Shown here piece by piece: positions 1-64,000 of a stretch of 64,000 bases of DNA. The notes beneath the pieces were generated by a model. The model was given only the letters and a program-made list of their open reading frames with translations. It was not told the origin of the DNA and did no database searches. The stretch's first letter is position 1. Every line of letters starts with the position of its first letter. The position numbers and the translations under genes are program-made. Source of the DNA: Deltaproteobacteria bacterium (lineage in GTDB: Bacteria; Myxococcota_A; UBA9160; UBA6930). The DNA is taken from assembly GCA_016875395.1 (NCBI GenBank), contig VGRF01000016.1, forward strand, positions 1-64,000, in the 5' to 3' direction.

Positions 1-1
1 G

Positions 2-790
2 GATCCGCCGGCGCCCACCGCGCCGCCGCGCGCGTGGGAAGTCGCGGTGGCCGGCCCCAGCGCCGCGCCTCGCGCGCTCGCCGCGCCCCGAGTCGTCGAG
101 CTCGCAAGCCTGTGGGCGGGTCCGCTGGCGGGGAGGTTGTTAGGGCTCGCGGGCGCGCGGGTGACGAAGGTCGAGAGCGCGCGGCGTCCCGACGGAGCGC
201 GTGCGGGCAACGCGCGCTTCTTCGATCTCCTCAACTCCGGCAAGCGGAGCGTCGCACTCGACTTTCACACCGCGAGCGATCGGCGCCGCCTCGCGGCGCT
301 GCTCGAGAGCGCAGACATCGTGATCGAGGGCTCGCGCCCGCGCGCGCTCCTGCAGCTCGGCATCCGCGCGGAGAGCTGGACGCGCGCGCGCCCCGGGCGC
401 GTCTGGCTCTCGATCACCGGATACGGGAGAGCGGCGCCGCAGGCGGACTGGGTCGCGTTCGGCGACGACGCAGCCGCGGCAGCCGGGCTCTGCTGGTGCG
501 TGCCGGAAGGTGCGCCGCTGTTCGTCGGCGATGCGATCGCCGATCCGCTCGCGGGTCTCGGCGGAGCCCTCGCGGCGCTGCGCTGCTGGCGCGCGGGCGA
601 GGGCGCGCTGCTCGACGTCGCGCTCGCGCGCTGCGCGGCGTGGTCGCTCGCGCAGGGCCCGCGCCTCGGCGCATCGCTCGCGCGCGGGCTCGAACCGCTT
701 CCACCACGCGTGCTCGCGTGCGAACGCGAGCGCGCGGCGCCGCTCGGCGCGCACACCGCGGAGCTGCTGCGCGAGCTTGCGACTCCGTGA
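2..790 (+). CDS. CoA-transferase family III (CaiB/BaiF) domain, 5' partial
   Basis: Family III CoA-transferases move CoA between carboxylic acids and acyl-CoAs. Visible family landmarks are VVELASLWAGPLAG at the domain start, FFDLLNSGKRSVALDF, IVIEGSRPRALLQLGI, VWLSITGYG and GDDAAAAAGL, the last near the region that carries the catalytic Asp in this family. The frame is open to the window edge and encodes a Pro/Ala-rich linker before the domain, so this is probably the second lobe of a longer two-lobed protein. A GTG at 47 is the first possible internal start but has no convincing ribosome site. The exact CoA donor and acceptor cannot be told. Confidence 0.75.
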   Translation, partial: DPPAPTAPPRAWEVAVAGPSAAPRALAAPRVVELASLWAGPLAGRLLGLAGARVTKVESARRPDGARAGNARFFDLLNSGKRSVALDFHTASDRRRLAALLESADIVIEGSRPRALLQLGIRAESWTRARPGRVWLSITGYGRAAPQADWVAFGDDAAAAAGLCWCVPEGAPLFVGDAIADPLAGLGGALAALRCWRAGEGALLDVALARCAAWSLAQGPRLGASLARGLEPLPPRVLACERERAAPLGAHTAELLRELATP

Positions 791-857
791 TGTTGCCGGC
801 GCTGTCGCGCGAGGGCTCAGACCCGATTCGCGACGGCCGCAGGGCTGCGCGGCGCGC

Positions 858-2312
858 TTACTTCTTCTCGATCTCTTTCACGCGGTCTTGGCCCACCTGG
901 CCCTCGCCGACGACGTAGCCGAGCGCGCGAAGCTGGTTCAGCTCCATCTCGTCGAGCTCGACCGACGCGCCCTCGCCCCAGGGCGCCTTGCGCCACGCAA
1001 ACGACTCATCGAGCTGAGTGCGGAGCTCTTCCGACCACGCGGGCGGGTTCTTGCGCAGGTTGCGCCGCTCACCCGGATCGGTCGCGAGGTCGTACACCTG
1101 CAGCGTCTCGTTCGCCTTCGCCTTGCTGTAGATCACGCGCTGCGTGTCGCGCTGAACTCCGACGAGCGGCTTCGGCTCCATCTCGATCTGGCCCCACACC
1201 TGATCGATGTAGGCGTGCGCAGGAGGCGCCTCCACGACCTCGCCGCGCGCGGCAGCCTGCATCATCGGCACGAGCGAGATGCCGTCGGTATCGGGCAGCG
1301 CCGGCAATCCCACGAGATCGAGCAGCGTCGGCCAGATGTCGACGTTGCGAACGAGCGAGTCGACCACGAGTCCGCCCTCGACGCGGAATGGCAGCTGGAA
1401 CATCAGCGGAACGTGGACGACTTCCTGATGGATGTCCGTCGCGTGGCCCTCGCGGCCGTGCTCGCCGAAGGCCTCGCCGTGGTCGGCCGCGATGACGACG
1501 ATCGTGCGCTTGCTGAGGTCGAGCGTGTCGAGCGTCGAGATCAGCGCCGCGATGTTTCGATCGGTCCAGTGGATCGAGCGGTCGTAGACGTTCGCGATCG
1601 TCGCGTCGCCGAACTTCTGCTCCGCGGCCGCGTCGTCGTAGACGTACTGGTGCACGTCCATGTAATGGAGGTAGAGCAGGAACTTCTCGCGCTGGTTGGT
1701 CTTGAGGAACTCGATCGCGGAGAGCGTCACGTCCTCGTCGGTGCCTGCGAGCTGCGCCTCGGTGCGGCCCTTGCGCTCGACGTGCGCCGCGTCGGTACGC
1801 GGCATCGGCTTGAGGTACAGGTCGAAGCCCTGCTGAAAGCCGAAGTTCGAGGACACCCAGCCGTTTCGGAAGATGCCCGCGGTCGTGTAGCCAGCCTTCG
1901 AGAAGAGCTCCGCCGGCATCACCGCGGAGTCCGGCAGCGCGTGATCGAAGCGGGTCACGCCGGAGCGCTGCGGAAACAGGCCGGTCCACAGCGACGCCAT
2001 CGAGCACTTCGTCCAGCTCGACTGCGACTGCGCGCGCGCGAAGCGCACGCCGTTGTCGGCGATCACGTCCATGTTCGGGCTCGTCTCGCGCGCATAGCCG
2101 TAGCTCGAGAGGCGATCGGCACGGAGCGTGTCGATCAGCACGAACACGACGTTCACGTCCTGCCGCTCGCGCAGCTTCGCGAGGTCGCTCTCGATCGTGC
2201 CCACGTGCCGCGAAGCGCCGCGGATGTCGAACATCCAGACGAGAGTGCCGAGCACGAGCAGCCCCGCGAGCGCGAAGTAGGTCCAAGGCGAATCGATCAG
2301 ACGGCGCAGCAC
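858..2312 (-). CDS. Membrane-anchored sulfatase-superfamily hydrolase
   Basis: 484 residues from a GTG start. One N-terminal membrane segment (about residues 11-29) is followed by an alkaline-phosphatase-fold sulfatase domain. Metal-site motifs are VLIDTLRADRL (D61, D66) and ADHGEAFGEHG. The active-site loop reads SSWTKCSMASLWTGLFP. Aligned to the wTlPSxaSLxTG version of this loop, the nucleophile position is T101 and C103 takes the place of the usual Pro, so it is not the C-x-P-S-R motif matured to formylglycine. The enzyme could therefore be a phosphoester or phosphonate hydrolase rather than a true sulfatase. Transcribed away from the terminator at 2383-2412. Confidence 0.85.
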   Translation of the reverse strand: MLRRLIDSPWTYFALAGLLVLGTLVWMFDIRGASRHVGTIESDLAKLRERQDVNVVFVLIDTLRADRLSSYGYARETSPNMDVIADNGVRFARAQSQSSWTKCSMASLWTGLFPQRSGVTRFDHALPDSAVMPAELFSKAGYTTAGIFRNGWVSSNFGFQQGFDLYLKPMPRTDAAHVERKGRTEAQLAGTDEDVTLSAIEFLKTNQREKFLLYLHYMDVHQYVYDDAAAEQKFGDATIANVYDRSIHWTDRNIAALISTLDTLDLSKRTIVVIAADHGEAFGEHGREGHATDIHQEVVHVPLMFQLPFRVEGGLVVDSLVRNVDIWPTLLDLVGLPALPDTDGISLVPMMQAAARGEVVEAPPAHAYIDQVWGQIEMEPKPLVGVQRDTQRVIYSKAKANETLQVYDLATDPGERRNLRKNPPAWSEELRTQLDESFAWRKAPWGEGASVELDEMELNQLRALGYVVGEGQVGQDRVKEIEKK

Positions 2313-2382
2313 AGGGGCCTCCCAGCTCCGGCGTGAGTCGCCGAGCGCCGGGTGAGGTGACGAGCTCGCACCCCAAAAACCA

Positions 2383-2412
2383 CGAGGCGGCCACTCTCGC
2401 GAGTGACCGCCT
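2383..2412 (-). terminator. Rho-independent terminator of the minus-strand PEP-CTERM tail
   Basis: A 30-base hairpin with GAGGCGG/CCGCCTC outer arms and a nearly self-complementary interior (CACTC...GAGTG). Read on the minus strand it is followed by GTGGTTTTTGGGG, giving a T-run directly after the stem. It lies 41 bases past the stop codon at 2453 and is the mirror copy of the terminator at 2716-2745. Confidence 0.75.
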
Positions 2413-2452
2413 CGGGTTTCGAGTTCGAGAGCGAGCCGCAGCTCGCCTCGGG

Positions 2453-2564
2453 CTACTTCAGCTTGCGGCGGCCGACGGCCACCAGGCCGGCGATGCCCGC
2501 ACCGAGGAGCATCAGCGTGCCCGGCTCCGGCGCGTAGGTGAGGATGAGGAACGTGGGCGACACC
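2453..2564 (-). pseudogene. Orphan PEP-CTERM tail, left copy
   Basis: The minus strand encodes APEPGTLMLLGAGIAGLVAV followed by GRRKLK and a stop. This is a complete PEP-CTERM sorting signal: Pro-Glu-Pro, one hydrophobic helix and a basic end. Upstream, VGEAVSPTFLILTYA also matches the right-hand copy. Beyond the axis at about 2564 the frame only reads the antisense of the other copy, so the body of the secreted protein is missing. A 72-residue frame with a start codon exists but is probably not a functional gene. Confidence 0.7.
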
Positions 2565-2682
2565 GCCTCGCCGACGTTCCTGAAGCTCACGTACGCCGCG
2601 ACGCCGGAGCCGGGCACGCTGATGCTGCTCGGTGCTGGCGTGGCGGGCCTCGTGCTCGTGGGTCGCCGCAAGCTCCGCTAGG
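2565..2682 (+). pseudogene. Orphan PEP-CTERM tail, right copy
   Basis: The plus strand encodes TPEPGTLMLLGAGVAGLVLV followed by GRRKLR and a stop, preceded by SPTFLKLTYAA. It is the counterpart of the minus-strand tail, differing by a few residues and a two-residue insertion. There is no protein body upstream; the frame runs into the inverted copy. Like its partner it ends in a terminator, so this looks like the preserved 3' end of a PEP-CTERM gene. Confidence 0.7.
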
Positions 2683-2715
2683 GCCTGCTAGGCGATCACG
2701 CCTGATCCAAAGTGA

Positions 2716-2745
2716 GAGGCGGTCACTCGCGAGAGTGGCCGCCTC
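2716..2745 (+). terminator. Rho-independent terminator of the plus-strand PEP-CTERM tail
   Basis: Hairpin GAGGCGG...CCGCCTC, extended on both sides by AAAGTGA/TTCACTTT and followed by TTTTGC. It lies 34 bases after the stop at 2682 and 25 bases before the next gene, which it should insulate from read-through. Confidence 0.75.
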
Positions 2746-2769
2746 TTCACTTTTGCGGGGCCTGCTCGG

Positions 2770-4218
2770 ATGTTGATTCGCGGCTGCCAAGTCGATGGCG
2801 CGCACTGCGACGTGCGCGTCGATCCTGCCGCCGGCCGCATCGCGGAGATCGCGCGGCGGCTTGCCGCGCTCGCCGCTGAGCACGTCATCGAAGCGAGCGG
2901 CGGTGCGCTGCTCCCCGGGCTGAACGACCACCATGCGCATCTGTTCGCCACTGCCGCCGCTCTCGGCTCGGTTCGCTGCGGGCCTCCCCACGTGCGCGAC
3001 GCGCCAGCTCTGGCTGCGGCGATCTCGGCAGCGCGCGCGGGCGACGGCGGCTGGCTGCGCGGCGTCGGGTACCACGAGGCCGTCGCGGGCGCGCTCGATC
3101 GCCTCGCGCTCGACCGCATCGAGGACGCGCGGCCCGTGCGCGTGCAGCACCGCACCGGCGCGCTGTGGGTGCTGAACAGCGCCGCGATCGCGATGCTCGG
3201 CCTCGACGCCGGAGTCGACGCGCCGGGAGTCGAGCGCGATGCGGTAGGGCGCGCGACGGGGCGCCTGTTTCGTCTCGATGCGTGGCTTCGCGCGCGCATC
3301 GCGGAGTCGGCGCCCAGCGCGAGCTCCTCGCCGCGCAAGGCTCTGGAGCCGGCGCTGCGCGCGCTGTCGCAGCACTACGCGCGCTGTGGAGTCACCGGCG
3401 TGACGGACGCGGGCGCCGACAACGGCGCCTCGGCTCTCGCGGCCATCGCCGACGCTCAGCGAGCGGGCGATCTCGCGCAGCGTGTGCTCGTGATGGGAGA
3501 CGAGTCGTTGCCCGTCCTCGCGACGCCGGAGCTGTCGACGGGCGCCCTCAAGCTGCTGCTCGACGAGCGCGCGCTGCCAGACCTCGGCTCGCTCGTCGCA
3601 CGCATCGCCGCGGCGCACGCGCGCCGGCGCACGGTGGCCGTTCACTGCGTGACGCGCGTCGAGCTGCACTTCGCGCTCGCCGCGCTCGCCGAGGCTCGCG
3701 TGCTGCGCGGCGATCGCATCGAGCACGCCTCGGTCGCGCCGCCGGAGGCCGTGCGCGAAATCGCGCGGCTCGGCCTCACGGTCGTGACGCAGCCGAGCTT
3801 CGTGCTCGAGCGCGGCGACACCTATCTGGACGATGTCGACCCCACGGACCGCGCCTGGCTCTACCGCGCCCGCGTCTTTCTCGCGCAGCGAACTCCGCTC
3901 GCCGCTGGGAGCGACGCACCGTACGCCGAGCCCGACCCCTGGCGCGCGATGCGGGCCGCCTGCGAACGCCGCACTGCGGGCGGCGCCGCGCTCGGCAGCG
4001 CGGAGGCGCTCACGCCCGAAGAGGCGCTCGCGCTCTTCACAGCCCCGCTCGAAGCTCCCGGCAGCGCCCCGCCGCCTCTCGCGCCGGGTGCGCCCGCGGA
4101 CCTGTGCCTGCTGCGCGTGCCCTGGAGCGAAGCGAGACGCAACTTGCACGCAGATCTCGTCACCGGCACCTGGCGCGCGGGCCACCTTCTCTGGAACGAG
4201 GACGCGCCTCGCCCCTGA
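2770..4218 (+). CDS. YtcJ-type amidohydrolase (amidohydrolase 3 family)
   Basis: 482 residues. The metal-binding signature is LPGLNDHHAHLFA near residue 55, with later VAVHCVTRVELHFAL, GDRIEHASVAPPEA and AAGSDAPYAEPDPW. This is the order expected of metal-dependent TIM-barrel hydrolases of the YtcJ group. These enzymes hydrolyse C-N bonds in amides or cyclic compounds; the substrate is not predictable. No signal peptide, so cytoplasmic. It starts just after the terminator of the PEP-CTERM remnant and is followed by a long palindrome. Confidence 0.85.
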   Translation: MLIRGCQVDGAHCDVRVDPAAGRIAEIARRLAALAAEHVIEASGGALLPGLNDHHAHLFATAAALGSVRCGPPHVRDAPALAAAISAARAGDGGWLRGVGYHEAVAGALDRLALDRIEDARPVRVQHRTGALWVLNSAAIAMLGLDAGVDAPGVERDAVGRATGRLFRLDAWLRARIAESAPSASSSPRKALEPALRALSQHYARCGVTGVTDAGADNGASALAAIADAQRAGDLAQRVLVMGDESLPVLATPELSTGALKLLLDERALPDLGSLVARIAAAHARRRTVAVHCVTRVELHFALAALAEARVLRGDRIEHASVAPPEAVREIARLGLTVVTQPSFVLERGDTYLDDVDPTDRAWLYRARVFLAQRTPLAAGSDAPYAEPDPWRAMRAACERRTAGGAALGSAEALTPEEALALFTAPLEAPGSAPPPLAPGAPADLCLLRVPWSEARRNLHADLVTGTWRAGHLLWNEDAPRP

Positions 4219-4251
4219 CGTCGGGGGCGGGTGCACCGGGGTCGGCAACCG

Positions 4252-4307
4252 GGGACGTTCCGCAAGAAAGTAAAGCTGGGTTTCTTTACTTACTTGCGGA
4301 ACGTCCC
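4252..4307. repeat. Long intergenic palindrome (REP-like)
   Basis: 24-base arms, 4252-4275 and 4284-4307, match with a single mismatch around an 8-base loop; each arm opens with GGGACGTTCCGCAAG. No T-run follows, so it is not a classical terminator, although transcripts would form a very stable hairpin 33 bases after the amidohydrolase stop. Single long palindromes of this type resemble REPIN elements mobilised by RAYT transposases; no such transposase lies in the window. Confidence 0.75.
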
Positions 4308-4357
4308 TGCTCCGGGGCGCTTCCTCCGCCACCCGCCGCGAGTCACCTCAATCCCCG

Positions 4358-7300
4358 ATGCGCCGCGACTTCTCCTTCCCCGTGCTCGCGCTGTGCTTTC
4401 TGCTCTCGGGCTTCGCTGCGCTCGTCTATCAGACCGCGTGGACTCGCGAGTTCGCGTTCGTGTTCGGCACCTCCGAGCTGGCGATCGCGACCGTGCTGGC
4501 GGCCTACATGGCGGGGCTCGCAGTGGGCGCTGCGCTCGCCGGGCGGCTCGCGCCGCGCGTACGGCGCCCCGTTCTTGCGTACGGCCTGCTCGAGCTCGGC
4601 ATCGCGCTGGCGGCGCTCGCGGTGCCGCTGCTCGTGCAGGGCGCGACGGCGCTCTTGCTCGCATGGTTCGGCGAGCAGCCAGGCTTGCCCGACGCGCGCG
4701 GCGGAGCGATCTCGCTGTTCTACCTCGCCACCTCGTTCGCGATCCTGATGGTCCCGACGCTGTTCATGGGCGCGACGCTGCCGCTGCTCGCGCGCCACGC
4801 CGTCCGTAGCGATGCGGAGCTCGGCCCGCGCATCGCGTGGCTCTACGCGATCAACACCGCCGGCGCGGTGCTCGGCACCCTGACGACCGCGTTCGTGCTG
4901 CTCGACGCGCTCGGCTTGCGCGGCACGGTCTGGGTGGCGGTGGCGCTGAACGCCGGCGTGTTCGTGATCGCGGCGCTGCTCGCGCGCATCGCGCCGCTTC
5001 CCGAGAGCAGCGCGCCCGGCACCGCAGCCGCAGCGCAGGGCGCGCGCTGGATCCTCCCCTTGATCCTGCTCTCCGGCGCCGTCTCGTTCTCGTACGAAGT
5101 GCTGTGGACGCGCCTGCTCTCGCACCGCCTCGGCGCGAGCGTGTACGCCTTCGCGACGATGCTCGGGAGCTTCCTGCTCGGCATCGCGCTCGGCTCCGCG
5201 CTCGCCGCACGCTTTGCGCGTACGCCCGCGCAGGCTCGCGCCGGTTTCGCGTTCGCGCAGCTCGGCATCGCCGCGCTCTCGCTCGCCGCGTTCACGCTCG
5301 TGGACTCGCTGCCGGCATGGCTCGGCACGAACGTCGCGCTGCTGCCGAACGCCGCGGCCGGGTTCGCGTTGTTATTGCCTGCCGCGCTCTGCATCGGCGC
5401 GACCTACCCGCTCGCGGTGCGCGTCCACGCCGGCGGCGCGGCCGACGCCTCCGCAGCGAGCGCGCGCGTCTACGCGTGGAACACGGCGGGCTCGATCGCC
5501 GGCGCGCTCGGCGCCGCCTACTTCGCGCTGCCCGCGCTCGGCTTCACCGGCGTCGTGACGGCCTGCGTCGCGACGAGCCTCCTCCTCGCGCTGGCCGCTT
5601 CGTTGTTAGGGGATTCGCGCCTGCGGCTGGCGGGAGCGCTCGCCTCGCTCGGCTTCGTCGCGCTCGCGCTGCTGCCGCCGCGCGAGCCCGTGCACCTGCT
5701 CCACGCGACGCCGCTCGAAGCGCACGGCGAGATCTTCCCCGTCGTGTTCTCGGCCGTGGGCGAGAGCTCGAGCGTGCTCGTCACGCGCGACGAGATCGGC
5801 CGCTATCGCGTGCGCACCAACGGCCTCCCCGAGTCGCTCGTCGTCAGCAGCGAGGCCGACTTCGACATGGGCGCCTCGGCGCGCTGGATCGGCGGCCTGG
5901 CCTCGCTCGTGAGACCCGAGGCCGAGAGCATCGCCGTCGTCGGCCTCGGCGGCGGCCTCTCCGTCGAGGGCATCCCGCGCACGGTTCGCGACGTCCACGT
6001 GATCGAGCTCGAGCCCGAAGTCGTCGCCGCGAATCGCGCGCTCTCGCCGCATCGCGCCGTCGATCCCCTCGCAGACCCGCGCGTGCGCCTCTACGAGAAC
6101 GATGCGCGCAGCGCGCTGCTCCTCTCGGGCTTGCGCTTCGACGCGATCGTCGCGCAGGCCTCGCACCCGTGGACCGCGGGCGCGAGCCACCTCTACACGC
6201 GCGAGTTCTTCGAGCTCGTGCGCTCGCGCCTCACGAGTCGCGGCGTGTTCGTGCAGTGGATGGGGCCCGGCTTCGTCGACGAGACGCTGCTTCGCTCGAT
6301 CGTCGCGACGGTGCGCGCGGTGTGGCCGAACGTGCGCGTATACGACCCGTACGGCGCGCTGCTGTTCGTCGCCTCGAACGAGCCGCTCGCGAGCGCCGAG
6401 CAGAGCGTGCCGGCGCTGCTCGCGCGCGATGCGGAAGTGATGGCGCGCCTCGGCGTGATGTCGGCCGCGCACGCCGAGCTCTGGCTGCGCCTCGACGAGG
6501 CCGGGGCAGAAGAGTTTTCGCGCGGCGCCGCGGTCATTACGGACGACCGCAACCTGCTGCAAATGCGCTCGCCGGCGGTCGTCGCCGGCGGTACGTCGCT
6601 GCAGCAGCAACCGTCGGAGGCTCTCGCTCGGCTCGCGCCGCTGCGGCAGGTGCGCGGCGCCGCGGCGACCGCGCTCGTTGCTCGCGCTGCCGAGCAGGGC
6701 GCGCTCGCGCGCATCGGAGCGCTGCTGCCGCACGGCGGCGACGCGGCGGCGGAGCAGGGGATCGCGGCGCGCATCGCACTCATGCGCGGCCGGCAGCACG
6801 TCGCCGAGAACCGCCTCGCGCAGGCGCTCGCAACGAACGCGGGCGAGCCGCTCGCACGCTCGCTCGCGCTGCGCATGCAGCGCCGCTTCGGCGATTCCGC
6901 GAAGCTCGCGCCGCTGCTCGCGGGCGCCGACCCGTCAGACGGCGAGCGAGTTGTTACGGAGGCGCTAGCTGCGTCCGACCGCGGCGATCTCGCCGCGCTG
7001 CGCGCTCTCGACGCCGCGCTCGCCGCGCTCACGGGCGGCGACCCCTTCACGCCGGATGCGACGCTGCTGCGCGCGACGTGGCGCGTGAACGCGGGAGGCG
7101 ACGCCGAGCGGGCAGAAGCGCGCGCGCTGCTCGCGGGCCTGTTCGTCACGACCACGGGCAACACGCCGGCGCGCCTTCTCCTCGCCGAACTCGAAGATCG
7201 CGACCCCGTGCGCCGCGCCGCTCCGCTCCTGCGGATCGCGAGCGACAAGGCCTCGCCCCCGCTCACCGCGCACGAGGCCGCGCGCATCGAGGCGCTCGCC

Positions 7301-7393
7301 CGCACGCTGCCGAGCGGCGCGCCGGAGCTGATGGGCGCCCGGGAGCGCGTGATGGCCTACCTGGACCGTGCGGCCCGGGTGCCCTGGCGCTGA
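4358..7393 (+). CDS. Polytopic membrane protein fused to a spermidine-synthase-like domain
   Basis: 1011 residues. Residues 1 to about 450 hold many hydrophobic helices, beginning FPVLALCFLLSGFAALVYQ, a hallmark of the fused membrane/spermidine-synthase family. Residues about 515-690 form a Rossmann methyltransferase-like domain with VVGLGGGLSVEGI, VHVIELEPEVVAANRA, NDARSALLLS and ASHPWTAGASHLYTREFFEL. The last 300 residues are Ala/Leu-rich and helical, possibly TPR-like. Known members are often annotated as spermidine synthase, but the polyamine activity of the membrane-fused forms is largely unproven. Start chosen at 4358 because the hydrophobic N-terminus begins there. Confidence 0.8.
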   Translation: MRRDFSFPVLALCFLLSGFAALVYQTAWTREFAFVFGTSELAIATVLAAYMAGLAVGAALAGRLAPRVRRPVLAYGLLELGIALAALAVPLLVQGATALLLAWFGEQPGLPDARGGAISLFYLATSFAILMVPTLFMGATLPLLARHAVRSDAELGPRIAWLYAINTAGAVLGTLTTAFVLLDALGLRGTVWVAVALNAGVFVIAALLARIAPLPESSAPGTAAAAQGARWILPLILLSGAVSFSYEVLWTRLLSHRLGASVYAFATMLGSFLLGIALGSALAARFARTPAQARAGFAFAQLGIAALSLAAFTLVDSLPAWLGTNVALLPNAAAGFALLLPAALCIGATYPLAVRVHAGGAADASAASARVYAWNTAGSIAGALGAAYFALPALGFTGVVTACVATSLLLALAASLLGDSRLRLAGALASLGFVALALLPPREPVHLLHATPLEAHGEIFPVVFSAVGESSSVLVTRDEIGRYRVRTNGLPESLVVSSEADFDMGASARWIGGLASLVRPEAESIAVVGLGGGLSVEGIPRTVRDVHVIELEPEVVAANRALSPHRAVDPLADPRVRLYENDARSALLLSGLRFDAIVAQASHPWTAGASHLYTREFFELVRSRLTSRGVFVQWMGPGFVDETLLRSIVATVRAVWPNVRVYDPYGALLFVASNEPLASAEQSVPALLARDAEVMARLGVMSAAHAELWLRLDEAGAEEFSRGAAVITDDRNLLQMRSPAVVAGGTSLQQQPSEALARLAPLRQVRGAAATALVARAAEQGALARIGALLPHGGDAAAEQGIAARIALMRGRQHVAENRLAQALATNAGEPLARSLALRMQRRFGDSAKLAPLLAGADPSDGERVVTEALAASDRGDLAALRALDAALAALTGGDPFTPDATLLRATWRVNAGGDAERAEARALLAGLFVTTTGNTPARLLLAELEDRDPVRRAAPLLRIASDKASPPLTAHEAARIEALARTLPSGAPELMGARERVMAYLDRAARVPWR

Positions 7394-7419
7394 CGCGAGC
7401 CGCCTCGGCGGGCGAAGCG

Positions 7420-7449
7420 GCCAATCCGCGCCAGGCCAATCCGTGCCAG
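7420..7449. repeat. Two tandem 15-bp repeats
   Basis: GCCAATCCGCGCCAG is followed at once by GCCAATCCGTGCCAG (one mismatch). They lie in the gap between the membrane protein and the Rieske oxygenase, about 70 bases upstream of the latter's start. They could bind a regulator or be chance slippage. Confidence 0.5.
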
Positions 7450-7518
7450 ACCCCAAAAGGCCGGGGACGCGAGCGTGCGATCGCTGTGGAAACTTCCGCG
7501 TGGACGGAGGTTAACGCG

Positions 7519-8799
7519 ATGCCCACGCCGATGGAGAAGCAGCCGGAGCCGGCCCTCGAATACGTGCCGATTCCGAAGGAGCGCTACACGAGCGCCGAGT
7601 TCGCTCGGCGGGAGTGGGAGCGCATGTGGACTCGCGTTTGGCTGCTCGCGGGCCGCGAGCAGGACGCAGCGAAGCCGGGCGACTACTTCACGTTCGAGAT
7701 CGGCCCCGAGTCGGTGCTGGTCGTCAGGCAGCGCGATGGCTCGCTCGCCGCGCGTTACAACGTGTGCATGCACCGCGGCAATCGCCTGCGCGAGCCGGGC
7801 CGCGGCCACGCGGAAGAGTTCTCGTGCCTCTTCCACGGCTGGCGCTACGGCATCGACGGCAAGCTCGTCGCCGCGCTCGACCCGCACTGCTTCAAGCAGG
7901 GCGTCCCCGCAGAGAAGCTCTCGCTCGCGCCCGTGCGCTGCGAAACCTGGGCGGGCTTCGTGTTCGTGTGCCTCGATCCGAACGCGGCGCCGCTGCGCGA
8001 CTACCTCGGCGTCATCCCCGAGCACCTCGATCCCTACGGCTTCGCGAGCTGGAAGATCCAGTTTCACTGCACGATCGCGATCGACTGCAACTGGAAGACC
8101 TGCGTCGACGCGTTCAACGAGGCCTATCACCTCTCGGCGACGCACGCGTGGACGACCGAGTTCACCGACGACGTGCGCACCGTCTACGACTGTTACGACA
8201 AGCACACGCGCATGATCTTCCCCGAGGTGCAGGCGAGCCTGCGCCATACGGGCGCGGGCACCGTGACGCAGGGGATCAAGGACAACTTCCTGAAGCGCGT
8301 CGGCGTCGATGTCGAGAGCTTCCGCGGCGGCGAGCGAGAAGCGCGCGCGGCCTACGCCGAGGCGATTCGCAAGCTCGGCCCCTTGTTAGGGGCGGACTTC
8401 TCGCAGCTGAACGAGTCGCAGATGTGCGACGACTTCCACTACACGATCTTCCCCAACGTCACGTTCAACACGCACTCGATGTTCGTGTGGGTGTTCACGC
8501 ACCGGCCGCATCCGACCGACCCCAACAAGATGCTCTTCGACTTCTGGGACCTGCTGAACGCTCCGTCGCAGAACGTCCCGCGTCCCGAGACGCTCCACCT
8601 CGACGCCGCGAAGGGCGAGACGCTCACGGGCAAGTGCGGCGGCGGCGAGCTGATGGACGAGGACCTCTACAACCTCCCGCGCATCCAGCAGGGCATGAAC
8701 AGCGCCGCCTTCAAGGCGCTGCACCTGTGCACGCAGGAAGTGCGCATCCTCCATCACCACGACACGCTGATGAAGTACCTCGAGGGCCGCGTTGGCTGA
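7519..8799 (+). CDS. Rieske non-heme iron oxygenase, alpha subunit
   Basis: 426 residues. The Rieske [2Fe-2S] site is CMHRGNRL...CLFHGWRYG near residues 84-108 (C-x-H...C-x2-H). The mononuclear iron site is DAFNEAYHLSATH, fitting D-x2-N-E-x3-H-x4-H. These enzymes add oxygen to aromatic, steroid or other hydrophobic substrates using electrons from a ferredoxin. ATG 7519 is preceded by GGAGG at 7506-7510, which decides the start. The next gene overlaps its stop and encodes a Rieske ferredoxin, the likely electron donor. Confidence 0.9.
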   Translation: MPTPMEKQPEPALEYVPIPKERYTSAEFARREWERMWTRVWLLAGREQDAAKPGDYFTFEIGPESVLVVRQRDGSLAARYNVCMHRGNRLREPGRGHAEEFSCLFHGWRYGIDGKLVAALDPHCFKQGVPAEKLSLAPVRCETWAGFVFVCLDPNAAPLRDYLGVIPEHLDPYGFASWKIQFHCTIAIDCNWKTCVDAFNEAYHLSATHAWTTEFTDDVRTVYDCYDKHTRMIFPEVQASLRHTGAGTVTQGIKDNFLKRVGVDVESFRGGEREARAAYAEAIRKLGPLLGADFSQLNESQMCDDFHYTIFPNVTFNTHSMFVWVFTHRPHPTDPNKMLFDFWDLLNAPSQNVPRPETLHLDAAKGETLTGKCGGGELMDEDLYNLPRIQQGMNSAAFKALHLCTQEVRILHHHDTLMKYLEGRVG

Positions 8800-9163
8800 T
8801 GGCGAGTCGCGCCCGGTGCCGTGCGAGGTCGCGTGGCATCGAGTTCCCGTCGAGCTGCCGCCGCACGGCGCGACGCGCCCGTTCGAGCTGCGCTCGCGCA
8901 AGCTCTTGCTCTGCAACGCGGCCGGCACGCCCTACGTGATCGAGGACTCCTGCCCGCACGTGCGCGTCTCGATGGCCGGCGCCGTGCTCGACGGCTGCGT
9001 GCTCGAGTGCCCGCACCACGGCGGCCGCCTCGACGTGCGCGACGGGCGCCCCGTGCGGTTGCCGATTCGGCGCGGAGTCGAGACGTACCCGGTGCGCGTC
9101 TGCGCGGAGGGCGGGGTGGAGGTGGCTTTGGCGATGGCTAGGCGACCGACGGAGGACCGCTGA
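8792..9163 (+). CDS. Rieske [2Fe-2S] ferredoxin
   Basis: 123 residues from a TTG that overlaps the oxygenase stop by 8 bases, suggesting translational coupling. Cluster ligands are CPHVRV...CPHHGGRLDVRDG, with a 15-residue spacer between the two CxH/CxxH pairs. The length fits a Rieske-type ferredoxin. Its natural role would be to pass electrons to the oxygenase immediately upstream; the reductase is not in the window. Confidence 0.85.
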   Translation: MADGESRPVPCEVAWHRVPVELPPHGATRPFELRSRKLLLCNAAGTPYVIEDSCPHVRVSMAGAVLDGCVLECPHHGGRLDVRDGRPVRLPIRRGVETYPVRVCAEGGVEVALAMARRPTEDR

Positions 9164-9307
9164 GATCCCTGCGTCGTCCGCAACTGCCCGCACGACTGCC
9201 CCTCGATTCCGCCCGCCCTGAAGGCCGACGTTGTTGCTCTCCCCAAGAGGCACGAGTTCGAGCGAAGAGTCCGAGAGAAGCTGAAGCCGAAGAGCAACCG
9301 GCGATAG
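9164..9307 (+). other. Possible gene remnant after the ferredoxin
   Basis: Directly after the ferredoxin stop the same frame stays open for 47 codons and ends with VVALPKRHEFERRVREKLKP plus a short basic tail. The composition looks coding, but there is no start codon with a ribosome site and I recognise no family. It may be the 3' end of a lost gene or a non-functional read-through. Confidence 0.25.
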
Positions 9308-9310
9308 AGT
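9305..9310 (+). promoter_or_regulatory. Putative -10 box (TAGAGT)
   Basis: TAGAGT lies 23 bases before the ATG of the amidohydrolase at 9334, within a window-wide pattern of TAGxxT hexamers ahead of genes. No clear -35 element is seen. Confidence 0.35.
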
Positions 9311-9333
9311 CGGGGGACCGCAGAGGTAACCCC

Positions 9334-11070
9334 ATGCACGATCTCATCCTCCGCTCCGGCACCGTGATCGACGGCACCGGCGCCGCGCCGCGCGAAGCGG
9401 ACGTCGCGATCGATGGCGGCGTGATCACCGCGATCGGCTCCGTAACAACTCGCGGGCGCGAGGAGATCGACGCGCGCGGGAAGCTCGTGACGCCGGGCTT
9501 CGTCGACATTCACACGCACTACGACGGGCAGGCGACCTGGGATCCGCTGCTCACGCCCTCGTGCTGGCACGGCGTGACGACGCTCGTGATGGGGAACTGC
9601 GGCGTCGGCTTCGCGCCGGTCAGGCCGGGCAAGCAGGACTTCCTGATCGGGCTGATGGAGGGCGTGGAGGACATCCCGGGCACGGCGCTGCACGAGGGCA
9701 TTGCGTGGGAGTGGGAGACCTTCCCGCAGTTCCTCGATGCATTGGGGCGTCGGCGTTTCGCGCTCGACGTCGGCACGCAGGTGCCGCACGGCGCGGTGCG
9801 CGCGTACGTGATGGGCGAGCGCGGCGCGAAGAACGAGCCCGCGAACGCCGAGGACGTGCGCGCGATGGCGGAGATCGTGCGCGAGGCGATCGCCGCCGGC
9901 GCGCTCGGCTTCTCGATGTCGCGCACGCTGATGCACCGCGCGATCGACGGCGAGGTGGTGCCGGGCACGCACGCCAGCGAGGACGAGATCTTCGGCATCT
10001 GTCGCGAGCTCGGGAAGCTTGCGCAGGGGATCATCGAGCTCGCGCCCGCGGGCGTGATGGGCGAGGACCTCGCGGCGCCCGAGAAGGAAGTGGCGTGGAT
10101 GCGGCGCATCTCGCGCGAGACGGGGCGGCCGGTTTCGTTCGCGCTCTCGCAGCACGAGGTGGAGCCCGCGCAGTTCCGGCGCGTGCTCGCGCTGTGTCGC
10201 GAGGCGAATGAGGCCGGCTCGTCCCTAACACCTCAGGTCGGCTCGCGGCCCACGATGCTGCTGATCGGGCACCAGACGTTCCACCCGTTCTCGCATCGCC
10301 CCACGTACAAGCGCCTCGCGCACCTACCGCTCCCCGAGCGCGTCGCGCGACTGCGCGATCCCGAGGTGAAGCGGCGTATCCTCGCAGAGTCGCCGCCGCA
10401 GGACGGCGTGCCCGGGATCGCGATGGTGAACCAGCTGATCGCGACGGGGCTGCACAAGATCTTCCCCCTCGGCGATCCGCCGGACTACGAGCCGGGCCCT
10501 GAGAAGTCGATCCTGGCGATCGCGCAGCGCGAGGGCCGCGACCCGTACGACGTGCTCTACGACCAGATGCTCGAGCTCGACGGCCGCCAGCTCTTGATGC
10601 TCGCGATCCTCAGCTACCACGCGGGCGACCTCGAAGCGCTGCGCGAAATGCTGGAGCATCCCGACAGCGCGTTCGGCCTCGGCGACGGCGGCGCGCACTG
10701 CGGCGCGATCTGCGACGCGTCGATGACGACGTTCCTGCTCAGCCACTGGGCGCGCGACCGCGCGCGCGGGCCGCGCCTCCCGATCGAGTGGGTCGTGCGC
10801 AAGATGACGCGCGACACGGCGCACCTCTACGGCCTGCGCGACCGCGCCGTGCTCGCGCCCGGCAAGCGCGCCGACGCGAACGTGATCGACTTCGCGCGCC
10901 TCGAGCTCGCGCTCCCCGAGGTCGCCCACGACCTGCCCGCGAACGCGAGGCGCTTGATTCAGCGCGCGCGGGGATACGACGCCACGATCGTCGCGGGCGC
11001 GGTCACGTTCCGCGAAGGCGTGCACACCGGCGAGCTACCTGGGCGACTCGTGCGAGGTGCTCGCGCCTAG
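9334..11070 (+). CDS. D-aminoacylase-like amidohydrolase
   Basis: 578 residues. It starts LILRSGTVIDGTGAAPREAD and has the metal motif GFVDIHTHYDGQATWDP, then GVTTLVMGNCGVGFAP, both typical of N-acyl-D-amino-acid deacylases. Later landmarks are GLGDGGAHCGAICDAS and the C-terminal small beta domain (GKRADANVIDF). Many family members in catabolic bacteria act on unknown cyclic amides or N-acyl compounds. Related to the enzyme at 30200-31927. ATG 9334 is preceded by AGAGGTAA. Confidence 0.88.
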   Translation: MHDLILRSGTVIDGTGAAPREADVAIDGGVITAIGSVTTRGREEIDARGKLVTPGFVDIHTHYDGQATWDPLLTPSCWHGVTTLVMGNCGVGFAPVRPGKQDFLIGLMEGVEDIPGTALHEGIAWEWETFPQFLDALGRRRFALDVGTQVPHGAVRAYVMGERGAKNEPANAEDVRAMAEIVREAIAAGALGFSMSRTLMHRAIDGEVVPGTHASEDEIFGICRELGKLAQGIIELAPAGVMGEDLAAPEKEVAWMRRISRETGRPVSFALSQHEVEPAQFRRVLALCREANEAGSSLTPQVGSRPTMLLIGHQTFHPFSHRPTYKRLAHLPLPERVARLRDPEVKRRILAESPPQDGVPGIAMVNQLIATGLHKIFPLGDPPDYEPGPEKSILAIAQREGRDPYDVLYDQMLELDGRQLLMLAILSYHAGDLEALREMLEHPDSAFGLGDGGAHCGAICDASMTTFLLSHWARDRARGPRLPIEWVVRKMTRDTAHLYGLRDRAVLAPGKRADANVIDFARLELALPEVAHDLPANARRLIQRARGYDATIVAGAVTFREGVHTGELPGRLVRGARA

Positions 11071-11101
11071 AGGTGCGTGCTCGCATCAAAGAGTGCATGT
11101 C

Positions 11102-11702
11102 TCAAACTTCGCGTCGGCGTACCGACCACACGAAGCCGTCCCACCAGAAATGCATTAGGGAAATCACCATCGGGACGGGCACGAGCCAGCGCCAGGAATC
11201 GAGGCCGACGCTGGCGTGGAAGAAGCCGGCGCACGCGATCAGCAGCGCGAAGAACACGAACGTCGCGGCGCGGCCCGCGCGCGCGTCGGGCAGATGCAGC
11301 ACGCCGCGCAAGCTCTCGCGTTCGGTCCACCACACGATCGTGAAGTACTGCAGGCTGTGGAACAGGTTCGAGACCATGAACGCCTCGAGCGGCGGCAGGA
11401 ATCCCCACGCGAAGATCGAGCTTGAGCGCGACGAGCAGCTCCTGGGTCACGAAGAACTCGAGCGCCCACATCGCGACGCCGGCGACCGCGCCGAGCGCGA
11501 GCGCGCGCGCCCAGGAACGGGGCGCCGTGCAGCCGATCGAGCGCCACGTCACGCCGCGCAGCCGGAGCGAGATGCACGCGACGGCGAAGAAGAAAGGCGT
11601 CTTGGAGACGGGGAGCCACTCGTCGAAGACGAAGATCGCGGCGAAGGCCGCGAGCTCGAGAGGGAAGAGCCACGGGCGATTCGAGGTCGGTCCGCCATTC
11701 AT
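11102..11702 (-). pseudogene. Frameshifted membrane protein (CPBP-like N-terminus)
   Basis: Two minus-strand frames together form one hydrophobic protein. Codons from ATG 11702 give ELAAFAAIFVFDEWLPVSKT and FFVTQELLVALKLDLRVG, like the N-terminal half of CPBP/CAAX-type proteases. From about 11410 a different frame continues FLPPLEAFMVSNLFHSLQYF and ends FWWDGFVWSVRRREV. A one-base shift near 11405-11425 would join them. The second part lacks the CPBP EExxxR motif, so the gene may be either a decayed single gene or a fusion of two fragments. A sequencing error is the main alternative. Confidence 0.55.
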
Positions 11703-11828
11703 TCGAGCACTCCATGCAGGCGCTCCTCGAACGCGCAGTCGCACGAAGAGGCTCTCGTTCTACGATCGATCGGGCTCCTCCTTGCACCGGGCCGCTCGCC
11801 GCGATTCCCTCGCGTGCGGAGGCACCTC

Positions 11829-12707
11829 ATGCGCATCGGCGTCATCGCGCCCATCAGCAACCCGGTCGGCACGCCCGAATACGTGCACGCGCTCGGCGCG
11901 GCGGTGGAGGAGCGCGGCTTTCACTCGTACTGGGCGCCGGAGCACGTCGTGTTGTTCGACGAGTACGCGTCGAGGTACCCGTACTCCGAAGACGGACGCA
12001 TCGGCGGCGGGCCCACCAGCGGGCCGCTCGAGCCGTTCGTGGCGCTCTCGTTTCTCGCCAGCGCGACGAAGCGCCTGCGGCTCGGCACGGGCGTGCTGCT
12101 CGTGCCGCAGCGCAATCCCGTGTACACGGCGAAGTCGGTCGCTTCGCTCGACTGGTTGTCCGGCGGGCGGGTCGAGCTCGGCGTGGGCGTGGGCTGGCTG
12201 CGCGAGGAGTTCGCGTCGCTCGGCGTGCCGTGGGACCGCCGCGGCGATCGCACGCGTTCGTACGTCGGCGTGATGCGCGCGCTCTGGCGCGACGAGATCT
12301 CGCAGTACAAGGACGAGTTCTACGAGCTCGCGCCCTGCCGCCAGTTCCCGAAGCCCGTGCAGCAGCCGAACCCGCCGGTGCTCTTCGGCGGCGAGAGCGA
12401 TGCCGCGCTCGCGCGCGTCGCGGAAGTGGGGGACGGCTGGTACGGCTTCAACCTCACGCCCGCGACGGCGAAGGATCGCCTCGCCGCGCTCGACGCGCGG
12501 CTCTCGCGCGCGGGCCGCAAGCGCAGCGACGTGCGCATCTACGCCACGCCGAACTGGCGCGAGCCGCTGAACGAGGAGACGGCCGCGCGCTTTGCGGAGC
12601 TCGGGGTCGATCAGCTGATCGTCTCGGTCGCCGCGCGTTCTCAGGACGATCTCGCACGCAAGCTCGATCGCGCGCTGCCGCTCGTCGCTGCTGCCGCGAA
12701 GCTGTGA
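11829..12707 (+). CDS. LLM-class F420-dependent oxidoreductase
   Basis: 292 residues. Luciferase-like TIM-barrel landmarks are EERGFHSYWAPEHVV, LRLGTGVLLVPQRNPVYTAK, GRVELGVGVGWLREEF and PPVLFGGESDAALARVAEVG. It matches the F420-type branch with the short C-terminus. Such enzymes use reduced F420 (sometimes flavin) to reduce or oxygenate substrates. ATG 11829 opens a motif expected at the true N-terminus (MRIGVIAP). Four more LLM proteins occur in the window. The phosphatase gene follows 16 bases later on the same strand. Confidence 0.88.
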   Translation: MRIGVIAPISNPVGTPEYVHALGAAVEERGFHSYWAPEHVVLFDEYASRYPYSEDGRIGGGPTSGPLEPFVALSFLASATKRLRLGTGVLLVPQRNPVYTAKSVASLDWLSGGRVELGVGVGWLREEFASLGVPWDRRGDRTRSYVGVMRALWRDEISQYKDEFYELAPCRQFPKPVQQPNPPVLFGGESDAALARVAEVGDGWYGFNLTPATAKDRLAALDARLSRAGRKRSDVRIYATPNWREPLNEETAARFAELGVDQLIVSVAARSQDDLARKLDRALPLVAAAAKL

Positions 12708-12723
12708 GGGGCGGCGGTCGAGC

Positions 12724-13248
12724 GTGAGCGCGATCTACTTGTTACGGCACGCGCAGTCGGAGTGGAACGCGCTCGGGCGCTGGCAGGGCCACGGCGATCC
12801 GCCGCTCTCCGCGCTCGGCCGCGAACAGGCGCGCGCCGCCGCGGCGAAGCTGGCGGCGCTGCGCGTCGAGTCCATCGTCGCGAGCGATCTGCGCCGCGCT
12901 GCGGAGACGGCCGCGATCGTGGCGGCGGAGCTGTGTCTCGCGATCGAGCACGACACTCTCTGGCGCGAGCGCGACATCGGCGCGTGGACGGGTTTCACGC
13001 GCGGGGAGATCGAGGCGCGCTGGCCGGACGAGTACGCGCACTTCCGAGCGCACGAGGAGCACGTGCGCCCCGGCGGCGGCGAGTCCGACGCGATGCTGCG
13101 CGCCCGCGCGCGCGAAGCGCTCGCTGCGCTGCGGACGCGCCACGCCGCCGCGCGCGTGCTGGTCGTCACGCACCGCGGCATCGCGCGCATGCTCGTGCCG
13201 CAGCAGCCGCTCGGGAATGCGGAGTGGTGTGAGGTGCAGACCGGCTGA
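12724..13248 (+). CDS. Histidine phosphatase (phosphoglycerate mutase-like)
   Basis: 174 residues from GTG 12724. The catalytic motif is LLRHAQSEWN (RHG-type, with Gln in place of Gly), followed by VASDLRRAAETAAIVA, LWRERDIGAWTG and VVTHRGIARML, which supplies the second catalytic His. The proton donor Glu is in the WRERDIG segment. Members act on small phosphorylated metabolites; nothing here points to a specific one. Probably co-transcribed with the LLM gene upstream. Confidence 0.88.
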   Translation: MSAIYLLRHAQSEWNALGRWQGHGDPPLSALGREQARAAAAKLAALRVESIVASDLRRAAETAAIVAAELCLAIEHDTLWRERDIGAWTGFTRGEIEARWPDEYAHFRAHEEHVRPGGGESDAMLRARAREALAALRTRHAAARVLVVTHRGIARMLVPQQPLGNAEWCEVQTG

Positions 13249-13257
13249 CGGGAGCCG

Positions 13258-13875
13258 CTACCGCGTCACCCACCTCGGCCGCAGATCTACCGTCACGTCG
13301 TTGACGAGGTCGCGCACGAGAATCGCGCGCGCTTCGTCCGCGGGGTGTGTGTTCAGCTGCGAGAGGCCGTCGCGCAGTGAGCCCGACGCCGTAACAACCG
13401 GAATGGTGCGCTCCGACCACGCGCTCCACACCGTCGCGCCGGTGGCGCCGTCGAGCAGCCGCACGCTCAGCTTCGCCTTGCGCTCGGAGGCGATGGCGCC
13501 CGCCGCGTAGAGCGCGTCGACCGACAGGCGCGGCTTGCTCGCGGCTTCGGTGACTTCGCCGACCCAGATCGCGTCGACCTTCTCACGCGCCGCAAGTGTC
13601 CGAACCGCCGCAGGATCGAGCTTCGGCTGCGGGCCGAGCTCGAGCACGGGCGTGCCGGGCTGCGCGTCGTGAATCGCGGCGAGCAGCTCTTGCGTGGCTT
13701 CGGCGCCGAGCTTCGAGCTGTTAGGGGAAGCGAGCTCCGCGATGCCGAGCACGCGGTACTGCGCGAGGTCGAGGCGCGGCGGCATGTACTCCGCGGGGCG
13801 ACTCGGCGCGGAGGAGCAGCCCGCGAGGAGCGTCATGGCGAGCACGGAGAGGGTTGCGAGGACGTGGCGCTTCAT
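13258..13875 (-). CDS. Lipoprotein of unknown function
   Basis: 205 residues. A signal peptide with lipobox LLAGC (Cys19) predicts a lipid-anchored periplasmic protein. The body, with YRVLGIAELASPNSSKL and AKLSVRLLDGATGATVWS, resembles the beta-rich lipoproteins that assess or bind envelope components, such as the GNA1162- or CsgG-like group, but I cannot assign a family securely. Convergent with the phosphatase gene, 9 bases apart. Translation ends VDLRPRWVTR. Confidence 0.7.
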   Translation of the reverse strand: MKRHVLATLSVLAMTLLAGCSSAPSRPAEYMPPRLDLAQYRVLGIAELASPNSSKLGAEATQELLAAIHDAQPGTPVLELGPQPKLDPAAVRTLAAREKVDAIWVGEVTEAASKPRLSVDALYAAGAIASERKAKLSVRLLDGATGATVWSAWSERTIPVVTASGSLRDGLSQLNTHPADEARAILVRDLVNDVTVDLRPRWVTR

Positions 13876-13923
13876 GGCGACCTCCCGAGTTCTGATGCTT
13901 CGGTCGGGATCGGACGAGCCTTG

Positions 13924-13949
13924 ACCCGGCGCAGATTCGTACGCCGGGT
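13924..13949. repeat. Hairpin in the divergent intergenic region
   Basis: ACCCGGCG (13924-13931) and CGCCGGGT (13942-13949) are perfect 8-base inverted arms around a 10-base spacer. They lie about 50 bases upstream of the lipoprotein start, where an operator could sit. No T-run, so not a terminator. The rest of 13876-14114 shows nothing I can identify. Confidence 0.45.
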
Positions 13950-14114
13950 TGCGCCGTCTGGTTGCGTCGCCGCTACCGGTTGCGCGCGCGAAGGGAGGTC
14001 GGCTGAGCGGCGGGTGTGAAGTGCTTCATGGCGTTCATTCGGGTGCGGAGAGGAAGCTCCGCGTTCGAGGGCCGCGCCTAGCCAGACCGGATGTCGAAGC
14101 CCGAAGGAGTGTGC

Positions 14115-14585
14115 ATGGGCGAGTTCAAGCTGGATGCAAGGTCCGCGGAGGAGTTGAAGGGAGTGCACCCGGATCTCGTCGCCGTCGTGACGCGCGCGGT
14201 GGAACTGACGGTGCAGGAATTTGCAGTCCACGATGGGAAGCGAACCTTCGAGGAACAGAAGAAGCTGGTCGAGTCAGGCGCGAGCAAGACGCTCGACTCA
14301 CGTCACCTCTCCGGACACGCCGTCGATTTGGTTCCGCTCGTGAACGGCAAGCTCCGATGGGAGTGGGAGCCGATCCATCGAATCGCCACGGCCGTCCGCC
14401 AAGCGGCGAAGGAGTTAGGGACGCCCCTGCGGTGGGGCGCTGCTTGGGACATCGACTTCACGGGATCGCAGGACGATCCAGAGGACCTCTGCACCGACTA
14501 CGCGGCGCGGAGGAGGAAGGCGTGGAAGCGAGCTTTCCTCGACGGGCCTCACTACGAGCTTCCGCTGTCGAAGTATCCGGCATGA
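14115..14585 (+). CDS. M15 peptidase, endolysin-like (D-Ala-D-Ala / L-Ala-D-Glu peptidase)
   Basis: 156 residues. Zinc-peptidase motifs are SRHLSGHAVDLVPL (first His and Asp ligands), WGAAWDIDF and GPHYELP (last His). This is the compact M15C type, as in phage T5 and Listeria phage endolysins, and it cuts peptidoglycan stem peptides. ATG 14115 is preceded by AAGGAG, so I prefer it to the in-frame ATG at 14091. No signal peptide or holin neighbour is seen, so it may be a captured phage lysin or a cytoplasmic recycling enzyme. Confidence 0.82.
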   Translation: MGEFKLDARSAEELKGVHPDLVAVVTRAVELTVQEFAVHDGKRTFEEQKKLVESGASKTLDSRHLSGHAVDLVPLVNGKLRWEWEPIHRIATAVRQAAKELGTPLRWGAAWDIDFTGSQDDPEDLCTDYAARRRKAWKRAFLDGPHYELPLSKYPA

Positions 14586-14656
14586 GGGCTTCTGTTCGTC
14601 CTACGTAGGCGAGCGCGCGCGGACGGGCTACGAACTCGGTTCGAGGGAGCCCCGCC

Positions 14657-15802
14657 ATGCCCTACGCCACCGGCCGCACGTTCTACGACGCCGACTCGCA
14701 CATCATGGAGCTAGGCGACTGGCTTGTTAGGTACGCCGACCCCGGCGTGCGCGAGAAGATCCGGCCGCTCTACCTCGGCGGCGCGGGCGCGCTCGCGGAC
14801 AAAGCCGTGGAGGAAGCGGCGCGCCGGCGCGGCGACGCGGAGGCGGCGCGCAAGCTCGAAGACGACCTGATGGGGCCGAAGGGTTGGGGCGCGCTCGGCG
14901 CGTTCGACCCTCACGAGCGCAGTCGCGCGCTCGACCTATTGGGGTTCGGCTCGCAGCTCGTGTTCAGCACGTTCGCCGCGACACAGTTCCTCGGCGACGA
15001 CCTCGACCTCACGTACGGCGGCACGCGCGCGCACAATCGCGCGATGGCGGAGTTCTGCGAGCACGATCCACGCCTCGTTGCGGTGGGCTTCGTGCCGTGG
15101 GGCGATCCGCAGCGCGTGCTCGACGAGGCGCGCGAAGCGATTCGCCTCGGTTGCGGCGCGATCCTCGTGCCCTCGCACCCGATGGGGAAGCTCTCACCGA
15201 CGCACCCCGACTACCACCCGTTCTGGGCGCTGCTCGAAGAGACCGGCATCCCGTTCATGTCGCACATCGGCGGCGGCGGCCGGCCGCTGCATCGCGCGTT
15301 CCACAACAACGGCAAACCGAAGACCACGGACTTCCTCGGCGGCGGCGAGAACATCCGCAGCAAAGACTTCATGACGATCCACAACCCGCCCGAGACGTTC
15401 CTCTCGTGCCTCGTGCTCGACGGCATCTTCGAGCAGTTCCCGCGCCTGCGCGGAGGCTGCATCGAGCAGGGCGCGCTGTGGGTGCCCGCGTGGCTGAAGC
15501 GCCTCGACATCGCGCAGCAGACGTTCTCGAAGACGGAGCCCGCGCTGCGTCTGCCGCTGAAGGCGAGTGATTATGTGCGACGCCAGCTCAAGTTCACGCC
15601 ATTCGCGACGGAGCCCGTGGGCTGGCTGATCGAGCAGGCGGGCGAGGAGCTGTTCTTGTTTTCGAGCGACTACCCGCATCCCGAAGGCGGCCGCGATCCG
15701 CTCGCGCGCTTCGAGGGCTCGATGCCGGCAGTCTCGGAGAACGCGAAGGCGAAGTTCTACGCCGCGAACTACGCGGAGATGATGGGGATGCGCGCTTCGT
15801 GA
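14657..15802 (+). CDS. Amidohydrolase 2 family (COG2159) hydrolase
   Basis: 381 residues. It begins FYDADSHIMEL with the D-x-D-x-H signature and has VPSHPMGKLSPTHPDYHPFW, GIPFMSHIGGGGRP and the C-terminal LFSSDYPHPEGGRDP. This family includes decarboxylases and hydrolases of aromatic acids, for example ACMSD-type enzymes. It is the first of three such proteins here (also 18424-19563 and 36166-37347) and lies in a plus-strand run with the CDSGH-type, LLM and alpha/beta hydrolase genes, suggesting degradation of a ring compound. Confidence 0.88.
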   Translation: MPYATGRTFYDADSHIMELGDWLVRYADPGVREKIRPLYLGGAGALADKAVEEAARRRGDAEAARKLEDDLMGPKGWGALGAFDPHERSRALDLLGFGSQLVFSTFAATQFLGDDLDLTYGGTRAHNRAMAEFCEHDPRLVAVGFVPWGDPQRVLDEAREAIRLGCGAILVPSHPMGKLSPTHPDYHPFWALLEETGIPFMSHIGGGGRPLHRAFHNNGKPKTTDFLGGGENIRSKDFMTIHNPPETFLSCLVLDGIFEQFPRLRGGCIEQGALWVPAWLKRLDIAQQTFSKTEPALRLPLKASDYVRRQLKFTPFATEPVGWLIEQAGEELFLFSSDYPHPEGGRDPLARFEGSMPAVSENAKAKFYAANYAEMMGMRAS

Positions 15803-15842
15803 GGTGCGCGCGAGGGATGGCTTCAGACACGAGGAGAACGCG

Positions 15843-16037
15843 ATGAAGATCAAGGTGATTCAAAACGGCCCGATCGTGCTCGACACCACGGAGGCCGTCG
15901 CGATCGCGGGCGGAGAGACGAAGACGGGGCCGCTGTATCTGTGCCGCTGCGGGCAGAGCGCGAACAAGCCGTTCTGCGACGGCGCGCATCGCAAGGTGAA
16001 GTTCGAGGGTCCTGGCGCCGAGCTCACCTGCGGCTAG
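15843..16037 (+). CDS. CDGSH-type [2Fe-2S] protein
   Basis: 64 residues. The cluster motif CRCGQSANKPFCDGAH fits C-x-C-x2-S-x3-P-x-C-D-G-x-H exactly. Single-domain proteins of this kind carry a labile [2Fe-2S] cluster with three Cys and one His ligand and are thought to work in redox or iron handling. ATG 15843 is preceded by GAGGAG at 15832-15837. The 240 bases after the stop hold no recognisable gene, only GC-rich sequence and short palindromes. Confidence 0.88.
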   Translation: MKIKVIQNGPIVLDTTEAVAIAGGETKTGPLYLCRCGQSANKPFCDGAHRKVKFEGPGAELTCG

Positions 16038-16250
16038 GAGTCGTCGCTCGCACGCTGTGGTCGCTGTCGCGCTTTCACGCCGCGAGCAGGCGATTCAGGA
16101 AGAGCGCCAGCCAGCCGAGGGCGAACGGGAGCGGTGCGCCTCACAGTGAAGGGCGCGCGAATTGCGCGCGAGTTGCGTAACACCGGCGGCGCGCCACGCC
16201 CGCGCGCGGGGCTAGGGGAGAACGTCCCCGATCCATCGCGTAACTCGCGA

Positions 16251-16256
16251 TAGCGT
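16251..16256 (+). promoter_or_regulatory. Putative -10 box (TAGCGT)
   Basis: GCGATAGCGTGGG at 16248-16260 is identical to the sequence upstream of another LLM gene (23512-23524). The hexamer TAGCGT lies 22 bases before the ATG at 16279, giving a short leader that still includes a GGAGGTGA ribosome site. Confidence 0.45.
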
Positions 16257-16278
16257 GGGCGACGACGGAGGTGACGCC

Positions 16279-17553
16279 ATGAAGTTCACGTGGTTCAACC
16301 TGATGCCCTGGCCGCATCTGCCCGACGGCTTCCGCGAGAAGCACCGCTCGGTGTGGGTCGATCTGCCGAACTCGATGTACGACCCGCGCGAGGGTAACCG
16401 CGTCTACCACGAGTACCTCGACCAGCTCGAGTACGCGGACTCGCTCGGCTTCGACGGCATCGGCTGCAACGAGCATCACCAGAACGGCTACGGCCTGATG
16501 CCTTCGCCGAACATCATCGCCGCCGCGCTCGCGCGCCGGACCTCGCGCGCGGCGATCGCGGTGATCGGCAACTCGATCGCGCTCTACAACCCGCCGATCC
16601 GCGTCGCGGAAGAGTTCGCGATGCTCGACGTGATCAGCGGCGGCCGCCTGCTCGCCGGCTTCCCCGTCGGCACGCCGATGGACACGAACTTCTGTTATGG
16701 GCAGATCCCCGCCCTGACACGAGACAAGTACTACGAGGCGCACGACCTGATCATGCGCGCGTGGCGCGAGCGCGAGCCGTTCGCGTTCGACGGCAAGTAC
16801 ACGCAGCTGCGCCACGTGAACCTCTGGCCGCGCCCGATCCAGGAGCCGCATCCGCCGATCTACATCCCCGGCGGCGGCAGCGTCGAAACCTGGGAGTGGT
16901 GCGCGCGCATGGACTACAACTACTCCTACCTCTCGTTCGGCGGCTACATCGCCGGCCAGGCGATGCTCGAAGGCTTCTTCGAGGAAGTCGGAAAGCTCGG
17001 CAAGGACGAGTCGCCCTACCGCGGCGCGTTTGCGCAGGTGATGGCGGTGGCCGACACCGACCAAGAAGCCGAGGAGCTCTACGCAGAGCACATCCTCTAC
17101 TTCTTCAACCGCTGCCTGCACGTCTACCCGGGTTTCAGCGATCCGCCGGGCTACCGCACGATCAAGACGATCCAGGGCGGCAAGCTCGATCAGCTGCGCG
17201 CCGAGGCGCAGCGCGTCTACGCGACGCTCACGTGGAAGGACCTCGTCGAGCGCGGCTTCGTGATCGCGGGCAGCCCCGCGACCGTGCGCGAGCGCTGCGA
17301 GGACATGATCAAGCGCCTGCACGTCGGCCACATCTTCTGCTTGTTCCAGTCGGGCAACATGCCGGATTGGAAGACGCGGAGGTCGACGCGCCTGTTTGCG
17401 GAGAAGGTGATGCCGCACCTCAAGGACTTGTGGCCCGAGTGGAAGAACGACAACCGTTGGTGGTGCAAGCCGTACGACGCGCGCGTGCGGCCCGAGGACA
17501 CGTTCCCGGGCGCGGAGCGCGATGCGCGGGCGCACACGAGCCGTAACAGCTGA
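16279..17553 (+). CDS. LLM-class flavin/F420-dependent monooxygenase
   Basis: 424 residues. It belongs to the longer luciferase-like group: DSLGFDGIGCNEHHQNGYGL, AIAVIGNSIALYNPPIRVAE, GGRLLAGFPVGTPMDTNF and PPIYIPGGGSVETWEW. Such proteins oxidise substrates such as long-chain ketones or other hydrophobic compounds, usually with reduced flavin. ATG 16279 is chosen because GGAGGTGA precedes it closely and the conserved N-terminus starts there; an upstream in-frame start at 16255 lies inside the promoter motif. It lies between the CDGSH and alpha/beta hydrolase genes. Confidence 0.88.
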   Translation: MKFTWFNLMPWPHLPDGFREKHRSVWVDLPNSMYDPREGNRVYHEYLDQLEYADSLGFDGIGCNEHHQNGYGLMPSPNIIAAALARRTSRAAIAVIGNSIALYNPPIRVAEEFAMLDVISGGRLLAGFPVGTPMDTNFCYGQIPALTRDKYYEAHDLIMRAWREREPFAFDGKYTQLRHVNLWPRPIQEPHPPIYIPGGGSVETWEWCARMDYNYSYLSFGGYIAGQAMLEGFFEEVGKLGKDESPYRGAFAQVMAVADTDQEAEELYAEHILYFFNRCLHVYPGFSDPPGYRTIKTIQGGKLDQLRAEAQRVYATLTWKDLVERGFVIAGSPATVRERCEDMIKRLHVGHIFCLFQSGNMPDWKTRRSTRLFAEKVMPHLKDLWPEWKNDNRWWCKPYDARVRPEDTFPGAERDARAHTSRNS

Positions 17554-17564
17554 GCGGAGCGCTG

Positions 17565-17612
17565 CCGCATTGACTTCGCTCGGCTTCGCCTCGCTGCGCG
17601 CTTCGCTTGCGG
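17565..17612. repeat. Dispersed repeat, copy 1
   Basis: CCGCATTGACTTCGCTCGGC begins the copy, which continues with a CGCCTCGCTGCGCGC core and ends CTTGCGG. On the minus strand it would encode KRSAQRGEAERSQCGS, the same peptide as the copy at 55039-55093. It lies between the LLM gene and the alpha/beta hydrolase start. Confidence 0.7.
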
Positions 17613-17636
17613 CGGGCCGAACGAGAGGGAGATGAG

Positions 17637-18419
17637 ATGTCCGAACGCACGATCGAAACGCGCCGCGGCATCAAGTGCCGTGTGCGCGAAGCAGGGCGCG
17701 GCGCGCCGCTCGTGTTCCTTCACGGTGCGGGCGGGCTGCTTCCTCAGGAAACGCTGCTCGACGCGCTCGCCGAGCGCTTCCACGTGTTCGCGCCGGTGTG
17801 GCCCGGTTTCGGCGCCGAGCCCGGCGAAGACGCGCTCGAGGACATGCTCGACTTCGCGCTGCACGGCTGGGACGTGGTCGAGGCATTGGGGATCGAGCGG
17901 CCCGTGCTCGTCGGGCACTCGATGGGCGGCATGATCGCCGCGGAGATGGCGGCGCTGAACAACGCTGCGGTCGAGAAGCTCGCGCTGCTCGCGCCCGCCG
18001 GCGTGTGGCTCGATGCGCACCCGATCCCGGACATGTTCGCGATGACGCCGTTCGAGCTGCCGCGGTACTTGTTCGCCGACGCGAAGGCGGGCGAGAAGCT
18101 GCTCACCGCGGGCCTCGATCTCAGTAACAACGACGCGCTGAAGAATTTCATGGTCGGCAACGCACGCCGTCTCGGCACAGCGGGCAAGATCCTCTTCCCC
18201 GTGCCGAACCGCCGCTTCAGCAAGCGCGCGTATCGCGTGAGCGCGAAGACGCTGATTTGTTGGGGCGACGAGGATCGCCTGATTCCGCCCGTGTACGCGG
18301 AAGCGTGGCAACGCTTGATCGCCGGCAGCGAGATCGCGCGCGTCGCGGGCGCGGGCCATATGCTCACGCTCGAGCAGCCGCGCGCGGTGGCGGACGCGAT
18401 CGCGAAGCATCTCGGGTGA
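17637..18419 (+). CDS. Alpha/beta hydrolase
   Basis: 260 residues. Oxyanion segment VFLHGAGGLLP, nucleophile elbow VLVGHSMGGM (Ser), acid in CWGDEDRLIPP and His in GAGHMLTLEQP complete the catalytic triad. This size and motif set match meta-cleavage-product hydrolases and related C-C or ester hydrolases, which fits the ring-opening context of the neighbouring amidohydrolases and LLM protein. ATG 17637 follows GAGAGGGAGATGAG. It ends 4 bases before the next gene, so the two are probably co-transcribed. Confidence 0.87.
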   Translation: MSERTIETRRGIKCRVREAGRGAPLVFLHGAGGLLPQETLLDALAERFHVFAPVWPGFGAEPGEDALEDMLDFALHGWDVVEALGIERPVLVGHSMGGMIAAEMAALNNAAVEKLALLAPAGVWLDAHPIPDMFAMTPFELPRYLFADAKAGEKLLTAGLDLSNNDALKNFMVGNARRLGTAGKILFPVPNRRFSKRAYRVSAKTLICWGDEDRLIPPVYAEAWQRLIAGSEIARVAGAGHMLTLEQPRAVADAIAKHLG

Positions 18420-18423
18420 CGCG

Positions 18424-19563
18424 GTGAGCTCTGCGACGCCGGAGTTCCTCGTCGACGCCGACTCGCACGTGCTCGAGCCGCCCGATCTCTGGGAGCGATA
18501 CCTCGAGGCGCGCTACCGCGAGCGCGCGATTCGCATCGTGCCGGGGCCAGGCGGCACCGAGCAGCTGGTGGCCGACGGCGAGGTGCTGATGCCGATGGGC
18601 CTCGCGGGCCTCGGCGGCGCGGATCACGACGCGCCCAGCGTCTTCGCGACGCCGACGCTCAAGTACACGGACACTGCGCCGCGCGCGAGCTTCGACACGA
18701 GCGCGCGGCTCGCCCTAATGACTGACTGGGGCGTGAGCGCCGGCGTCGTGTTCCCGACGATCGGGATCCTGTGGGACAAGCAGCGCGATCCCGAGCTCGC
18801 GATGGCGTGGGCGCGCGCGTACAACCGCTGGCAGGCGGACTTCGTCGCGCCCGCGCGCGAGCGTCTCTGGCCGATCGCGCACGTGCCGCTCTACGACGCG
18901 ACGCTCGCGCGCGAGGAGCTCGAGCGCTGCCTGCGCGCCGGCTTCAAGGGCATGTTCGTCGCGCCGGAGCCGGTGGCAGGGAAGCGGCCGTCGCATCCCG
19001 ACTTCGACCCGGTGTGGGCTTTGCTCGAGGAAGCGGGCCTGCCGTTCTGCCTGCACGTGATCGTGCGTTTCAATCGCTCGCTCGGCGGCGTCTCGCAGTG
19101 GTACTCGCGCGAAGCGGGCGAGTTCAACGCCGTGTTCGGCTTCGGCCTCGGGGGCACGTATCAGCTGATTCCGGCGATCTCGTCGATCGTGTGCGATGGC
19201 CTCTTCGATCGCTTCCCGCGCCTCAAGGCGTTCGTCGTCGAGGCGGGCGGCGGCTGGGCGGGATACGTCATGGACCGCCTCGACGAGAAGTACGCGCGCT
19301 TCGGCTCGCCCTTCATGAAGCGCGCGCCGAGCGATTACTTCCGCGAGAACGTGTGGGTGTGCTGCGATCCGAGCGAGCGCGGCATCGACGCGACCTGCGA
19401 CTTGTTAGGCGAAGAGCACGTGCTCTGGGGCAGCGACTACCCGCACATCGACGCGCACGTGGCGGCGCCGCAGGAGATTCGCGCCGCGGTCGCTGGGCTC
19501 TCCGAGAAGCGGCGTCGCCTCGTGCTCGGCGAGAACGCGCGCAAGCTGTTCGCAGGGAAGTGA
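18424..19563 (+). CDS. Amidohydrolase 2 family (COG2159) hydrolase
   Basis: 379 residues from GTG 18424. It shows FLVDADSHVLEPPDLW at the N-terminus, KGMFVAPEPVAGKRPSHPDF, FCLHVIVRFNRSLGG and LWGSDYPHIDAH near the C-terminus. Like its relatives it should bind a metal through the D-x-D-x-H, His and Asp residues, and it may decarboxylate or hydrolyse ring-cleavage products. Tightly coupled to the alpha/beta hydrolase upstream. Confidence 0.87.
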   Translation: MSSATPEFLVDADSHVLEPPDLWERYLEARYRERAIRIVPGPGGTEQLVADGEVLMPMGLAGLGGADHDAPSVFATPTLKYTDTAPRASFDTSARLALMTDWGVSAGVVFPTIGILWDKQRDPELAMAWARAYNRWQADFVAPARERLWPIAHVPLYDATLAREELERCLRAGFKGMFVAPEPVAGKRPSHPDFDPVWALLEEAGLPFCLHVIVRFNRSLGGVSQWYSREAGEFNAVFGFGLGGTYQLIPAISSIVCDGLFDRFPRLKAFVVEAGGGWAGYVMDRLDEKYARFGSPFMKRAPSDYFRENVWVCCDPSERGIDATCDLLGEEHVLWGSDYPHIDAHVAAPQEIRAAVAGLSEKRRRLVLGENARKLFAGK

Positions 19564-19660
19564 GCGCGAGCTCGCTCGAAGCCGGATCCCGTCGCAGTTC
19601 GGCGCGTTTTGACGATCTTTGCCGTGGTGGATCCGCACGACCCCGGACGAGCGTCGCAGG

Positions 19661-19930
19661 ATGGTCGAGTGGGATCCCGCCAAGGCGGACGAGAACACGC
19701 GCAAGCACGGAGTGGAGTTCCGGCACGCGGAGACCGTCTTCGCTGACGTCCACCTGCTGCTGTTGCCGAGTGAGTGGATCGGCGAGGCGAGGTGGTCGGC
19801 GATTGGATCGGACGGCCTGGGCCGCATTCTCATGGTCGTGTACACCTGGCGCGGTGATCGCCGGCGACTCATCTCCGCAAGGCGCGCAACGCGCCGCGAG
19901 CGGAGAACCTACGAGGCGACTCGAAGATGA
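19661..19930 (+). CDS. brnT: BrnT family ribonuclease toxin
   Basis: 89 residues. It starts VEWDPAKADENTRKHGVEF, the BrnT opening, and ends with the conserved RLISARRATRRERRTYE. BrnT is an mRNA-cleaving toxin with an RelE-like fold, and its toxicity is blocked by BrnA. ATG 19661 is chosen because family members begin at this motif; a longer frame starts at 19619. Its stop overlaps the brnA start by 4 bases (ATGA). Confidence 0.88.
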   Translation: MVEWDPAKADENTRKHGVEFRHAETVFADVHLLLLPSEWIGEARWSAIGSDGLGRILMVVYTWRGDRRRLISARRATRRERRTYEATRR

Positions 19931-20274
19931 GACCCAAGCGCGACTGGAAGAACGCATTTCGTGGTCCGATGTACCTCCCGCCGCGGAACACGAAGCAGAT
20001 TCGGATCACCATCGACGACGACGTTCTGGAGTGGTTCGGCAAGCGCGTCGACGAGAACAGCGGCGGGAACTATGACGACCTCCTCCGCCATGCACTGCGC
20101 GAGTACGCGGAAAACCACCCGGATGGCCTCACGGAAGAGATGCGCGCGGTCTTGAACGCTCCTCGGACGATGAATCCCGCGTACCTGAAGTGGGTGGAAG
20201 GCGTTCGGAGCCGCCGCGCTGCCGCCAAGAAGAATCCCCCCGCGCGCAAGCGCACGAAGAAGCGCGCGACCTAA
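19927..20274 (+). CDS. brnA: BrnA family antitoxin
   Basis: 115 residues. KQIRITIDDDVLEWFGKRVD is the ribbon-helix-helix segment that binds DNA and pairs with BrnT. The region after it, HALREYAENHPDG, is the usual BrnA helix. The C-terminus is longer than usual and very basic (KKNPPARKRTKKRAT), which may add DNA contacts. BrnA normally neutralises BrnT and represses the operon. It converges on the reductase gene, overlapping its stop by 4 bases. Confidence 0.87.
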   Translation: MRPKRDWKNAFRGPMYLPPRNTKQIRITIDDDVLEWFGKRVDENSGGNYDDLLRHALREYAENHPDGLTEEMRAVLNAPRTMNPAYLKWVEGVRSRRAAAKKNPPARKRTKKRAT

Positions 20275-21584
20275 CTGCTCCTGCCGCGTCTTCGGCTCAG
20301 CAGGTTCCGGCTCACGCCTTCGCACACGACGTCGAGGTAGTTCGCCGGATCGAGCGCCGGCGCGAGCGGCACGCTGCTCTGGAAGTCGAACGTGGCGTGG
20401 GTGAAGTACGTGAAGTCGCGATTCACCGCGCGCAGCCGTTCGGCTCCGGCGCGCGCGGCTTTCACGAGCGCGGGCTTGCGCGAGAGCTTCGCGAGCACGA
20501 GGTCCTTCGCGGCGGGAAGCTCGTGGTACGCGAGCTCGGCGAGCGCGAACGGGACGCCGGGGTTGCCGACGTAGCGAATGTTCACGCCCGAGCCGCGCAC
20601 GGGGTTGGCCTCGAAGAACGCGGTGATGCGCTCGCGGCAGAGCTGGATTTGCAGCGCACCTGTCAGGCCCGCCACTGCGTGACGGATGCGCAGCTCGCCG
20701 CGCGCGGGCGGCGCGAACGCCGCCTCGACGATGCGGTGCGCGACGGCGTCGCACGGCACGACGTCGAGCCGCGCGGCGAGGTCGCCCGCGACCACGCGCA
20801 ACCGGCCGGTCGCGAGGCCGATCACGAACGCGGCAAACGCGGCGCCGCTGTCGATCCAGCCGGGCGACGGCGTGCGCTCGCTCGCGGACACGATGCTCGG
20901 GCGCAGCAGCGTCACCGGCAGCTGCTCGCCGCGCCGCGCGACGAGGTGCTCGGCGATGCACTTGGTGAGCGTGTACGTGTTGGGGTGGCCCGTCTCGCCG
21001 AGCAGGCGCGCAGGCGCCACGCGGCCCGCGAGGATGTCCGCATACTTGGACGCCGGGTCGCGCGGCAGCGGCGCGAGCTTCTCCTCCACCCGTAACAACT
21101 CGCCGCGCACGGGCTTCGGGTGTGCGGTCACGTATGCGGTCGACACGTCGACGAACGAAGCGAGCCGCCGGCATTCGCGCGCGATGCCGAGCGCTTCGAG
21201 CGCGCCCGTCGTGTTCACCGCGGTCGCCTCGGCGAGCGGCAGGTTGAACTCCACCGATGCCGCGCAGTGAATCACGTGCGTGACTTCGTTCGCGACGCGA
21301 TCGCGCACTCCGGCAGCGAGGCCGAGCCCCGGCTTCGTCAGGTCGCCCGCGATTGCCTCGACGCACTTCTCCCAGCCGGGCTCGTGCGCCGCAAAGCACG
21401 CGCTGGTCACCACGTCCCCGCGCAGCCGCGCATCCGCATGCTCCGGATCGCTCGCCCGCACGAGCGCGAGGACACGCCCGACGCCGAGCTCCGCGCGGCG
21501 CCGCATCAGCTCCTCGAGCACGACCTTCCCGACGAACCCCGTTGCGCCCGTAAGCAGCACGACGTGCGACGCGGAATCACTCAC
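20271..21584 (-). CDS. Fatty acyl-CoA reductase (alcohol-forming type, NAD(P)-binding)
   Basis: 437 residues from GTG 21584. Extended-SDR landmarks are LTGATGFVGKVVLEELMRR (nucleotide binding), VTHVIHCAASVEFNLPLAE, FVDVSTAYVTAH and YTLTKCIAEHLV (Y-x3-K). This is the Male-sterility/NAD_binding_4 layout of fatty acyl-CoA reductases. The likely product is a long-chain fatty alcohol. The next gene on the same strand encodes alkylglycerone-phosphate synthase, whose co-substrate is a fatty alcohol, so the two probably work in sequence. A TTG at 21623 is a less likely start. Confidence 0.82.
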   Translation of the reverse strand: MSDSASHVVLLTGATGFVGKVVLEELMRRRAELGVGRVLALVRASDPEHADARLRGDVVTSACFAAHEPGWEKCVEAIAGDLTKPGLGLAAGVRDRVANEVTHVIHCAASVEFNLPLAEATAVNTTGALEALGIARECRRLASFVDVSTAYVTAHPKPVRGELLRVEEKLAPLPRDPASKYADILAGRVAPARLLGETGHPNTYTLTKCIAEHLVARRGEQLPVTLLRPSIVSASERTPSPGWIDSGAAFAAFVIGLATGRLRVVAGDLAARLDVVPCDAVAHRIVEAAFAPPARGELRIRHAVAGLTGALQIQLCRERITAFFEANPVRGSGVNIRYVGNPGVPFALAELAYHELPAAKDLVLAKLSRKPALVKAARAGAERLRAVNRDFTYFTHATFDFQSSVPLAPALDPANYLDVVCEGVSRNLLSRRRGRSS

Positions 21585-21670
21585 GGAACGAAGCCCCGGC
21601 CCAAGGGGCAGAACCCCAACCAAGCAACTCTGCAGGAGGCCGACTCACGGAGCTCCAGAAGCCTCCCGCA

Positions 21671-23431
21671 CTATCCATTGCCACTTCCAAGAACGTTCTC
21701 GGGGTCGAACGCGTGCTTCATGCGCTCGCGCCAAGCGAGCGCGGCGGGCGTGAACACGCGCGGCAGGAAGCTCGCGCGCAGCTTGCCGATGCCGTGGTGG
21801 TGCGAGAGCGAGCCGCCGTTCTTCAGGATCTCGTCGCGCGCCGCGCGCTCGAGCTCGGCGAACACTTCGCTCGGGTGCTCCACGCCCTTGTAGTAGAAGG
21901 CGAAGTAGAAGTAGAGGCACGCGCCCGCTTCGTAGAGCTGCGTCACGCGCACCGAGATGAACGGCTTGCCGGGCAGCTTCCGCGCCGCGTGCTCTTCGCT
22001 GACGCGCCGCTTCACGCCGTTCACGACGCTCAGCACCTGGCTCCACGGCACGGTCGTCTCGAACGACTCGGCGACGACCCAGTGCTGCATGATGAAGTCG
22101 CGGATGTAGGCGATCGCGAAGGTGAGCTCGTAGCCGCGCTTGCCGTTCTCCGCGCCCGCCTTCATCCCGCGATGCTGCTTCGCGAGCGCGTAGACGCCGC
22201 GTTCCTGCGCCGAGACTTCTTGCTCCGTGCCCTCGAACAGCAGCGTGCACGCGACCATCTGATTCGCGTCGAAGCCCTTCACGCCGAGCACGAAGGCCTT
22301 CTCGATGCGGCTCATCAGCGCCGCGGCGCCGGTCTTCGCGGGCTTCACCGCTTGGCCGAACTGGAACTGGAGGTTGTCCATCAGCCGAATGCTCGCGGGC
22401 TTGCAGCCCGCGCGTTCGACGTCGCGCACGAACGCGAAGCCTTGCTCGAAGCTCTTGAACAGCACCGAGCCGAAACGGCGCACCGCGGGCCTCGGGAACA
22501 CCTTCACGACCGCGCTCGTGACGACGCCGAGGCGGCCCTCGCTGCCGATCAGCCAACGCGCCGGATCACCGCCGACGCTCTCGCGGGCAGACGGCGCGCG
22601 CGCGAGCTCGCCGCCCTCAGGTGTTATGGCCGAGATCGAGAGCAGCAGATCCTCGATGTTCCCGTAGCGGTTCTTCTTCATCCCGCTGGCGTTGGTCGCG
22701 ACCCAGCCGCCGAGCGTCGAGAGCTCCATCGAGTCCGGCTCGTGTCCGCAGGTGAAGCCGTGGCGTCCGAGCACTTCCTCGATCTCGCTGCCGGTCGCGC
22801 CCGCTTGGATGCACGCGGTGCGGTTCTCCGCGTCGATCCACAGCACGCGATTCATGCGCCGCATGTCGAGCGACACGATCGTGCGCTTCTCGGACTCGAG
22901 GCAGCGCAGCGCGTCGGTCACGTTCGTGCCGCCGCCAAACGGGATCACGCAGGCGCGGTGCGCGCGCGCGAGCTCGATCACGACGCGAACTTCGTCCCCG
23001 CTCGTGGGCCACACCACGAGGTCGGGCACGCGCGCGAACTCGCCCCACTTCGCGCCCCACATGTCCTCTTGCGTGTGGCCGTGGCCGTGGCGCAGGCGCT
23101 GCTTCGGATCGATCGAGATGCGCGCCGGGTCGAGCTTCTCCGCGAGCGCGCGCTCGAACGGTTCGTTCACGACGCGCTCAGGCACCTTCGTCGGGTAACG
23201 CGGCGCGTTGCGATCCCGCGTGTCGAGCGGGCTCGCGAAGATGTCGGTGCCCCACGGCAGCAGCGACGGGATCTTCTTGCCGCCGATCGCGTAGCGCGAT
23301 CCTCCGAACTCGACTTCGCCCGCGTCGTCCAGGCGGAAGCCACTGTCGGCAAAGCCCCAACCGTCGAGTCGCTCTTCCACTCGCGGCGAAGGCGGGTTGG
23401 GAACGATGCGCTGCGAATTCGCGTCGGTCAT
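21671..23431 (-). CDS. Alkylglycerone-phosphate synthase (alkyl-DHAP synthase, AGPS-like)
   Basis: 586 residues. FAD-binding PCMH domain: IPFGGGTNVTDAL, GHEPDSMELSTLGGW and NASGMKKNRYGNIEDL. The C-terminal substrate domain has ASIRLMDNLQFQFGQA, SFETTVPW, YEAGACLYFYFAFYYKG and GGSLSHHHGIGKLR. From memory these stretches, including the triple His and the Tyr-x-Ala-Gly-Ala-Cys segment, match the catalytic residues of eukaryotic AGPS, which swaps the acyl chain of acyl-DHAP for a fatty alcohol to make the ether bond. ATG 23431 begins MTDANSQRIV. It lies 86 bases upstream of the reductase gene, which presumably supplies the alcohol. Confidence 0.9.
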   Translation of the reverse strand: MTDANSQRIVPNPPSPRVEERLDGWGFADSGFRLDDAGEVEFGGSRYAIGGKKIPSLLPWGTDIFASPLDTRDRNAPRYPTKVPERVVNEPFERALAEKLDPARISIDPKQRLRHGHGHTQEDMWGAKWGEFARVPDLVVWPTSGDEVRVVIELARAHRACVIPFGGGTNVTDALRCLESEKRTIVSLDMRRMNRVLWIDAENRTACIQAGATGSEIEEVLGRHGFTCGHEPDSMELSTLGGWVATNASGMKKNRYGNIEDLLLSISAITPEGGELARAPSARESVGGDPARWLIGSEGRLGVVTSAVVKVFPRPAVRRFGSVLFKSFEQGFAFVRDVERAGCKPASIRLMDNLQFQFGQAVKPAKTGAAALMSRIEKAFVLGVKGFDANQMVACTLLFEGTEQEVSAQERGVYALAKQHRGMKAGAENGKRGYELTFAIAYIRDFIMQHWVVAESFETTVPWSQVLSVVNGVKRRVSEEHAARKLPGKPFISVRVTQLYEAGACLYFYFAFYYKGVEHPSEVFAELERAARDEILKNGGSLSHHHGIGKLRASFLPRVFTPAALAWRERMKHAFDPENVLGSGNG

Positions 23432-23514
23432 CGCGGGCCTCGGGTGGGCGTTCAGCTTCGCCTGAGAAGTGCGTGCGCGTAAAGGGCCTCGCGCGAAAAC
23501 GCGGCGAGGCGCGA

Positions 23515-23520
23515 TAGCGT
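23515..23520 (+). promoter_or_regulatory. Putative -10 box (TAGCGT)
   Basis: GCGATAGCGTGGG is the same 13-mer seen before the LLM gene at 16279. The hexamer lies 25 bases ahead of the ATG at 23546 in an 114-base divergent region with the AGPS gene. Confidence 0.45.
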
Positions 23521-23545
23521 GGGGTGCGATCCAAAGGAGACACCC

Positions 23546-24451
23546 ATGCGCATCGGCATCATGACTGGCGCGTCCGGCCCCGGCGACACGATCGACACCT
23601 TGGTCGCGCGCGGCCAAGAGGTCGAGCGGCGCGGCTTCCCCGCGCTGTGGATGGCGAACATCTTCTCGCTCGACGCGATCCTCACGCTCGCGATCATGGG
23701 GCGGGAGACCAAGAGGATCGAGCTCGGCACGGCGGTGGTGCCGACGTATCCGCGCCACCCGTTCGCGATGGCGCAGGAGGCGCTCAGCGCGAATCAAGCC
23801 GCCGGCGGGCGTTTCACGCTCGGCATCGGGCTCTCGCACCGCATCGTGATCGAGGGGATGTTCGGCATGTCGTACGACAAGCCGGCGCGCCACATGCGCG
23901 AGTACCTCGAGGTGCTCGGGCCGCTGCTGCGCGGCGAGCAGGTGAAGTACGCGGGGCAGGTTTATCAGGTGAACGGCTCGCTCGGCATCGGCGCCAGCGC
24001 ACCTTCGGTGATGGTCGCGGCGATGGCGGACAAGATGCTCGAGGCGACCGGGCAGCTCGCCGACGGCACGATTCTCTGGATGACCGGCGCGAACACGGTC
24101 GCGAATCACGTCGCGCCGAAGCTGAACGCCGCGGCGAGGGCCGCCGGGCGCAAGGCGCCGCGCATCGCCGCGGGCATTCCGATCGCGCTGACGAACGATC
24201 CCGCGGGCGCGCGGCAGTGGGCGGCGACGAACCTCGTCGTCTACGGCCAACTTCCGAGCTATCGGGCGATGCTCGATCGCGAAGGCCTCGCGGGCCCCGC
24301 GGACCTCGCGCTCGTCGGCGACGAGAAGGCGCTCGACGCCGGCCTCGCGCGCATGCGCGATGCGGGCACCACGGATTTCGTCGCGTCGATCATCCCGAGC
24401 GATCCGGGCGCCGACGCGCGCACGCTCGACTACCTGCAAAGCAAACTCTGA
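23546..24451 (+). CDS. LLM-class F420-dependent oxidoreductase
   Basis: 301 residues. Landmarks: MRIGIMTGASGPGDTIDTL, RIELGTAVVPTYPRHPFAMA, GGRFTLGIGLSHRIVIEGMF and SVMVAAMADKMLEATGQLAD. This is the subgroup often annotated as 5,10-methylene-tetrahydromethanopterin reductase-like. The likely cofactor is F420. AAAGGAGA precedes ATG 23546 and decides the start. The metallo-hydrolase gene follows 12 bases later, so the two form an operon. Confidence 0.88.
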   Translation: MRIGIMTGASGPGDTIDTLVARGQEVERRGFPALWMANIFSLDAILTLAIMGRETKRIELGTAVVPTYPRHPFAMAQEALSANQAAGGRFTLGIGLSHRIVIEGMFGMSYDKPARHMREYLEVLGPLLRGEQVKYAGQVYQVNGSLGIGASAPSVMVAAMADKMLEATGQLADGTILWMTGANTVANHVAPKLNAAARAAGRKAPRIAAGIPIALTNDPAGARQWAATNLVVYGQLPSYRAMLDREGLAGPADLALVGDEKALDAGLARMRDAGTTDFVASIIPSDPGADARTLDYLQSKL

Positions 24452-24463
24452 GAAGGAGCTCTC

Positions 24464-25327
24464 GTGAATTCGAGCCGCGTGATTCAGGCGTTCGCGCTTT
24501 CGGCGGCCCTCGCAGCGAGCGCAGCGTTCGCTGACGAGCCGTCGGGTCCGTTCAAGACGGTGCACTGCCTCAAGTACGCAGGACTCACCGCACCCCTCAG
24601 CGGCCTCGTCGTCGGCATCAAGCCCGATCCGACGATGGAGCACCCGATGGTGATCTGCGTGGCGCAGCGGCCGGGGCAGACCGTGGTGCTCGACGCCGGC
24701 TTCGTCGACGAGGCCTACGGCAAGTCGCAAGGTGTTACGGACTTCACCCAGCTCGCGGATCGGCTCGGCGACATCGGCGTGAAGGCCGAGGACGTCGACC
24801 TCGTGACGCTCGGGCATTTGCACTGGGACCACTCGGGCGGCACGAGCGCGTTCCCGAACGCGCGCTTCGTGTTGCAGCGCGACGAGCTCGAGTACGCAGC
24901 GCTCACCGTTGCCGGCAACAAGTTCGTGACGAACGGCTTCCGCCTCGAGGAGCTCACCGAAGCGCTGAAGCTGCGCTGGAACGGCCGGCTCGATCTCGTC
25001 GACGGCGACAGCGAGGGCTGGCAGGACGGAATCGATCTCTACCTAACACCTGGCCACACCGGCGGCACCATGACGGTGTGCGTCGCCACGGTGAAGGGCC
25101 GCGTGTGTTACACGAGCGACGCCGTCTACTCGTACGAGAACATCGAGCAGAACCTGCCGCTCGGCATCGCGGTGCTGCCGGCGCAGATGTACGAGTCGTT
25201 CGCGAAGATCCGCCGCGTGCTACGCGGCGGGAAGCTCGTGCCGGGCCACGCCGCCGCCGCGTTCAACGACGCGAAGGCGCGCGGCTTTCGCAAAGTGAGC
25301 GATCGCGTGTTGGCGGTGGTGGAGTGA
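24464..25327 (+). CDS. Secreted metallo-beta-lactamase-fold hydrolase (lactonase-like)
   Basis: 287 residues from GTG 24464 with AAGGAG upstream. A signal peptide runs to about residue 23 (SAAFADE). The zinc motif is TLGHLHWDHSGG (H-x-H-x-D-H), followed by TPGHTGGTM and CYTSDAVYSY. The overall pattern is that of N-acyl-homoserine lactonase-type MBL proteins, which open lactone rings. Secretion makes a role on an exported or external substrate likely. The following gene overlaps its stop. Confidence 0.85.
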   Translation: MNSSRVIQAFALSAALAASAAFADEPSGPFKTVHCLKYAGLTAPLSGLVVGIKPDPTMEHPMVICVAQRPGQTVVLDAGFVDEAYGKSQGVTDFTQLADRLGDIGVKAEDVDLVTLGHLHWDHSGGTSAFPNARFVLQRDELEYAALTVAGNKFVTNGFRLEELTEALKLRWNGRLDLVDGDSEGWQDGIDLYLTPGHTGGTMTVCVATVKGRVCYTSDAVYSYENIEQNLPLGIAVLPAQMYESFAKIRRVLRGGKLVPGHAAAAFNDAKARGFRKVSDRVLAVVE

Positions 25328-25752
25328 GGAGCGCCGCAGCGCTCGTCGCCGCATTCGCGCTCGGCTGCGGGCCGGTGCCGGGCGGCGCGCTCGACGGCGA
25401 GGTGACGCCTTTGCCCGCGTCGTGGAGCGAGGCGCTCGGCGGCGACCGCGCGATGTGCGAGATCGAGGCGCGGCCCGCGCAGCCGCACTCGATCCAGCTC
25501 GAATGCTTCACGCGCGACGGCGAGCTCTGGGTGCAGTCGCACCGCTGGGTGCTCGCAGACTGGTGGCCCGAGAGCTGGGCGGAGGTCTGGCTCGCGGAGC
25601 CCGACGTGCGCGTGCGCATCGGCGAGCGCATCTACGAGCTGCGCGCGGAGCGCCTGACAGATGACGGGCTGCGCGAGGTGATGCTGAAGGAGCGCGGCTA
25701 CGACCCGGTGCCCGAGGGCATCGTGGTGTTTCGCTTCGACCCGCGCGGCTGA
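25324..25752 (+). CDS. Small secreted protein of unknown function
   Basis: 142 residues from GTG 25324, overlapping the stop of the lactonase-like gene. A short signal peptide ends AFALGCGPVPGG; the Cys may be lipidated, though the lipobox (ALGC) is weak. The body carries QLECFTRDGELWVQSHRW and PDVRVRIGERIYELRAERL, giving a beta-rich, Trp-rich protein that ends GIVVFRFDPRG. I do not recognise the family. Coupling to the lactonase-like enzyme suggests a joint periplasmic job. Confidence 0.6.
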   Translation: MRSAAALVAAFALGCGPVPGGALDGEVTPLPASWSEALGGDRAMCEIEARPAQPHSIQLECFTRDGELWVQSHRWVLADWWPESWAEVWLAEPDVRVRIGERIYELRAERLTDDGLREVMLKERGYDPVPEGIVVFRFDPRG

Positions 25753-25820
25753 CTCAGACGTTCGGCTGCCAGAAACCGTCGACGCAGTAGACGGCATGCT
25801 CGGCGCGCACGAGGAGAGGC

Positions 25821-26459
25821 TCACACGACGAGTGGCGCGCCGTAGCGATCGAGGAATGCCATCTCCGCGAGCGGACGCCGGCTGAGGCGCTGTGGAAACG
25901 GCTGCGCGGGCCAGCCGAGCGCGATCACCGCCGCGGTCGAGACGTCGCCCGGAATCGCGAGCAGCTCCTTCACGCGCGGCTCCTCGGCGCAGAGCAACGT
26001 GGTGAGCGCGCTGCCGAGGCCTTCGGCGCGCGCGGCCAGTAACAAGTTCTGCACTGCTGGATACACCGAAGCGCCGCCCACGATCGAGAGCCGGCCGAGC
26101 GTGGCGTCGGTGGGGTGAACGTCGGCGAGCTTCGCGCACGCGACGGCGAGCACGGGCACCTCGGCGAGGTGACGCGCGAAATGGTCGGCGTTCGCGATGA
26201 TCTTCGGCAGCGCACCCACGCGCACGTCCCCGCGCGTCACCATCGCGAAGTAGCGCTCCCAGTGCGGCAGATAGAGCGCCGCGAGCTGCTTGCGGAGCGC
26301 TTCGTCGCGCACGGCGACGAAGCGGACCGGCTGGCGATTGCCGCCGGTGGGCGCGAATCGCGCGGCGTCGAGAACGCGGGCGAGCACGCCGTCCGGCACC
26401 GCGTCGGGCTTGAAGAAGCGGCACGTGCCGGTAGTGCGAATCGCGTCGAGCAGGTCCAT
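25821..26459 (-). CDS. Nitroreductase-family FMN oxidoreductase
   Basis: 212 residues. FMN-binding start AIRTTGTCRFFKPDAVPDG, then AARFAPTGGNRQPVRFVAV, NLLLAARAEGLGSALTT and VIALGWPAQPFPQRLSRRPL. These match the nitroreductase family, which reduces nitro groups, quinones or enones with NAD(P)H. ATG 26459 is preceded by CGGAGG, favouring it over the ATG 15 codons upstream. It does not share an operon with the TPM genes because a palindrome lies between. Confidence 0.85.
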   Translation of the reverse strand: MDLLDAIRTTGTCRFFKPDAVPDGVLARVLDAARFAPTGGNRQPVRFVAVRDEALRKQLAALYLPHWERYFAMVTRGDVRVGALPKIIANADHFARHLAEVPVLAVACAKLADVHPTDATLGRLSIVGGASVYPAVQNLLLAARAEGLGSALTTLLCAEEPRVKELLAIPGDVSTAAVIALGWPAQPFPQRLSRRPLAEMAFLDRYGAPLVV

Positions 26460-26503
26460 GGACGCCTCCGAGGGGAAGCCGAGCATGCACCAGGACGGCG
26501 CCA

Positions 26504-26551
26504 TTTCGGCCGGGCCAAAATGACCGGGCGAACAAAACGGCCCGGCCGAAA
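26504..26551. repeat. Long intergenic palindrome with CGGCC core
   Basis: TTTCGGCCGGGCC (26504-26516) and GGCCCGGCCGAAA (26539-26551) are perfect 13-base inverted arms with a 22-base loop. Same core as the palindrome at 54562-54600. It lies 13 bases past the TPM stop, so it can also stop transcription coming from the lemA operon. No T-run. Confidence 0.7.
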
Positions 26552-26564
26552 CGTTCGCCTCGAG

Positions 26565-27068
26565 TCAGCGCACCAGCGGCCGGTCGCGCAGCTCGTTCGC
26601 GTTCGCCCGCTCGCCGCTCGCGGGGAAGTGCGCCGCGAGCAGCTCGTGCACTGCGTTCACGCCCGCAATCGCGCCCGCCTCGAAGCGCCCCTCGCGGAGG
26701 TGCGCCTCCATCGCGCGGCACACCTGCTCCCATGCGTCCGGCGCGATCCGCGCCGCCGCGCCGCGGTCGGCGACGATCTCGACGTCGCGCTCGGCCAACA
26801 ACAAGTAGATCAGCACGCCGTTGTTCTCTGCCGTGTCCCAGACGCGCAGCTCCGAGAACACGGCGGTCGCGCGTTCGCGCGCGGTCTCGCCGCGCCACAG
26901 CTCGGCGAGATCGAGCGCGGCTTCCACCGCGAAGCAGACCTCGCCCGTGTGGCGCGATTCGCCGGCGCGGATCGCGGCTTCGATGCCGTCGAGCGCGCGC
27001 TCGGGGAAACGGCCGCGCGCGACGAACGGCGGAGTGATCAGGTTGCGCAGCGCGCGCGAGAAGCTCAT
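26565..27068 (-). CDS. TPM-domain protein (TLP18.3/Psb32/MOLO-1 type)
   Basis: 167 residues, starting MSFSRALRNLITPPFVARGR. TPM features are ALDGIEAAIRAGESRHTGEV, the hydrophobic NNGVLIYLLLAERDVEIVAD and AWEQVCRAMEAHLREGRF. The domain is thought to bind phosphate esters or to assist membrane protein repair, but its biochemical role in bacteria is uncertain. No signal peptide is evident, unlike its neighbour. Start at 27068, 4 bases after the previous stop, points to one operon with the two genes upstream. Confidence 0.82.
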   Translation of the reverse strand: MSFSRALRNLITPPFVARGRFPERALDGIEAAIRAGESRHTGEVCFAVEAALDLAELWRGETARERATAVFSELRVWDTAENNGVLIYLLLAERDVEIVADRGAAARIAPDAWEQVCRAMEAHLREGRFEAGAIAGVNAVHELLAAHFPASGERANANELRDRPLVR

Positions 27069-27072
27069 CGCG

Positions 27073-27945
27073 TCACCAGCGCCCGGAGGCGCCGCCGCCT
27101 CCGAAGCTGCCCCCGCCGCCCGAGAAGCCGCCGCCGCCGAATCCTCCACCTCCGAAACCGCCTCCACCGAACCCGCCCCAACCGGCGTGATTTCCACGGC
27201 GATAGTGACCGCGCGGGCGAGTTCCGGCGAGCGCAGCGAACATCGCGGTGAACAGCGCGAACGCGAGTACGATGAAGAAGACGCCCGTGATGAACCACAC
27301 GAGCGCGAACACGACGCCGCCCGCGAGCAGCGGCCCGAGCACGCGACCGAAGATCTTGCGCAGCACGCCGCCTGCGATCGGAATCGCGAAGAGCGCGAAC
27401 GGCAGCGCGCCCTCGAGGCTCGAGAGCGGGCTCTCGTCCCACGTGTCGGGCGGAGGGGGAAGTGGCTCGCCGTCGATCACCGCGAGCATGCGATCGACAC
27501 CGGCATCGATGCCTCCCGCGAAGTCTCCCGCGCGAAGGCGCGGCACGATCGCTTCGTCGATGATGCGATTCGAGGTGGCGTCCGTGAGAGCGCCCTCGAG
27601 GCCGCGGCCGACCTCGATGCGCAGCGCGCGGTCGTCCTTCGCGACGAGCAGCAGCGCGCCGTCGTCGCTCGCCGCGCGCCCGAGCGCCCACGCGTCGACC
27701 ACACGGATCGAGTACTGCTCGATTTCCTCAGGCTGCGTGGTCGCGACGATCAGCACCGCGACCTGCGCACCCTTGCGCGCCTCGAAGGTCGCGAGCTTCT
27801 GCTCGAGCGCACTCTGCTCGGTGCTGCTCAGCGTGCTCGTGAGGTCGGTGACGCGCGCGCGCAGCTCCGGAATCGGCTGAAGCGACTCCGCCGTCGCGGC
27901 CGCTGCGATCGCCCCTAACGACAGCGCGAGTGCGAGCTTCCGCAC
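27073..27945 (-). CDS. TPM-domain membrane protein with glycine-rich tail (YgcG-like)
   Basis: 290 residues. Signal peptide (RKLALALSLGAIAAAATAES), then a TPM domain with VAVLIVATTQPEEIEQYSIR and GALLLVAKDDRALRIEVGRG, two hydrophobic helices around residues 180-240 and a Gly-Phe-rich C-terminus (GGFGGGGFGGGGFSGGGG). This order is standard for YgcG-type proteins encoded next to lemA. The tail is low in complexity and may self-associate. It lies 7 bases from the lemA stop. Confidence 0.87.
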   Translation of the reverse strand: MRKLALALSLGAIAAAATAESLQPIPELRARVTDLTSTLSSTEQSALEQKLATFEARKGAQVAVLIVATTQPEEIEQYSIRVVDAWALGRAASDDGALLLVAKDDRALRIEVGRGLEGALTDATSNRIIDEAIVPRLRAGDFAGGIDAGVDRMLAVIDGEPLPPPPDTWDESPLSSLEGALPFALFAIPIAGGVLRKIFGRVLGPLLAGGVVFALVWFITGVFFIVLAFALFTAMFAALAGTRPRGHYRRGNHAGWGGFGGGGFGGGGFGGGGFSGGGGSFGGGGASGRW

Positions 27946-27952
27946 GCCGGGC

Positions 27953-28537
27953 TCAGAACTCCACCGCCGGCGGCGTCGCGATCTCCGCCTCGTTCTCCAC
28001 GGTGAAGTTCTGCTTGCGCTCCAGCCCGAAGATCATCGCGGTGAGGTTCGTCGGGAACTTGCGCACCGTGCCGTTGTAGATCTGCACCGACTCGATGTAG
28101 CGGTTGCGCGCGACGGTGATGCGATTCTCGGTGCCTTCGAGCTGCGCCTGCAGATCGCGGAAGTTCTGGTCGGCCTTCAAATTCGGGTAGTTCTCACTCA
28201 CCGCGATCAAGCTCTTCAGGGCGTTCGTGAGCTCGCCCTGCGCGGCTTGGAATTTCTTCAGCGCCTCGGGATCGTTCAGCGTCTCCGGCGTGACTTGGAT
28301 CGAGGTCGCACGCGAGCGAGCTTCGGTCACTCCGGTGAGCACCTTCTCCTCGTGCGCGGCATAGCCCTTCACCACGTTCACGAGATTCGGAATCAGGTCC
28401 GCGCGCCGCTGGTACTGGTTCACCACCTCGGACCAAGCGGCCGTGACCGCCTCGTCCTGGGTTTGCAGCGCGTTGTAACCGCAGCCGGTCGCGAACAGCG
28501 CGAGCGCGAGAGCAAGCGACACCGAAATGCGACGCAT
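27953..28537 (-). CDS. lemA: LemA family lipoprotein-like protein
   Basis: 194 residues. Signal peptide with lipobox FATGC, followed by the LemA core: VTAAWSEVVNQYQRRADLIP and NLVNVVKGYAAHE, then long helices ending in FGLERKQNFTVE. LemA proteins are coiled, membrane-bound and usually precede TPM genes, as here. The function is not settled. TAGCGC at 28557-28562 (minus strand), 20 bases upstream of the start, may be the operon -10 box. First gene of a lemA-TPM-TPM operon. Confidence 0.9.
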   Translation of the reverse strand: MRRISVSLALALALFATGCGYNALQTQDEAVTAAWSEVVNQYQRRADLIPNLVNVVKGYAAHEEKVLTGVTEARSRATSIQVTPETLNDPEALKKFQAAQGELTNALKSLIAVSENYPNLKADQNFRDLQAQLEGTENRITVARNRYIESVQIYNGTVRKFPTNLTAMIFGLERKQNFTVENEAEIATPPAVEF

Positions 28538-28582
28538 CGAGATCCTCCCTGTGCGCGCGCTACGTGGCGGCGCGTGCGGAGT

Positions 28583-29122
28583 TCATGGTTGCGCCGGGCG
28601 CGCCGCGCGCCAGCGCAGCGCGAGCCAGAGGAGCAGCGAGGGCGCCCCGATCCACGCGGCCTCGCTCGCGATCACTGCGGCGCCGCGATCGCTGAAGAAG
28701 CGCGCGATGCCGAGTGGCGAGACGGCGATCGGGCGCCACGGCAGGAAGTAACGCGTGTGATCGAACGGCGAGAAGAAAGCGACGCCGAGGCCGCCGTCGG
28801 TCAGCGCGTCGAAGAAGCCGTGCGACGCGGCTGCGAGCGTGAGCAGCGCGAAGGTAGGTGCGAACCCGGGGCGAGCGGCGCCGCGAAGGAACGCGCGCAG
28901 GAGCAGCGTCGCCGCAAGCCCTAACAGGGCGGCGAACAGAAGTGAGTGCGAGAAGCCGCGGTGGCCGAGCGGCGCCTCGTACGGGATGCCGAAGCGGAAC
29001 GCGAGCACGTCGAAGTCGGGCGCGACCGCGCAGAACGCAGCGCAAGCGATTAACGCTGGTCGCGCGCGGAAGCCGGCGCCGAGCGCCGAGGCGAACAGGG
29101 CGTGGCCGACAACGGTGGGCAT
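28583..29122 (-). CDS. YdjM-like metal-dependent membrane hydrolase (DUF457)
   Basis: 179 residues. FCAVAPDFDVLAFRFG and LGHRGFSHSLLFAALLG carry the Asp and His residues typical of the family, followed by AAASHGFFDALTDGGLGVAF and FDHTRYFLPWRPI. Four or five membrane helices are visible. Members are thought to be membrane-embedded hydrolases; substrates are unknown. Separated from the lemA operon by about 45 bases and from the crotonase by about 100. Confidence 0.85.
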   Translation of the reverse strand: MPTVVGHALFASALGAGFRARPALIACAAFCAVAPDFDVLAFRFGIPYEAPLGHRGFSHSLLFAALLGLAATLLLRAFLRGAARPGFAPTFALLTLAAASHGFFDALTDGGLGVAFFSPFDHTRYFLPWRPIAVSPLGIARFFSDRGAAVIASEAAWIGAPSLLLWLALRWRAARPAQP

Positions 29123-29224
29123 GCATGGCTCCTCGCGGGCCGAATGAGCCCTTGGTCATCACGATGCCGGCGCTGAAAGAGCTGAAGCCCGAGCCGCTTC
29201 AGGCCTGACGAGAAGGCGCAGCGC

Positions 29225-30085
29225 TCAGATCGTGCGGCGCTGCCTCGGCAGATTCTGGAAGCTCGCGGCGCGGCCTTCCTTCTTGGCGACGAACGCCTCC
29301 GCCATGTCGCCGCCGAAGAACATCCCCGCTTGCCACGTCGCGATGTAGTTGAGGCCGTCCTCGATGCTGTGGTCGCGCGTGTAGTTCAGCATCTCCTTGC
29401 TACCCCACACTGCGAGCGGGGATTTCTCCGCGATCTCGCGCGCGATTCCGAGCACGGCGGAGAGCATCTCGTCCTGCGTCGCGTACACCTCGTTCACGAG
29501 CCCGACGGCGAGCGCCTTCTGCGCGGGCAGGCGGCGCCCCGTGTACGCCATCTCGCGCACGATGCCTTCGGGCACGAGCCGCGGCAGGCGCTGCAGCGTG
29601 CCGACGTCAGCGGTCAGGCCGAGGTTGATCTCTTGGATGCAGAAGAACGCGTCGGCCGTGCAGTAGCGCGCGTCGCACGCGCTGATCATGTCGACGCCGC
29701 CGCCGATGCAGCCGCCTTGGATCGCGGCGAGCACTGGAATGCGCGCGCGCTCGAGCGCGTTGAACGACTCCTGGAACACGAGCGCCGACTGCCGCATCAA
29801 CGAGCGCGCGCGCCCGGGCTCGGCGCTGCGCGTGTTCGCGCCGCTCTCCGCCTGGGCGTTCGCCACGCCGCCGTCGCCCTGGAACACCGCGAGGTCCATG
29901 CCCGCCGTGAAGTGCTTGCCGGTCGACGAGAGCACGATCACGCGCGCCTCGCCCTCGTCGCTGAGCTGGTTCACGACCGCGGGCAGCTCGCGCCAGAACG
30001 CGGGCGTCATCGAGTTGAACGCCTGCGGCCGGTTCAGCCGCAGATGCGCCACGTGATACTTCAGCTCGAGATCGAAGCAGTCCAT
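29225..30085 (-). CDS. Crotonase-fold dienoyl-CoA isomerase (ECH1-like)
   Basis: 286 residues. Start MDCFDLELKYHVAHLRLN. STGKHFTAGMDLAVF and IQGGCIGGGVDMISACDARY form the oxyanion hole; CIQEINLGLTADVGTLQRLP carries Glu and Asp where ECH1 has its two catalytic acids. Together with KEMLNYTRDHSIEDGLNYIA, this resembles delta3,5-delta2,4-dienoyl-CoA isomerase rather than a plain hydratase. That enzyme shifts double bonds in unsaturated fatty acyl-CoAs for beta-oxidation. Three tandem 29-bp repeats lie directly upstream. Confidence 0.85.
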   Translation of the reverse strand: MDCFDLELKYHVAHLRLNRPQAFNSMTPAFWRELPAVVNQLSDEGEARVIVLSSTGKHFTAGMDLAVFQGDGGVANAQAESGANTRSAEPGRARSLMRQSALVFQESFNALERARIPVLAAIQGGCIGGGVDMISACDARYCTADAFFCIQEINLGLTADVGTLQRLPRLVPEGIVREMAYTGRRLPAQKALAVGLVNEVYATQDEMLSAVLGIAREIAEKSPLAVWGSKEMLNYTRDHSIEDGLNYIATWQAGMFFGGDMAEAFVAKKEGRAASFQNLPRQRRTI

Positions 30086-30112
30086 GAGCTCTCCTCCTTC
30101 GCGCCCGACGTG

Positions 30113-30199
30113 TGCAAGCACGTCCCGAGTGCGCGCTTTGGTGCACGTACGTCCCCAGTGCGCGCAGTTGTGCGCGTACGTCCCCTGTGCGCGTCTGGG
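30113..30199. repeat. Three tandem 29-bp repeats
   Basis: Units start at 30113, 30142 and 30171, each 29 bases, with the shared core ACGTCCC and GTGCGCG. They fill the 114-base space between the crotonase start (30085) and the stop of the amidohydrolase gene (30200), so they could be operator repeats or a small mobile array. Confidence 0.7.
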
Positions 30200-31927
30200 C
30201 TACGCCGCGCGGCCGCCGGGCACTTCGACCGTGACGGTGTCGCGGCCCGAGCGCAGCACGGTGCCGGGGCGCGCGCCGGTGTCTTTGCCGTCGCGCACGA
30301 TCTCGGCGCCGTTCACGAACACGCGCTCGACGCCGATCGCGTCGGCGTAGAGCCGGCCCGCGCCCGCGGGCAGGTCGTACTTCATGTGCACCGGCCCGCT
30401 TGCGACGGTGCCCGGGTCGAACACGACCACGTCCGCCTGCCAGCCCTCTGCGAGCCGGCCGCGACCGCGCAGTCCGTAGAGGCGCGCGGGCACGTCGGTC
30501 AGCCAGCGCACGCACTCCTCGACGCTCGCGAGGTTCTTCGCGCGCGCATTCCCCAACAAGTTCGTCGAGAACGCGAACGTGTCGATCATGTCGAGGTGCG
30601 CGCCGGCGTCGCTCGCGCCCACCACCACGCGCGGGTCGCGCCACACTCTCGCGCGCAGCTGCCAGCTCGCGTCGTCGAGGCCGATCGGAGAAGGCATGAA
30701 CGAGGTTTCGAGCCGCTCGCTGATCGCGAGGTCGATCATCGTGTCGAACGGCGTCTTCCCGATCTCCTTCGCGATGTCGCCGATCAGCCGGCCTTGCAGG
30801 TGCTTGTGCTCCTCGCGCGCCACCTGGTCGACGATCATCCGCTCCCAGTTCGCGAGGCCGCGCAGCAGGCCCGCGCCCTCGGAGTGCGCGCCCTCGTCGA
30901 GATGGCGGCGGAACGCGGGATCCTTCAGCCGCTCGATGCGCGCCGGGACCGAGAGCTTGAACAGCTCGGGCCAGTGCGGGAGCGCGTCGAACACGAAGCC
31001 CGCGACGAGGTTGATGCGCACCGTCGGGCTCGTAGGCGGCGAGAGCGCCACCACCGTCGCACCGCGCTCGGCGGCGTAATCACTCGCCGCGAGTTGATGA
31101 TCGACGATGCCCGGGTTGATCGAGTTGGGCGCGAGCAGGTTCCAGTTCAGCGGCCGGTTCGCCGCGAGCGACATGTCGGCCATGATCGATTTCTCTTTGT
31201 CGCTCCAGAGGCCGGTGCCGGGAATCGCCTCGAGCACGGTGCCCGGCAGATCGCGGATCGCGCGGCAGAGCGCGACCACTTCTTCGCGCGTCGCGTGGCG
31301 CGACGGCACGGGCTCACCGGCGCCGTCGTTGTGCGTCGGCGCGAGCGAGGTGGAGAAACCGAGGCCGCCTTCGCGCACCGACTGCTGCAGCAGCGCGACC
31401 ATCTCGGCGAGTTCCTCGGGCGTCGCCGCGTGGCCGACCGAGCGCTCCTTCATCACGACGCGCCGCACCGCGCAGTGGCCGACGAGGAAGCCTGCGTTGA
31501 TCGCGAGCTTGCCGTCGAGCTTGCCGAGGTACTCGCCGAACGTGCGCCAGTCCCACGGCACGCCCTTCTCCAGCGACTGAATCGGCATGCCCTCGACGCG
31601 CGACAGCATCGGCATCAGGTAGGCGCCGGCTTCGGGTGTCAGGGGCGCGATCGAGAAGCCGCAGTTGCCGCCGACCACGGTTGTTACGCCGTGGTTGCTC
31701 GAAGGCGAGAGCGTCGGGTCCCAGAACACCTGCGCGTCGTAGTGCGTGTGAATGTCGACGAACCCGGGCGCGATCACCTTGCCCGTGGCGTCGACGACGT
31801 GCTTCGCGGGCTCCGTCACCTCGCCGATCGCGACGATCTTGTCGCCGCGAATGCCGATGCTGCCGACGCGCCCCGGCGCGCCGGTGCCGTCCACGATGAG
31901 TCCGCCGTCGATGCGTACGTCGAGCAT
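30200..31927 (-). CDS. D-aminoacylase-like amidohydrolase
   Basis: 575 residues. GFVDIHTHYDAQVFWDP, GVTTVVGGNCGFSIAPL, GVPWDWRTFGEYLG and VVVGASDAGAHLDMID are the family landmarks. It resembles the enzyme at 9334-11070 but differs in length, so they are related, not tandem copies. Substrate unknown: N-acyl-D-amino acids or cyclic amides. AGCAAGGAGCGACCC precedes ATG 31927. Promoter-like TACGGT lies 29 bases upstream. Confidence 0.88.
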   Translation of the reverse strand: MLDVRIDGGLIVDGTGAPGRVGSIGIRGDKIVAIGEVTEPAKHVVDATGKVIAPGFVDIHTHYDAQVFWDPTLSPSSNHGVTTVVGGNCGFSIAPLTPEAGAYLMPMLSRVEGMPIQSLEKGVPWDWRTFGEYLGKLDGKLAINAGFLVGHCAVRRVVMKERSVGHAATPEELAEMVALLQQSVREGGLGFSTSLAPTHNDGAGEPVPSRHATREEVVALCRAIRDLPGTVLEAIPGTGLWSDKEKSIMADMSLAANRPLNWNLLAPNSINPGIVDHQLAASDYAAERGATVVALSPPTSPTVRINLVAGFVFDALPHWPELFKLSVPARIERLKDPAFRRHLDEGAHSEGAGLLRGLANWERMIVDQVAREEHKHLQGRLIGDIAKEIGKTPFDTMIDLAISERLETSFMPSPIGLDDASWQLRARVWRDPRVVVGASDAGAHLDMIDTFAFSTNLLGNARAKNLASVEECVRWLTDVPARLYGLRGRGRLAEGWQADVVVFDPGTVASGPVHMKYDLPAGAGRLYADAIGVERVFVNGAEIVRDGKDTGARPGTVLRSGRDTVTVEVPGGRAA

Positions 31928-31955
31928 GGGTCGCTCCTTGCTGTGAGGTGCTCGG

Positions 31956-31961
31956 ACCGTA
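31956..31961 (-). promoter_or_regulatory. Putative -10 box (TACGGT) for the amidohydrolase
   Basis: TACGGT on the minus strand, 29 bases before ATG 31927, in the 93-base divergent region shared with the small gene at 32021. Confidence 0.3.
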
Positions 31962-32006
31962 GCCCGCTCGCGGGGCGGGGCGCTTCGGGACCGTCGTGGG
32001 CTCCCG

Positions 32007-32012
32007 TAGACT
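32007..32012 (+). promoter_or_regulatory. Putative -10 box (TAGACT), possibly leaderless
   Basis: TAGACT lies only 8 bases before ATG 32021, so transcription would begin at or next to the start codon. No ribosome site lies in between, consistent with a leaderless mRNA. Confidence 0.4.
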
Positions 32013-32020
32013 GCGCCGCG

Positions 32021-32293
32021 ATGAGCACGGGCTATCGCACGCAGTCGCCGGACACGAGCCGAGAAGCGGAAGAGCGGCAGATCGCGCATTGGCGCGCGCT
32101 GTCCGATCCCGAGAAGGCGCGCGTGCTCGGCGAGATGATGCGGGCCGCAGAGCAACTAGCCCGCGCTGGTGTCGAATCGCGCCATCCGGGAGCGACCGGG
32201 GAGGAAGTGCGCCTTCGCCTGCTCGCGCTTCGCCTCGATCGCGAGACGATGATCAGACACTTCGGCTGGGATCCCGAGCGCGAGGGCTACTGA
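32021..32293 (+). CDS. Small helical protein paired with a nucleotidyltransferase
   Basis: 90 residues: STGYRTQSPDTSREAEERQI, ALSDPEKARVLGEMMRAAEQ and REEVRLRLL-like segment GEEVRLRLLALRLDRETM, ending FGWDPEREGY. It is charged and mostly helical, with no signal peptide. The next gene follows after 1 base and encodes an AbiEii-like nucleotidyltransferase. I have seen this two-gene arrangement often near such transferases but know no proven role. It could be the antitoxin or cofactor of the pair. Confidence 0.7.
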   Translation: MSTGYRTQSPDTSREAEERQIAHWRALSDPEKARVLGEMMRAAEQLARAGVESRHPGATGEEVRLRLLALRLDRETMIRHFGWDPEREGY

Positions 32294-32294
32294 G

Positions 32295-32876
32295 TTGGAG
32301 CTGGAGCCGATTCGCGTGTTGATCGAGGTGACTACGGCGCTGGAACGAGCCGGAGTGGAATACGCAGTCGGCGGCTCGTTCGCGAGCACGTTCCACGGCC
32401 TTCCGCGCACTACGAACGACATCGACATCGCGGTGTTCTTGCCCGAACCGAAGGTGTCGGGCGCGTGCGCCGCGCTCGACGGCAGCTTTTTCGTTGACGA
32501 AGTCGCCGCGCTCGAAGCCTCGCGCCGGCGCGCGAGCTTCAACGTCTTTCACCGCGACACGATGCTGAAGGTCGACTTCTTCGTGCTCGCGGGAACGCGC
32601 TACGACCGCGAGCAGATGCGTCGCCGCGTGCGGGTCGTCGTCGGCTCCGATCGAACGGCTTCTGCGGCGATGCTCGCACCAGAGGACGTGATCCTGCGGA
32701 AGCTGGCTTGGTATCGCGAAGGCGGCGGTGTGTCGGAGCGCCAGTGGCTCGATGTGGCGAGCGTGATCAAGGTGCAGCGCGAGCGCCTCGACCGTCCGTA
32801 TCTGCGCACGTGGGCCGCGGAGCTCGGCGTGGCGGACCTGCTGGAGCGCGCGCTCGTGGAGGCGGGCGCGGTCTGA
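32295..32876 (+). CDS. Nucleotidyltransferase, AbiEii/DUF6036-like
   Basis: 193 residues from TTG 32295. GVEYAVGGSFASTFHGLPRT and TNDIDIAVFLPEP form a pol-beta-type nucleotidyltransferase site (GG...S, D-x-D); KVDFFVLAG supplies the third acid. Later LAPEDVILRKLAWYREGG is typical of the AbiEii-like/DUF6036 group. Several such proteins add nucleotides to tRNA or proteins and act as toxins with a partner. The substrate here is unknown. Its gene is coupled to the small gene upstream; no third gene joins them. Confidence 0.75.
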   Translation: MELEPIRVLIEVTTALERAGVEYAVGGSFASTFHGLPRTTNDIDIAVFLPEPKVSGACAALDGSFFVDEVAALEASRRRASFNVFHRDTMLKVDFFVLAGTRYDREQMRRRVRVVVGSDRTASAAMLAPEDVILRKLAWYREGGGVSERQWLDVASVIKVQRERLDRPYLRTWAAELGVADLLERALVEAGAV

Positions 32877-32890
32877 CTTCGCGCATCGCC

Positions 32891-33823
32891 TCAGCGCGGA
32901 ATCCCCAACAACTTCCCCGCCTCCGCGCACGTCGCGAGCCTCCGCCCGTGCTTCTCCGCGAGCGCCTTTGCCTTGCGCACCGCGTCGACGTTGCTCTTCG
33001 CGCTCGCGTGATCCTCGAGCCCCACGCGCAGGTGGCCGCCGCGCTGCACTGCGAGCTCGGCGATCGGCGTGTCGAAGATGTCGCCCCCTAACACCGCGAC
33101 CGCCCAGTTCAGGCCGGAGCCGCGCAGCATCGCGAGGTACATCTCGAACGCTTCGGGAATCGGCGGCGTGCTGAAGCTCGGTTCCGCTACCGCGTTCACT
33201 TCGCTCGCCTGCGGCTCGCTGCGCGCGCCGCTCCGCGGCGCTTGCGGCAGGTAACCCCCTGCGGCGAAGTAGAGCTTCACGAGCGCGCCGGGCGGCAACG
33301 TGCCGGCTCGCTGCATCGCGAGGATCACGCGCAGCCAGCCGGGCTCGAAGATCGCGATGCTCGGGCCGAGTCCGTGCTTGCGGCACAGCTCCGCCATGTG
33401 GCGCACGTCGCTCGGCGAGTTCACGTACACGAAGTCCATCGGCGCGGGCCAGCCGTCCGCGCCGCTCGCGCCGAGGTTCACGCTGCCGGGGTCGAGCACG
33501 GCCTGGCGGATCGCGCCCGCCTCGGCGAGATGCGCGACGTGGTCGTAACGCGCGGTGCCGTCGATGCCGAAGCCCACGGTGGGGTAGAGGATCGCGTCGG
33601 GCTTCTGCGCGAGCACCGCGCGATACGCACCGAGGTAGTCCTCCGCGAAGGCCTGCGGCGTCGGCGACGGGCGCGTCGTGTGCGTGTGCACGATCGCCGC
33701 GCCTTCCGCGAAGCACGCGAGCGCGTCGGCGGCGATCTCGGCGTGCGTCTCGGGTGCCGCCGCGTTCTGCGATTTCTTCGTGACGCCGTTCAGCGCCACC
33801 TCGAGGATCACCGGCGTGCTCAT
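32891..33823 (-). CDS. BKACE family enzyme (DUF849, beta-keto acid cleavage)
   Basis: 310 residues. ILEVALNGVTKKSQNAAAPE, AAIVHTHTTRPSPTPQ (zinc-binding H-x-H), LDPGSVNLGASGADG and WAVAVLGGDIFD are family landmarks. BKACE enzymes condense a beta-keto acid with acetyl-CoA and cleave it to acetoacetate and a new CoA ester. About residues 195-215, PQAPRSGARSEPQASEVNAV is an insertion encoded by the dispersed repeat at 33190-33247; it lies in a loop region, so the protein may still fold. Convergent with the nucleotidyltransferase gene. Confidence 0.88.
   Translation of the reverse strand: MSTPVILEVALNGVTKKSQNAAAPETHAEIAADALACFAEGAAIVHTHTTRPSPTPQAFAEDYLGAYRAVLAQKPDAILYPTVGFGIDGTARYDHVAHLAEAGAIRQAVLDPGSVNLGASGADGWPAPMDFVYVNSPSDVRHMAELCRKHGLGPSIAIFEPGWLRVILAMQRAGTLPPGALVKLYFAAGGYLPQAPRSGARSEPQASEVNAVAEPSFSTPPIPEAFEMYLAMLRGSGLNWAVAVLGGDIFDTPIAELAVQRGGHLRVGLEDHASAKSNVDAVRKAKALAEKHGRRLATCAEAGKLLGIPR
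33190..33247. repeat. Dispersed repeat, copy 2 (inside the BKACE gene)
   Basis: Begins CCGCGTTCACTTCGCTCGCC, has the GGCTCGCTGCGCGC core, an extra short inner palindrome and ends CTTGCGG. It lies in frame inside the BKACE coding region, adding about 20 residues. Confidence 0.65.
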
Positions 33824-35211
33824 CGCTTCTTCCCCTTCTTGTTAGGTCGCTTCGCAGCGCTCTTTCTCGCGGGCGCCTTCTTCACCGCACGCTTTGCTTT
33901 CGCCGCAACCTTCGGCGCGCGCAGGACGCGCAGGCGCGTGAGCCGCAGCTCGGCGATGCGCCAGGCGCCGTCTTCGAAGACGTAGCGCTCGTGGTAGTGG
34001 CCCCAGCCGTCGAGCGTGAACGCGGGCGTGTCGACCCAGTCGTTCATCGCCCACACGCCGCGCGCTTCCGTGTCGCTCAGCACCTCGATCTCGGGCATGT
34101 GGCCGTGGTGGAACGTGCGCACCGGCGGCGCCAGCACGCCCGCGAGCCCCGCGACGATCCCGTCGCGCCCGCTCCAGCGCGAATTCGACTCCTCGTCCGT
34201 GAGCGTCGCCTCGCGCGCGAACACGGCGCGCATCTCGTCCCAGCGCTTCGTGTCCATCAGCCGGAAGTAGCGCGCCTTGAGCTGATGGATTTGCTCGATC
34301 ACGCCGAGCGCATCCGCGTCCGTGCGCAGCGCGAGGCGCGGCTCGAGCCACGCGGCGATGCGCTCACACGCGCGCTGCGCTTCGGGCAGGATCTCCGCGA
34401 ACGCGTGCCAGACGTGGAACATCTCCTCCCACACTTCGAGCGTGACGTCCACACCGGCGTCGCGCGCCCGCGAAGCGAGTCGCGTTGCGTCGTCCAGTAA
34501 CAACTCCGCGTCGCCCACCTGCAAGAGCAGCGGGGGCAGGCCGCGCAGGTCCGCGTAGAGCGGCGACGCGAGCGGCGTGCGCGAGTCCTTGCCGCCGAGG
34601 TACGCGCGCGCCATCTCGCGCAGCGGCGCCTCGGTCACCATCGGGTCGACGCTCGCCTTCGTGCGAATGCTCTCGCCCGTCGCCGCGAGATCCGTCCACG
34701 GCGAGATGCACACCGCCGCGGCGGGCAGCGCGTCGCCGGCGTCGCGCAGCGCGAGCAGCGTCGCAAGCGTGAGGCCGCCGCCCGCGGAGTCGCCCGCGAT
34801 CGCGACGCGCGCCGGCGCGACGCCCTGCGCGTACACCCAGCGCACCGCTGCGACCCCGTCCTCCACCGCCGCGGGATGCGGATGCTCGGGCGCGAGCCGG
34901 TACGCGACGTTCAGCACGCGCAGGCCGGCGAGCCGCGAGAGCCGCCCGCACAGCGCGCGGTGCGTCGCGAGCGAGCCCATCGTGTAACCGCCGCCGTGCA
35001 CGTACACGAGCACGCGCTCCGCGCGCGCGCCCGGCGCGATGGCCCACTCCGCGGGCACACCCCCCGCCCGCACCGCCTCGAACTTCACATCGGCGGGCAG
35101 CGGCGTCGCCGCGCTGCCGCGCTCCATGTTCGCGCGCATCTGCGCCAGGTCGCCCTGCAGCGGATTCGCGCGCAACATCTCGAGGATCTTCGGCAGCGCC
35201 GCACTCGCCAT
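33820..35211 (-). CDS. Alpha/beta hydrolase (HSL family) fused to a SnoaL-like domain
   Basis: 463 residues. Residues about 75-310 form a hormone-sensitive-lipase-type hydrolase: VYVHGGGYTMGS (oxyanion), IAGDSAGGGLTLATLL (Ser), the Asp near VGDAELLLDDATRLA and the His in EEMFHVWHAF. Residues about 330-440 form an NTF2/SnoaL fold: KARYFRLMDTKRWDEMRAVF, GVWAMNDWVD and GHYHERYVFEDGAWRIAEL. The tail is Lys-rich (KKAPARKSAAKRPNKKGKKR). This fusion is unusual. It suggests one substrate passed between an esterase and a hydratase or isomerase. Stop overlaps the BKACE start. Confidence 0.85.
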   Translation of the reverse strand: MASAALPKILEMLRANPLQGDLAQMRANMERGSAATPLPADVKFEAVRAGGVPAEWAIAPGARAERVLVYVHGGGYTMGSLATHRALCGRLSRLAGLRVLNVAYRLAPEHPHPAAVEDGVAAVRWVYAQGVAPARVAIAGDSAGGGLTLATLLALRDAGDALPAAAVCISPWTDLAATGESIRTKASVDPMVTEAPLREMARAYLGGKDSRTPLASPLYADLRGLPPLLLQVGDAELLLDDATRLASRARDAGVDVTLEVWEEMFHVWHAFAEILPEAQRACERIAAWLEPRLALRTDADALGVIEQIHQLKARYFRLMDTKRWDEMRAVFAREATLTDEESNSRWSGRDGIVAGLAGVLAPPVRTFHHGHMPEIEVLSDTEARGVWAMNDWVDTPAFTLDGWGHYHERYVFEDGAWRIAELRLTRLRVLRAPKVAAKAKRAVKKAPARKSAAKRPNKKGKKR

Positions 35212-35241
35212 CGCTCCCTCCTTTCGCGCGAGGTTCCCACG

Positions 35242-35658
35242 ATGAACGACCTGGAAGCAATCCGGCGCCTGCTCGCGCTCTACCCGCAGCTGCTCGACGC
35301 GAAGCGCCTCGAAGAATGGGGTGGCCTCTTCACCGAGGACGCGATCTTCGACGTGTTCGGCCGCCGCCTCACGGGCCGCGCCGAGATCGTGCGCGAGATC
35401 GGCGCGATGCAGCCCGCGACGCCGCTGAAGCACGGCGTCTTCGCGCCGGTCGTCGAGCTCGACGACGTGAACCGAGCCCGCGCGTGGACCGACTTCGTCA
35501 CGTTCGTGCAAGGCGCGAGCGGCATCTCGATCGGGAACTTCGCGACATATCACGACGTGCTGGCGAAAAGCGATGGGCGCTGGCGCATCGCGTACCGCGC
35601 GATCGTGAGCGCGGGGGAGATCGCGCCGAAGGAAGTGGGGCGCGCGCCGGGGTTTTAG
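35242..35658 (+). CDS. SnoaL-like (NTF2-fold) protein
   Basis: 138 residues. EAIRRLLALYPQLLDAKRLE, WGGLFTEDAIFDVFGRRLTG and GRWRIAYRAIVSAGEIAP are the usual SnoaL-like landmarks. Such folds host isomerases, hydratases or dehydratases, and many lack known function. It is transcribed divergently from the hydrolase-SnoaL fusion, only 30 bases away, so both starts share one control region. ATG 35242 has no strong ribosome site. Confidence 0.82.
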   Translation: MNDLEAIRRLLALYPQLLDAKRLEEWGGLFTEDAIFDVFGRRLTGRAEIVREIGAMQPATPLKHGVFAPVVELDDVNRARAWTDFVTFVQGASGISIGNFATYHDVLAKSDGRWRIAYRAIVSAGEIAPKEVGRAPGF

Positions 35659-35715
35659 GGACGGCTAGGCGCCGAGCGAGCCTGAGGGTTACGCGCCGAT
35701 CCGTTTCCGCCGGGT

Positions 35716-36150
35716 TTAGATCCCAAGTTCCTCGGCGTGTGCAGCCATCTCTCGATCGATCTCGGCGGCCAACTCTCGCGTGGTGGAGAACGTAAGGTCG
35801 GGCGTAGCGACATCGTCCATGAATGCATGTATCCGCAACGAAACCTCGGCGTCTCGATGGCGGACTCGCAGATTCCACGCGCGCTCCGATTCCACCGGCA
35901 TCCGGGCGATCTCATCGGACAGGGTGCGAGCTTGCGTCGCGTCGAATCCCTCGACCAGATTCGCAACGCGTTGAAGGAAGGGCATCACCTCGCCCTGATC
36001 GAAGCCCGTCGAGGCTTCGCCCAATGCAACATTCGGAGAATCCGAAGCCGGATCACCCGTCGAGCACCCTGCGAGGGGAACTGGAACCGCGAATATCGCA
36101 ATCCTGAGGGCGACGACGAGGCGGCGTACGTGCGTCTTTTGGCGGGTCAC
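35716..36150 (-). CDS. Lipoprotein of unknown function
   Basis: 144 residues. N-terminal basic region and hydrophobic stretch ending PVPLAGCSTGDPAS; the lipobox (LAGC) predicts lipidation. The rest is soluble and helical, with QRVANLVEGFDATQARTLSD and LAAEIDREMAAHAEELGI. I do not recognise a family. Base composition is slightly less GC-rich than neighbours, and its codon use looks looser, which may mean recent arrival. No operon partner is obvious. Confidence 0.65.
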   Translation of the reverse strand: MTRQKTHVRRLVVALRIAIFAVPVPLAGCSTGDPASDSPNVALGEASTGFDQGEVMPFLQRVANLVEGFDATQARTLSDEIARMPVESERAWNLRVRHRDAEVSLRIHAFMDDVATPDLTFSTTRELAAEIDREMAAHAEELGI

Positions 36151-36165
36151 GTCCGTCGACCTTCG

Positions 36166-37347
36166 TCACTCTCTGGGCGGCACCCACACGCGGTCCGGGT
36201 TCCCCACCTTGTACAGCTTCGCCGCGTTTTCCCATAACAACTTGTTCTTCACCCGCTCGGGCTTCCCGCGCAGGCCGGCGTCGATCTTCTCGCGCACGTT
36301 GCCGAACAGGCAAACTGGGTGTGGGTAGTCGGTCTCGAACAGCACGTTGTCCTCGCCGATCGCGTCGAGCAGCTGTTGAGGCGCGTGCTCTTCGTAGAAG
36401 TAACACCCGTACACCTGGCGCTTGAAGTACTCGCTCGGCAGCAGCGTCATCTCGGGCCGCGTCTCGCGCACGCGCGAGTAGCCGTAGGTGTAGTCGCACG
36501 ATTCGAGGATGAACGGGATGAAGCCGATGCCGCTCTCGACGGAGATCACTTTGAGGCGCGGGTAGCGCGCGAGCACGCCGGAGAAGAGCAGGTCGACGAG
36601 CTGCTTGCCGTTGTCGAGGAAGAGCTGCACGGCGACGGTGGCGTTCGTCGAGCCCATGCCCGTCACTTCCATGCGCTCCCTGGTGAAGCCGCCGTCGAAG
36701 GTGCCGGTGCCGATGTGGAAGCTGACCGGGAGATCGAGGTCCTGCGCCGCGGCCCAGAAGCGGTTCCAGTGCGGGCTACCGAGGATCGGCATGCCGTGCA
36801 CCTGCGGCTCGCCGGTGAAGAGCACGCCCTTGTGCCCGATCTTCGCGGCGCGCTCCATCTCGATCACGGCCGCGTCCACGTCCCAGAACGGCGTCGCGGC
36901 GATCGGGATGAAGCGGCGCGCGTCCGCGCTGCACCAGTCGATCAGGAAGTCGTTGTACGCCCTAACACATGCGAGCATCAGCTCGCGGTCGCCGAGCTTG
37001 AGGAACGCCTGCGAGCCGAAGCCGCCGACGTTGGGATAGATCGCCATCGCCCACACGCCGATCGAGTCCATGTACGCGATGCGAGCCTTCGCGTCGTAGG
37101 AAGCGGGTGGGCACTCGTCGAGGTTCTTCGGCGCCGCCGGAAACGGCTCCTTCCAGCCTGCGACCGCAGTGAATCCGATCGGCACGATCGGCGCCTCGCC
37201 CGCGATGCTCCACATGTCGACGCCGTCGGCGTTGCGCGTGAGGCGCGGCGCGCGGTCGCGGAACTTCGCCGCCACGCGGCTAGACCAGACGTCGGCCGGC
37301 TCCGTGATGTGCGTGTCGACATCGATGACCCAGTCGCGGATTTCCAT
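36166..37347 (-). CDS. Amidohydrolase 2 family (COG2159) hydrolase
   Basis: 393 residues. EIRDWVIDVDTHITEPADVW (D-x-D-x-H), FTGEPQVHGMPILGSPHW, VSFHIGTGTFDGGFT and LFETDYPHPVCLFGN are the family landmarks. Third protein of this type here. Upstream, GAAGGAGCGCCC precedes ATG 37347 and a TATGCT box lies 28 bases before the start. The substrate is unknown but similar enzymes occur in degradation of aromatic or steroid acids. Confidence 0.88.
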   Translation of the reverse strand: MEIRDWVIDVDTHITEPADVWSSRVAAKFRDRAPRLTRNADGVDMWSIAGEAPIVPIGFTAVAGWKEPFPAAPKNLDECPPASYDAKARIAYMDSIGVWAMAIYPNVGGFGSQAFLKLGDRELMLACVRAYNDFLIDWCSADARRFIPIAATPFWDVDAAVIEMERAAKIGHKGVLFTGEPQVHGMPILGSPHWNRFWAAAQDLDLPVSFHIGTGTFDGGFTRERMEVTGMGSTNATVAVQLFLDNGKQLVDLLFSGVLARYPRLKVISVESGIGFIPFILESCDYTYGYSRVRETRPEMTLLPSEYFKRQVYGCYFYEEHAPQQLLDAIGEDNVLFETDYPHPVCLFGNVREKIDAGLRGKPERVKNKLLWENAAKLYKVGNPDRVWVPPRE

Positions 37348-37375
37348 GGGCGCTCCTTCGGGTTGCGAGGAGCGC

Positions 37376-37381
37376 AGCATA
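37376..37381 (-). promoter_or_regulatory. Putative -10 box (TATGCT)
   Basis: TATGCT on the minus strand, 28 bases before the amidohydrolase ATG at 37347, in a 57-base gap shared with the PEP-CTERM gene's 3' end. Confidence 0.35.
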
Positions 37382-37404
37382 GGGCGGCGAAAGCCCGCCG
37401 CGTG

Positions 37405-38028
37405 TCAGCGCCGCTTGCGCTGCCGAGCCGCAGCGAGCGCGCCGGCGGCGACCGTTGCGAGCGCGAGGAACGACGGCTCGGGCACCGAGCGGAGAGTGAA
37501 GTTGTCGATGCCCTCGACCTCCCCGCCGAACACCGCCTCGACGCTGAGCCGTATCGACGTGACGTCGGCGAGGATCGCGTCCCACTCTTGTTGCGTCTTC
37601 CCAAAGGCCGCCGCCGAGAGCGTCGCCGAGTAAGTCGTCCAGGTCGCGGTCGGTTGGCCGGGCGCCGGCAGCAGGTCGAGGGTCGCGCTGCCACCCGGCC
37701 CAGAGATCGTGAGGTGCCCGTAGTCCTCCCCTGCGCTCGTCCACGGCGGGGCCGTGATCGAGAGCTGATTGCCGTCGAACGACACCGTTCCGCCGTCGAA
37801 CGCGCTCAGGTCCCCGAGAAACTTCGCGGGTGCGAAGATGTAGGTGATCGGGCCCTCACTGTTGTCGATGTAGAGGAAGCCATTCGGACCGGCCACCAGT
37901 TGCTGAAACACCGAGGCGCCGGTGTGAGTCCAGCCATCCGTATCGACTTGGAAATCGCTCGTGATCGTGGTGGCGCTCGCGAAGCCGGGAGCGACGGCGA
38001 GGAAAGTACAGAGCAGCAATGCGCGCAT
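37405..38028 (-). CDS. PEP-CTERM protein with a laminin-B-like domain
   Basis: 207 residues. A signal peptide (RALLLCTFLAVAPGFASAT) is followed by a beta domain with SDFQVDTDGWTHTGASVFQQ, IFAPAKFLGDLSAFDGGTVS, LTISGPGGSATLDLL and EGIDNFTLRSVPEP, matching the laminin B/IV domain often seen in PEP-CTERM proteins. The C-terminus is the sorting signal: PEPSFLALATVAAGAL and a basic RQRKRR end. It should be exported and processed by an exosortase, which is not in the window. Start ATG 38028, with AAGGAG upstream. Confidence 0.85.
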   Translation of the reverse strand: MRALLLCTFLAVAPGFASATTITSDFQVDTDGWTHTGASVFQQLVAGPNGFLYIDNSEGPITYIFAPAKFLGDLSAFDGGTVSFDGNQLSITAPPWTSAGEDYGHLTISGPGGSATLDLLPAPGQPTATWTTYSATLSAAAFGKTQQEWDAILADVTSIRLSVEAVFGGEVEGIDNFTLRSVPEPSFLALATVAAGALAAARQRKRR

Positions 38029-38175
38029 GGTCCGAGACTCCTTGGGGATGAAGTGGGCGGCGGCCGGTGGAAGTGGCAGCCGAATTTCCTGAAAAATCTC
38101 TGAAGCCCGCGACTGCTCGGCATTGAAGCGCGCAAGACTAGACGCGACGCTCGGCTCTCCTGGGAGGAGTCCCGC

Positions 38176-38964
38176 ATGTCCGGTCGTCTCGCTGGCAAAG
38201 TCGCGTTCATTACCGGCGCTTCGTCGGGAATCGGCGCCGCGTGTGCGCTGCGCTTTGCGCAAGAGGGCGCGTCGCTGGCGGGCTTCGACTTGAACAAGCC
38301 GGAAGCCGGCGCGGGCGACGACTGGCTCGCAGGCGCCGCGCTCGCGCGTAACACCTTCTTCGAGACCGGCGACGTGCGCGACGAGGCGCGCGTGCGCGAA
38401 GTCGTGGCGCAGGTGAAGGAGCGGCTCGGGCGCATCGACGTGCTGGTGAACGCCGCGGGCGTCGCTGGCGGCGGCATGGTGCACATGCTCGACTCGAACG
38501 AGTGGGACCGCGTCGTCGACGTGAACCTGAAGGGCACCTACCTCGCGTCGAAGCACGTACTCGGCGTGATGCTCGCGCAGCAGAGCGGCGCGATCGTGAA
38601 CGTCGCGAGCGTCGAGGGCATCGAGGGCTTCCTCGGCGGCAGCTCCTACAACGCGTCGAAGGGCGGCGTCGTGCTGCTCACGAAGAACATGGCGATCGAC
38701 TACGCGCGCGCGGGCATCCGCGTGAACGTGATCTGCCCCGGCTTCATCGACACGCCGATGTTCCGCGCCGTGATCCTGAACGGCCCGGCCGCCGCGATCG
38801 CGCCGCAGATCAAGGAAGCGCACCAATTAGGGCGCTTCGGCAAGCCCGTGGAGATCGCGAACGCCGCGCTCTTCCTCGCGAGCGACGAGGCCAGCTTCGT
38901 CACCGGCGTCACGCTGCCCGTCGACGGCGGCTACACCGCCGGGCATCGGTTTTCGCTGGGGTGA
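38176..38964 (+). CDS. Short-chain dehydrogenase/reductase
   Basis: 262 residues. AFITGASSGIGAACALRFA (cofactor), VLVNAAGVAGGGMVH, VNVASVEGIEGFLGGSSYNASKGG (Y-x3-K) and ICPGFIDTP are the classical SDR landmarks, with VTLPVDGGYTAGHR at the end. Likely oxidises an alcohol or reduces a ketone with NAD(P)H. ATG 38176 is preceded by GGGAGGAG. TAGACG at 38139-38144 may be its -10 box. Confidence 0.87.
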   Translation: MSGRLAGKVAFITGASSGIGAACALRFAQEGASLAGFDLNKPEAGAGDDWLAGAALARNTFFETGDVRDEARVREVVAQVKERLGRIDVLVNAAGVAGGGMVHMLDSNEWDRVVDVNLKGTYLASKHVLGVMLAQQSGAIVNVASVEGIEGFLGGSSYNASKGGVVLLTKNMAIDYARAGIRVNVICPGFIDTPMFRAVILNGPAAAIAPQIKEAHQLGRFGKPVEIANAALFLASDEASFVTGVTLPVDGGYTAGHRFSLG

Positions 38965-38968
38965 AGGG

Positions 38969-39178
38969 TCAGAGATCCTCGGGTCGCAACCCAGTAGCCT
39001 TCGCGATGCGCGCGAGCATTCGCGGCCCGATCTCGTCTCCGTCGTGATGCGACCAGACGAAGATTCGCCAGCCTTGGCGCTTCATCGTGATGTGCGAACC
39101 GCGCTGGCGAACACGCACCCAGCCGATTCGTTCGAGCGCCGCGAGGACTCGCGATGCCCGGGTGCTCGACCACGACAT
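38969..39178 (-). CDS. hicA: HicA family mRNA interferase toxin
   Basis: 69 residues. RVLAALERIGWVRVRQRGSH and ITMKRQGWRIFVWSHHDGDE match HicA, a small dsRBD-fold RNase with a catalytic His in the GSH motif. It starts inside the last codons of the antitoxin gene upstream on the same strand and ends close to the SDR gene, with which it converges. Order here is antitoxin first, toxin second. Confidence 0.88.
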   Translation of the reverse strand: MSWSSTRASRVLAALERIGWVRVRQRGSHITMKRQGWRIFVWSHHDGDEIGPRMLARIAKATGLRPEDL

Positions 39179-39399
39179 CAGGCGGCCGCGGAGGGCTCGA
39201 AGCTCACACTCACTGCGCCGCGCGGCCCCTCGCCATGCTCGATGCGATCCGCGATGACGTGCAGCGCGAGCGCGACGGCTTTGGCGAGGGCGTCATCCGC
39301 GTTGTCGCCGTACGCCATGGCGCCGGGGATTTCGACGACGTCGGCAATCCAACGCCCGTCTTCTTCTCGTTCGATCTCGACGCGGTAGCTCATCTTCAT
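39178..39399 (-). CDS. hicB: HicB family antitoxin
   Basis: 73 residues. RVEIEREEDGRWIADVVEIP and GAMAYGDNADDALAKAVALA match the partial RNase-H-like HicB fold that caps HicA. It lacks a clear C-terminal DNA-binding domain, so self-repression is uncertain. Its stop shares bases with the hicA start (coupled by overlap). Start ATG 39399; the short frame fits the short-HicB group. Confidence 0.85.
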   Translation of the reverse strand: MKMSYRVEIEREEDGRWIADVVEIPGAMAYGDNADDALAKAVALALHVIADRIEHGEGPRGAVSVSFEPSAAA

Positions 39400-39525
39400 G
39401 CTTCCACTCGGGACCAGGGGTTCGAGCAACCTAGCTGCGTCGTGGGTGGGATGGAAGGTGAACGAGAGTTCACGCCGCCTCCATAACAATCGCCCTGGCG
39501 CGCCCCCGCCCCTACCGTGCCGCGC

Positions 39526-40665
39526 ATGCCTCCCTCGCTCGCGCTGTTCGCCGCGTGCAATCCCGGCATCGAGCCGCTGCTTGCGCGCGAGGTCGCGGGG
39601 CTCGGCGCGGAGGCGCGCGAGACGCCTGGCGGAGTCGAGCTCGCGGGCGATCTCGCGCTCGCGATGCGCGCGGCGCGCTGGCTCGGCTGCGCGAGCCACC
39701 TGATGCTGCGCGTCGCGGAGTTTCGCTGCCGCGCACCGGGGGAGCTCTCGCGCAAGGCCGCGGAGATTCCGTGGCGCGCGTGGCTGCGCAGCGAGGTTCC
39801 GCTCGCGATCCGCGCGACGAGCAGAGCGTCGCGCGTGTTTCACACCGGGCTCGTTGCGGAGCGCGTGCGCGCGGCAGTCGAGGATGCGCTCGGCGCGAAG
39901 CCCGCGTCCGCAACGACTCCCGACGAGCCCGCGGCGCGGCTCCAGGTCCGCTTCCACCGCGACGTGTGCACGATCTCGCTCGAAGCGACCGCGACGCCGC
40001 TGCACCGCCGCGGCTATCGCCTCGAGAGCGCGAAGGCCCCGCTGCGCGAGGATCTCGCGCACGCGCTGGTTCTCGCGAGCGGGTGGCAACCTGGCGAAGC
40101 GCTGCTCGATCCGTTCTGCGGCTCCGGCACGATCGCGATCGAGGCGGCGGGGCTCGCGCTCGGTCTCGCGCCCGGTCGGCTGATTCCGCCGCCGCTCTCG
40201 CATCTCGCGCTGTTCGACGAGACAGCGTGGCGGCGCGTCGCCGCGGAGACGCGTGCCCCGAACAGCTCGTCAATCTGCGCGAGCGATCGCGACGCCGGTG
40301 CGATCGCAGCGGCGCGCGCGAACGCCGAGCGCGCGGGCGTCGCGCACGCGATCGCGTTCGAGCGCGTGGCGCTGACGAAGTGCGCCTGGCTCGCGGCGCC
40401 CGAGTCGGCGCCGACGCGCGGCGTGCTCGTCACGAATCCGCCGTTCGGGCGCCGCGTGTCCGAGGCGCAGAAGCTGGAGACGCTCTATCAGGCGCTCGGC
40501 CAGCGCACGGCGAAGCTCGGAGCGGGCTGGCGCGTCGCGCTCCTCGCGCACGACGCTCGACTCGCGCGGCGCACGGGCTTCGCGCTCGAAGCCGTCTTCG
40601 CGACGAAGCACGGCGGCATGAACGTGAGCGCTCTCGTGGGGAGCGCCGCAACCGCGAGCGATTAG
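39526..40665 (+). CDS. RlmL-like RNA methyltransferase (THUMP-type)
   Basis: 379 residues. The N-terminal THUMP-like region is FAACNPGIEPLLAREVAGLG, followed by HRRGYRLESAKAPLREDLAH, the cofactor site LLDPFCGSGTIAIEAAGLAL and the catalytic NPPFGRRV. This order fits rRNA guanine-N2 methyltransferases of the RlmL/K-type (or Trm14-like). A TACCGT box lies 7 bases ahead of ATG 39526, suggesting a leaderless message. An alternative GTG start is at 39517. Convergent with the GFA remnant, overlapping stop codons. Confidence 0.87.
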   Translation: MPPSLALFAACNPGIEPLLAREVAGLGAEARETPGGVELAGDLALAMRAARWLGCASHLMLRVAEFRCRAPGELSRKAAEIPWRAWLRSEVPLAIRATSRASRVFHTGLVAERVRAAVEDALGAKPASATTPDEPAARLQVRFHRDVCTISLEATATPLHRRGYRLESAKAPLREDLAHALVLASGWQPGEALLDPFCGSGTIAIEAAGLALGLAPGRLIPPPLSHLALFDETAWRRVAAETRAPNSSSICASDRDAGAIAAARANAERAGVAHAIAFERVALTKCAWLAAPESAPTRGVLVTNPPFGRRVSEAQKLETLYQALGQRTAKLGAGWRVALLAHDARLARRTGFALEAVFATKHGGMNVSALVGSAATASD

Positions 40666-41100
40666 GGATTCTGCGGAACGCCCGGCAGGTCGCTTGGGAT
40701 GCGCGCCCACGGCAGCTCCCGGCTCTGCCAGCACACGAGCTGCGGCTCGATCCAGCTCGGGTCGTCGAACGCGCCCGCTTTCGCGAAGACCATCCCGCGC
40801 GCGTCGTGGTCAACGGGAAACGAGGCCCCTGTTCGACCTCCGCTCGGCTGCGCCTCGCTGCGCGCGGCGAAGCGCCGCTTGCTGGCGCTCGACGCGTCCG
40901 CCACTCGTGCCCGTAACAACCCAGCTCTTCGGCGAGCCCGCGAGCAGCCGGAGCTTCGCGGCTTCGAAGCCGACGACCGTGGCGAACGCACCGCCCGTCG
41001 CTTTGCGGCAGTCGGTGCAGAAGCAGTGCACGGCCTGCGCGCCCGCGGCGTCGCACTCGAAGCGAATCGCGCCGCGGCCGCAGGCGCCCCTCGCGATCAT
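40662..41100 (-). pseudogene. GFA family (Mss4-like) gene, broken by a dispersed repeat
   Basis: A glutathione-dependent formaldehyde-activating-type protein in two frames. ATG 41100 gives MIARGACGRGAIRFE and VHCFCTDCRKATGGAF (zinc Cys motif), then TGTSGGRVERQ. There the dispersed repeat begins and the frame shifts; the other frame resumes SFPVDHDARGMVFAKAGAFD and DPSWIEPQLVCW. The third zinc motif, expected as C-x2-C-G in this family, is missing, and only one Cys of the first pair (ACGRG) is present. The gene was probably inactivated by the insertion, which also removed coding sequence. Confidence 0.7.
40829..40884. repeat. Dispersed repeat, copy 3 (inside the broken GFA gene)
   Basis: CTGCGCCTCGCTGCGCGC core, preceded by a degenerate CTGTTCGACCTCCGCTCGG and followed by a GGCGAAGCGCC palindrome and CTTGC. 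On the minus strand it reads QQAALRRAQRGAAERRSNRG, close to the copies at 17565 and 55039. Confidence 0.6.
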
Positions 41101-42087
41101 CGCGACGCCTCCAGCGAGATCGGCTCGCGCATCACCTCGAACACCTCCGCGCTTTGGCGCGAGAGCTCGTCGTACCGCTCGGCGGGTCCGCTCACGGTCC
41201 CGCGCGTGACGTCGAGGCGAAGCTCGAGCGCGCGTCCGGACTCGCTCGCGCTGCTGCTGACGCGCACGAGCTCGCCGCCCAGTTCTCCGCGGGCGGGCGA
41301 TCGCTTCCGAAGCGAATAGCCGTCGGGCGGCGTGAGCCGCGTGCGCGTCTCGAAGCGGAAGGGGATGTCGAACTCAAACGGCGAGCTGCGCTCGGCCGCC
41401 GGCGCCACCGCGAGGAGCTCCTCCTCCCACCCGATCGGGGCGCGTCCTACGATGCCGTCGGCGGTGCGCGAGAACGCGCCGCGCAGGTCGTAGCTCGCGC
41501 GCAGCGCGAAGCTGCGCTCGGCGTGATCGAGGTTGTCGACCTCGAGCGAGCGGACGAGCGCATCGTTCGAGAGCACGGCGCCGCGCAGCGCGTCCTTCCA
41601 GTTCGCGCGGTCGTTGTTGCGGAAGAAGTCCCGCACCCACGCCGCGGGGTAGCCGTTGAACGTCACCGTTTCCTCCACGGCTGCCGTGCCGTCCGCCGCG
41701 AGCGTCACACCGCGCTCGACACGCACCGAGTGTCCCGCGTCGGCGGGAGCAGCAATCAGCTCGAGCCTCGGATTCTCGTCCTCGATCAGCAGCACCGAGT
41801 TGTTCCAGAGGCCGCGCGGCGACGCGCTGCCGAGCGCGAGGCCTTTGTCCGTGGCGTCGAGCCAGCGCGCATCCTTGCAGTCGAGGCAGCGCACGATCAT
41901 GTGGTCGAACTGATCGAGCGAGGGAAGCTCGGCGTCGACCTCGTCGGCGAAGCTCGCGAGCGCAAGCCGCGACGAGGCCGCGCACGGGCGCATACAGGCG
42001 CCGCTTCGACGTGGCCTGCTCGTTCTGCAGCGGGTCGAGCACGTACGCGTCGCCAGGCTTGCCGCGCACGACGAACTGGGTGAAGGT
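41097..42087 (-). pseudogene. 5'-truncated DUF3857/transglutaminase-like gene
   Basis: The frame 41097-41993 encodes the end of a periplasmic transglutaminase-like protein: ELPSLDQFDHMIVRCLDCKD, ARWLDATDKGLALGS, RVERGVTLAADGTAAVEETV and a C-terminal beta domain. The N-terminal domain and the transglutaminase Cys region are missing. Upstream, about 41974-42087, another frame holds TQFVVRGKPGDAYVLDPLQN, apparently part of the same or another lost gene. The stop at 41097 overlaps the GFA start. Confidence 0.6.
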
Positions 42088-42161
42088 CGACGTGCGCGAT
42101 CGGCGCGCGGTCGAGGAGCTCTCCCGGCTCGAGTTCGACTTCCATCCGCTGTGGGAGCAGA

Positions 42162-43595
42162 TCAAGACACGCGACGGAACGAGTCGCGCGCCTCGTCCGT
42201 GCGTCCTGTTCCGAACTGAATCCACGCGAGCGTGTCGGTGGCGGGCGCGAGGTTTTCGCTGTTTGGATCGAACAGCTCCTCCATGCAGCGCACGGCGCGT
42301 TCCGCGTGCGGCAACGCCTCCGCGAAACGTCTCTCGCGGCCGAGGGCGTACGCCACCTGGTTCGACGAAGCGCACAGGCGCATTTTCTCACTGAACGTGC
42401 GCGCAGGCTTCGCGGTGAGCTCGGCGTGCAGCGCGAGAGTGGGAGCCGGATCGCCGCGCTTGCTCGCGATGTGCGCCTGCGACCAGCGAACTTTGAGCGC
42501 GTCTTCGCGGCCGAATGCGCCGGCGCGCGTTGCGAGCTCGCTCGCGCGGACGAGCAAGCGGTCGGCTGCGTCGAGGTCGCCGAGCTCGGCCAACACGGCG
42601 GCCTCGGCCATCAGGGGGTCCGCGAGCTTGGGAGCGTCCGCGCCGCCAGTCTTTCGCAGCGCGGCCGCGGCGCGGTCGAGCGCCTCGAAGCCACCTTGCA
42701 GATCGCCCAGCGCGAAGCGGGCTTGTGCGAGCGCCCCGCCCGCGCTCGCCGCCATGTCGCTCTCGAGTCCCAGCAGCAGCTCGATCTGTTCGCGCGCGTT
42801 TCTCAGCGACTCTTCCGCGCGTTTGTGCTCACCGAGCGAGCTCTGCGCGATGCCGAGCACCCACAGCACGGTCCCCTGCATCGCGCCGAGGGCGGTGCGC
42901 TTCGTCGCGAGCTCGAGCGCGTGCGAGATCGCTCCGAGGCCGAGCCTGGCCTCGCCCGCGTGCAGGTGAACCATCGCGAGGGTGATGTGCGCACTCACCA
43001 CCATCGGATTCTCCGGCCCCAGCGCGGCGGTGAGCGTGTCGATCTGCGTCGAGGCGAGCAGGATCGCTCGTCGGGGATCTCGTGCAGCGACCGCGTCGAC
43101 GTACTTGGCGCCGGCCTGCAGCGTGAGTTGGTGAGCCGCGCCGAAGCGCGCCTCGGCGCGCTCACGCGCAGCCGCCGCGAGCCGTTCGGCGCTCGCGGCA
43201 TCTCCGGTGCGGCCCGCAATGTCGCTGCGGCGGAGGTTCACCTCGACCGCAACGCGCGTCGCGCCAGCGCCAGCGCTGTCCGCGAGCTGCTGGATCGACA
43301 CGAGCAGGCCGTCCACCGCGTCCGCGTCTCCGCGCTCGATGAGCTTCTCCTGCAGGGAGTCGAGGGCTGCGCTCGTCTGGGCGAGACGCGGATCCGATTC
43401 CGCGAACAGCACCGCTTCGCGAAATGCGAGCAGGGTCTGCTCTCGCGCGGTGGTGAGATCTCCGCTCGCCGTCGCCTTCTCGGCCTCGGCGCGCGCCTTT
43501 TCCCACACGTCGTGACGCGCGAATCTCTGTGGACTCTGCGCTAGCGCGTGGCTGCCCACGAACAGCGCGAGAACCAGCCCAAGTCTCGCCTTCAT
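42162..43595 (-). CDS. Secreted TPR-repeat protein
   Basis: 477 residues. A signal peptide (ARLGLVLALFVGSHALAQS) leads into a series of helix pairs resembling tetratricopeptide repeats: AKYVDAVAARDPRRAILLAS, MVVSAHITLAMVHLHAGEAR and SSLGEHKRAEESLRNAREQI. The C-terminus, EALPHAERAVRCMEELFDP, is another repeat. Such proteins act as periplasmic scaffolds; the partner is unknown. Start ATG 43595. It lies between the P450 gene (divergent) and the decayed transglutaminase-like gene. Confidence 0.75.
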   Translation of the reverse strand: MKARLGLVLALFVGSHALAQSPQRFARHDVWEKARAEAEKATASGDLTTAREQTLLAFREAVLFAESDPRLAQTSAALDSLQEKLIERGDADAVDGLLVSIQQLADSAGAGATRVAVEVNLRRSDIAGRTGDAASAERLAAAARERAEARFGAAHQLTLQAGAKYVDAVAARDPRRAILLASTQIDTLTAALGPENPMVVSAHITLAMVHLHAGEARLGLGAISHALELATKRTALGAMQGTVLWVLGIAQSSLGEHKRAEESLRNAREQIELLLGLESDMAASAGGALAQARFALGDLQGGFEALDRAAAALRKTGGADAPKLADPLMAEAAVLAELGDLDAADRLLVRASELATRAGAFGREDALKVRWSQAHIASKRGDPAPTLALHAELTAKPARTFSEKMRLCASSNQVAYALGRERRFAEALPHAERAVRCMEELFDPNSENLAPATDTLAWIQFGTGRTDEARDSFRRVS

Positions 43596-43725
43596 CGTCG
43601 ATCCCCTCAGCGCCTGGCCCGCGCTCTCGCGATGCTCTCCCGCCGCGCGAGCGAATCGCAACAAGATTCGGGCTTCCTCTTCAGAGCCGCGTGTCACAAG
43701 CTCGCGGCTCGTTCCGGAGCCCCGC

Positions 43726-44937
43726 ATGAGCGCCGCCTTCGACCTCGCGACGATCGACATCTACGACCCCGCGCAATACGAGACAGCGTTCCCGCACGAG
43801 AAGTTCGCGTTTCTGCGCGAGCACGCGCCGGTGCACTGGCACCCGACGCCGGACGGCAACGGCTTCTGGCTGCTCTCGCGCCACGACGCGGTGATCGAGG
43901 CGTCGAGCGATCCACTCACGTTCAGCGCCGAGCTTGGCGGCGTCGTGATCGAGGACCTCGAGCCGCAGCGCCTCGCACAAATGCGCGGTCAGCTGCTCGC
44001 GATGGATCCGCCGAAGCACCGCGAGGTTCGGCGCAAGGTGCTGGTCGGCTTCACGCCGGGCCTGGTGGGACGCATGGAGCCGTTCCTGCGCGAGCGCGCG
44101 CGCGCCGTAATGACTTCGGCCGCGGAGAAGGGCGCGTGCGACTTCGTGCACGAGATGGCAGCGCAGCTTCCGCTGCAGGTGATCTGCGAGATCTTCGGAA
44201 TTCCCGAGGTCGACCGCGGCTGGATCGTGGATGCGGCCGACCGCGTGATCGGGCGCGACGATCACGAGCTCGATCCCGAACAGAACAATGGCCAGGCGAG
44301 CTTCAAGCTCGGCGCCTACGGCTTTCAGCTCGCCAGCGAGCGCCAGGGGAAGGGCGGCGCGGATCTGATCTCGCAGCTCGTGAACGCACCCGGCGACGCC
44401 GCGATCACGCCGGTCGAGTTCGCGAGCCTGTTCATCCAGCTATTCGTCGCGGGCAACGAGACGTCGCGCACGCTGCTCACGGGAACGCTGGTCGCGTTCA
44501 CCGAGAATCCCGACTCGTACCGCGCGCTCGAGCGCGAGCCGCAGCTGCTCGAGACGGCGATCGAGGAGATGCTGCGCTGGACGACGCCCGTGCACTACTT
44601 CCGCCGCACCGCGACGCGCGACATCGAGCTCCAGGGCCACAAGATCCGCGCGGGCCAGAAGGTGGTGCTGCACTACACGTCGGCAGACTTCGACGAGCGC
44701 GTGTTCGCCGAGCCGTTTCGCTTCGACATTCGCCGCGATCCGAACCCGCACCTCGCGTTCGGCTGGGGCGAGCACTTCTGCCTCGGCGCAAAGCTCGCGC
44801 GCCTCGAAGCGCGCGTGTTCTGGGAGGAGTTCTTCGCGCGCTTCCGCGGGTTCGAGCTGGTGGGCCCGGTGCGGCGCATGCGCTCGAACCTCAACAACTC
44901 GCACAAAGAGATCCGCGTGAGGCTGACGGTGCGGTAG
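43726..44937 (+). CDS. Cytochrome P450 (CYP125/CYP142-like)
   Basis: 403 residues. Heme-binding loop FGWGEHFCLGAKLAR, I-helix LFVAGNETSRTLLTG (AGxxT), K-helix EEMLRWTTPVHYFRR (E-x2-R) and MDPPKHREVRRKVLVGFTP. The closest groups are bacterial P450s that oxidise steroid or fatty side chains, such as CYP125/142, but identity is not proven. It needs a ferredoxin and reductase, which are not in the window. Confidence 0.9.
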   Translation: MSAAFDLATIDIYDPAQYETAFPHEKFAFLREHAPVHWHPTPDGNGFWLLSRHDAVIEASSDPLTFSAELGGVVIEDLEPQRLAQMRGQLLAMDPPKHREVRRKVLVGFTPGLVGRMEPFLRERARAVMTSAAEKGACDFVHEMAAQLPLQVICEIFGIPEVDRGWIVDAADRVIGRDDHELDPEQNNGQASFKLGAYGFQLASERQGKGGADLISQLVNAPGDAAITPVEFASLFIQLFVAGNETSRTLLTGTLVAFTENPDSYRALEREPQLLETAIEEMLRWTTPVHYFRRTATRDIELQGHKIRAGQKVVLHYTSADFDERVFAEPFRFDIRRDPNPHLAFGWGEHFCLGAKLARLEARVFWEEFFARFRGFELVGPVRRMRSNLNNSHKEIRVRLTVR

Positions 44938-44960
44938 CGGCGCAGGTCCGGCCCGCGCGC

Positions 44961-45776
44961 CTACGCCGCAGCGAGCTCGAGCGCGCCTACTGCGCCGGCG
45001 TATTCGCCGCGCTCGAGGAAGATCGCGTCGCGACCGAAGGCGCTGGTGATTTGGTGGAGGACGCCGCACAGGCTCGGGTTCGCGCGCAGGGTGGAGCCGC
45101 CGAACACGATCTGGCGCAGGCCGTGCGGGGCCGCGAGGCCGGCGCAGATCAGCGCGACGTTCTCGCCGACGAGGCCCATGATCGCGCTCGCGACGTCTTC
45201 GGGCGCGGGCTTGTGGCCGTCGCGCAGTACGGGCTTGCCGAAGTTCGCAGCTGTTAGGTCGCCCGTGAGCGCGATCTCGCCGGGCCGGTAGATGTCGGAA
45301 ACGAGCATGTCGACGTGGCGGCGGTCGCCCCGCGCAGCGAGCGCGCAGATCTGGTCGAAGCTCGCGCTGCCGAGCAGCAGCGCAGCGAGGCCCATCACGG
45401 TGCCGCCGCCGAGGGCGGTGCCGCCGACGCGGCTCACCGAGAGGCGGTCCGCGAGCATCGCGCTGGTGCCGGTGCCGACCGAAACGAGGAGGAACGGGTG
45501 GGGTGCGCTGCGGCCTTCGGCATCGAGCAGCGCGGTGGCGCCGGCGCCCCACGCGGCGAACTCGTTCACGCGCACGGCTTCCGCGCCGAGCCGGCGGGAC
45601 AGCTCGGAGGCGCCGCCTCCGGTGAGGCCGATCCGCCGCGGCGAGAGCTTTGCGACCAGCTTCTCGGCGTGCGCAGGATCACCGGCGGGCAACACCTCGT
45701 GCACCACCTCGCCGCCGCTGCGAATTGCCACTTTCGTGAGGCTCGCGCCCGAGTCGATGCCGACCGCGTCCACCAT
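44961..45776 (-). CDS. Type II pantothenate kinase (Fumble-like)
   Basis: 271 residues. AVGIDSGASLTKVAIRSGGE, LLVSVGTGTSAMLADRLSVS, GGTALGGGTVMGLAALLLG and IVFGGSTLRANPSL match eukaryotic-type (PanK II) kinases with the ASKHA fold. It phosphorylates pantothenate, the first step of CoA synthesis. Start ATG 45776. The window's CoA-dependent enzymes use its product, but no other CoA gene is here. Confidence 0.87.
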   Translation of the reverse strand: MVDAVGIDSGASLTKVAIRSGGEVVHEVLPAGDPAHAEKLVAKLSPRRIGLTGGGASELSRRLGAEAVRVNEFAAWGAGATALLDAEGRSAPHPFLLVSVGTGTSAMLADRLSVSRVGGTALGGGTVMGLAALLLGSASFDQICALAARGDRRHVDMLVSDIYRPGEIALTGDLTAANFGKPVLRDGHKPAPEDVASAIMGLVGENVALICAGLAAPHGLRQIVFGGSTLRANPSLCGVLHQITSAFGRDAIFLERGEYAGAVGALELAAA

Positions 45777-45896
45777 TGCGCCGACCGCTCCCGATCTGAG
45801 TCCGACCCGATTCAGCTTCGCTCGCGAGGCGTCACAATTCGGTGTCGGCTGATTGCGCCGCTGATATACCTCGGATTCTTCGCAGCGCGGGGCGCC

Positions 45897-47600
45897 ATGT
45901 ATACCCAGTTCTACGGCCTGCGTGAGAAGCCTTTCACGCTGAGTCCCGATCCGAAGTACCTGTTCCTGTCGGACTCGCACCGCGAGGCGCTCGCGCATCT
46001 GCTCTACGGCATCGAGCAGGGCGAGGGCTTCATCGCGGTGACCGGCGAAGTCGGCACGGGTAAGACCACGCTCTGCCGCACGCTGCTCGACCGGCTCGAC
46101 CCGAGCACCGAGGTCGCATTCGTGTTCAACCCGCCGCTCAGCGGGATGGAGCTGCTGCAGGCGATCCATCACGAGCTCGGCCTGCTCGGCGGCGAAGCGA
46201 CGCGCCAGGAGCTGACCGAGGAGCTGAACCAGTTCCTGCTCGAGAAGAAGGCGCAGGGTCGGCGCGTGCTGCTGATCATCGACGAGGCGCAGAACCTCGA
46301 GCGCGACGCGCTCGAGCAGGTGCGCTTGTTAGGCAACCTCGAGACGAGCACGGCGAAGCTGATCCAGATCATCCTGCTCGGGCAGCCCGAGCTCGACGCG
46401 AAGCTCGAGTCGACCGATCTCCGGCAGCTGCGCCAGCGCATCACGGTGCGCTGGCGGCTCGCGCCCCTGAACGCGGCGGAGACGCGCGAGTACGTGACGC
46501 ATCGCCTCAAGGTCGCCGGCGCGGCGCGCGAGCTGTTCACCGAGCTCGCGACCCGCGAGGTGCACCGCCGCTCGCGCGGCATCCCGCGCGTGATCAATCT
46601 GCTGTGCGACCGAGCGCTGCTCGCAGGTTTTGCCGCGCAGTCGCAGTCGATCGGCCTCGGTCTCGTCTCGCAGGTGGAGAAGGAGATCGCGGGACCGCCG
46701 AAGGGCGGCAGCTACTTCGCGAGCTGGCGCGATCGCTTCGTAGTGCGCCCTGACTTGCTCGTGGCGGCGCTCGTGGGCGCGGCGGCCGTGGCGCTCGCGC
46801 TCGGGATCGCGCTCAGCGCGGGCTGGCTGCGCGGTGACGCGAAGGAGGCGCCGCCCGATGTCGCGGCCGGAGCGCGAGAGGAGCGGGTGGCCGAGCCCCG
46901 GCGAGCACTCGAGCTGCCGGAGGTGTCGTCGCCGCCGCCCGCCGAGCCGCGCGTGAATCTCGCCGAGGCGCTCGCGCGGCTCTCGCCCGCCGCGACGGGT
47001 GCCGCGAGCTTCGACGCGCTGCTCGAAGCCTGGGGTGAGCCGCGCGCGGGCGCGGACGTGCTCTCGATCGGGCAGGTGCAGGATCAGCTGCGCGCGCGCT
47101 GGTTCTCCGTGATCGCCCTCGTGAGCAGCGACCTCGACGCGCTGCGCAAGATCGATCGCCCTGCGCTGCTCATGCTGAAGGCGCTCGACGGCGCGGCGCG
47201 GCCGGTACTGCTGGAGCGCATCGATGCGGACTCCGCACGGTTGCGCGGGCTCGCCTTCGAGGGCTCGGCAAGCGTGCCCCTCAGCGACCTCGCGGCGCAC
47301 TGGGATCGCACGGCGTACGTCGCATGGCGGAACTCGGCGCAGCTGCCGGAGCTGCTCGTACGAGGCGAGCAGACCGAAGCGGTGATCTGGCTGCAGAACG
47401 CGCTCACGCAGCTGGGACTCTTCGCGGGGGGCGCCACGGGCCGCTTCGACGCGGAGACTGCGCGTGCCGTACGCGCTTTCCAGCGCGCACAGGGAATCGC
47501 GCCTGACGCAGCGGTGGGGCCGTTCACGCAGCTGATGCTCTACGGGGCGCTGCCGGAGTCTGGCGCGCCGTCGCCGCGTCTCGCGGAGCCCGCGGCGTGA
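45897..47600 (+). CDS. gspA: GspA/ExeA-like AAA ATPase of type II secretion assembly
   Basis: 567 residues. MYTQFYGLREKPFTLSPDPK is the ExeA N-terminus. Walker A is VTGEVGTGKTTLCRTLLD, Walker B LLIIDEAQNLERDALE. A single membrane helix lies around residues 285-307, and the last part has a peptidoglycan-binding repeat (AVIWLQNALTQLGLFAGGAT). In Aeromonas the pair ExeA/ExeB remodels peptidoglycan so that the type II secretin can assemble. Overlaps gspB by 4 bases. No other type II secretion gene lies nearby. Confidence 0.88.
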   Translation: MYTQFYGLREKPFTLSPDPKYLFLSDSHREALAHLLYGIEQGEGFIAVTGEVGTGKTTLCRTLLDRLDPSTEVAFVFNPPLSGMELLQAIHHELGLLGGEATRQELTEELNQFLLEKKAQGRRVLLIIDEAQNLERDALEQVRLLGNLETSTAKLIQIILLGQPELDAKLESTDLRQLRQRITVRWRLAPLNAAETREYVTHRLKVAGAARELFTELATREVHRRSRGIPRVINLLCDRALLAGFAAQSQSIGLGLVSQVEKEIAGPPKGGSYFASWRDRFVVRPDLLVAALVGAAAVALALGIALSAGWLRGDAKEAPPDVAAGAREERVAEPRRALELPEVSSPPPAEPRVNLAEALARLSPAATGAASFDALLEAWGEPRAGADVLSIGQVQDQLRARWFSVIALVSSDLDALRKIDRPALLMLKALDGAARPVLLERIDADSARLRGLAFEGSASVPLSDLAAHWDRTAYVAWRNSAQLPELLVRGEQTEAVIWLQNALTQLGLFAGGATGRFDAETARAVRAFQRAQGIAPDAAVGPFTQLMLYGALPESGAPSPRLAEPAA

Positions 47601-48517
47601 GCACGATCCTGAAGGCGCTGAAGCGCCTCGACGAGGAGCGCCGCGCCGAGGCGGGGCCGAAGACGCTCGGAGAGCAGGTCCTCGCTGGCGCTAGCGCCCC
47701 GCGCGCGACGGCCGCCCGCCCTAACAAACGCATCGCGATCGCCGCTGGCATCGGGCTCTGCCTGCTCGGCGGCGCCGCATACTTCGTGGCGACGAGCGAC
47801 CCCGCGCCGACGCCCGCGCCCGCATCGCCACCAGCGGCAACCCGTTCGCCGGAGGAAATGGCCGCGGCGGTCGCGCGGGCGGAGCCCGATGCGCTCCCGC
47901 GGCGCGGCGCGCCACTCGCTGGCGACGAGATCGACGCCGACGTGCGAAGGCAGCTCGCCGCGAGGGAGGTGCGGGATGCGACAGCGGCGCAAGCGAGCTC
48001 GACTCTTCCGGCGGCGGGCCACCAACCGGAGCCGCGGGTGGGCGCCGAGATCCCGCCAGAGACGCGACTGGAGGAGCAGCGCGCGCGTGCGGAAGCGCTG
48101 CGCCGCCTCGCGGCGCGCCGTGCAGGAGCAGAGCCGGCGCGAGACGGCGTAACAACTCACGATGCGCCTGCGCGGAGCGTGTCGCCGGCGCTGCCGGATC
48201 CGCCGCGCGATGCTCCGATCGCGCGCGCGGAGCCGGTTCGCGACAAGCCGGCGCCTCCCGCGCCCGCGCAAAGCCCGGAGCCCGAGCTGCCGGCGCCTGC
48301 TGCTGCGACCAGCCCCCCGCCTGCGCTGGTCGTCGAGCGCACGCAGTGGCACCCCGCCGCCGAGAAGCGCAGCGCGTGGGTGAGCGCCGGCGGCGAGACG
48401 CGCGAGCTGCGCGAAGGCGACGTGATCGAGGGCGCGATCGTTCGGGAGATCCGCCCTTCGAGCGTGCTGTTCGCGTTCGAGGGCGAAGAGCTGAAGCGCG
48501 GAGTCGGCGAACGCTGA
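47597..48517 (+). CDS. gspB: GspB-like type II secretion assembly protein
   Basis: 306 residues from GTG 47597. STILKALKRLDEERRAEAGP at the start, a membrane helix (AIAAGIGLCLLGGAAYFVA), a long Pro/Ala-rich periplasmic linker, and the C-terminal GspB domain AWVSAGGETRELREGDVIEG and EIRPSSVLFAFEGEELKRG. It binds the secretin-assembly ATPase encoded directly upstream and transduces its work to the secretin. The first helix is the usual ExeB cytoplasmic anchor. Confidence 0.85.
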   Translation: MSTILKALKRLDEERRAEAGPKTLGEQVLAGASAPRATAARPNKRIAIAAGIGLCLLGGAAYFVATSDPAPTPAPASPPAATRSPEEMAAAVARAEPDALPRRGAPLAGDEIDADVRRQLAAREVRDATAAQASSTLPAAGHQPEPRVGAEIPPETRLEEQRARAEALRRLAARRAGAEPARDGVTTHDAPARSVSPALPDPPRDAPIARAEPVRDKPAPPAPAQSPEPELPAPAAATSPPPALVVERTQWHPAAEKRSAWVSAGGETRELREGDVIEGAIVREIRPSSVLFAFEGEELKRGVGER

Positions 48518-48521
48518 TCGC

Positions 48522-48653
48522 TCAGCCCGCGCGCCAGCGCCGCCTCACCGCGCGCGTGTCCGGCTGTCCCGCGCGCTCCCAGAGGACCCACAGCGCACGT
48601 TCGACGTCGAGCCGAAAGATCGGGTCCGCGCGGTCGAACGAGGCGAAGCGCAC
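48522..48653 (-). CDS. Small possible protein, 43 residues
   Basis: GTG 48653 opens VRFASFDRADPIFRLDVERA and the frame ends RRRWRAG. Residues are coding-like and the stop is 5 bases past the gspB stop (convergent). No family is recognised, and there is no clear ribosome site. It may be a real short gene or an end fragment of a lost one. Confidence 0.35.
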   Translation of the reverse strand: MRFASFDRADPIFRLDVERALWVLWERAGQPDTRAVRRRWRAG

Positions 48654-48696
48654 CGCGGCTTGAACGCGCGCCCGGAGAGCGCGAGCCGGCGCCAGC

Positions 48697-49575
48697 TCAC
48701 TTCAGCGAGATGCTGCCGTTGCTCGCGCGCAGCTTGATCGGTGCGCCGCCGCGGCCGAGCGTGCACTTGAGGCGGCCGTCCTTCTCTTGCGGAGCGCACG
48801 GCATTTCGCGCTGTGCGCGGATCACGCCGTTGTCGACGCGAATGTCGACATCGCCGTCGACCTGCTCCGGCAGATCGAGCTCGATGCGGCCGTTGCTCGT
48901 GGCGAGCACGATGCCCTGCGCGTCCACGCTCGCGAGCTGGCACCAGATCGCCCCGTTCGAGGTCGCTGCGTCGACCGAGCCTTTGTGTTCGTGCAGATCG
49001 ATCTTGCCGTTCGACGAGCGCGCCACGATGCGTCCGCAGATGCAATCGGCGTGCACGCGCGCGTTCGAGGTGTGCACTTCGACGTCGCCGACGATGTCGG
49101 CCACGCGTACCGGTCCGTTGCTCGAGTGCGCACGCAGCGGAGCGCGCAGCCCGGAGACGTGCACCGTGCCGTTGGAGCTGTTCACGCTCACGCGCGTCGC
49201 ACGCGGCACGCGCACCTCGAGGTCGGCCTTGCCCCGTAACAAGAAGCGGCCCGGCACGTCGACCTCGACCACGAGCTCTCCGCTCACGTCGCGCGCGGTG
49301 ACCTTGATCTCGTCAGCGCGGCGTGCCGCGTCTTCGAGCGATTCGCCGCGCGCTGCGCGCGTGATCTTCAGCGCGACGTCGCTGCGCTCTTCGCCGATCA
49401 CCTGCGTGCGCCCGTTCTCGTTCTCGATCGCGAGGCCGCCGCGGGGCGCCGGCAGCATGCGCGTCTCTTCGAGCTCCGCGCGCTCGCGCCACGGGATGCC
49501 TTGCAGCAGCGAGCGCAGGAACCCGCCGAAGCGCGACGAACCCTCACCATCGTGTTCGTCGCGCTGCCAGCTCAC
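48697..49575 (-). CDS. DUF4097 adhesin-like beta-repeat protein
   Basis: 292 residues from GTG 49575 (overlapping the sir2 stop). The C-terminal half is a beta-helix-like set of short repeats with the SSNGxV/I pattern: SVNSSNGTVHVSGL, HSSNGPVRVADI, RSSNGKIDLHEH and ATSNGRIELDLP. This is the DUF4097 pattern of surface or regulatory proteins. The N-terminus is charged and lacks a clear signal peptide, so location is uncertain. Last gene of a rhomboid-sir2-DUF4097 operon. Confidence 0.75.
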   Translation of the reverse strand: MSWQRDEHDGEGSSRFGGFLRSLLQGIPWRERAELEETRMLPAPRGGLAIENENGRTQVIGEERSDVALKITRAARGESLEDAARRADEIKVTARDVSGELVVEVDVPGRFLLRGKADLEVRVPRATRVSVNSSNGTVHVSGLRAPLRAHSSNGPVRVADIVGDVEVHTSNARVHADCICGRIVARSSNGKIDLHEHKGSVDAATSNGAIWCQLASVDAQGIVLATSNGRIELDLPEQVDGDVDIRVDNGVIRAQREMPCAPQEKDGRLKCTLGRGGAPIKLRASNGSISLK

Positions 49576-50381
49576 GACTGCGTCCCCCGCGCGTGCTCGA
49601 CCAGCCGCGTGAGCACCGCGCCGCCGGGGCCCTGCAGCGAAACGCTCGCGTACGGCGTGAACTCGCTCTCGTACGGGTTCACCTCGATCGCGTTTCCGCC
49701 GCGCCGCAGCACGTCCATCGGAAACTCGGCCGCGGGGTACACGGTCGCCGACGTGCCGATCACGAGAATGCAGTTCGCGCGCTCGACGGCGGCGATGCAG
49801 GCGCGCAGCGTTCGCGGCGGAATCGGCTCGCCGAAGCTCACGGTGTCGGCCTTCACGATGCCGCCACACTCGGGACAGAGCGGCGGCAGGTTATCAGGGT
49901 CGACCGTGATCGCGCGCGGATGGAAGCGCGTGTGGCAGCCGAGGCAGCGCAGCCAATGGTGATTCCCGTGGATCTCGAGCAGCCCGCGCTGGCCGGCTTG
50001 GCCGTGCAGGTCGTCCACGTTCTGCGTGATGACGGTGTCGAGCAGGTCCATCTCTTCGAGTGCGACGAGCGCGCGGTGGCCCGCATTCGGCTTCGCGGCG
50101 CCGAGCGTCTCGGCGAGCCCGATCGCCCAGGGCTCCTTCGGGTTCAGGCGCTCGCGCCACGCCTTCGCGGGATCGCGCATGAAGCGCTGGTAGCCGTCGA
50201 GCGGCGGCTCGCCGTACTTCGTCCAGAGCCCGCCAGGACCGCGGAAGGGAGGAATGCCGCTCTCGACGGAGAGCCCGGCGCCGGTGAGCGCCACGACCGA
50301 GCGAGCCGCGCGCAGCATGCGCGCCGCCTGCGCGATGCGCGCATCGAGCTCGGGCGTGAGCGTGAAGTCGTCGCTGCTCAT
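49572..50381 (-). CDS. Sirtuin (NAD-dependent protein deacylase)
   Basis: 269 residues. VVALTGAGLSVESGIPPFRG (NAD site), TQNVDDLHGQAG, EIHGNHHWLRCLGC (catalytic His and zinc Cys), LPPLCPECGGIVKADTVSFG (second zinc pair) and LVIGTSATVYPAAEFP. All sirtuin landmarks are present, so it probably removes acyl groups from lysines. Stop and start codons overlap those of both operon neighbours. Bacterial sirtuins often regulate acyl-CoA synthetases, a useful link to the CoA-rich gene set here. Confidence 0.9.
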   Translation of the reverse strand: MSSDDFTLTPELDARIAQAARMLRAARSVVALTGAGLSVESGIPPFRGPGGLWTKYGEPPLDGYQRFMRDPAKAWRERLNPKEPWAIGLAETLGAAKPNAGHRALVALEEMDLLDTVITQNVDDLHGQAGQRGLLEIHGNHHWLRCLGCHTRFHPRAITVDPDNLPPLCPECGGIVKADTVSFGEPIPPRTLRACIAAVERANCILVIGTSATVYPAAEFPMDVLRRGGNAIEVNPYESEFTPYASVSLQGPGGAVLTRLVEHARGTQS

Positions 50382-51070
50382 CAGTGGTACTGCCTGCGGC
50401 GGCGCTCGTCGTCGCCGTCGAGCGCGCGCAGCTTCTTGCGCATGCGCCAGCGGCGGAACTTGTACTGCAGCTGCGAGATCGTGATGCCCGCATCGCCACT
50501 GCCCGCGAGAAGCGCGAGGCCGACGAGCACGCCGCCGAGGTGGCCGACGTGGCTCACGCCCGGCGTCGCGAAGATCAGGTCCATGAGGAACAGGAACGGA
50601 ATCAGATAGAGCGCGCGCAGCGGGATCGGCGGGATGATCAGAAGAATCCGGCGATCGGGCCAGGTGAGCGAGTGCGCGAGCAGCACCGCGTAGATCGCGC
50701 CCGATGCGCCGAGCGTCATCGTCGATCCCGAGAGGCCGAGGTAGAAGAGCGCGCCCTGCCAGAGCGCGATGATCATGCCCGCGCCGGTGCCAGTGATTAG
50801 GTAGTACCGCAGGAACTTCTCGGTTCCCCACGCGCTCGCGATCTCGCTGCCGAACATCCAGAGCATCAGCAGGTTCGCGACGAGGTGCCAAGGGCCGCCG
50901 TGCACCCACATGTACGTGAAGAGCCGCCACACCTGGCCGTGCTCCCACACGAGCTGCGGCTCGACGTACATGAACGCGGCGATGCCGAAGCCTTGCGCGA
51001 GGAAGAGGGCGACGTGCACGCCGAGCAGCCACTTGATCACGTCGGGCGTGTGCGCCGGCCCGAATCGCAT
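50381..51070 (-). CDS. Rhomboid-family intramembrane serine protease
   Basis: 229 residues with six or seven membrane helices. MRFGPAHTPDVIKWLLGVHV is a usual N-terminus. MWVHGGPWHLVANLLMLWMF, GASGAIYAVLLAHSL (catalytic G-x-S-G) and GVSHVGHLGGVLVGLALL (catalytic His) complete the Ser-His dyad. The cytosolic tail is basic (RRWRMRKKLRALDGDDE). Start ATG 51070 chosen over a longer frame at 51136. A TAGGAT box and a weak hairpin (51250-51268) lie in the 200-base gap upstream. Confidence 0.87.
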   Translation of the reverse strand: MRFGPAHTPDVIKWLLGVHVALFLAQGFGIAAFMYVEPQLVWEHGQVWRLFTYMWVHGGPWHLVANLLMLWMFGSEIASAWGTEKFLRYYLITGTGAGMIIALWQGALFYLGLSGSTMTLGASGAIYAVLLAHSLTWPDRRILLIIPPIPLRALYLIPFLFLMDLIFATPGVSHVGHLGGVLVGLALLAGSGDAGITISQLQYKFRRWRMRKKLRALDGDDERRRRQYH

Positions 51071-51271
51071 CTGTGCGCCGCCTCGTCCGTACACGCGTCT
51101 CGCTCCGTCTGTGTTGCCCGCTTCGGCCGGGCGCACGGAGCGACCTGAGCGATGCGCGCGGTGGCGGGCCTACCGATGGGTTCGTGCTGGATTCTGCGCG
51201 GGGGGCGCGGGGCCGCGCAATGAGGGCATCCTAACCGTGGCCGCGAAGCGGGGTCAACGAGAAACCCCAGC

Positions 51272-52213
51272 TCAGGCCCGCGCCGGGGCGAAATTGTCGA
51301 GGGCGTCGGCGGCGGCTGCCGGCGCGAGGCCGGTGAGATCCACGACCGGGAGATCGAGCGCGAGCTCGCTGCGCATGCGAGCGAGCTGCGCGCGGGCTGC
51401 CTCCCGGCCGCCGCACAGCACGGCGCGACACACGTCGGTGTCGGGCACGTCGGCGAACCAGGGGTGGAAGCGCCGGAACTGCGCGAGCAGCTCGGGCGAA
51501 TCCGGGGCGAGGGCGGGGCGCGCGAAGACCTGGAGCACGCGCTCGATCTCGCGCGGCGAGCGCTTGCGCGCGGCGCAGGCGGCTTCGAGCTGCGCTGTCG
51601 CTGCGGCGACGCGCTCGGCGAGCGGCGCGACGTTGATGTTCCAGGCGTCCGCGTGCTCGGCCACGAGCGCCAGCATCCGTGGGCGCGCCGCGGCGAGCTC
51701 GACCACGGGCGGCGCCGCCAGCGCGGGCCGCACGCGCGCGCGATCGAGTCGCACGAAACGCCCCTGCGCCGAGACCTCCTCGCCGCGCCAGAGCGCGCGC
51801 AGCGCTCGTAACAACTCGTCCAGCTGCGCGATGCGCTCGCGTGCGGGGCGAAGCGCGAGGCCGAAGCGCGCGTCGGCGAGCTGTGCCCCGATCGCGAGGA
51901 ACGCGCGCTGCCTGCCCGGCGCGATGCGCTCGAGCGTCGCGAACGACTGCGCGAGCTTCGCCGCGTGCCAGTGATGCGCGAGGCGGATCGACGCGAGCTG
52001 GATGCGCTGCGTGCGCTGCGCGAGCGCCGTCGTCACGGTCCAGCCGTCGAGCACGTCGCGCTCGCCGAGGCTCGGAATCTGCGAGACATCGCCGTCGACG
52101 TAGGCGGCCGCGTAGCCGAGCGCCTCCGCGCGCTGCACGAGCGCGAGCAACTTCTCCCACGCGAGCTGATGCCACGTGAACGCGACGGCCGTGCGTTCGG
52201 CGCGAGACGTCAC
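51272..52213 (-). CDS. LLM-class F420-dependent oxidoreductase
   Basis: 313 residues from GTG 52213. LVQRAEALGYAAAYVDGDVS, IQLASIRLAHHWHAAKLAQS and RQRAFLAIGAQLADARFGLA match the luciferase-like barrel; AEHADAWNINVAPL is the later barrel strand. It is the most divergent LLM here. The GTG overlaps the nudix stop. Part of an nth-nudix-LLM operon. Confidence 0.8.
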   Translation of the reverse strand: MTSRAERTAVAFTWHQLAWEKLLALVQRAEALGYAAAYVDGDVSQIPSLGERDVLDGWTVTTALAQRTQRIQLASIRLAHHWHAAKLAQSFATLERIAPGRQRAFLAIGAQLADARFGLALRPARERIAQLDELLRALRALWRGEEVSAQGRFVRLDRARVRPALAAPPVVELAAARPRMLALVAEHADAWNINVAPLAERVAAATAQLEAACAARKRSPREIERVLQVFARPALAPDSPELLAQFRRFHPWFADVPDTDVCRAVLCGGREAARAQLARMRSELALDLPVVDLTGLAPAAAADALDNFAPARA

Positions 52214-52731
52214 CGCAAGACGCCGAGGTGCTTCGCTGCCAACAACAACGCGAGCGCGCTCTTTGCGTCGCGCAGCTCGCCCGCGTCGATCATCTCGAGC
52301 GCGCGCGTGAGGGGCGTCGGCACGACCTCGATCACCTCGTCGTGCTCGAGCTGCTGCGGCACGGGCGTGAGGTCGAACGCGGCGAACAGGTGGATCACCT
52401 CGTCGGTGAAGCCCGGCGTCGTGTAGGTCGAGAGCAGATGCACGAGCCGCCCCGCGCGGCGGCCCGCTTCCTCCGCGAGCTCTTTGTGCGCGCAGACCTC
52501 GGGTGAGTCGCCGTCGAGCTTGCCGGCCGGGATCTCCCAGATGAAGCCGCCGGCGGCGTGGCGGAACTGGCGGATCAACAACACCGTGCGCTCGTCCTCG
52601 AACGGCACCACGGCCGATGCGCCGGGGTGGCGCACCAGGTCGAGCTCCACGGTGCGCCCGTTCGGCAGCGCGACTTCCTCGATCTGCACCGTGATCGAGC
52701 GGCCGCGATGAACGATGCGCGGTGGCTTCAT
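52210..52731 (-). CDS. NUDIX hydrolase (ADP-ribose pyrophosphatase-like)
   Basis: 173 residues. The NUDIX box region is AGKLDGDSPEVCAHKELAEE plus AGRRAG. The catalytic KEL-AEEAG half is present, but the first half is one residue shorter than the consensus and its first Glu is not in place, so activity may be altered. LIRQFRHAAGGFIWEIPAGK is typical of ADP-ribose pyrophosphatases. Start ATG 52731 overlaps the nth stop (ATGA). Confidence 0.82.
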   Translation of the reverse strand: MKPPRIVHRGRSITVQIEEVALPNGRTVELDLVRHPGASAVVPFEDERTVLLIRQFRHAAGGFIWEIPAGKLDGDSPEVCAHKELAEEAGRRAGRLVHLLSTYTTPGFTDEVIHLFAAFDLTPVPQQLEHDEVIEVVPTPLTRALEMIDAGELRDAKSALALLLAAKHLGVLR

Positions 52732-53408
52732 CGGCGCGCCGCCTTCTTCGCGGGTGCGGGCGCCTTGCCCGCGCTCGGGCACTCCTCGGCGAGCGGGCAC
52801 GCCTCACAGCGCGGCTTCTTCGCATCGCAGCACACGCGGCCGTGGTGGATCGTGCGCAGCGTGTACGCCGTCCACTCGCGCGGCGGCAGCAGCGCCGCGA
52901 GATCCTCTTCGATCGCGTCGGGGTCTTCGCCGCGCACCAGGCCGAGGCGGCGGTTCACGCGCTGCATGTGCGTGTCGATCGCGAGGCCCGGCTCGCCGAA
53001 CGCGACGCCGCGCACCACGTTCGCCGTCTTGCGCGCGACGCCGCGCAGAGTGATTAGGTCCTCAAGCGCGCGCGGCGTCTCCCCGCCGAAGCGCGCCACG
53101 ATCTCCCGCGCCGCGGCCTGGATCGACTTCGCCTTCTGTCGGTAGAACCCTGTAGGTCGAACGATCGCCTCGACGTCGGCCGCGTCCGCCGCCGCGAGCG
53201 CGCGCGCCGTCGGGTACTTCGGGAACAACACCGCCGTGACCTCGTTGACCTTCGCGTCGGTGCACTGCGCGGAAAGAATCGTCGCGATCAGCAGCTCGAA
53301 GGCGTTGCGATGTGCAAGCGCGCAGCGGGCATCCGGGTACGCGCGGGCCAGCCGCTTCGCGATGCGCGCCGCGCGCTGCCGGCGCGCATCGTGGGACTCG
53401 GTGGGCAT
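52728..53408 (-). CDS. nth: Endonuclease III (DNA glycosylase/AP lyase)
   Basis: 226 residues. LIATILSAQCTDAKVNEVTA, the helix-hairpin-helix LRGVARKTANVVRGVA (catalytic Lys) and LAIDTHMQRVNRRLGLV (catalytic Asp). The C-terminal [4Fe-4S] ligands CDAKKPRCEACPLAEEC show the C-x6-C-x2-C-x5-C spacing of Nth. It removes oxidised pyrimidines and nicks the backbone. A Pro/Ala/Lys-rich tail follows the cluster. First gene of the operon with nudix and LLM genes. Confidence 0.93.
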   Translation of the reverse strand: MPTESHDARRQRAARIAKRLARAYPDARCALAHRNAFELLIATILSAQCTDAKVNEVTAVLFPKYPTARALAAADAADVEAIVRPTGFYRQKAKSIQAAAREIVARFGGETPRALEDLITLRGVARKTANVVRGVAFGEPGLAIDTHMQRVNRRLGLVRGEDPDAIEEDLAALLPPREWTAYTLRTIHHGRVCCDAKKPRCEACPLAEECPSAGKAPAPAKKAARR

Positions 53409-53500
53409 CGGGGCACGGTAGCTGCGGGGGTCGTGCAGTCCGCGGGCTTCTGGGTCGTCCATCACTCCCGCGCCGCCACCGGCCCGCCGATACGCGGCGA

Positions 53501-54553
53501 ATGTTCGAGGATCTGCGACACGGTGCCGCGCTTGCTGCCCTGATTCGCGCCGAGGGGCGCGCGGCGCTGCTGCGCTCGGGCGCGCGCTCAGGCTTGTTCG
53601 CGGCGCTGCGCGAGTGGACGCGCGCAGATGCGCTCGCCGCGGCGCACGGTCTCGACGCGCAGCTGTGCGCTGCCTGGCTCGCGGCGCTGGAAGCGCACGG
53701 TCTCGTCGAGCGGCGCGGCGACGAGCTGCGCATCGCGGGCCTCGCGCGCTGGCTGGTCGATGGCGCGTACGCGGACGCCGCGTGCGCGTCGCTCGAGCAG
53801 AGCGCGTACGCCTATGCGCCCGTGCTCTCGCATCTGCCCGAGCTCATGCAGGGCGCTCCGCGCCCGCAGTGGGGAGCGCGCGCGGACGCGCTTCGCACGG
53901 CGCGCGCGTCGCGCCTCAGCGAGCGGCGTGCAATCGCGGCGCTGCACCGCATCCCGGGCGCGAAGAAGGCGCGGCGCATTCTCGACATCGGCTGCGGAGA
54001 GGGTCACTTCCTCGCACACATCCTCGCGCGCCATCGCGACGCGCTCGGCACCGGCGTCGAGATCGATGCGAGCGTCGCGGACCGCGCGCAGGAAGCGCTC
54101 GACGCCGCGCACGTTCAGCGCCGCGCGGAGATTCGCGCGGGCGACTTCTTCGCGGTGGAGTTGCCACACGCTTTCGACCTCGCGCTGCTCAACAACAACC
54201 TGCACTACTTCGACGAAGCGCGTTGGCCTTCGCTGTTCGCGCGGATCGCGGATCACCTCGCGCCCGGCGGCCTCGTCGCGATTCAGACGCCCCTGCTCGC
54301 GGAGGGCGCGGTCGCCCGCTTGCTCGGCGTGTGCGCGACGCTCGCCACGTTCGACCTGTTTCTGCGCGCGCACGACAACCTCGCGCCCCTGCCCGACGTC
54401 GCGCGTCTCGATGCCGCCCTCCACGCCGCGGGCTTCGCCGACGTCGGCTACGAGCCGATCCTCCCCGGCGGCGCGCTCCGCTTCGTGTGGGCCCGCAAGG
54501 GCGCGGCGAGCGCAGAGCCCGCGCGCGCCGCGAGGCCGCAGCTCGCGAAGTAG
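53501..54553 (+). CDS. SAM-dependent methyltransferase with winged-helix-like N-terminus
   Basis: 350 residues from ATG 53501. The first 90 residues resemble the winged-helix dimerisation domain of O-methyltransferases. ILDIGCGEGHFLAHILARHR is motif I, followed by TGVEIDASVADRAQEALDA and FDLALLNNNLHYFDEARWPS, as in class I enzymes that methylate small molecules. A possible later product-specific helix is not assignable. No RBS is visible before the start. Downstream lies a 39-base palindrome. Confidence 0.8.
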   Translation: MFEDLRHGAALAALIRAEGRAALLRSGARSGLFAALREWTRADALAAAHGLDAQLCAAWLAALEAHGLVERRGDELRIAGLARWLVDGAYADAACASLEQSAYAYAPVLSHLPELMQGAPRPQWGARADALRTARASRLSERRAIAALHRIPGAKKARRILDIGCGEGHFLAHILARHRDALGTGVEIDASVADRAQEALDAAHVQRRAEIRAGDFFAVELPHAFDLALLNNNLHYFDEARWPSLFARIADHLAPGGLVAIQTPLLAEGAVARLLGVCATLATFDLFLRAHDNLAPLPDVARLDAALHAAGFADVGYEPILPGGALRFVWARKGAASAEPARAARPQLAK

Positions 54554-54561
54554 CGCGCGCT

Positions 54562-54600
54562 GGAGTGAGACATTCCGGCCGGGCCGAAATGTCTCACTCC
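54562..54600. repeat. 39-base palindrome with CGGCC core
   Basis: GGAGTGAGACATT arms (54562-54580 and 54581-54600) match with one mismatch, meeting at CCGGCCGGGCCG. It shares this core with the palindrome at 26504-26551, so the two probably form one family of REP-like elements. Lies between the convergent methyltransferase and SnoaL-like genes and overlaps the latter's stop. Confidence 0.75.
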
Positions 54601-55022
54601 GCCGCCGCCTTCGCGATGTGCTCGAGCCACCACTTCGGCATCTTCCCTAACAGCTGCGTGAGATCCGAGTAGTCGCGCCAGAGCGCGATCTGGTCGCCGC
54701 GAATCACCTGCACCGACACGAACGGCAGCGGGATCACCTCGCCCGTGTGAAACCGCCAAGTCTCGGTGTGCTCGGTCATCACGACATCGCCATGACAGAT
54801 CATGCGATGCACTTCGTGATCGAACGCCTGCACCGGCTCGTGTCCGATGCGCAGCCGCCGCGACACGCCGGCGGGCCCGACGCCACCCGGATCAGGCGCC
54901 GAGACGTCTTGGTAGAGCCCGTCCTCGGTGAAGAAGCGCCCCACGGCGTCGTAGTCGCGCGCCACGTACACGGTGTGCCAGAAGCGTTCTACGAGCGCGC
55001 GGTTCTTTTCTTCCTGCGTCAT
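54594..55022 (-). CDS. SnoaL-like / limonene-epoxide-hydrolase-like protein
   Basis: 142 residues. ALVERFWHTVYVARDYDAVG, RFFTEDGLYQDVSAPD and FVSVQVIRGDQIALWRDYSD fit the NTF2-fold group of SnoaL and limonene-1,2-epoxide hydrolase. The Asp and Trp positions in the last stretch are where that enzyme places its catalytic acids, so an epoxide hydrolase or isomerase is possible. Start ATG 55022. Confidence 0.82.
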   Translation of the reverse strand: MTQEEKNRALVERFWHTVYVARDYDAVGRFFTEDGLYQDVSAPDPGGVGPAGVSRRLRIGHEPVQAFDHEVHRMICHGDVVMTEHTETWRFHTGEVIPLPFVSVQVIRGDQIALWRDYSDLTQLLGKMPKWWLEHIAKAAAE

Positions 55023-55034
55023 CGTGATTTCTCC

Positions 55035-56330
55035 ATGTGCAAGCGAAGCGCGCAGCGAGGCGGAGTCCTCGGAGCCGAGCGAAGTCAATGCGGTAGCGCG
55101 CGCGACGCGAGCTGGCCGTTCGTCGTGATCGGCGCCGGCGCAGCGGGGCTCCTCGCGGCGCTGTTCGCGGCGCGCGCAGGCGTGCGCACGCTGCTGCTCG
55201 AGTCGCACGCGAAGCCCGGCGCGAAGATCCGCGTGAGCGGCGGCGGGCGCTGCAACGTGCTGCCGAGCGCGGCCTCGCTCGCCGACTTCCACACCGAGGG
55301 CTCGCGCAACGCGCTCCGCAACATCCTCTTCTCGTGGCCGCTCGCCGAGGTGCGCGCGTTCTTCGAGCGCGACCTCGGCATCGCGCTGAAGGTCGAGGCA
55401 ACGGGCAAGGTGTTTCCCGCGAGCGACGATCCGAGCGAGATCACGCGCGCGCTGCTCGGCGCGTGCGAGCGCGCGGGCGTGACGCTGCGCGCCGGCGTCC
55501 GAGTGCGCGAGTTGCGCAAGCACGAGAGCGGCTTCGAGCTCGCGCTCGCGAGCGGCGAGACGCTGCGCGCCGAGCGCGCCGCCTTGTGCACTGGCGGTCT
55601 CTCGCTGCCGAAGACCGGCAGCGACGGCTGGGGTTATCAGGCCGCCGAGCGCCTCGGTCACACGCTGCGCCGCCGCTATCCCGCGCTCGTCCCGTTGCTC
55701 GCGAGCGACTCGCGCTGGGCCGATCTCGCCGGCGTGAGCGTGCGCGCGCGCCTCAGCGCCGTGCGCGAGAGCAAGCTGCTCGAAGCGCGCACCGGCGACA
55801 TGCTCTTCACTCACCGCGGCTTCAGCGGCCCTGTTGCGCTCGACATCTCGCACCAGCTCGCGCGCGCGGACCACGGCGACGTGCGGCTCCTCGCCGCGTG
55901 GCTCGGCGACGACGCGAGCGCGTGGGACGCGCGCCTGCGAGAAGCGGGCGCGCGCACCGTGCAGGCCCTCGCGCGCGCCCACCTCCCGAAGCGCCTCGCC
56001 GACGCGCTGGTCGCGCGCGCCGGCGTCGACCCCGAGCGCGCCTGCGCGCGCCTGACGAGAGACGAACGCACGCGCGTCGCGGAGATGCTCGGCGCCTGCG
56101 AGCTCGAGATCGCCGGCGACGAGGGCTACCGCACCGCCGAAGTGACGGGCGGCGGCGTGCCGCTCGAAGAGGTGCACACGCGCACGCTCGAGTCGCGCCG
56201 CGTGCCGGGCCTCTACTTCGCGGGAGAGATCCTCGACGCGACGGGACGCATCGGCGGGTTCAACTTCTTGTGGGCGTGGGTGACGGGGCGGAAGGTGGGA
56301 GAGGCGGTGGCGGAAGCGCAGGGCGATTAG
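55035..56330 (+). CDS. HI0933-family flavoprotein (NAD(P)/FAD-dependent oxidoreductase)
   Basis: About 430 residues. FVVIGAGAAGLLAALFAARA is the FAD-binding start, then ISVSGGGRCNVLPSAAS-like RVSGGGRCNVLPSA, FPASDDPSEITRALLGAC and GGGVPLEEVHTRTLESRRVP. The family contains bacterial proteins of unknown redox role, some linked to YhiN-type functions. ATG 55035 is the only in-frame ATG upstream but lies in the dispersed repeat, so the natural start may be GTG 55125 or an unseen one. The protein ends NFLWAWVTGRKVGEAVAEAQ and overlaps Uup by 4 bases, convergent. Confidence 0.85.
   Translation: MCKRSAQRGGVLGAERSQCGSARDASWPFVVIGAGAAGLLAALFAARAGVRTLLLESHAKPGAKIRVSGGGRCNVLPSAASLADFHTEGSRNALRNILFSWPLAEVRAFFERDLGIALKVEATGKVFPASDDPSEITRALLGACERAGVTLRAGVRVRELRKHESGFELALASGETLRAERAALCTGGLSLPKTGSDGWGYQAAERLGHTLRRRYPALVPLLASDSRWADLAGVSVRARLSAVRESKLLEARTGDMLFTHRGFSGPVALDISHQLARADHGDVRLLAAWLGDDASAWDARLREAGARTVQALARAHLPKRLADALVARAGVDPERACARLTRDERTRVAEMLGACELEIAGDEGYRTAEVTGGGVPLEEVHTRTLESRRVPGLYFAGEILDATGRIGGFNFLWAWVTGRKVGEAVAEAQGD
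55039..55093. repeat. Dispersed repeat, copy 4
   Basis: GCAAGCGAAGCGCGCAGCGA begins it and GAAGTCAATGCGG ends it, with an inserted GGAGTCCTC. On the plus strand it reads KRSAQRGGVLGAERSQCGS, the peptide of copy 1. It spans the possible start of the flavoprotein gene. Confidence 0.65.
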
Positions 56331-58216
56331 GTCCGCCTCCCCTCCAGCTCCTCCCACCGCGCATACACCGCCTCCAGCTCCGGCGCGATCGCCGCCACGC
56401 GCGCTTGCACGCGCGCCTGCTCCTGCGCGTCGCTCTTGTAGAACGCCGGCTCGCTGATGCGCGCGTGCAGCTCGGCTTGCTCGCGCTCGAGCGCTTCGAT
56501 CTTCGCGGGCGCTTCGTCGAGCTCGCGCTGCTCCTTGTACGAGAGCTTCGCGCTGCGCGGCTTCTCGCGCGGCGGCGCGGCGGGCGCGGGCTTGTCAGGC
56601 GCGCGGGCGACGCGCGCGGCGGCTTGCTTGTCGGCGAGGCGGCGCCAGTCCGAGTAGCCGCCGACGTATTCCTGCACGCGGCCCTCGCCCTCGAACACGA
56701 GCACGGAGGTGACGACGTTGTCGAGGAACGCGCGGTCGTGGGAGGCGATCAGCAGCGTGCCGGGGTAGTCGACGAGCAGCGCTTCGAGCAGCTCGAGCGT
56801 CTCGAGGTCGAGGTCGTTGGTCGGCTCGTCGAGTACGAGCAGGTTCGCGGGCTGCGCGAACAGCCGCGCCAATAACAAGCGGTTGCGCTCGCCGCCGGAG
56901 AGCGCCTTCACAGGCGTGCGCGCGCGCTCGGGCTCGAACAGGAAGTCCGCGAGGTAGCCGAGCACGTGGCGGCGCTCGCCGTTCACCTCGGTGTACTCGC
57001 GGCCCTCGGCGATGTTGTCGAACACGCTCTTCTCGAGCTCGAGCTGCGCGCGCAGCTGATCGAAGTACGCGACCTGCAGGCGCGTGCCGAGGCGAATCGT
57101 CCCTTTGTTCGCCGCGAGCTCGCCGAGCAGCAACTTCAAGAGCGTGCTCTTGCCGGCGCCGTTGGGGCCGACGAGGCCGATGCGGTCGCCGCGCATGATG
57201 CGCAGCGAGAGCTCGCGCACGATCTCGTGCTCGCCCCACGCGAAGCTCGCGCGCTGCGCGTCGACCACGAGCTTGCCCGAGGCCTCGCCGGCGTCGATCG
57301 CGATGCGCGCCGTGCCCTCCACCTCGCGTCGCTGCGCGCGCTCCTCGCGCAGACGCACGAGGGCGCGCACGCGGCCCTCGTCGCGCGTGCGGCGCGCCTT
57401 GATGCCCTTGCGAATCCACACCTCTTCCTGCGCGAGCTTCTTGTCGAACTCGGCGTCGTGGCGCTCCTCTTCTCCGAGCGCGGCGGCGCGGCGTTCGAGG
57501 AAGCGCGCGTAGTCGCCGGGCCAGCTCGTGAGATGGCCGCGGTCGAGCTCGAGGATGCGCGTCGCGAGGCGCGTCAGCAGCGCGCGGTCGTGCGTGACGA
57601 AGAGGACGCCGCCGCGGAACTCGGCGAGCTGCGCTTCGAGCCACTCGATCACCTCGATGTCGAGGTGATTGGTGGGCTCGTCGAGCAACAACAAGTCGGG
57701 ATCGCACACCAGCGCGCGCGCGAGCGCCACGCGCCGCTTCCAGCCGCCCGAGAGGGCGCCGAGCTTCGCGTCCGCCGGCAGCGCGAGCCGCTCGATCATC
57801 GCATCGACGCGCTGCGAGAGGCTCCAGCCGCCCCGCGCTTCGAGCTCGTGCTGCAGCTCCGTCATGCGCCGCAGCGCGTTCGCATCGTTGCCCGCGTCGT
57901 GCGCCGCGTGGTGGTACCGCGCGAGCAGCGCGCCCAGCTCCGCAAGGCCGTCCGCGACCGCGTCGTAGACCGTGGTGTCGTCGCCGAGCGGGAGCTCCTG
58001 CGCGAGCCGCGCGATGCGCAGTCCCGGCGCGCGCCACACCTCACCCGCGTCCGGCGTCACCTCGCCATCGACGACGCGCAGCAAGGTCGATTTGCCCGCG
58101 CCGTTGCGCCCGATCAAGCAGACGCGCTCGCCCGCATCGATCTGGAAGCTCGCGTCTTCGAGCAGCGGCGCGCGGCCGTAGGAAATCGCGACGCGGTCGA
58201 AGGAGAGCAGCGGCAT
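56327..58216 (-). CDS. uup: Uup-like ABC-F ATPase
   Basis: 629 residues. Two ABC domains: LIGRNGAGKSTLLRVVDGEV and LSGGWKRRVALARALVCDPD with LLLLDEPTNHLDIEVIEWL; second LVGPNGAGKSTLLKLLLGEL and LSGGERNRLLLARLFAQPA with LVLDEPTNDLDLETLELLE. No membrane part. The C-terminal coiled coil (KLSYKEQRELDEAPAKIEAL) is the Uup extension. ABC-F proteins act at the ribosome; Uup also affects transposon excision and replication stress. Start ATG 58216. Confidence 0.92.
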   Translation of the reverse strand: MPLLSFDRVAISYGRAPLLEDASFQIDAGERVCLIGRNGAGKSTLLRVVDGEVTPDAGEVWRAPGLRIARLAQELPLGDDTTVYDAVADGLAELGALLARYHHAAHDAGNDANALRRMTELQHELEARGGWSLSQRVDAMIERLALPADAKLGALSGGWKRRVALARALVCDPDLLLLDEPTNHLDIEVIEWLEAQLAEFRGGVLFVTHDRALLTRLATRILELDRGHLTSWPGDYARFLERRAAALGEEERHDAEFDKKLAQEEVWIRKGIKARRTRDEGRVRALVRLREERAQRREVEGTARIAIDAGEASGKLVVDAQRASFAWGEHEIVRELSLRIMRGDRIGLVGPNGAGKSTLLKLLLGELAANKGTIRLGTRLQVAYFDQLRAQLELEKSVFDNIAEGREYTEVNGERRHVLGYLADFLFEPERARTPVKALSGGERNRLLLARLFAQPANLLVLDEPTNDLDLETLELLEALLVDYPGTLLIASHDRAFLDNVVTSVLVFEGEGRVQEYVGGYSDWRRLADKQAAARVARAPDKPAPAAPPREKPRSAKLSYKEQRELDEAPAKIEALEREQAELHARISEPAFYKSDAQEQARVQARVAAIAPELEAVYARWEELEGRRT

Positions 58217-58249
58217 GGGCGCGGGAAGATAGGGAGGTGAGGCGCGCGG

Positions 58250-58427
58250 TCAGCAGCGCGGTGCGCCCTCGAGGTTCGCGAGGTCGAGGAGATGACACGC
58301 GACCGGTGCGATCGACGCGCCGAGACCATCGCGCACGGTGTGATCTGCCGGGAGCAGCGGCTTCGAGGTGCCACAACGCGCCATCGAGTCCGCCCGGCGA
58401 GGTCGGCTGAAGGCTCGGATCGAACAC
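58250..58427 (-). pseudogene. Degenerate 3' fragment downstream of the hypothetical protein
   Basis: Two minus-strand frames join to a plausible C-terminus: DGALWHLEAAAPGR in one frame and ADHTVRDGLGASIAPVACHL plus LDLANLEG in the other. They look coding but are frameshifted and lack a start. They may be a duplicated, decayed end of a gene like the one at 58431, or of another lost gene. Confidence 0.4.
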
Positions 58428-58430
58428 GCG

Positions 58431-59066
58431 TCACTGGTGCCATGCCCTGTGTGCTCGTTGCCGAGATTCCGGCGAGTCGAGGAAGGCAAGCCTCGTGAGG
58501 AGATCGCCAGTCTCGAGAATCGGACCACCGCCCCAACAGTCGGTCGCATGGGAGCGCGTGGAGTCAGCAACCGCGAGCAGCATCAAGAAGCCGCTGTCGC
58601 CGAAGTGCATGGAACAAGGGAGCGGCTTCGCCGGGAACCAGAACCAATCGCGCGGCTCGCCGTGAAGAAATGTGAGGGGAGCCGGCAGACTCCAGTAGTC
58701 GGCGGTCGCGAGGCCATCGGCTAGCGCTGTCCAGTCGTCCCAGCCGAGTGTTCGCTCGACGATTCGCCTCGGTTCCTCACCCCGCCGGAAGGCGAGCCCT
58801 CGCGGAGATGAGAACTCTCGCGCGATGAGCGTTCGCTCCGCTCCGGTCGCATCCACCTCAACCTCGACGCTGCGCTGGCCCCACTCGAACAGCCAGAAGC
58901 GCAAGGTTCGTACCGGCGACGAATTCGGCGCGCGTTCGAAGATCGCACGGTGCGGTTTCGGCCACGTCGCAAGCATCCACGTCACTGCCATCGCGACGAC
59001 CAGTACGACGGACGTTGCATACGCGCCGAAGTCTTCTTGCTCACACGCTCTCGCTCGTGCACGCAT
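58431..59066 (-). CDS. Hypothetical membrane-anchored protein
   Basis: 211 residues from ATG 59066. One N-terminal membrane helix (SVVLVVAMAVTWMLATWP) and a soluble Trp-rich domain (RTLRFWLFEWGQRSVEVEVD, TLGWDDWTALADGLATADYW, EPRDWFWFPAKPLPCSMHFG). I do not recognise the family. GC content and codon use look slightly less biased than in neighbours. Its end lies next to a degenerate fragment. Confidence 0.6.
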   Translation of the reverse strand: MRARARACEQEDFGAYATSVVLVVAMAVTWMLATWPKPHRAIFERAPNSSPVRTLRFWLFEWGQRSVEVEVDATGAERTLIAREFSSPRGLAFRRGEEPRRIVERTLGWDDWTALADGLATADYWSLPAPLTFLHGEPRDWFWFPAKPLPCSMHFGDSGFLMLLAVADSTRSHATDCWGGGPILETGDLLTRLAFLDSPESRQRAHRAWHQ

Positions 59067-59181
59067 CGCGTCGCCTCCTCGTCCGGGACTCACGCCCCAC
59101 GTCGGCAAGCCTATGCGTCACGGCGAGTGGTTCGAGCGAGCGCTTCATCGCGCGTTCATGTGAGCGCGGCGCGCTGTCAGC

Positions 59182-59592
59182 TCAGCGGTCTGCCGGCCCC
59201 TTCAGCTCCACCACGTTGCCGTCGGGGTCGCGCACGTACATGGACGGCCCGTTGCCTTCGGCGCCGTAACGAGTCCCGACTTCGCCGGGGTCGATGCCGT
59301 GCGCGCGCAAGTGCGCGGCGAGCGCGTCCGCATCGAACGCGTCGATGCGCAGGCAGATGTGGTCGACGTTCTTGCCGTCGGGCGCGGGCGTGCCGCCGCC
59401 GGCTTTGCCGAGCGGCGAGTCGATCGGGACGAGATCGATGAGGGACGCGCCGGCGCGGAGCTGCACGAGACCGAGCGCATCGATGCGACGCTCGATCGCG
59501 CAGCCGAGGGAATCGCGGTAGAAGCGCAGCGCGGCATCGAGATTGCGCACGCGCAGCACGACGTGATCGAGGCCGAGGATGCGCAGAGGCAT
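59182..59592 (-). CDS. VOC-superfamily (glyoxalase-like) protein
   Basis: 136 residues. RILGLDHVVLRVRNLDAALR and FYRDSLGCAIERRIDALGLV begin it; GKNVDHICLRIDAFDADALA carries a metal His; GPSMYVRDPDGNVVELKGPA ends it with the metal Glu. The two paired beta-alpha-beta modules match small VOC enzymes. Role could be dioxygenase-like, fosfomycin-type or glyoxalase; not assignable. Start ATG 59592. Confidence 0.85.
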   Translation of the reverse strand: MPLRILGLDHVVLRVRNLDAALRFYRDSLGCAIERRIDALGLVQLRAGASLIDLVPIDSPLGKAGGGTPAPDGKNVDHICLRIDAFDADALAAHLRAHGIDPGEVGTRYGAEGNGPSMYVRDPDGNVVELKGPADR

Positions 59593-59742
59593 GGCGCGCA
59601 ATCTGCTCGATCGAAGCAAGCGCGCCAAGTGACGCCGCGTCCCGCCAAGCGGATCAGCCGCGACGCGCAGCGTCGCCGGCTGCATCCGCCATGCGCGTCG
59701 CCACGGCCATCTCCCGCAACCTGCCCGCACCCAGCTCGCTGC

Positions 59743-60822
59743 TCACACCTTGTACGAGCGCTCCAGCTTCTCGCGGCTGCGCCCGCGCATCAGCGCGAGC
59801 TCGATCAGGCGATCGAGCAGCGCCGGGTAGGAGACGCCGCTCGCCTGCCAGAGGCGCGGATACATCGACACCTGCGTGAAGCCGGGCAGGCTGTTCAGCT
59901 CGTTCAGCCAGATGCGGTCCGTACCCTTCTCGACGAAGAAGTCGACCCTCGCGAGGCCGGCGCCTTCGAGCACGCGGAACGCCTCCACTGCGAGGCGCTG
60001 CAGCTCCGCCGCGAGCTTCTCGCTCACTTGCGCGGGCACGATCAGCTCGGTGGTCTCGTCGAGGTACTTCGCCTCGTAGTCGTACCACTCCTTGTGCGGA
60101 ACGATCTCGCCCGGCACCGAGGCTTCGGGCCGCTCGTTCCCCAACACCGCGATCTCGATCTCGCGCGCGTTCACGCCCTGCTCGACGAGCACCTTCTCGT
60201 CGTAGCGGAAGGCCTCGCGCAGCGCGGGCGCGAGCTCGGCGCGCGTCTTCACCTTGCTGATGCCCACGGAGGAGCCGGTGTTCGCGGGCTTCACGAAGCA
60301 CGGGAGGCCCACCACTCTTGTTAGGTGGTCGACCAGCGTGTCGAGCATCGCGAGCTCGTGCTTGCGTACCGTCACCCACGGCACGACGGGAATGCCGGCC
60401 GCGGCGAGCAAGCGCTTCGAAACGTCCTTGTCCATCTGGATCGCGGAGCCGAGCACGCCGGCGCCGACGTACGGCACCCCCGCGAGCTCGAGGAAGCCCT
60501 GCAGGCAGCCGTCCTCGCCGCCGGTGCCGTGCACGATGGGCACGATCACGTCGAGCTGCGCAGCGGGCTTGCCGCTGTCGGCCGACACCAAAGTGCGTTG
60601 CCCCGGAATCGCGGGCAGCGTGACCTCGGGCGCAGCGACGACCGCGGCGGGCAGCATCTTCGGTCCGCCGATGTGCCAGCGGCCATCGTGCGAGATCGCG
60701 ATCAGCGAGACGTCGTATCGCGCGGGATCGAGCGCCTGCAGGATCGAGGTCGCGGAGTTGATCGAGACTTCGTGCTCGACCGAGCGACCGCCATACACGA
60801 TGCCGACGCGAATCTTCGCCAC
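59743..60822 (-). CDS. ddl: D-alanine--D-alanine ligase
   Basis: 359 residues from GTG 60822 with a GGGGGA ribosome site. RVGIVYGGRSVEHEVSINSA is the Ddl N-terminus; VIVPIVHGTGGEDGCLQGFL, FVKPANTGSSVGISKVKTRA (ATP site) and IWLNELNSLPGFTQVSMYPR (metal site) complete the ATP-grasp fold. It makes the D-Ala-D-Ala dipeptide of peptidoglycan. It is longer than the common 306-residue DdlB, more like DdlA. Confidence 0.92.
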   Translation of the reverse strand: MAKIRVGIVYGGRSVEHEVSINSATSILQALDPARYDVSLIAISHDGRWHIGGPKMLPAAVVAAPEVTLPAIPGQRTLVSADSGKPAAQLDVIVPIVHGTGGEDGCLQGFLELAGVPYVGAGVLGSAIQMDKDVSKRLLAAAGIPVVPWVTVRKHELAMLDTLVDHLTRVVGLPCFVKPANTGSSVGISKVKTRAELAPALREAFRYDEKVLVEQGVNAREIEIAVLGNERPEASVPGEIVPHKEWYDYEAKYLDETTELIVPAQVSEKLAAELQRLAVEAFRVLEGAGLARVDFFVEKGTDRIWLNELNSLPGFTQVSMYPRLWQASGVSYPALLDRLIELALMRGRSREKLERSYKV

Positions 60823-60912
60823 GCGTTCCCCCTCAGCCTCGAATCTCTCACAGACTCGCAGCAACAAGACAACGGCGCAGCCGCGCGGGTTCTGAAGCGA
60901 CGAATCAAGGGC

Positions 60913-60918
60913 TAGCGT
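60913..60918 (+). promoter_or_regulatory. Putative -10 box (TAGCGT), possibly leaderless
   Basis: TAGCGT lies 8 bases before ATG 60927, so the transcript would start at or near the ATG. Same hexamer as before 16279 and 23546. Lies in the 104-base divergent gap with ddl. Confidence 0.45.
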
Positions 60919-60926
60919 GCGCGGCC

Positions 60927-61772
60927 ATGGCAGACGTGACCGCCGACACGCTCGCGAAGCAGGACGCGCTGTTTGCGCGCCTGCGCGCCGCGGGCCGCGT
61001 GATGGTCGCGTTCAGCGGCGGCGTGGATTCGAGCTACCTCGCCTGGGCGGCGCACCGCGCGCTCGGCGCCGGCGCGCTCGCGGTCACGGCGGTGTCGCCC
61101 TCGTACCCCGAGAGCCACCGCAAGCTCGCAGACGAAGTCGTCGCGCAGTTCGCGCTCGCGCACCGCTTCGTCGACACGCACGAGATGGAGCGCGCTGGCT
61201 ATCGCGCGAACGGGCCGGACCGCTGTTACTTCTGCAAGACCGAGCTGTTCGAAGTGATGGCAAAGCTTCGCAACGAGCTGCGCTTCGACGCGGTCGCCTA
61301 CGGCGTGAACACGGACGACCAGGGCGACTTCCGGCCCGGCCACCGCGCCGCGCAGGAGCACGGCGTGCTCTCGCCGTTCCTCGATGTGGCGCTCTCGAAA
61401 GCGGAGATTCGCGCGCTCTCTCGCGCCGTGGGCTTGCCGACCGCCGACTTGCCCGCGAGCGCGTGCCTCGCTTCGCGCCTCCCGTACGGCACTCAGGTGA
61501 CGCCGGAGCGCCTGCGCCAAGTCGAGCGCGGCGAGGAGGCGCTGCGCGCGCTCGGCTTCCGGCAGGTGCGGCTGCGCCACCACGGCGCAATGGCGCGCGT
61601 CGAGATCGAGCCGAGCGAGCTCGCCCGCGCCCTGACGCCTGAGATGGCGCGCGCGATCTCGGCGGCGATCAAGCCGCTCGGTTTCCGTTACGTCGCGCTC
61701 GATCTCGACGGCTACCGCACCGGCGCGCTCAACGAAGTGCTCACGATCGCCGGAGCCCCGAAGACGGCATGA
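60927..61772 (+). CDS. larE: LarE-like nickel-pincer cofactor sulfurtransferase
   Basis: 281 residues. The PP-loop is VMVAFSGGVDSSYLAWAAH; RCYFCKTELFEVMAKLRNEL and the sacrificial-Cys region ADLPASACLASRLPYGTQVT match LarE, which donates sulfur to the lactate-racemase nickel-pincer cofactor. LarB, LarC and LarA are not in the window. Promoter TAGCGT lies 8 bases upstream. It overlaps the next gene by 4 bases, which suggests co-expression. Confidence 0.88.
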   Translation: MADVTADTLAKQDALFARLRAAGRVMVAFSGGVDSSYLAWAAHRALGAGALAVTAVSPSYPESHRKLADEVVAQFALAHRFVDTHEMERAGYRANGPDRCYFCKTELFEVMAKLRNELRFDAVAYGVNTDDQGDFRPGHRAAQEHGVLSPFLDVALSKAEIRALSRAVGLPTADLPASACLASRLPYGTQVTPERLRQVERGEEALRALGFRQVRLRHHGAMARVEIEPSELARALTPEMARAISAAIKPLGFRYVALDLDGYRTGALNEVLTIAGAPKTA

Positions 61773-62575
61773 GCGGCTTCCCGCGCGTCCGTTGTCACGG
61801 CGCGCCGCGTGATCTCGGGCTCGATCAAGGCGCGGCGTTCGGCGCCGAGATTCGCGCCCTCGTGGCGAGGCGAGGTGGCGGCGCGTTCGCGCGAATGCTC
61901 GCGACGCTGCGCCCGCCCGCGGCGCAGCGCGCGGTCGAGCGCGACACGTACCGTTACTTCCCGCACATGGCGGAGCGCACGGCCGGGTTCGCGCGCGGCG
62001 CAAAGGTGCCGGTGCTCGCGCTCGCGGAGATCTCTGCGCTGCCCGAGCGCGCGCCCGCCGATGCGCTGCGCGTGGTGACGGGCGCGCGCGGCCCGGCGCT
62101 CGCTCGCGCGCTTCCGCCGGACGCGCTGATCGCGCTGCGCGAGAGCGCGCCCGATACCGACTACCGCTCGCTCGAGCTGATCGCCCTCGCGCACGTCGCG
62201 CCGCTACTCGGCGTGAACGAGCACGGGCTGGCGGTGGGCGCGGTGTTGTTGGGCGCGCCCGCCGGCGAGTGCAGCGCGCCCGCCGCACTCCTCGCGCAGG
62301 ACTGTCTGCAGCGCTTCGACCGCGTCGAGAAAGCCGTCGAGTGGATCGAACGCCGCCGCGGCGGCGGGTGCGCGCTGATCGTGCTCGCGGACACGACGGG
62401 CGCGGCTGCCGCGGTCGAGGTCGAGCACGCAGAGCGCAGGCGTGTCGCGCCGCCCGAGCTTCCGCTCAGCGGCAGCACCGCCGATCGCTGCTGCATCGCG
62501 GTGGCGGATCCCGCTTCACGCTCGCTGGCGTGGACCCACGCGGACGGCGCGACGGGCGAGGCGAATCTCTCGTAG
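61769..62575 (+). CDS. C45 (acyl-CoA:penicillin acyltransferase)-like protein lacking the usual Cys
   Basis: 268 residues, coupled to larE by a 4-base overlap. VRCHGAPRDLGLDQGAAFGA resembles the C45-type N-terminus, and LLGVNEHGLAVGAVLLGAPA matches the GVNExGLA region of the family. The autocatalytic Cys that starts the mature chain in that family is not found where expected, so self-cleavage and hydrolase activity are doubtful. It may be an inactive or divergent member. Ends near RSLAWTHADGATGEANLS. Confidence 0.55.
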   Translation: MSGFPRVRCHGAPRDLGLDQGAAFGAEIRALVARRGGGAFARMLATLRPPAAQRAVERDTYRYFPHMAERTAGFARGAKVPVLALAEISALPERAPADALRVVTGARGPALARALPPDALIALRESAPDTDYRSLELIALAHVAPLLGVNEHGLAVGAVLLGAPAGECSAPAALLAQDCLQRFDRVEKAVEWIERRRGGGCALIVLADTTGAAAAVEVEHAERRRVAPPELPLSGSTADRCCIAVADPASRSLAWTHADGATGEANLS

Positions 62576-62654
62576 CGAAGTGATCGCCTGACTCGGCTAA
62601 GCGCGCGCGGCGACCCGCGTAGAGGCGCGCCCACGCGAAGCGCTCGCGCAGCAT

Positions 62655-63323
62655 CTAGCCGAGGGCGAGCTCGCCGCGGTCGACGCCGACGATGAGCTCG
62701 CGCGAGAGCGCAGTCAGCTCGCCCGCGGCGCGCAGCGCGTCGTGAAGGCCCGTCTCGTGGTACTTCGGCTGCCACACGCGCACGCGCTCCAGCGCGGCCC
62801 GCTTGTACGAGACGTTGAGGTCGCTCACGAACTGCGCCGGGCCCGCGTCGAGCGGGTTCTGGTAACGGCCCGCGTCGTAGAAGAAGAGGGCCCAGTTGAG
62901 CGCCTGGTCGCGCTCGTTCTCGATCGCCCCGCCGATCGCTGCGTGCGCTTGCGCTGCGTGCAGCGCTGCGATGCGCGCGCACCAGTCGGCGCGCGGGCGC
63001 GCGTGCTCGTCCGTGAGCGCGACGATCTCGCCGCGCACTGCCGCGATGCCGGCACTGCGGCGCAGGTCGATCGCTTCGTGCGCGATGCCCGGATCGCGCG
63101 AGCGCGAGAGCTCGGCGGTGCCGCTTACCGCGACAAAGCGCACGCGCGAAAAGCGCGCGGCCAGCTCGGCGTGCGCGATCGACTCGTCGACCGGAACGAT
63201 CACCTCGAACGGGGGCGCATCGCGCTGCGCGGCGAGCGCCCCGAGCGCGCCCGCGAGAAACGCACCGCGCGCCGCGGTGGGCGCGACGACGACGGAGAGG
63301 GTGGGGTCCCGGTGGTGCGTCAT
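62655..63323 (-). CDS. Glycosyltransferase family 2, probably truncated
   Basis: 222 residues. HHRDPTLSVVVAPTAARGAF, VIVPVDESIAHAELA and IVALTDEHARPRADWCARIA form a family-2 catalytic domain, followed by FVSDLNVSYKRAALERVRVW. The chain ends LIVGVDRGELALG with TAG at 62655-62657, but the same frame continues MLRERFAWARLYAGRRA, typical of the usual domain after the catalytic part. So an in-frame stop appears to have cut the gene; downstream sequence then dissolves into the antisense of the C45-like gene. Confidence 0.75.
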   Translation of the reverse strand: MTHHRDPTLSVVVAPTAARGAFLAGALGALAAQRDAPPFEVIVPVDESIAHAELAARFSRVRFVAVSGTAELSRSRDPGIAHEAIDLRRSAGIAAVRGEIVALTDEHARPRADWCARIAALHAAQAHAAIGGAIENERDQALNWALFFYDAGRYQNPLDAGPAQFVSDLNVSYKRAALERVRVWQPKYHETGLHDALRAAGELTALSRELIVGVDRGELALG

Positions 63324-63378
63324 GAGCTTTGATCGGCCGCTCGCTTCAGCGGCAAGCGAGATGGCCGAAATTTACGGC

Positions 63379-63384
63379 TAGACT
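63379..63384 (+). promoter_or_regulatory. Putative -10 box (TAGACT)
   Basis: TAGACT lies 30 bases ahead of ATG 63415 and sits in the 91-base gap between the divergent glycosyltransferase and antitoxin genes. Same hexamer as at 32007. Confidence 0.4.
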
Positions 63385-63414
63385 GCAGCGAGTCCATTGC
63401 CAAGGAGAACCAGC

Positions 63415-63645
63415 ATGCCGAAGCGAGAAGTCGCCGTCGGGGATTTCCGGCAGCGGGCCACGGAGCTGGTTCGCCTCGTCGAAAAGACTCGCCAGCCGAT
63501 CCGCATCACGCGGCACGGTGTCCCGGTCGCGGAGCTGCGTCCAGTCTCTTCGGCGTCGGACGACCTGCTCGGTTCGGTGACGTTCCTGGATGACGACCTG
63601 ACGAGGCCGGTTCTCGAACCAGAGGACTGGGAAGCCGCTCGGTGA
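63415..63645 (+). CDS. Phd/YefM-type antitoxin
   Basis: 76 residues from ATG 63415 with AAGGAGA upstream. EVAVGDFRQRATELVRLVEK and RQPIRITRHGVPVAELRPVS are the Phd/YefM DNA-binding and dimerisation part. The C-terminus, TRPVLEPEDWEAAR, is the toxin-binding segment. The PIN toxin gene overlaps its stop. Together they form a type II toxin-antitoxin module. Confidence 0.88.
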   Translation: MPKREVAVGDFRQRATELVRLVEKTRQPIRITRHGVPVAELRPVSSASDDLLGSVTFLDDDLTRPVLEPEDWEAAR

Positions 63646-64000
63646 TCCTGCTCGACACTTCGACGTGGATCTGGAGGACGAGTGAGCCGGCTCGTCTCTC
63701 GCGTGCGGCAAAACGCGCGCTCGAGAGTGCAGATCGCCTGTTGGTCAGCGCAATCAGCATCTGGGAGCTCTCGATGCTCGTCGCGAAACGGCGAATCGCG
63801 TTGGATCGGCCCATCGAGGACTGGGTCGAGGCGGCCCTCGCGCTGCCGGGCGTGGATGTCGTTCAACTCGAGGCGCGGATCGCGATTCGCAGCACACGGC
63901 TGCCTGGCGCGTTTCACCCGGACCCGGCCGATCGCATCATCGTCGCCACTGCCTTGGAGCGCTCGGTCCCGCTCGTCACTCCGGACGACAGGATCCGCGA
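63642..64000 (+). CDS. vapC: VapC-type PIN-domain toxin, 3' partial
   Basis: GTG 63642 opens ILLDTSTWIWRTSEPARL, which carries the first catalytic Asp. SAISIWELSMLVAKRRIALD holds the conserved Glu, HPDPADRIIVATALERSVPL the third acid, and VTPDDRIR the last. This is a PIN ribonuclease of the VapC group. The gene runs to the window edge, so only the last few residues are missing. Expressed with the antitoxin upstream. Confidence 0.88.
   Translation, partial: MILLDTSTWIWRTSEPARLSRAAKRALESADRLLVSAISIWELSMLVAKRRIALDRPIEDWVEAALALPGVDVVQLEARIAIRSTRLPGAFHPDPADRIIVATALERSVPLVTPDDRIR

Follow-up and report, generated by a model that had tools for sequence, protein, structure and literature searches.

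An inverted pair of orphan PEP-CTERM gene ends, probably a gene-decay scar, in a deltaproteobacterial draft genome

We present here an imperfect inverted repeat in which two PEP-CTERM gene ends point away from each other across a 7-nt axis, and which is probably a decay scar: a collapsed pair of outward-facing PEP-CTERM paralogues whose bodies were removed by rearrangement. The repeat lies near the start of a 64,000-nt stretch of DNA, analyzed as a whole and called the window here, from G000, a metagenome-type draft assembly of 4.51 Mb in 96 contigs that is about 96% complete. Both arms are the ends of one gene family that is whole in relatives. The structure is likely to be a scar of ordinary gene decay, unusual in its joint, and not a mobile element or a new system. 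PEP-CTERM proteins (TIGR02595, PF07589) belong to the exosortase (EpsH) system, and their paralogues expand lineage by lineage (Haft et al. 2006, PMC1569441).

Table 1. Features of the palindrome and its flanking genes, by position in the window
Feature	Position	Strand	Evidence and remarks
Sulfatase (PF00884), syntenic anchor of minus arm	858..2312	-	Pfam E = 1.8e-44
Rho-independent terminator-like hairpin	2383..2414	-	Terminator scan: 14 pairs, loop 4, TGGTTTTTGG tail; 3' of minus tail
Orphan PEP-CTERM gene end, 36 codons with stop (SPTFLILTYAPEPGTLMLLGAGIAGLVAVGRRKLK, stop)	2453..2560	-	TIGR02595 24.0 bits; profile A1 E = 2.3e-12
Minus-tail ORF	2671-2453	-	Ends in PEPGTLMLLGAGIAGLVAVGRRKLK, stop
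Axis CACCGCC, 7 nt	2561..2567		Between arms; GGCGA / TCGCC on either side; sequence and self-alignment
Plus-tail ORF	2538-2681	+	Ends in TPEPGTLMLLGAGVAGLVLVGRRKLR, stop
Orphan PEP-CTERM gene end, 38 codons with stop (SPTFLKLTYAATPEPGTLMLLGAGVAGLVLVGRRKLR, stop)	2568..2681	+	TIGR02595 23.0 bits; profile A1 E = 1.7e-14
Terminator-like hairpin core	2716..2745	+	3' of plus tail; RNA fold of 2682-2770, -52.5 kcal/mol, z = -5.7
Amidohydrolase (PF07969)	2770..4218	+	Pfam E = 1e-41; start 24 nt past plus hairpin core

The repeat occupies positions 2361-2768 and aligns with its own reverse complement over all 408 nt (BLAST, 74% identity, E = 1.3e-61), reaching 86% in the segment pair 2460-2532/2602-2674 and 85% in 2361-2413/2716-2768. 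As single-stranded DNA it folds into a single long hairpin of -179 kcal/mol, compared with -102 for shuffles (z = -17). The original prediction of two PEP-CTERM signals reading outward from about 2564 agrees with the arm starts, at 2560 (minus) and 2568 (plus), which set the axis at 2564. In each arm the outward order is PEP-CTERM tail, stop, hairpin. Exact inverted identity runs longest in the hairpin cores (30 nt; 2384-2413 against 2716-2745) and in a 25-nt part of the tail. Neither stretch crosses the axis, across which no exact inverted match of at least 11 nt was found. The stop-to-hairpin spacers, 39 and 35 nt in the two arms, now align poorly.

Both tails exceed the 16-bit cut-off of TIGR02595, match the PEP-CTERM family profile A1, and carry the PEP motif, hydrophobic segment, and basic residues of a PEP-CTERM C terminus. 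Neither tail ORF (74 and 47 aa) has a body or, as judged by reading, a signal peptide, and the sequence ahead of each tail is the antisense of the opposite arm. The predicted loss of the protein bodies thus holds at the palindrome, and it extends to the rest of the assembly: a family-profile search found no full-length family gene elsewhere in G000, where the two arms are the only clear family members and match the full-gene profile in its C-terminal part only. That each arm has its own stop and outward-facing hairpin was confirmed as well. The minus hairpin has both the G+C-rich stem and the T-run of a Rho-independent terminator and passes the terminator scan (RNA fold of 2360-2452, -60.2 kcal/mol, z = -6.0). 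The plus hairpin has the stem and folds comparably; the scan did not call it because of a break in its T-run (TTCACTTTTGC).

At the DNA level, the tails match the ends of PEP-CTERM genes throughout the order at roughly 71-91%. The relatives' genes with a matching tail are mostly about 210-420 aa long and often tandem, and each one read has a strong hairpin shortly 3' of its stop (e.g., GGGGCGGTCACCTCGGTGGCCGCCCC in G013; GAGGCGGTCACTCGCGAGAGTGGCCGCCTC in the window). Genes of this resident family therefore normally end in such a tail and hairpin, and the description of the arms as gene ends carrying an export tail and a terminator-like hairpin stands. Paralogues in G004, G009, and most other relatives are tandem and not outward-facing. 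On contig C276 of G013, two PEP-CTERM paralogues (L111 and L112; 84% identical) point outward about 18 kb apart and have near-identical terminators.

The position of the minus arm is also that of a family gene. It shares the strand of the sulfatase, and 141 nt separate its stop from the sulfatase start downstream. Of 54 sulfatase loci, 20 have the end of a PEP-CTERM gene in the 450 nt upstream on the sulfatase strand, and none has one on the opposite strand (background, about 0.002 PEP-CTERM gene ends per 450 nt). In many genomes of the order, a sulfatase-family gene is immediately preceded by full-length PEP-CTERM genes, one to five in tandem (L113, L114, L122, L126, L128, L133-L135, L138, L140, L143, L144, L148, L150, L175, L191, and L193). 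The minus arm is the expected PEP-CTERM gene end, minus its body, at this conserved place. A literature search on the linkage of PEP-CTERM genes and sulfatases found nothing relevant. In G004 and G009, which belong to the same family as G000, the neighborhood holds the sulfatase, two PEP-CTERM genes, and, a few kb on, spermidine-synthase-like, amidohydrolase, and Rieske genes, with the amidohydrolase within about 10 kb of the PEP-CTERM/sulfatase group. The same three genes form the right flank of the palindrome, so its two sides derive from one ancestral neighborhood.

Two further features were observed in the window. A second palindrome, at 4252-4307 (GGGACGTTCCGCAAG...CTTGCGGAACGTCCC, inner AAGTAAA..TTTACTT), lies between the amidohydrolase and the next gene; it is REP-like in look and is present in a single copy within the window. 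A full-length PEP-CTERM protein is encoded on the minus strand at 37408-38826 (open frame of 473 aa, ending in VPEPSFLALATVAAGALAAARQRKRR).

The differences between the arms follow a coding pattern. From SPTFL to the stop (36 codons), the arms differ at 20 nt, distributed 3/3/14 over codon positions 1/2/3 (P = 0.0009). The amino acid changes in 4 of the 36 codons, where random placement of the substitutions expects 12.5 ± 1.8 changes, and 4 or fewer occurred in 0 of 20,000 trials. From PEP to the stop, the counts by codon position are 3/2/9 for the arms and 3/3/8 and 1/1/7 for intact paralogue pairs at L133 and in G013, respectively; the divergence of the arms resembles that of intact paralogues in relatives. 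The third-position bias and the few amino acid changes indicate that the arms were still parts of two coding genes while they diverged, and that the bodies disappeared later. The arms are, as had been proposed, too diverged for a simple snap-back. The proposal that one gene end was duplicated in inverted form is disfavored by the same synonymous divergence, which is that of two working genes, and by the location of the minus arm where a PEP-CTERM gene ends in relatives.

No exosortase was detected in G000, with no match to TIGR02602 or PF09721 in an assembly of this completeness; a PF09721 match is present in 36 of the 41 genomes searched. Three small genomes of the same family (G001, G002, and G005) have neither exosortase nor PEP-CTERM tails. 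G000 has 18 PEP-CTERM tails at E values up to 0.05, most of the PEPA or PEPS type and not PEPGTLMLLG. Because tails also occur with no detected exosortase in G038 and with only a sub-threshold match in G034, the absence in G000 may be an assembly gap. A missing exosortase may be the reason for the decay of the PEP-CTERM genes: with the sorting enzyme lost, its cargo would no longer be needed, and loss of the bodies could have been tolerated since the enzyme was already gone.

Under the decay-scar reading, the parents would have been two working paralogous PEP-CTERM surface-protein genes in outward orientation. A rearrangement would have joined them at nearly the same codon, leaving the 3' ends and terminators, and a single event at a hairpin or at short inverted homology (GGCGA/TCGCC) may have taken out both bodies. 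An exported protein is most likely no longer encoded by the remnant, whose present role would be limited at most to stopping stray transcripts. Several points count against this reading. An intact parent pair was not seen among the relatives compared, which are from outside the genus; as their paralogues are mostly tandem, an extra inversion or strand switch is needed. For a random deletion, breakpoints in the two genes that agree on one codon to within 7 nt are unlikely, and the identical 30-nt hairpins beside spacers that do not align are left to constraint or conversion. The joint fits a hairpin-guided deletion (for inverted paralogues) or a polymerase strand switch (for tandem ones) better than a random deletion. 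It is conceivable, though doubtful, that two diverged inverted paralogues formed an extruded hairpin and, on removal of its tip, were shortened symmetrically to the same codon and resealed, which would make the locus a natural record of hairpin-tip deletion in a bacterium. A literature search on deletions between head-to-head paralogues found no papers.

Other origins were weighed against a decay scar. A replicating strand that turned at the axis and copied tail and terminator backward (fold-back, or snap-back), with the arms drifting later, would account for the mirror symmetry to within 7 nt and for the short quasi-palindrome at the axis, and fold-back at short inverted repeats is established as a mechanism in both yeast and human cells (PMC7467729, PMC3907307). 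Arms that were orphans from birth should have drifted neutrally, without a coding pattern, yet third positions account for 14 of the 20 differences and the amino acid is altered in only 4 of 36 codons, which makes this origin unlikely. An assembly or library chimera, in which two real gene ends were joined and the intervening bodies dropped, is about as improbable. Among amplification artifacts, inverted joins with sequence skipped are typical, the draft is of metagenome type and in 96 contigs, and the structure is unique in 379 genomes; against this, the flanking genes on both sides share one neighborhood in G004 and G009, and the 30- and 25-nt exact inverted matches miss the axis, which leaves the joint unexplained by a k-mer repeat.

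The suggestion of a hitch-hiking element carrying a complete export tail and terminator fared worst. Its end hairpins, inverted and identical over 30 nt, resemble terminal inverted repeats, but genes of the resident family ordinarily end in this tail and hairpin, the locus is where such genes usually lie, and the multiple dispersed copies of a mobile element or MITE are lacking. A search for further copies of the arm, which the original prediction had called for, found the window locus alone in G000, and no other head-to-head pair of tails (two PEP-CTERM motifs 55-85 nt apart) was found in 80 genomes of the order or in 379 of the phylum; the exact axis sequence was absent from viral contigs. 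A mobile origin is extremely improbable. A 91-aa tail ORF on C3 (L032) was considered as another orphan and rejected, having another tail type (PEPEALALFLLG) and no mirror partner. Scarcely more probable than a mobile origin is a retained functional unit, whether a bidirectional terminator that insulates divergent operons from each other or two short tail peptides that are expressed. Its hairpins are intact, neither tail is interrupted by a stop, and it sits between two divergent genes; however, both ORFs lack a signal peptide and a body, no exosortase was detected, a scan limited to sigma-70-type promoters found no promoter-like site in the region, and the arrangement is seen in no relative.

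Read as a decay scar, the locus is a clean, explained case of gene decay, in which synteny and codon pattern indicate that two surface-protein genes existed and were then lost. If the exosortase is truly gone, G000 would let the decay of cargo genes after loss of the sorting enzyme be watched. As a lead, the PEP-CTERM/sulfatase linkage throughout the order is worth more than the palindrome itself.

Compared with known systems, both arms share with PEP-CTERM/exosortase proteins the Pro-Glu-Pro motif, hydrophobic stretch, basic end, and stop, as well as the lineage-specific expansion of paralogues; unlike them, the window tails lack body and signal peptide, stand head to head, and have no exosortase detected in their assembly. 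Fold-back inversions and inverted duplications of yeast and human cells (PMC7467729, PMC3907307) have the same mirror symmetry about a short axis, whereas the window arms diverged as coding genes and not as copies made by the event. A further likeness is to the full PEP-CTERM genes upstream of sulfatases (L113, L114, L122, L133, and L175), which share the tail, the strand, the sulfatase-adjacent position, and a similar stop-to-hairpin spacing with the window arms and differ in having full bodies and in being tandem, not inverted, at the sulfatase.
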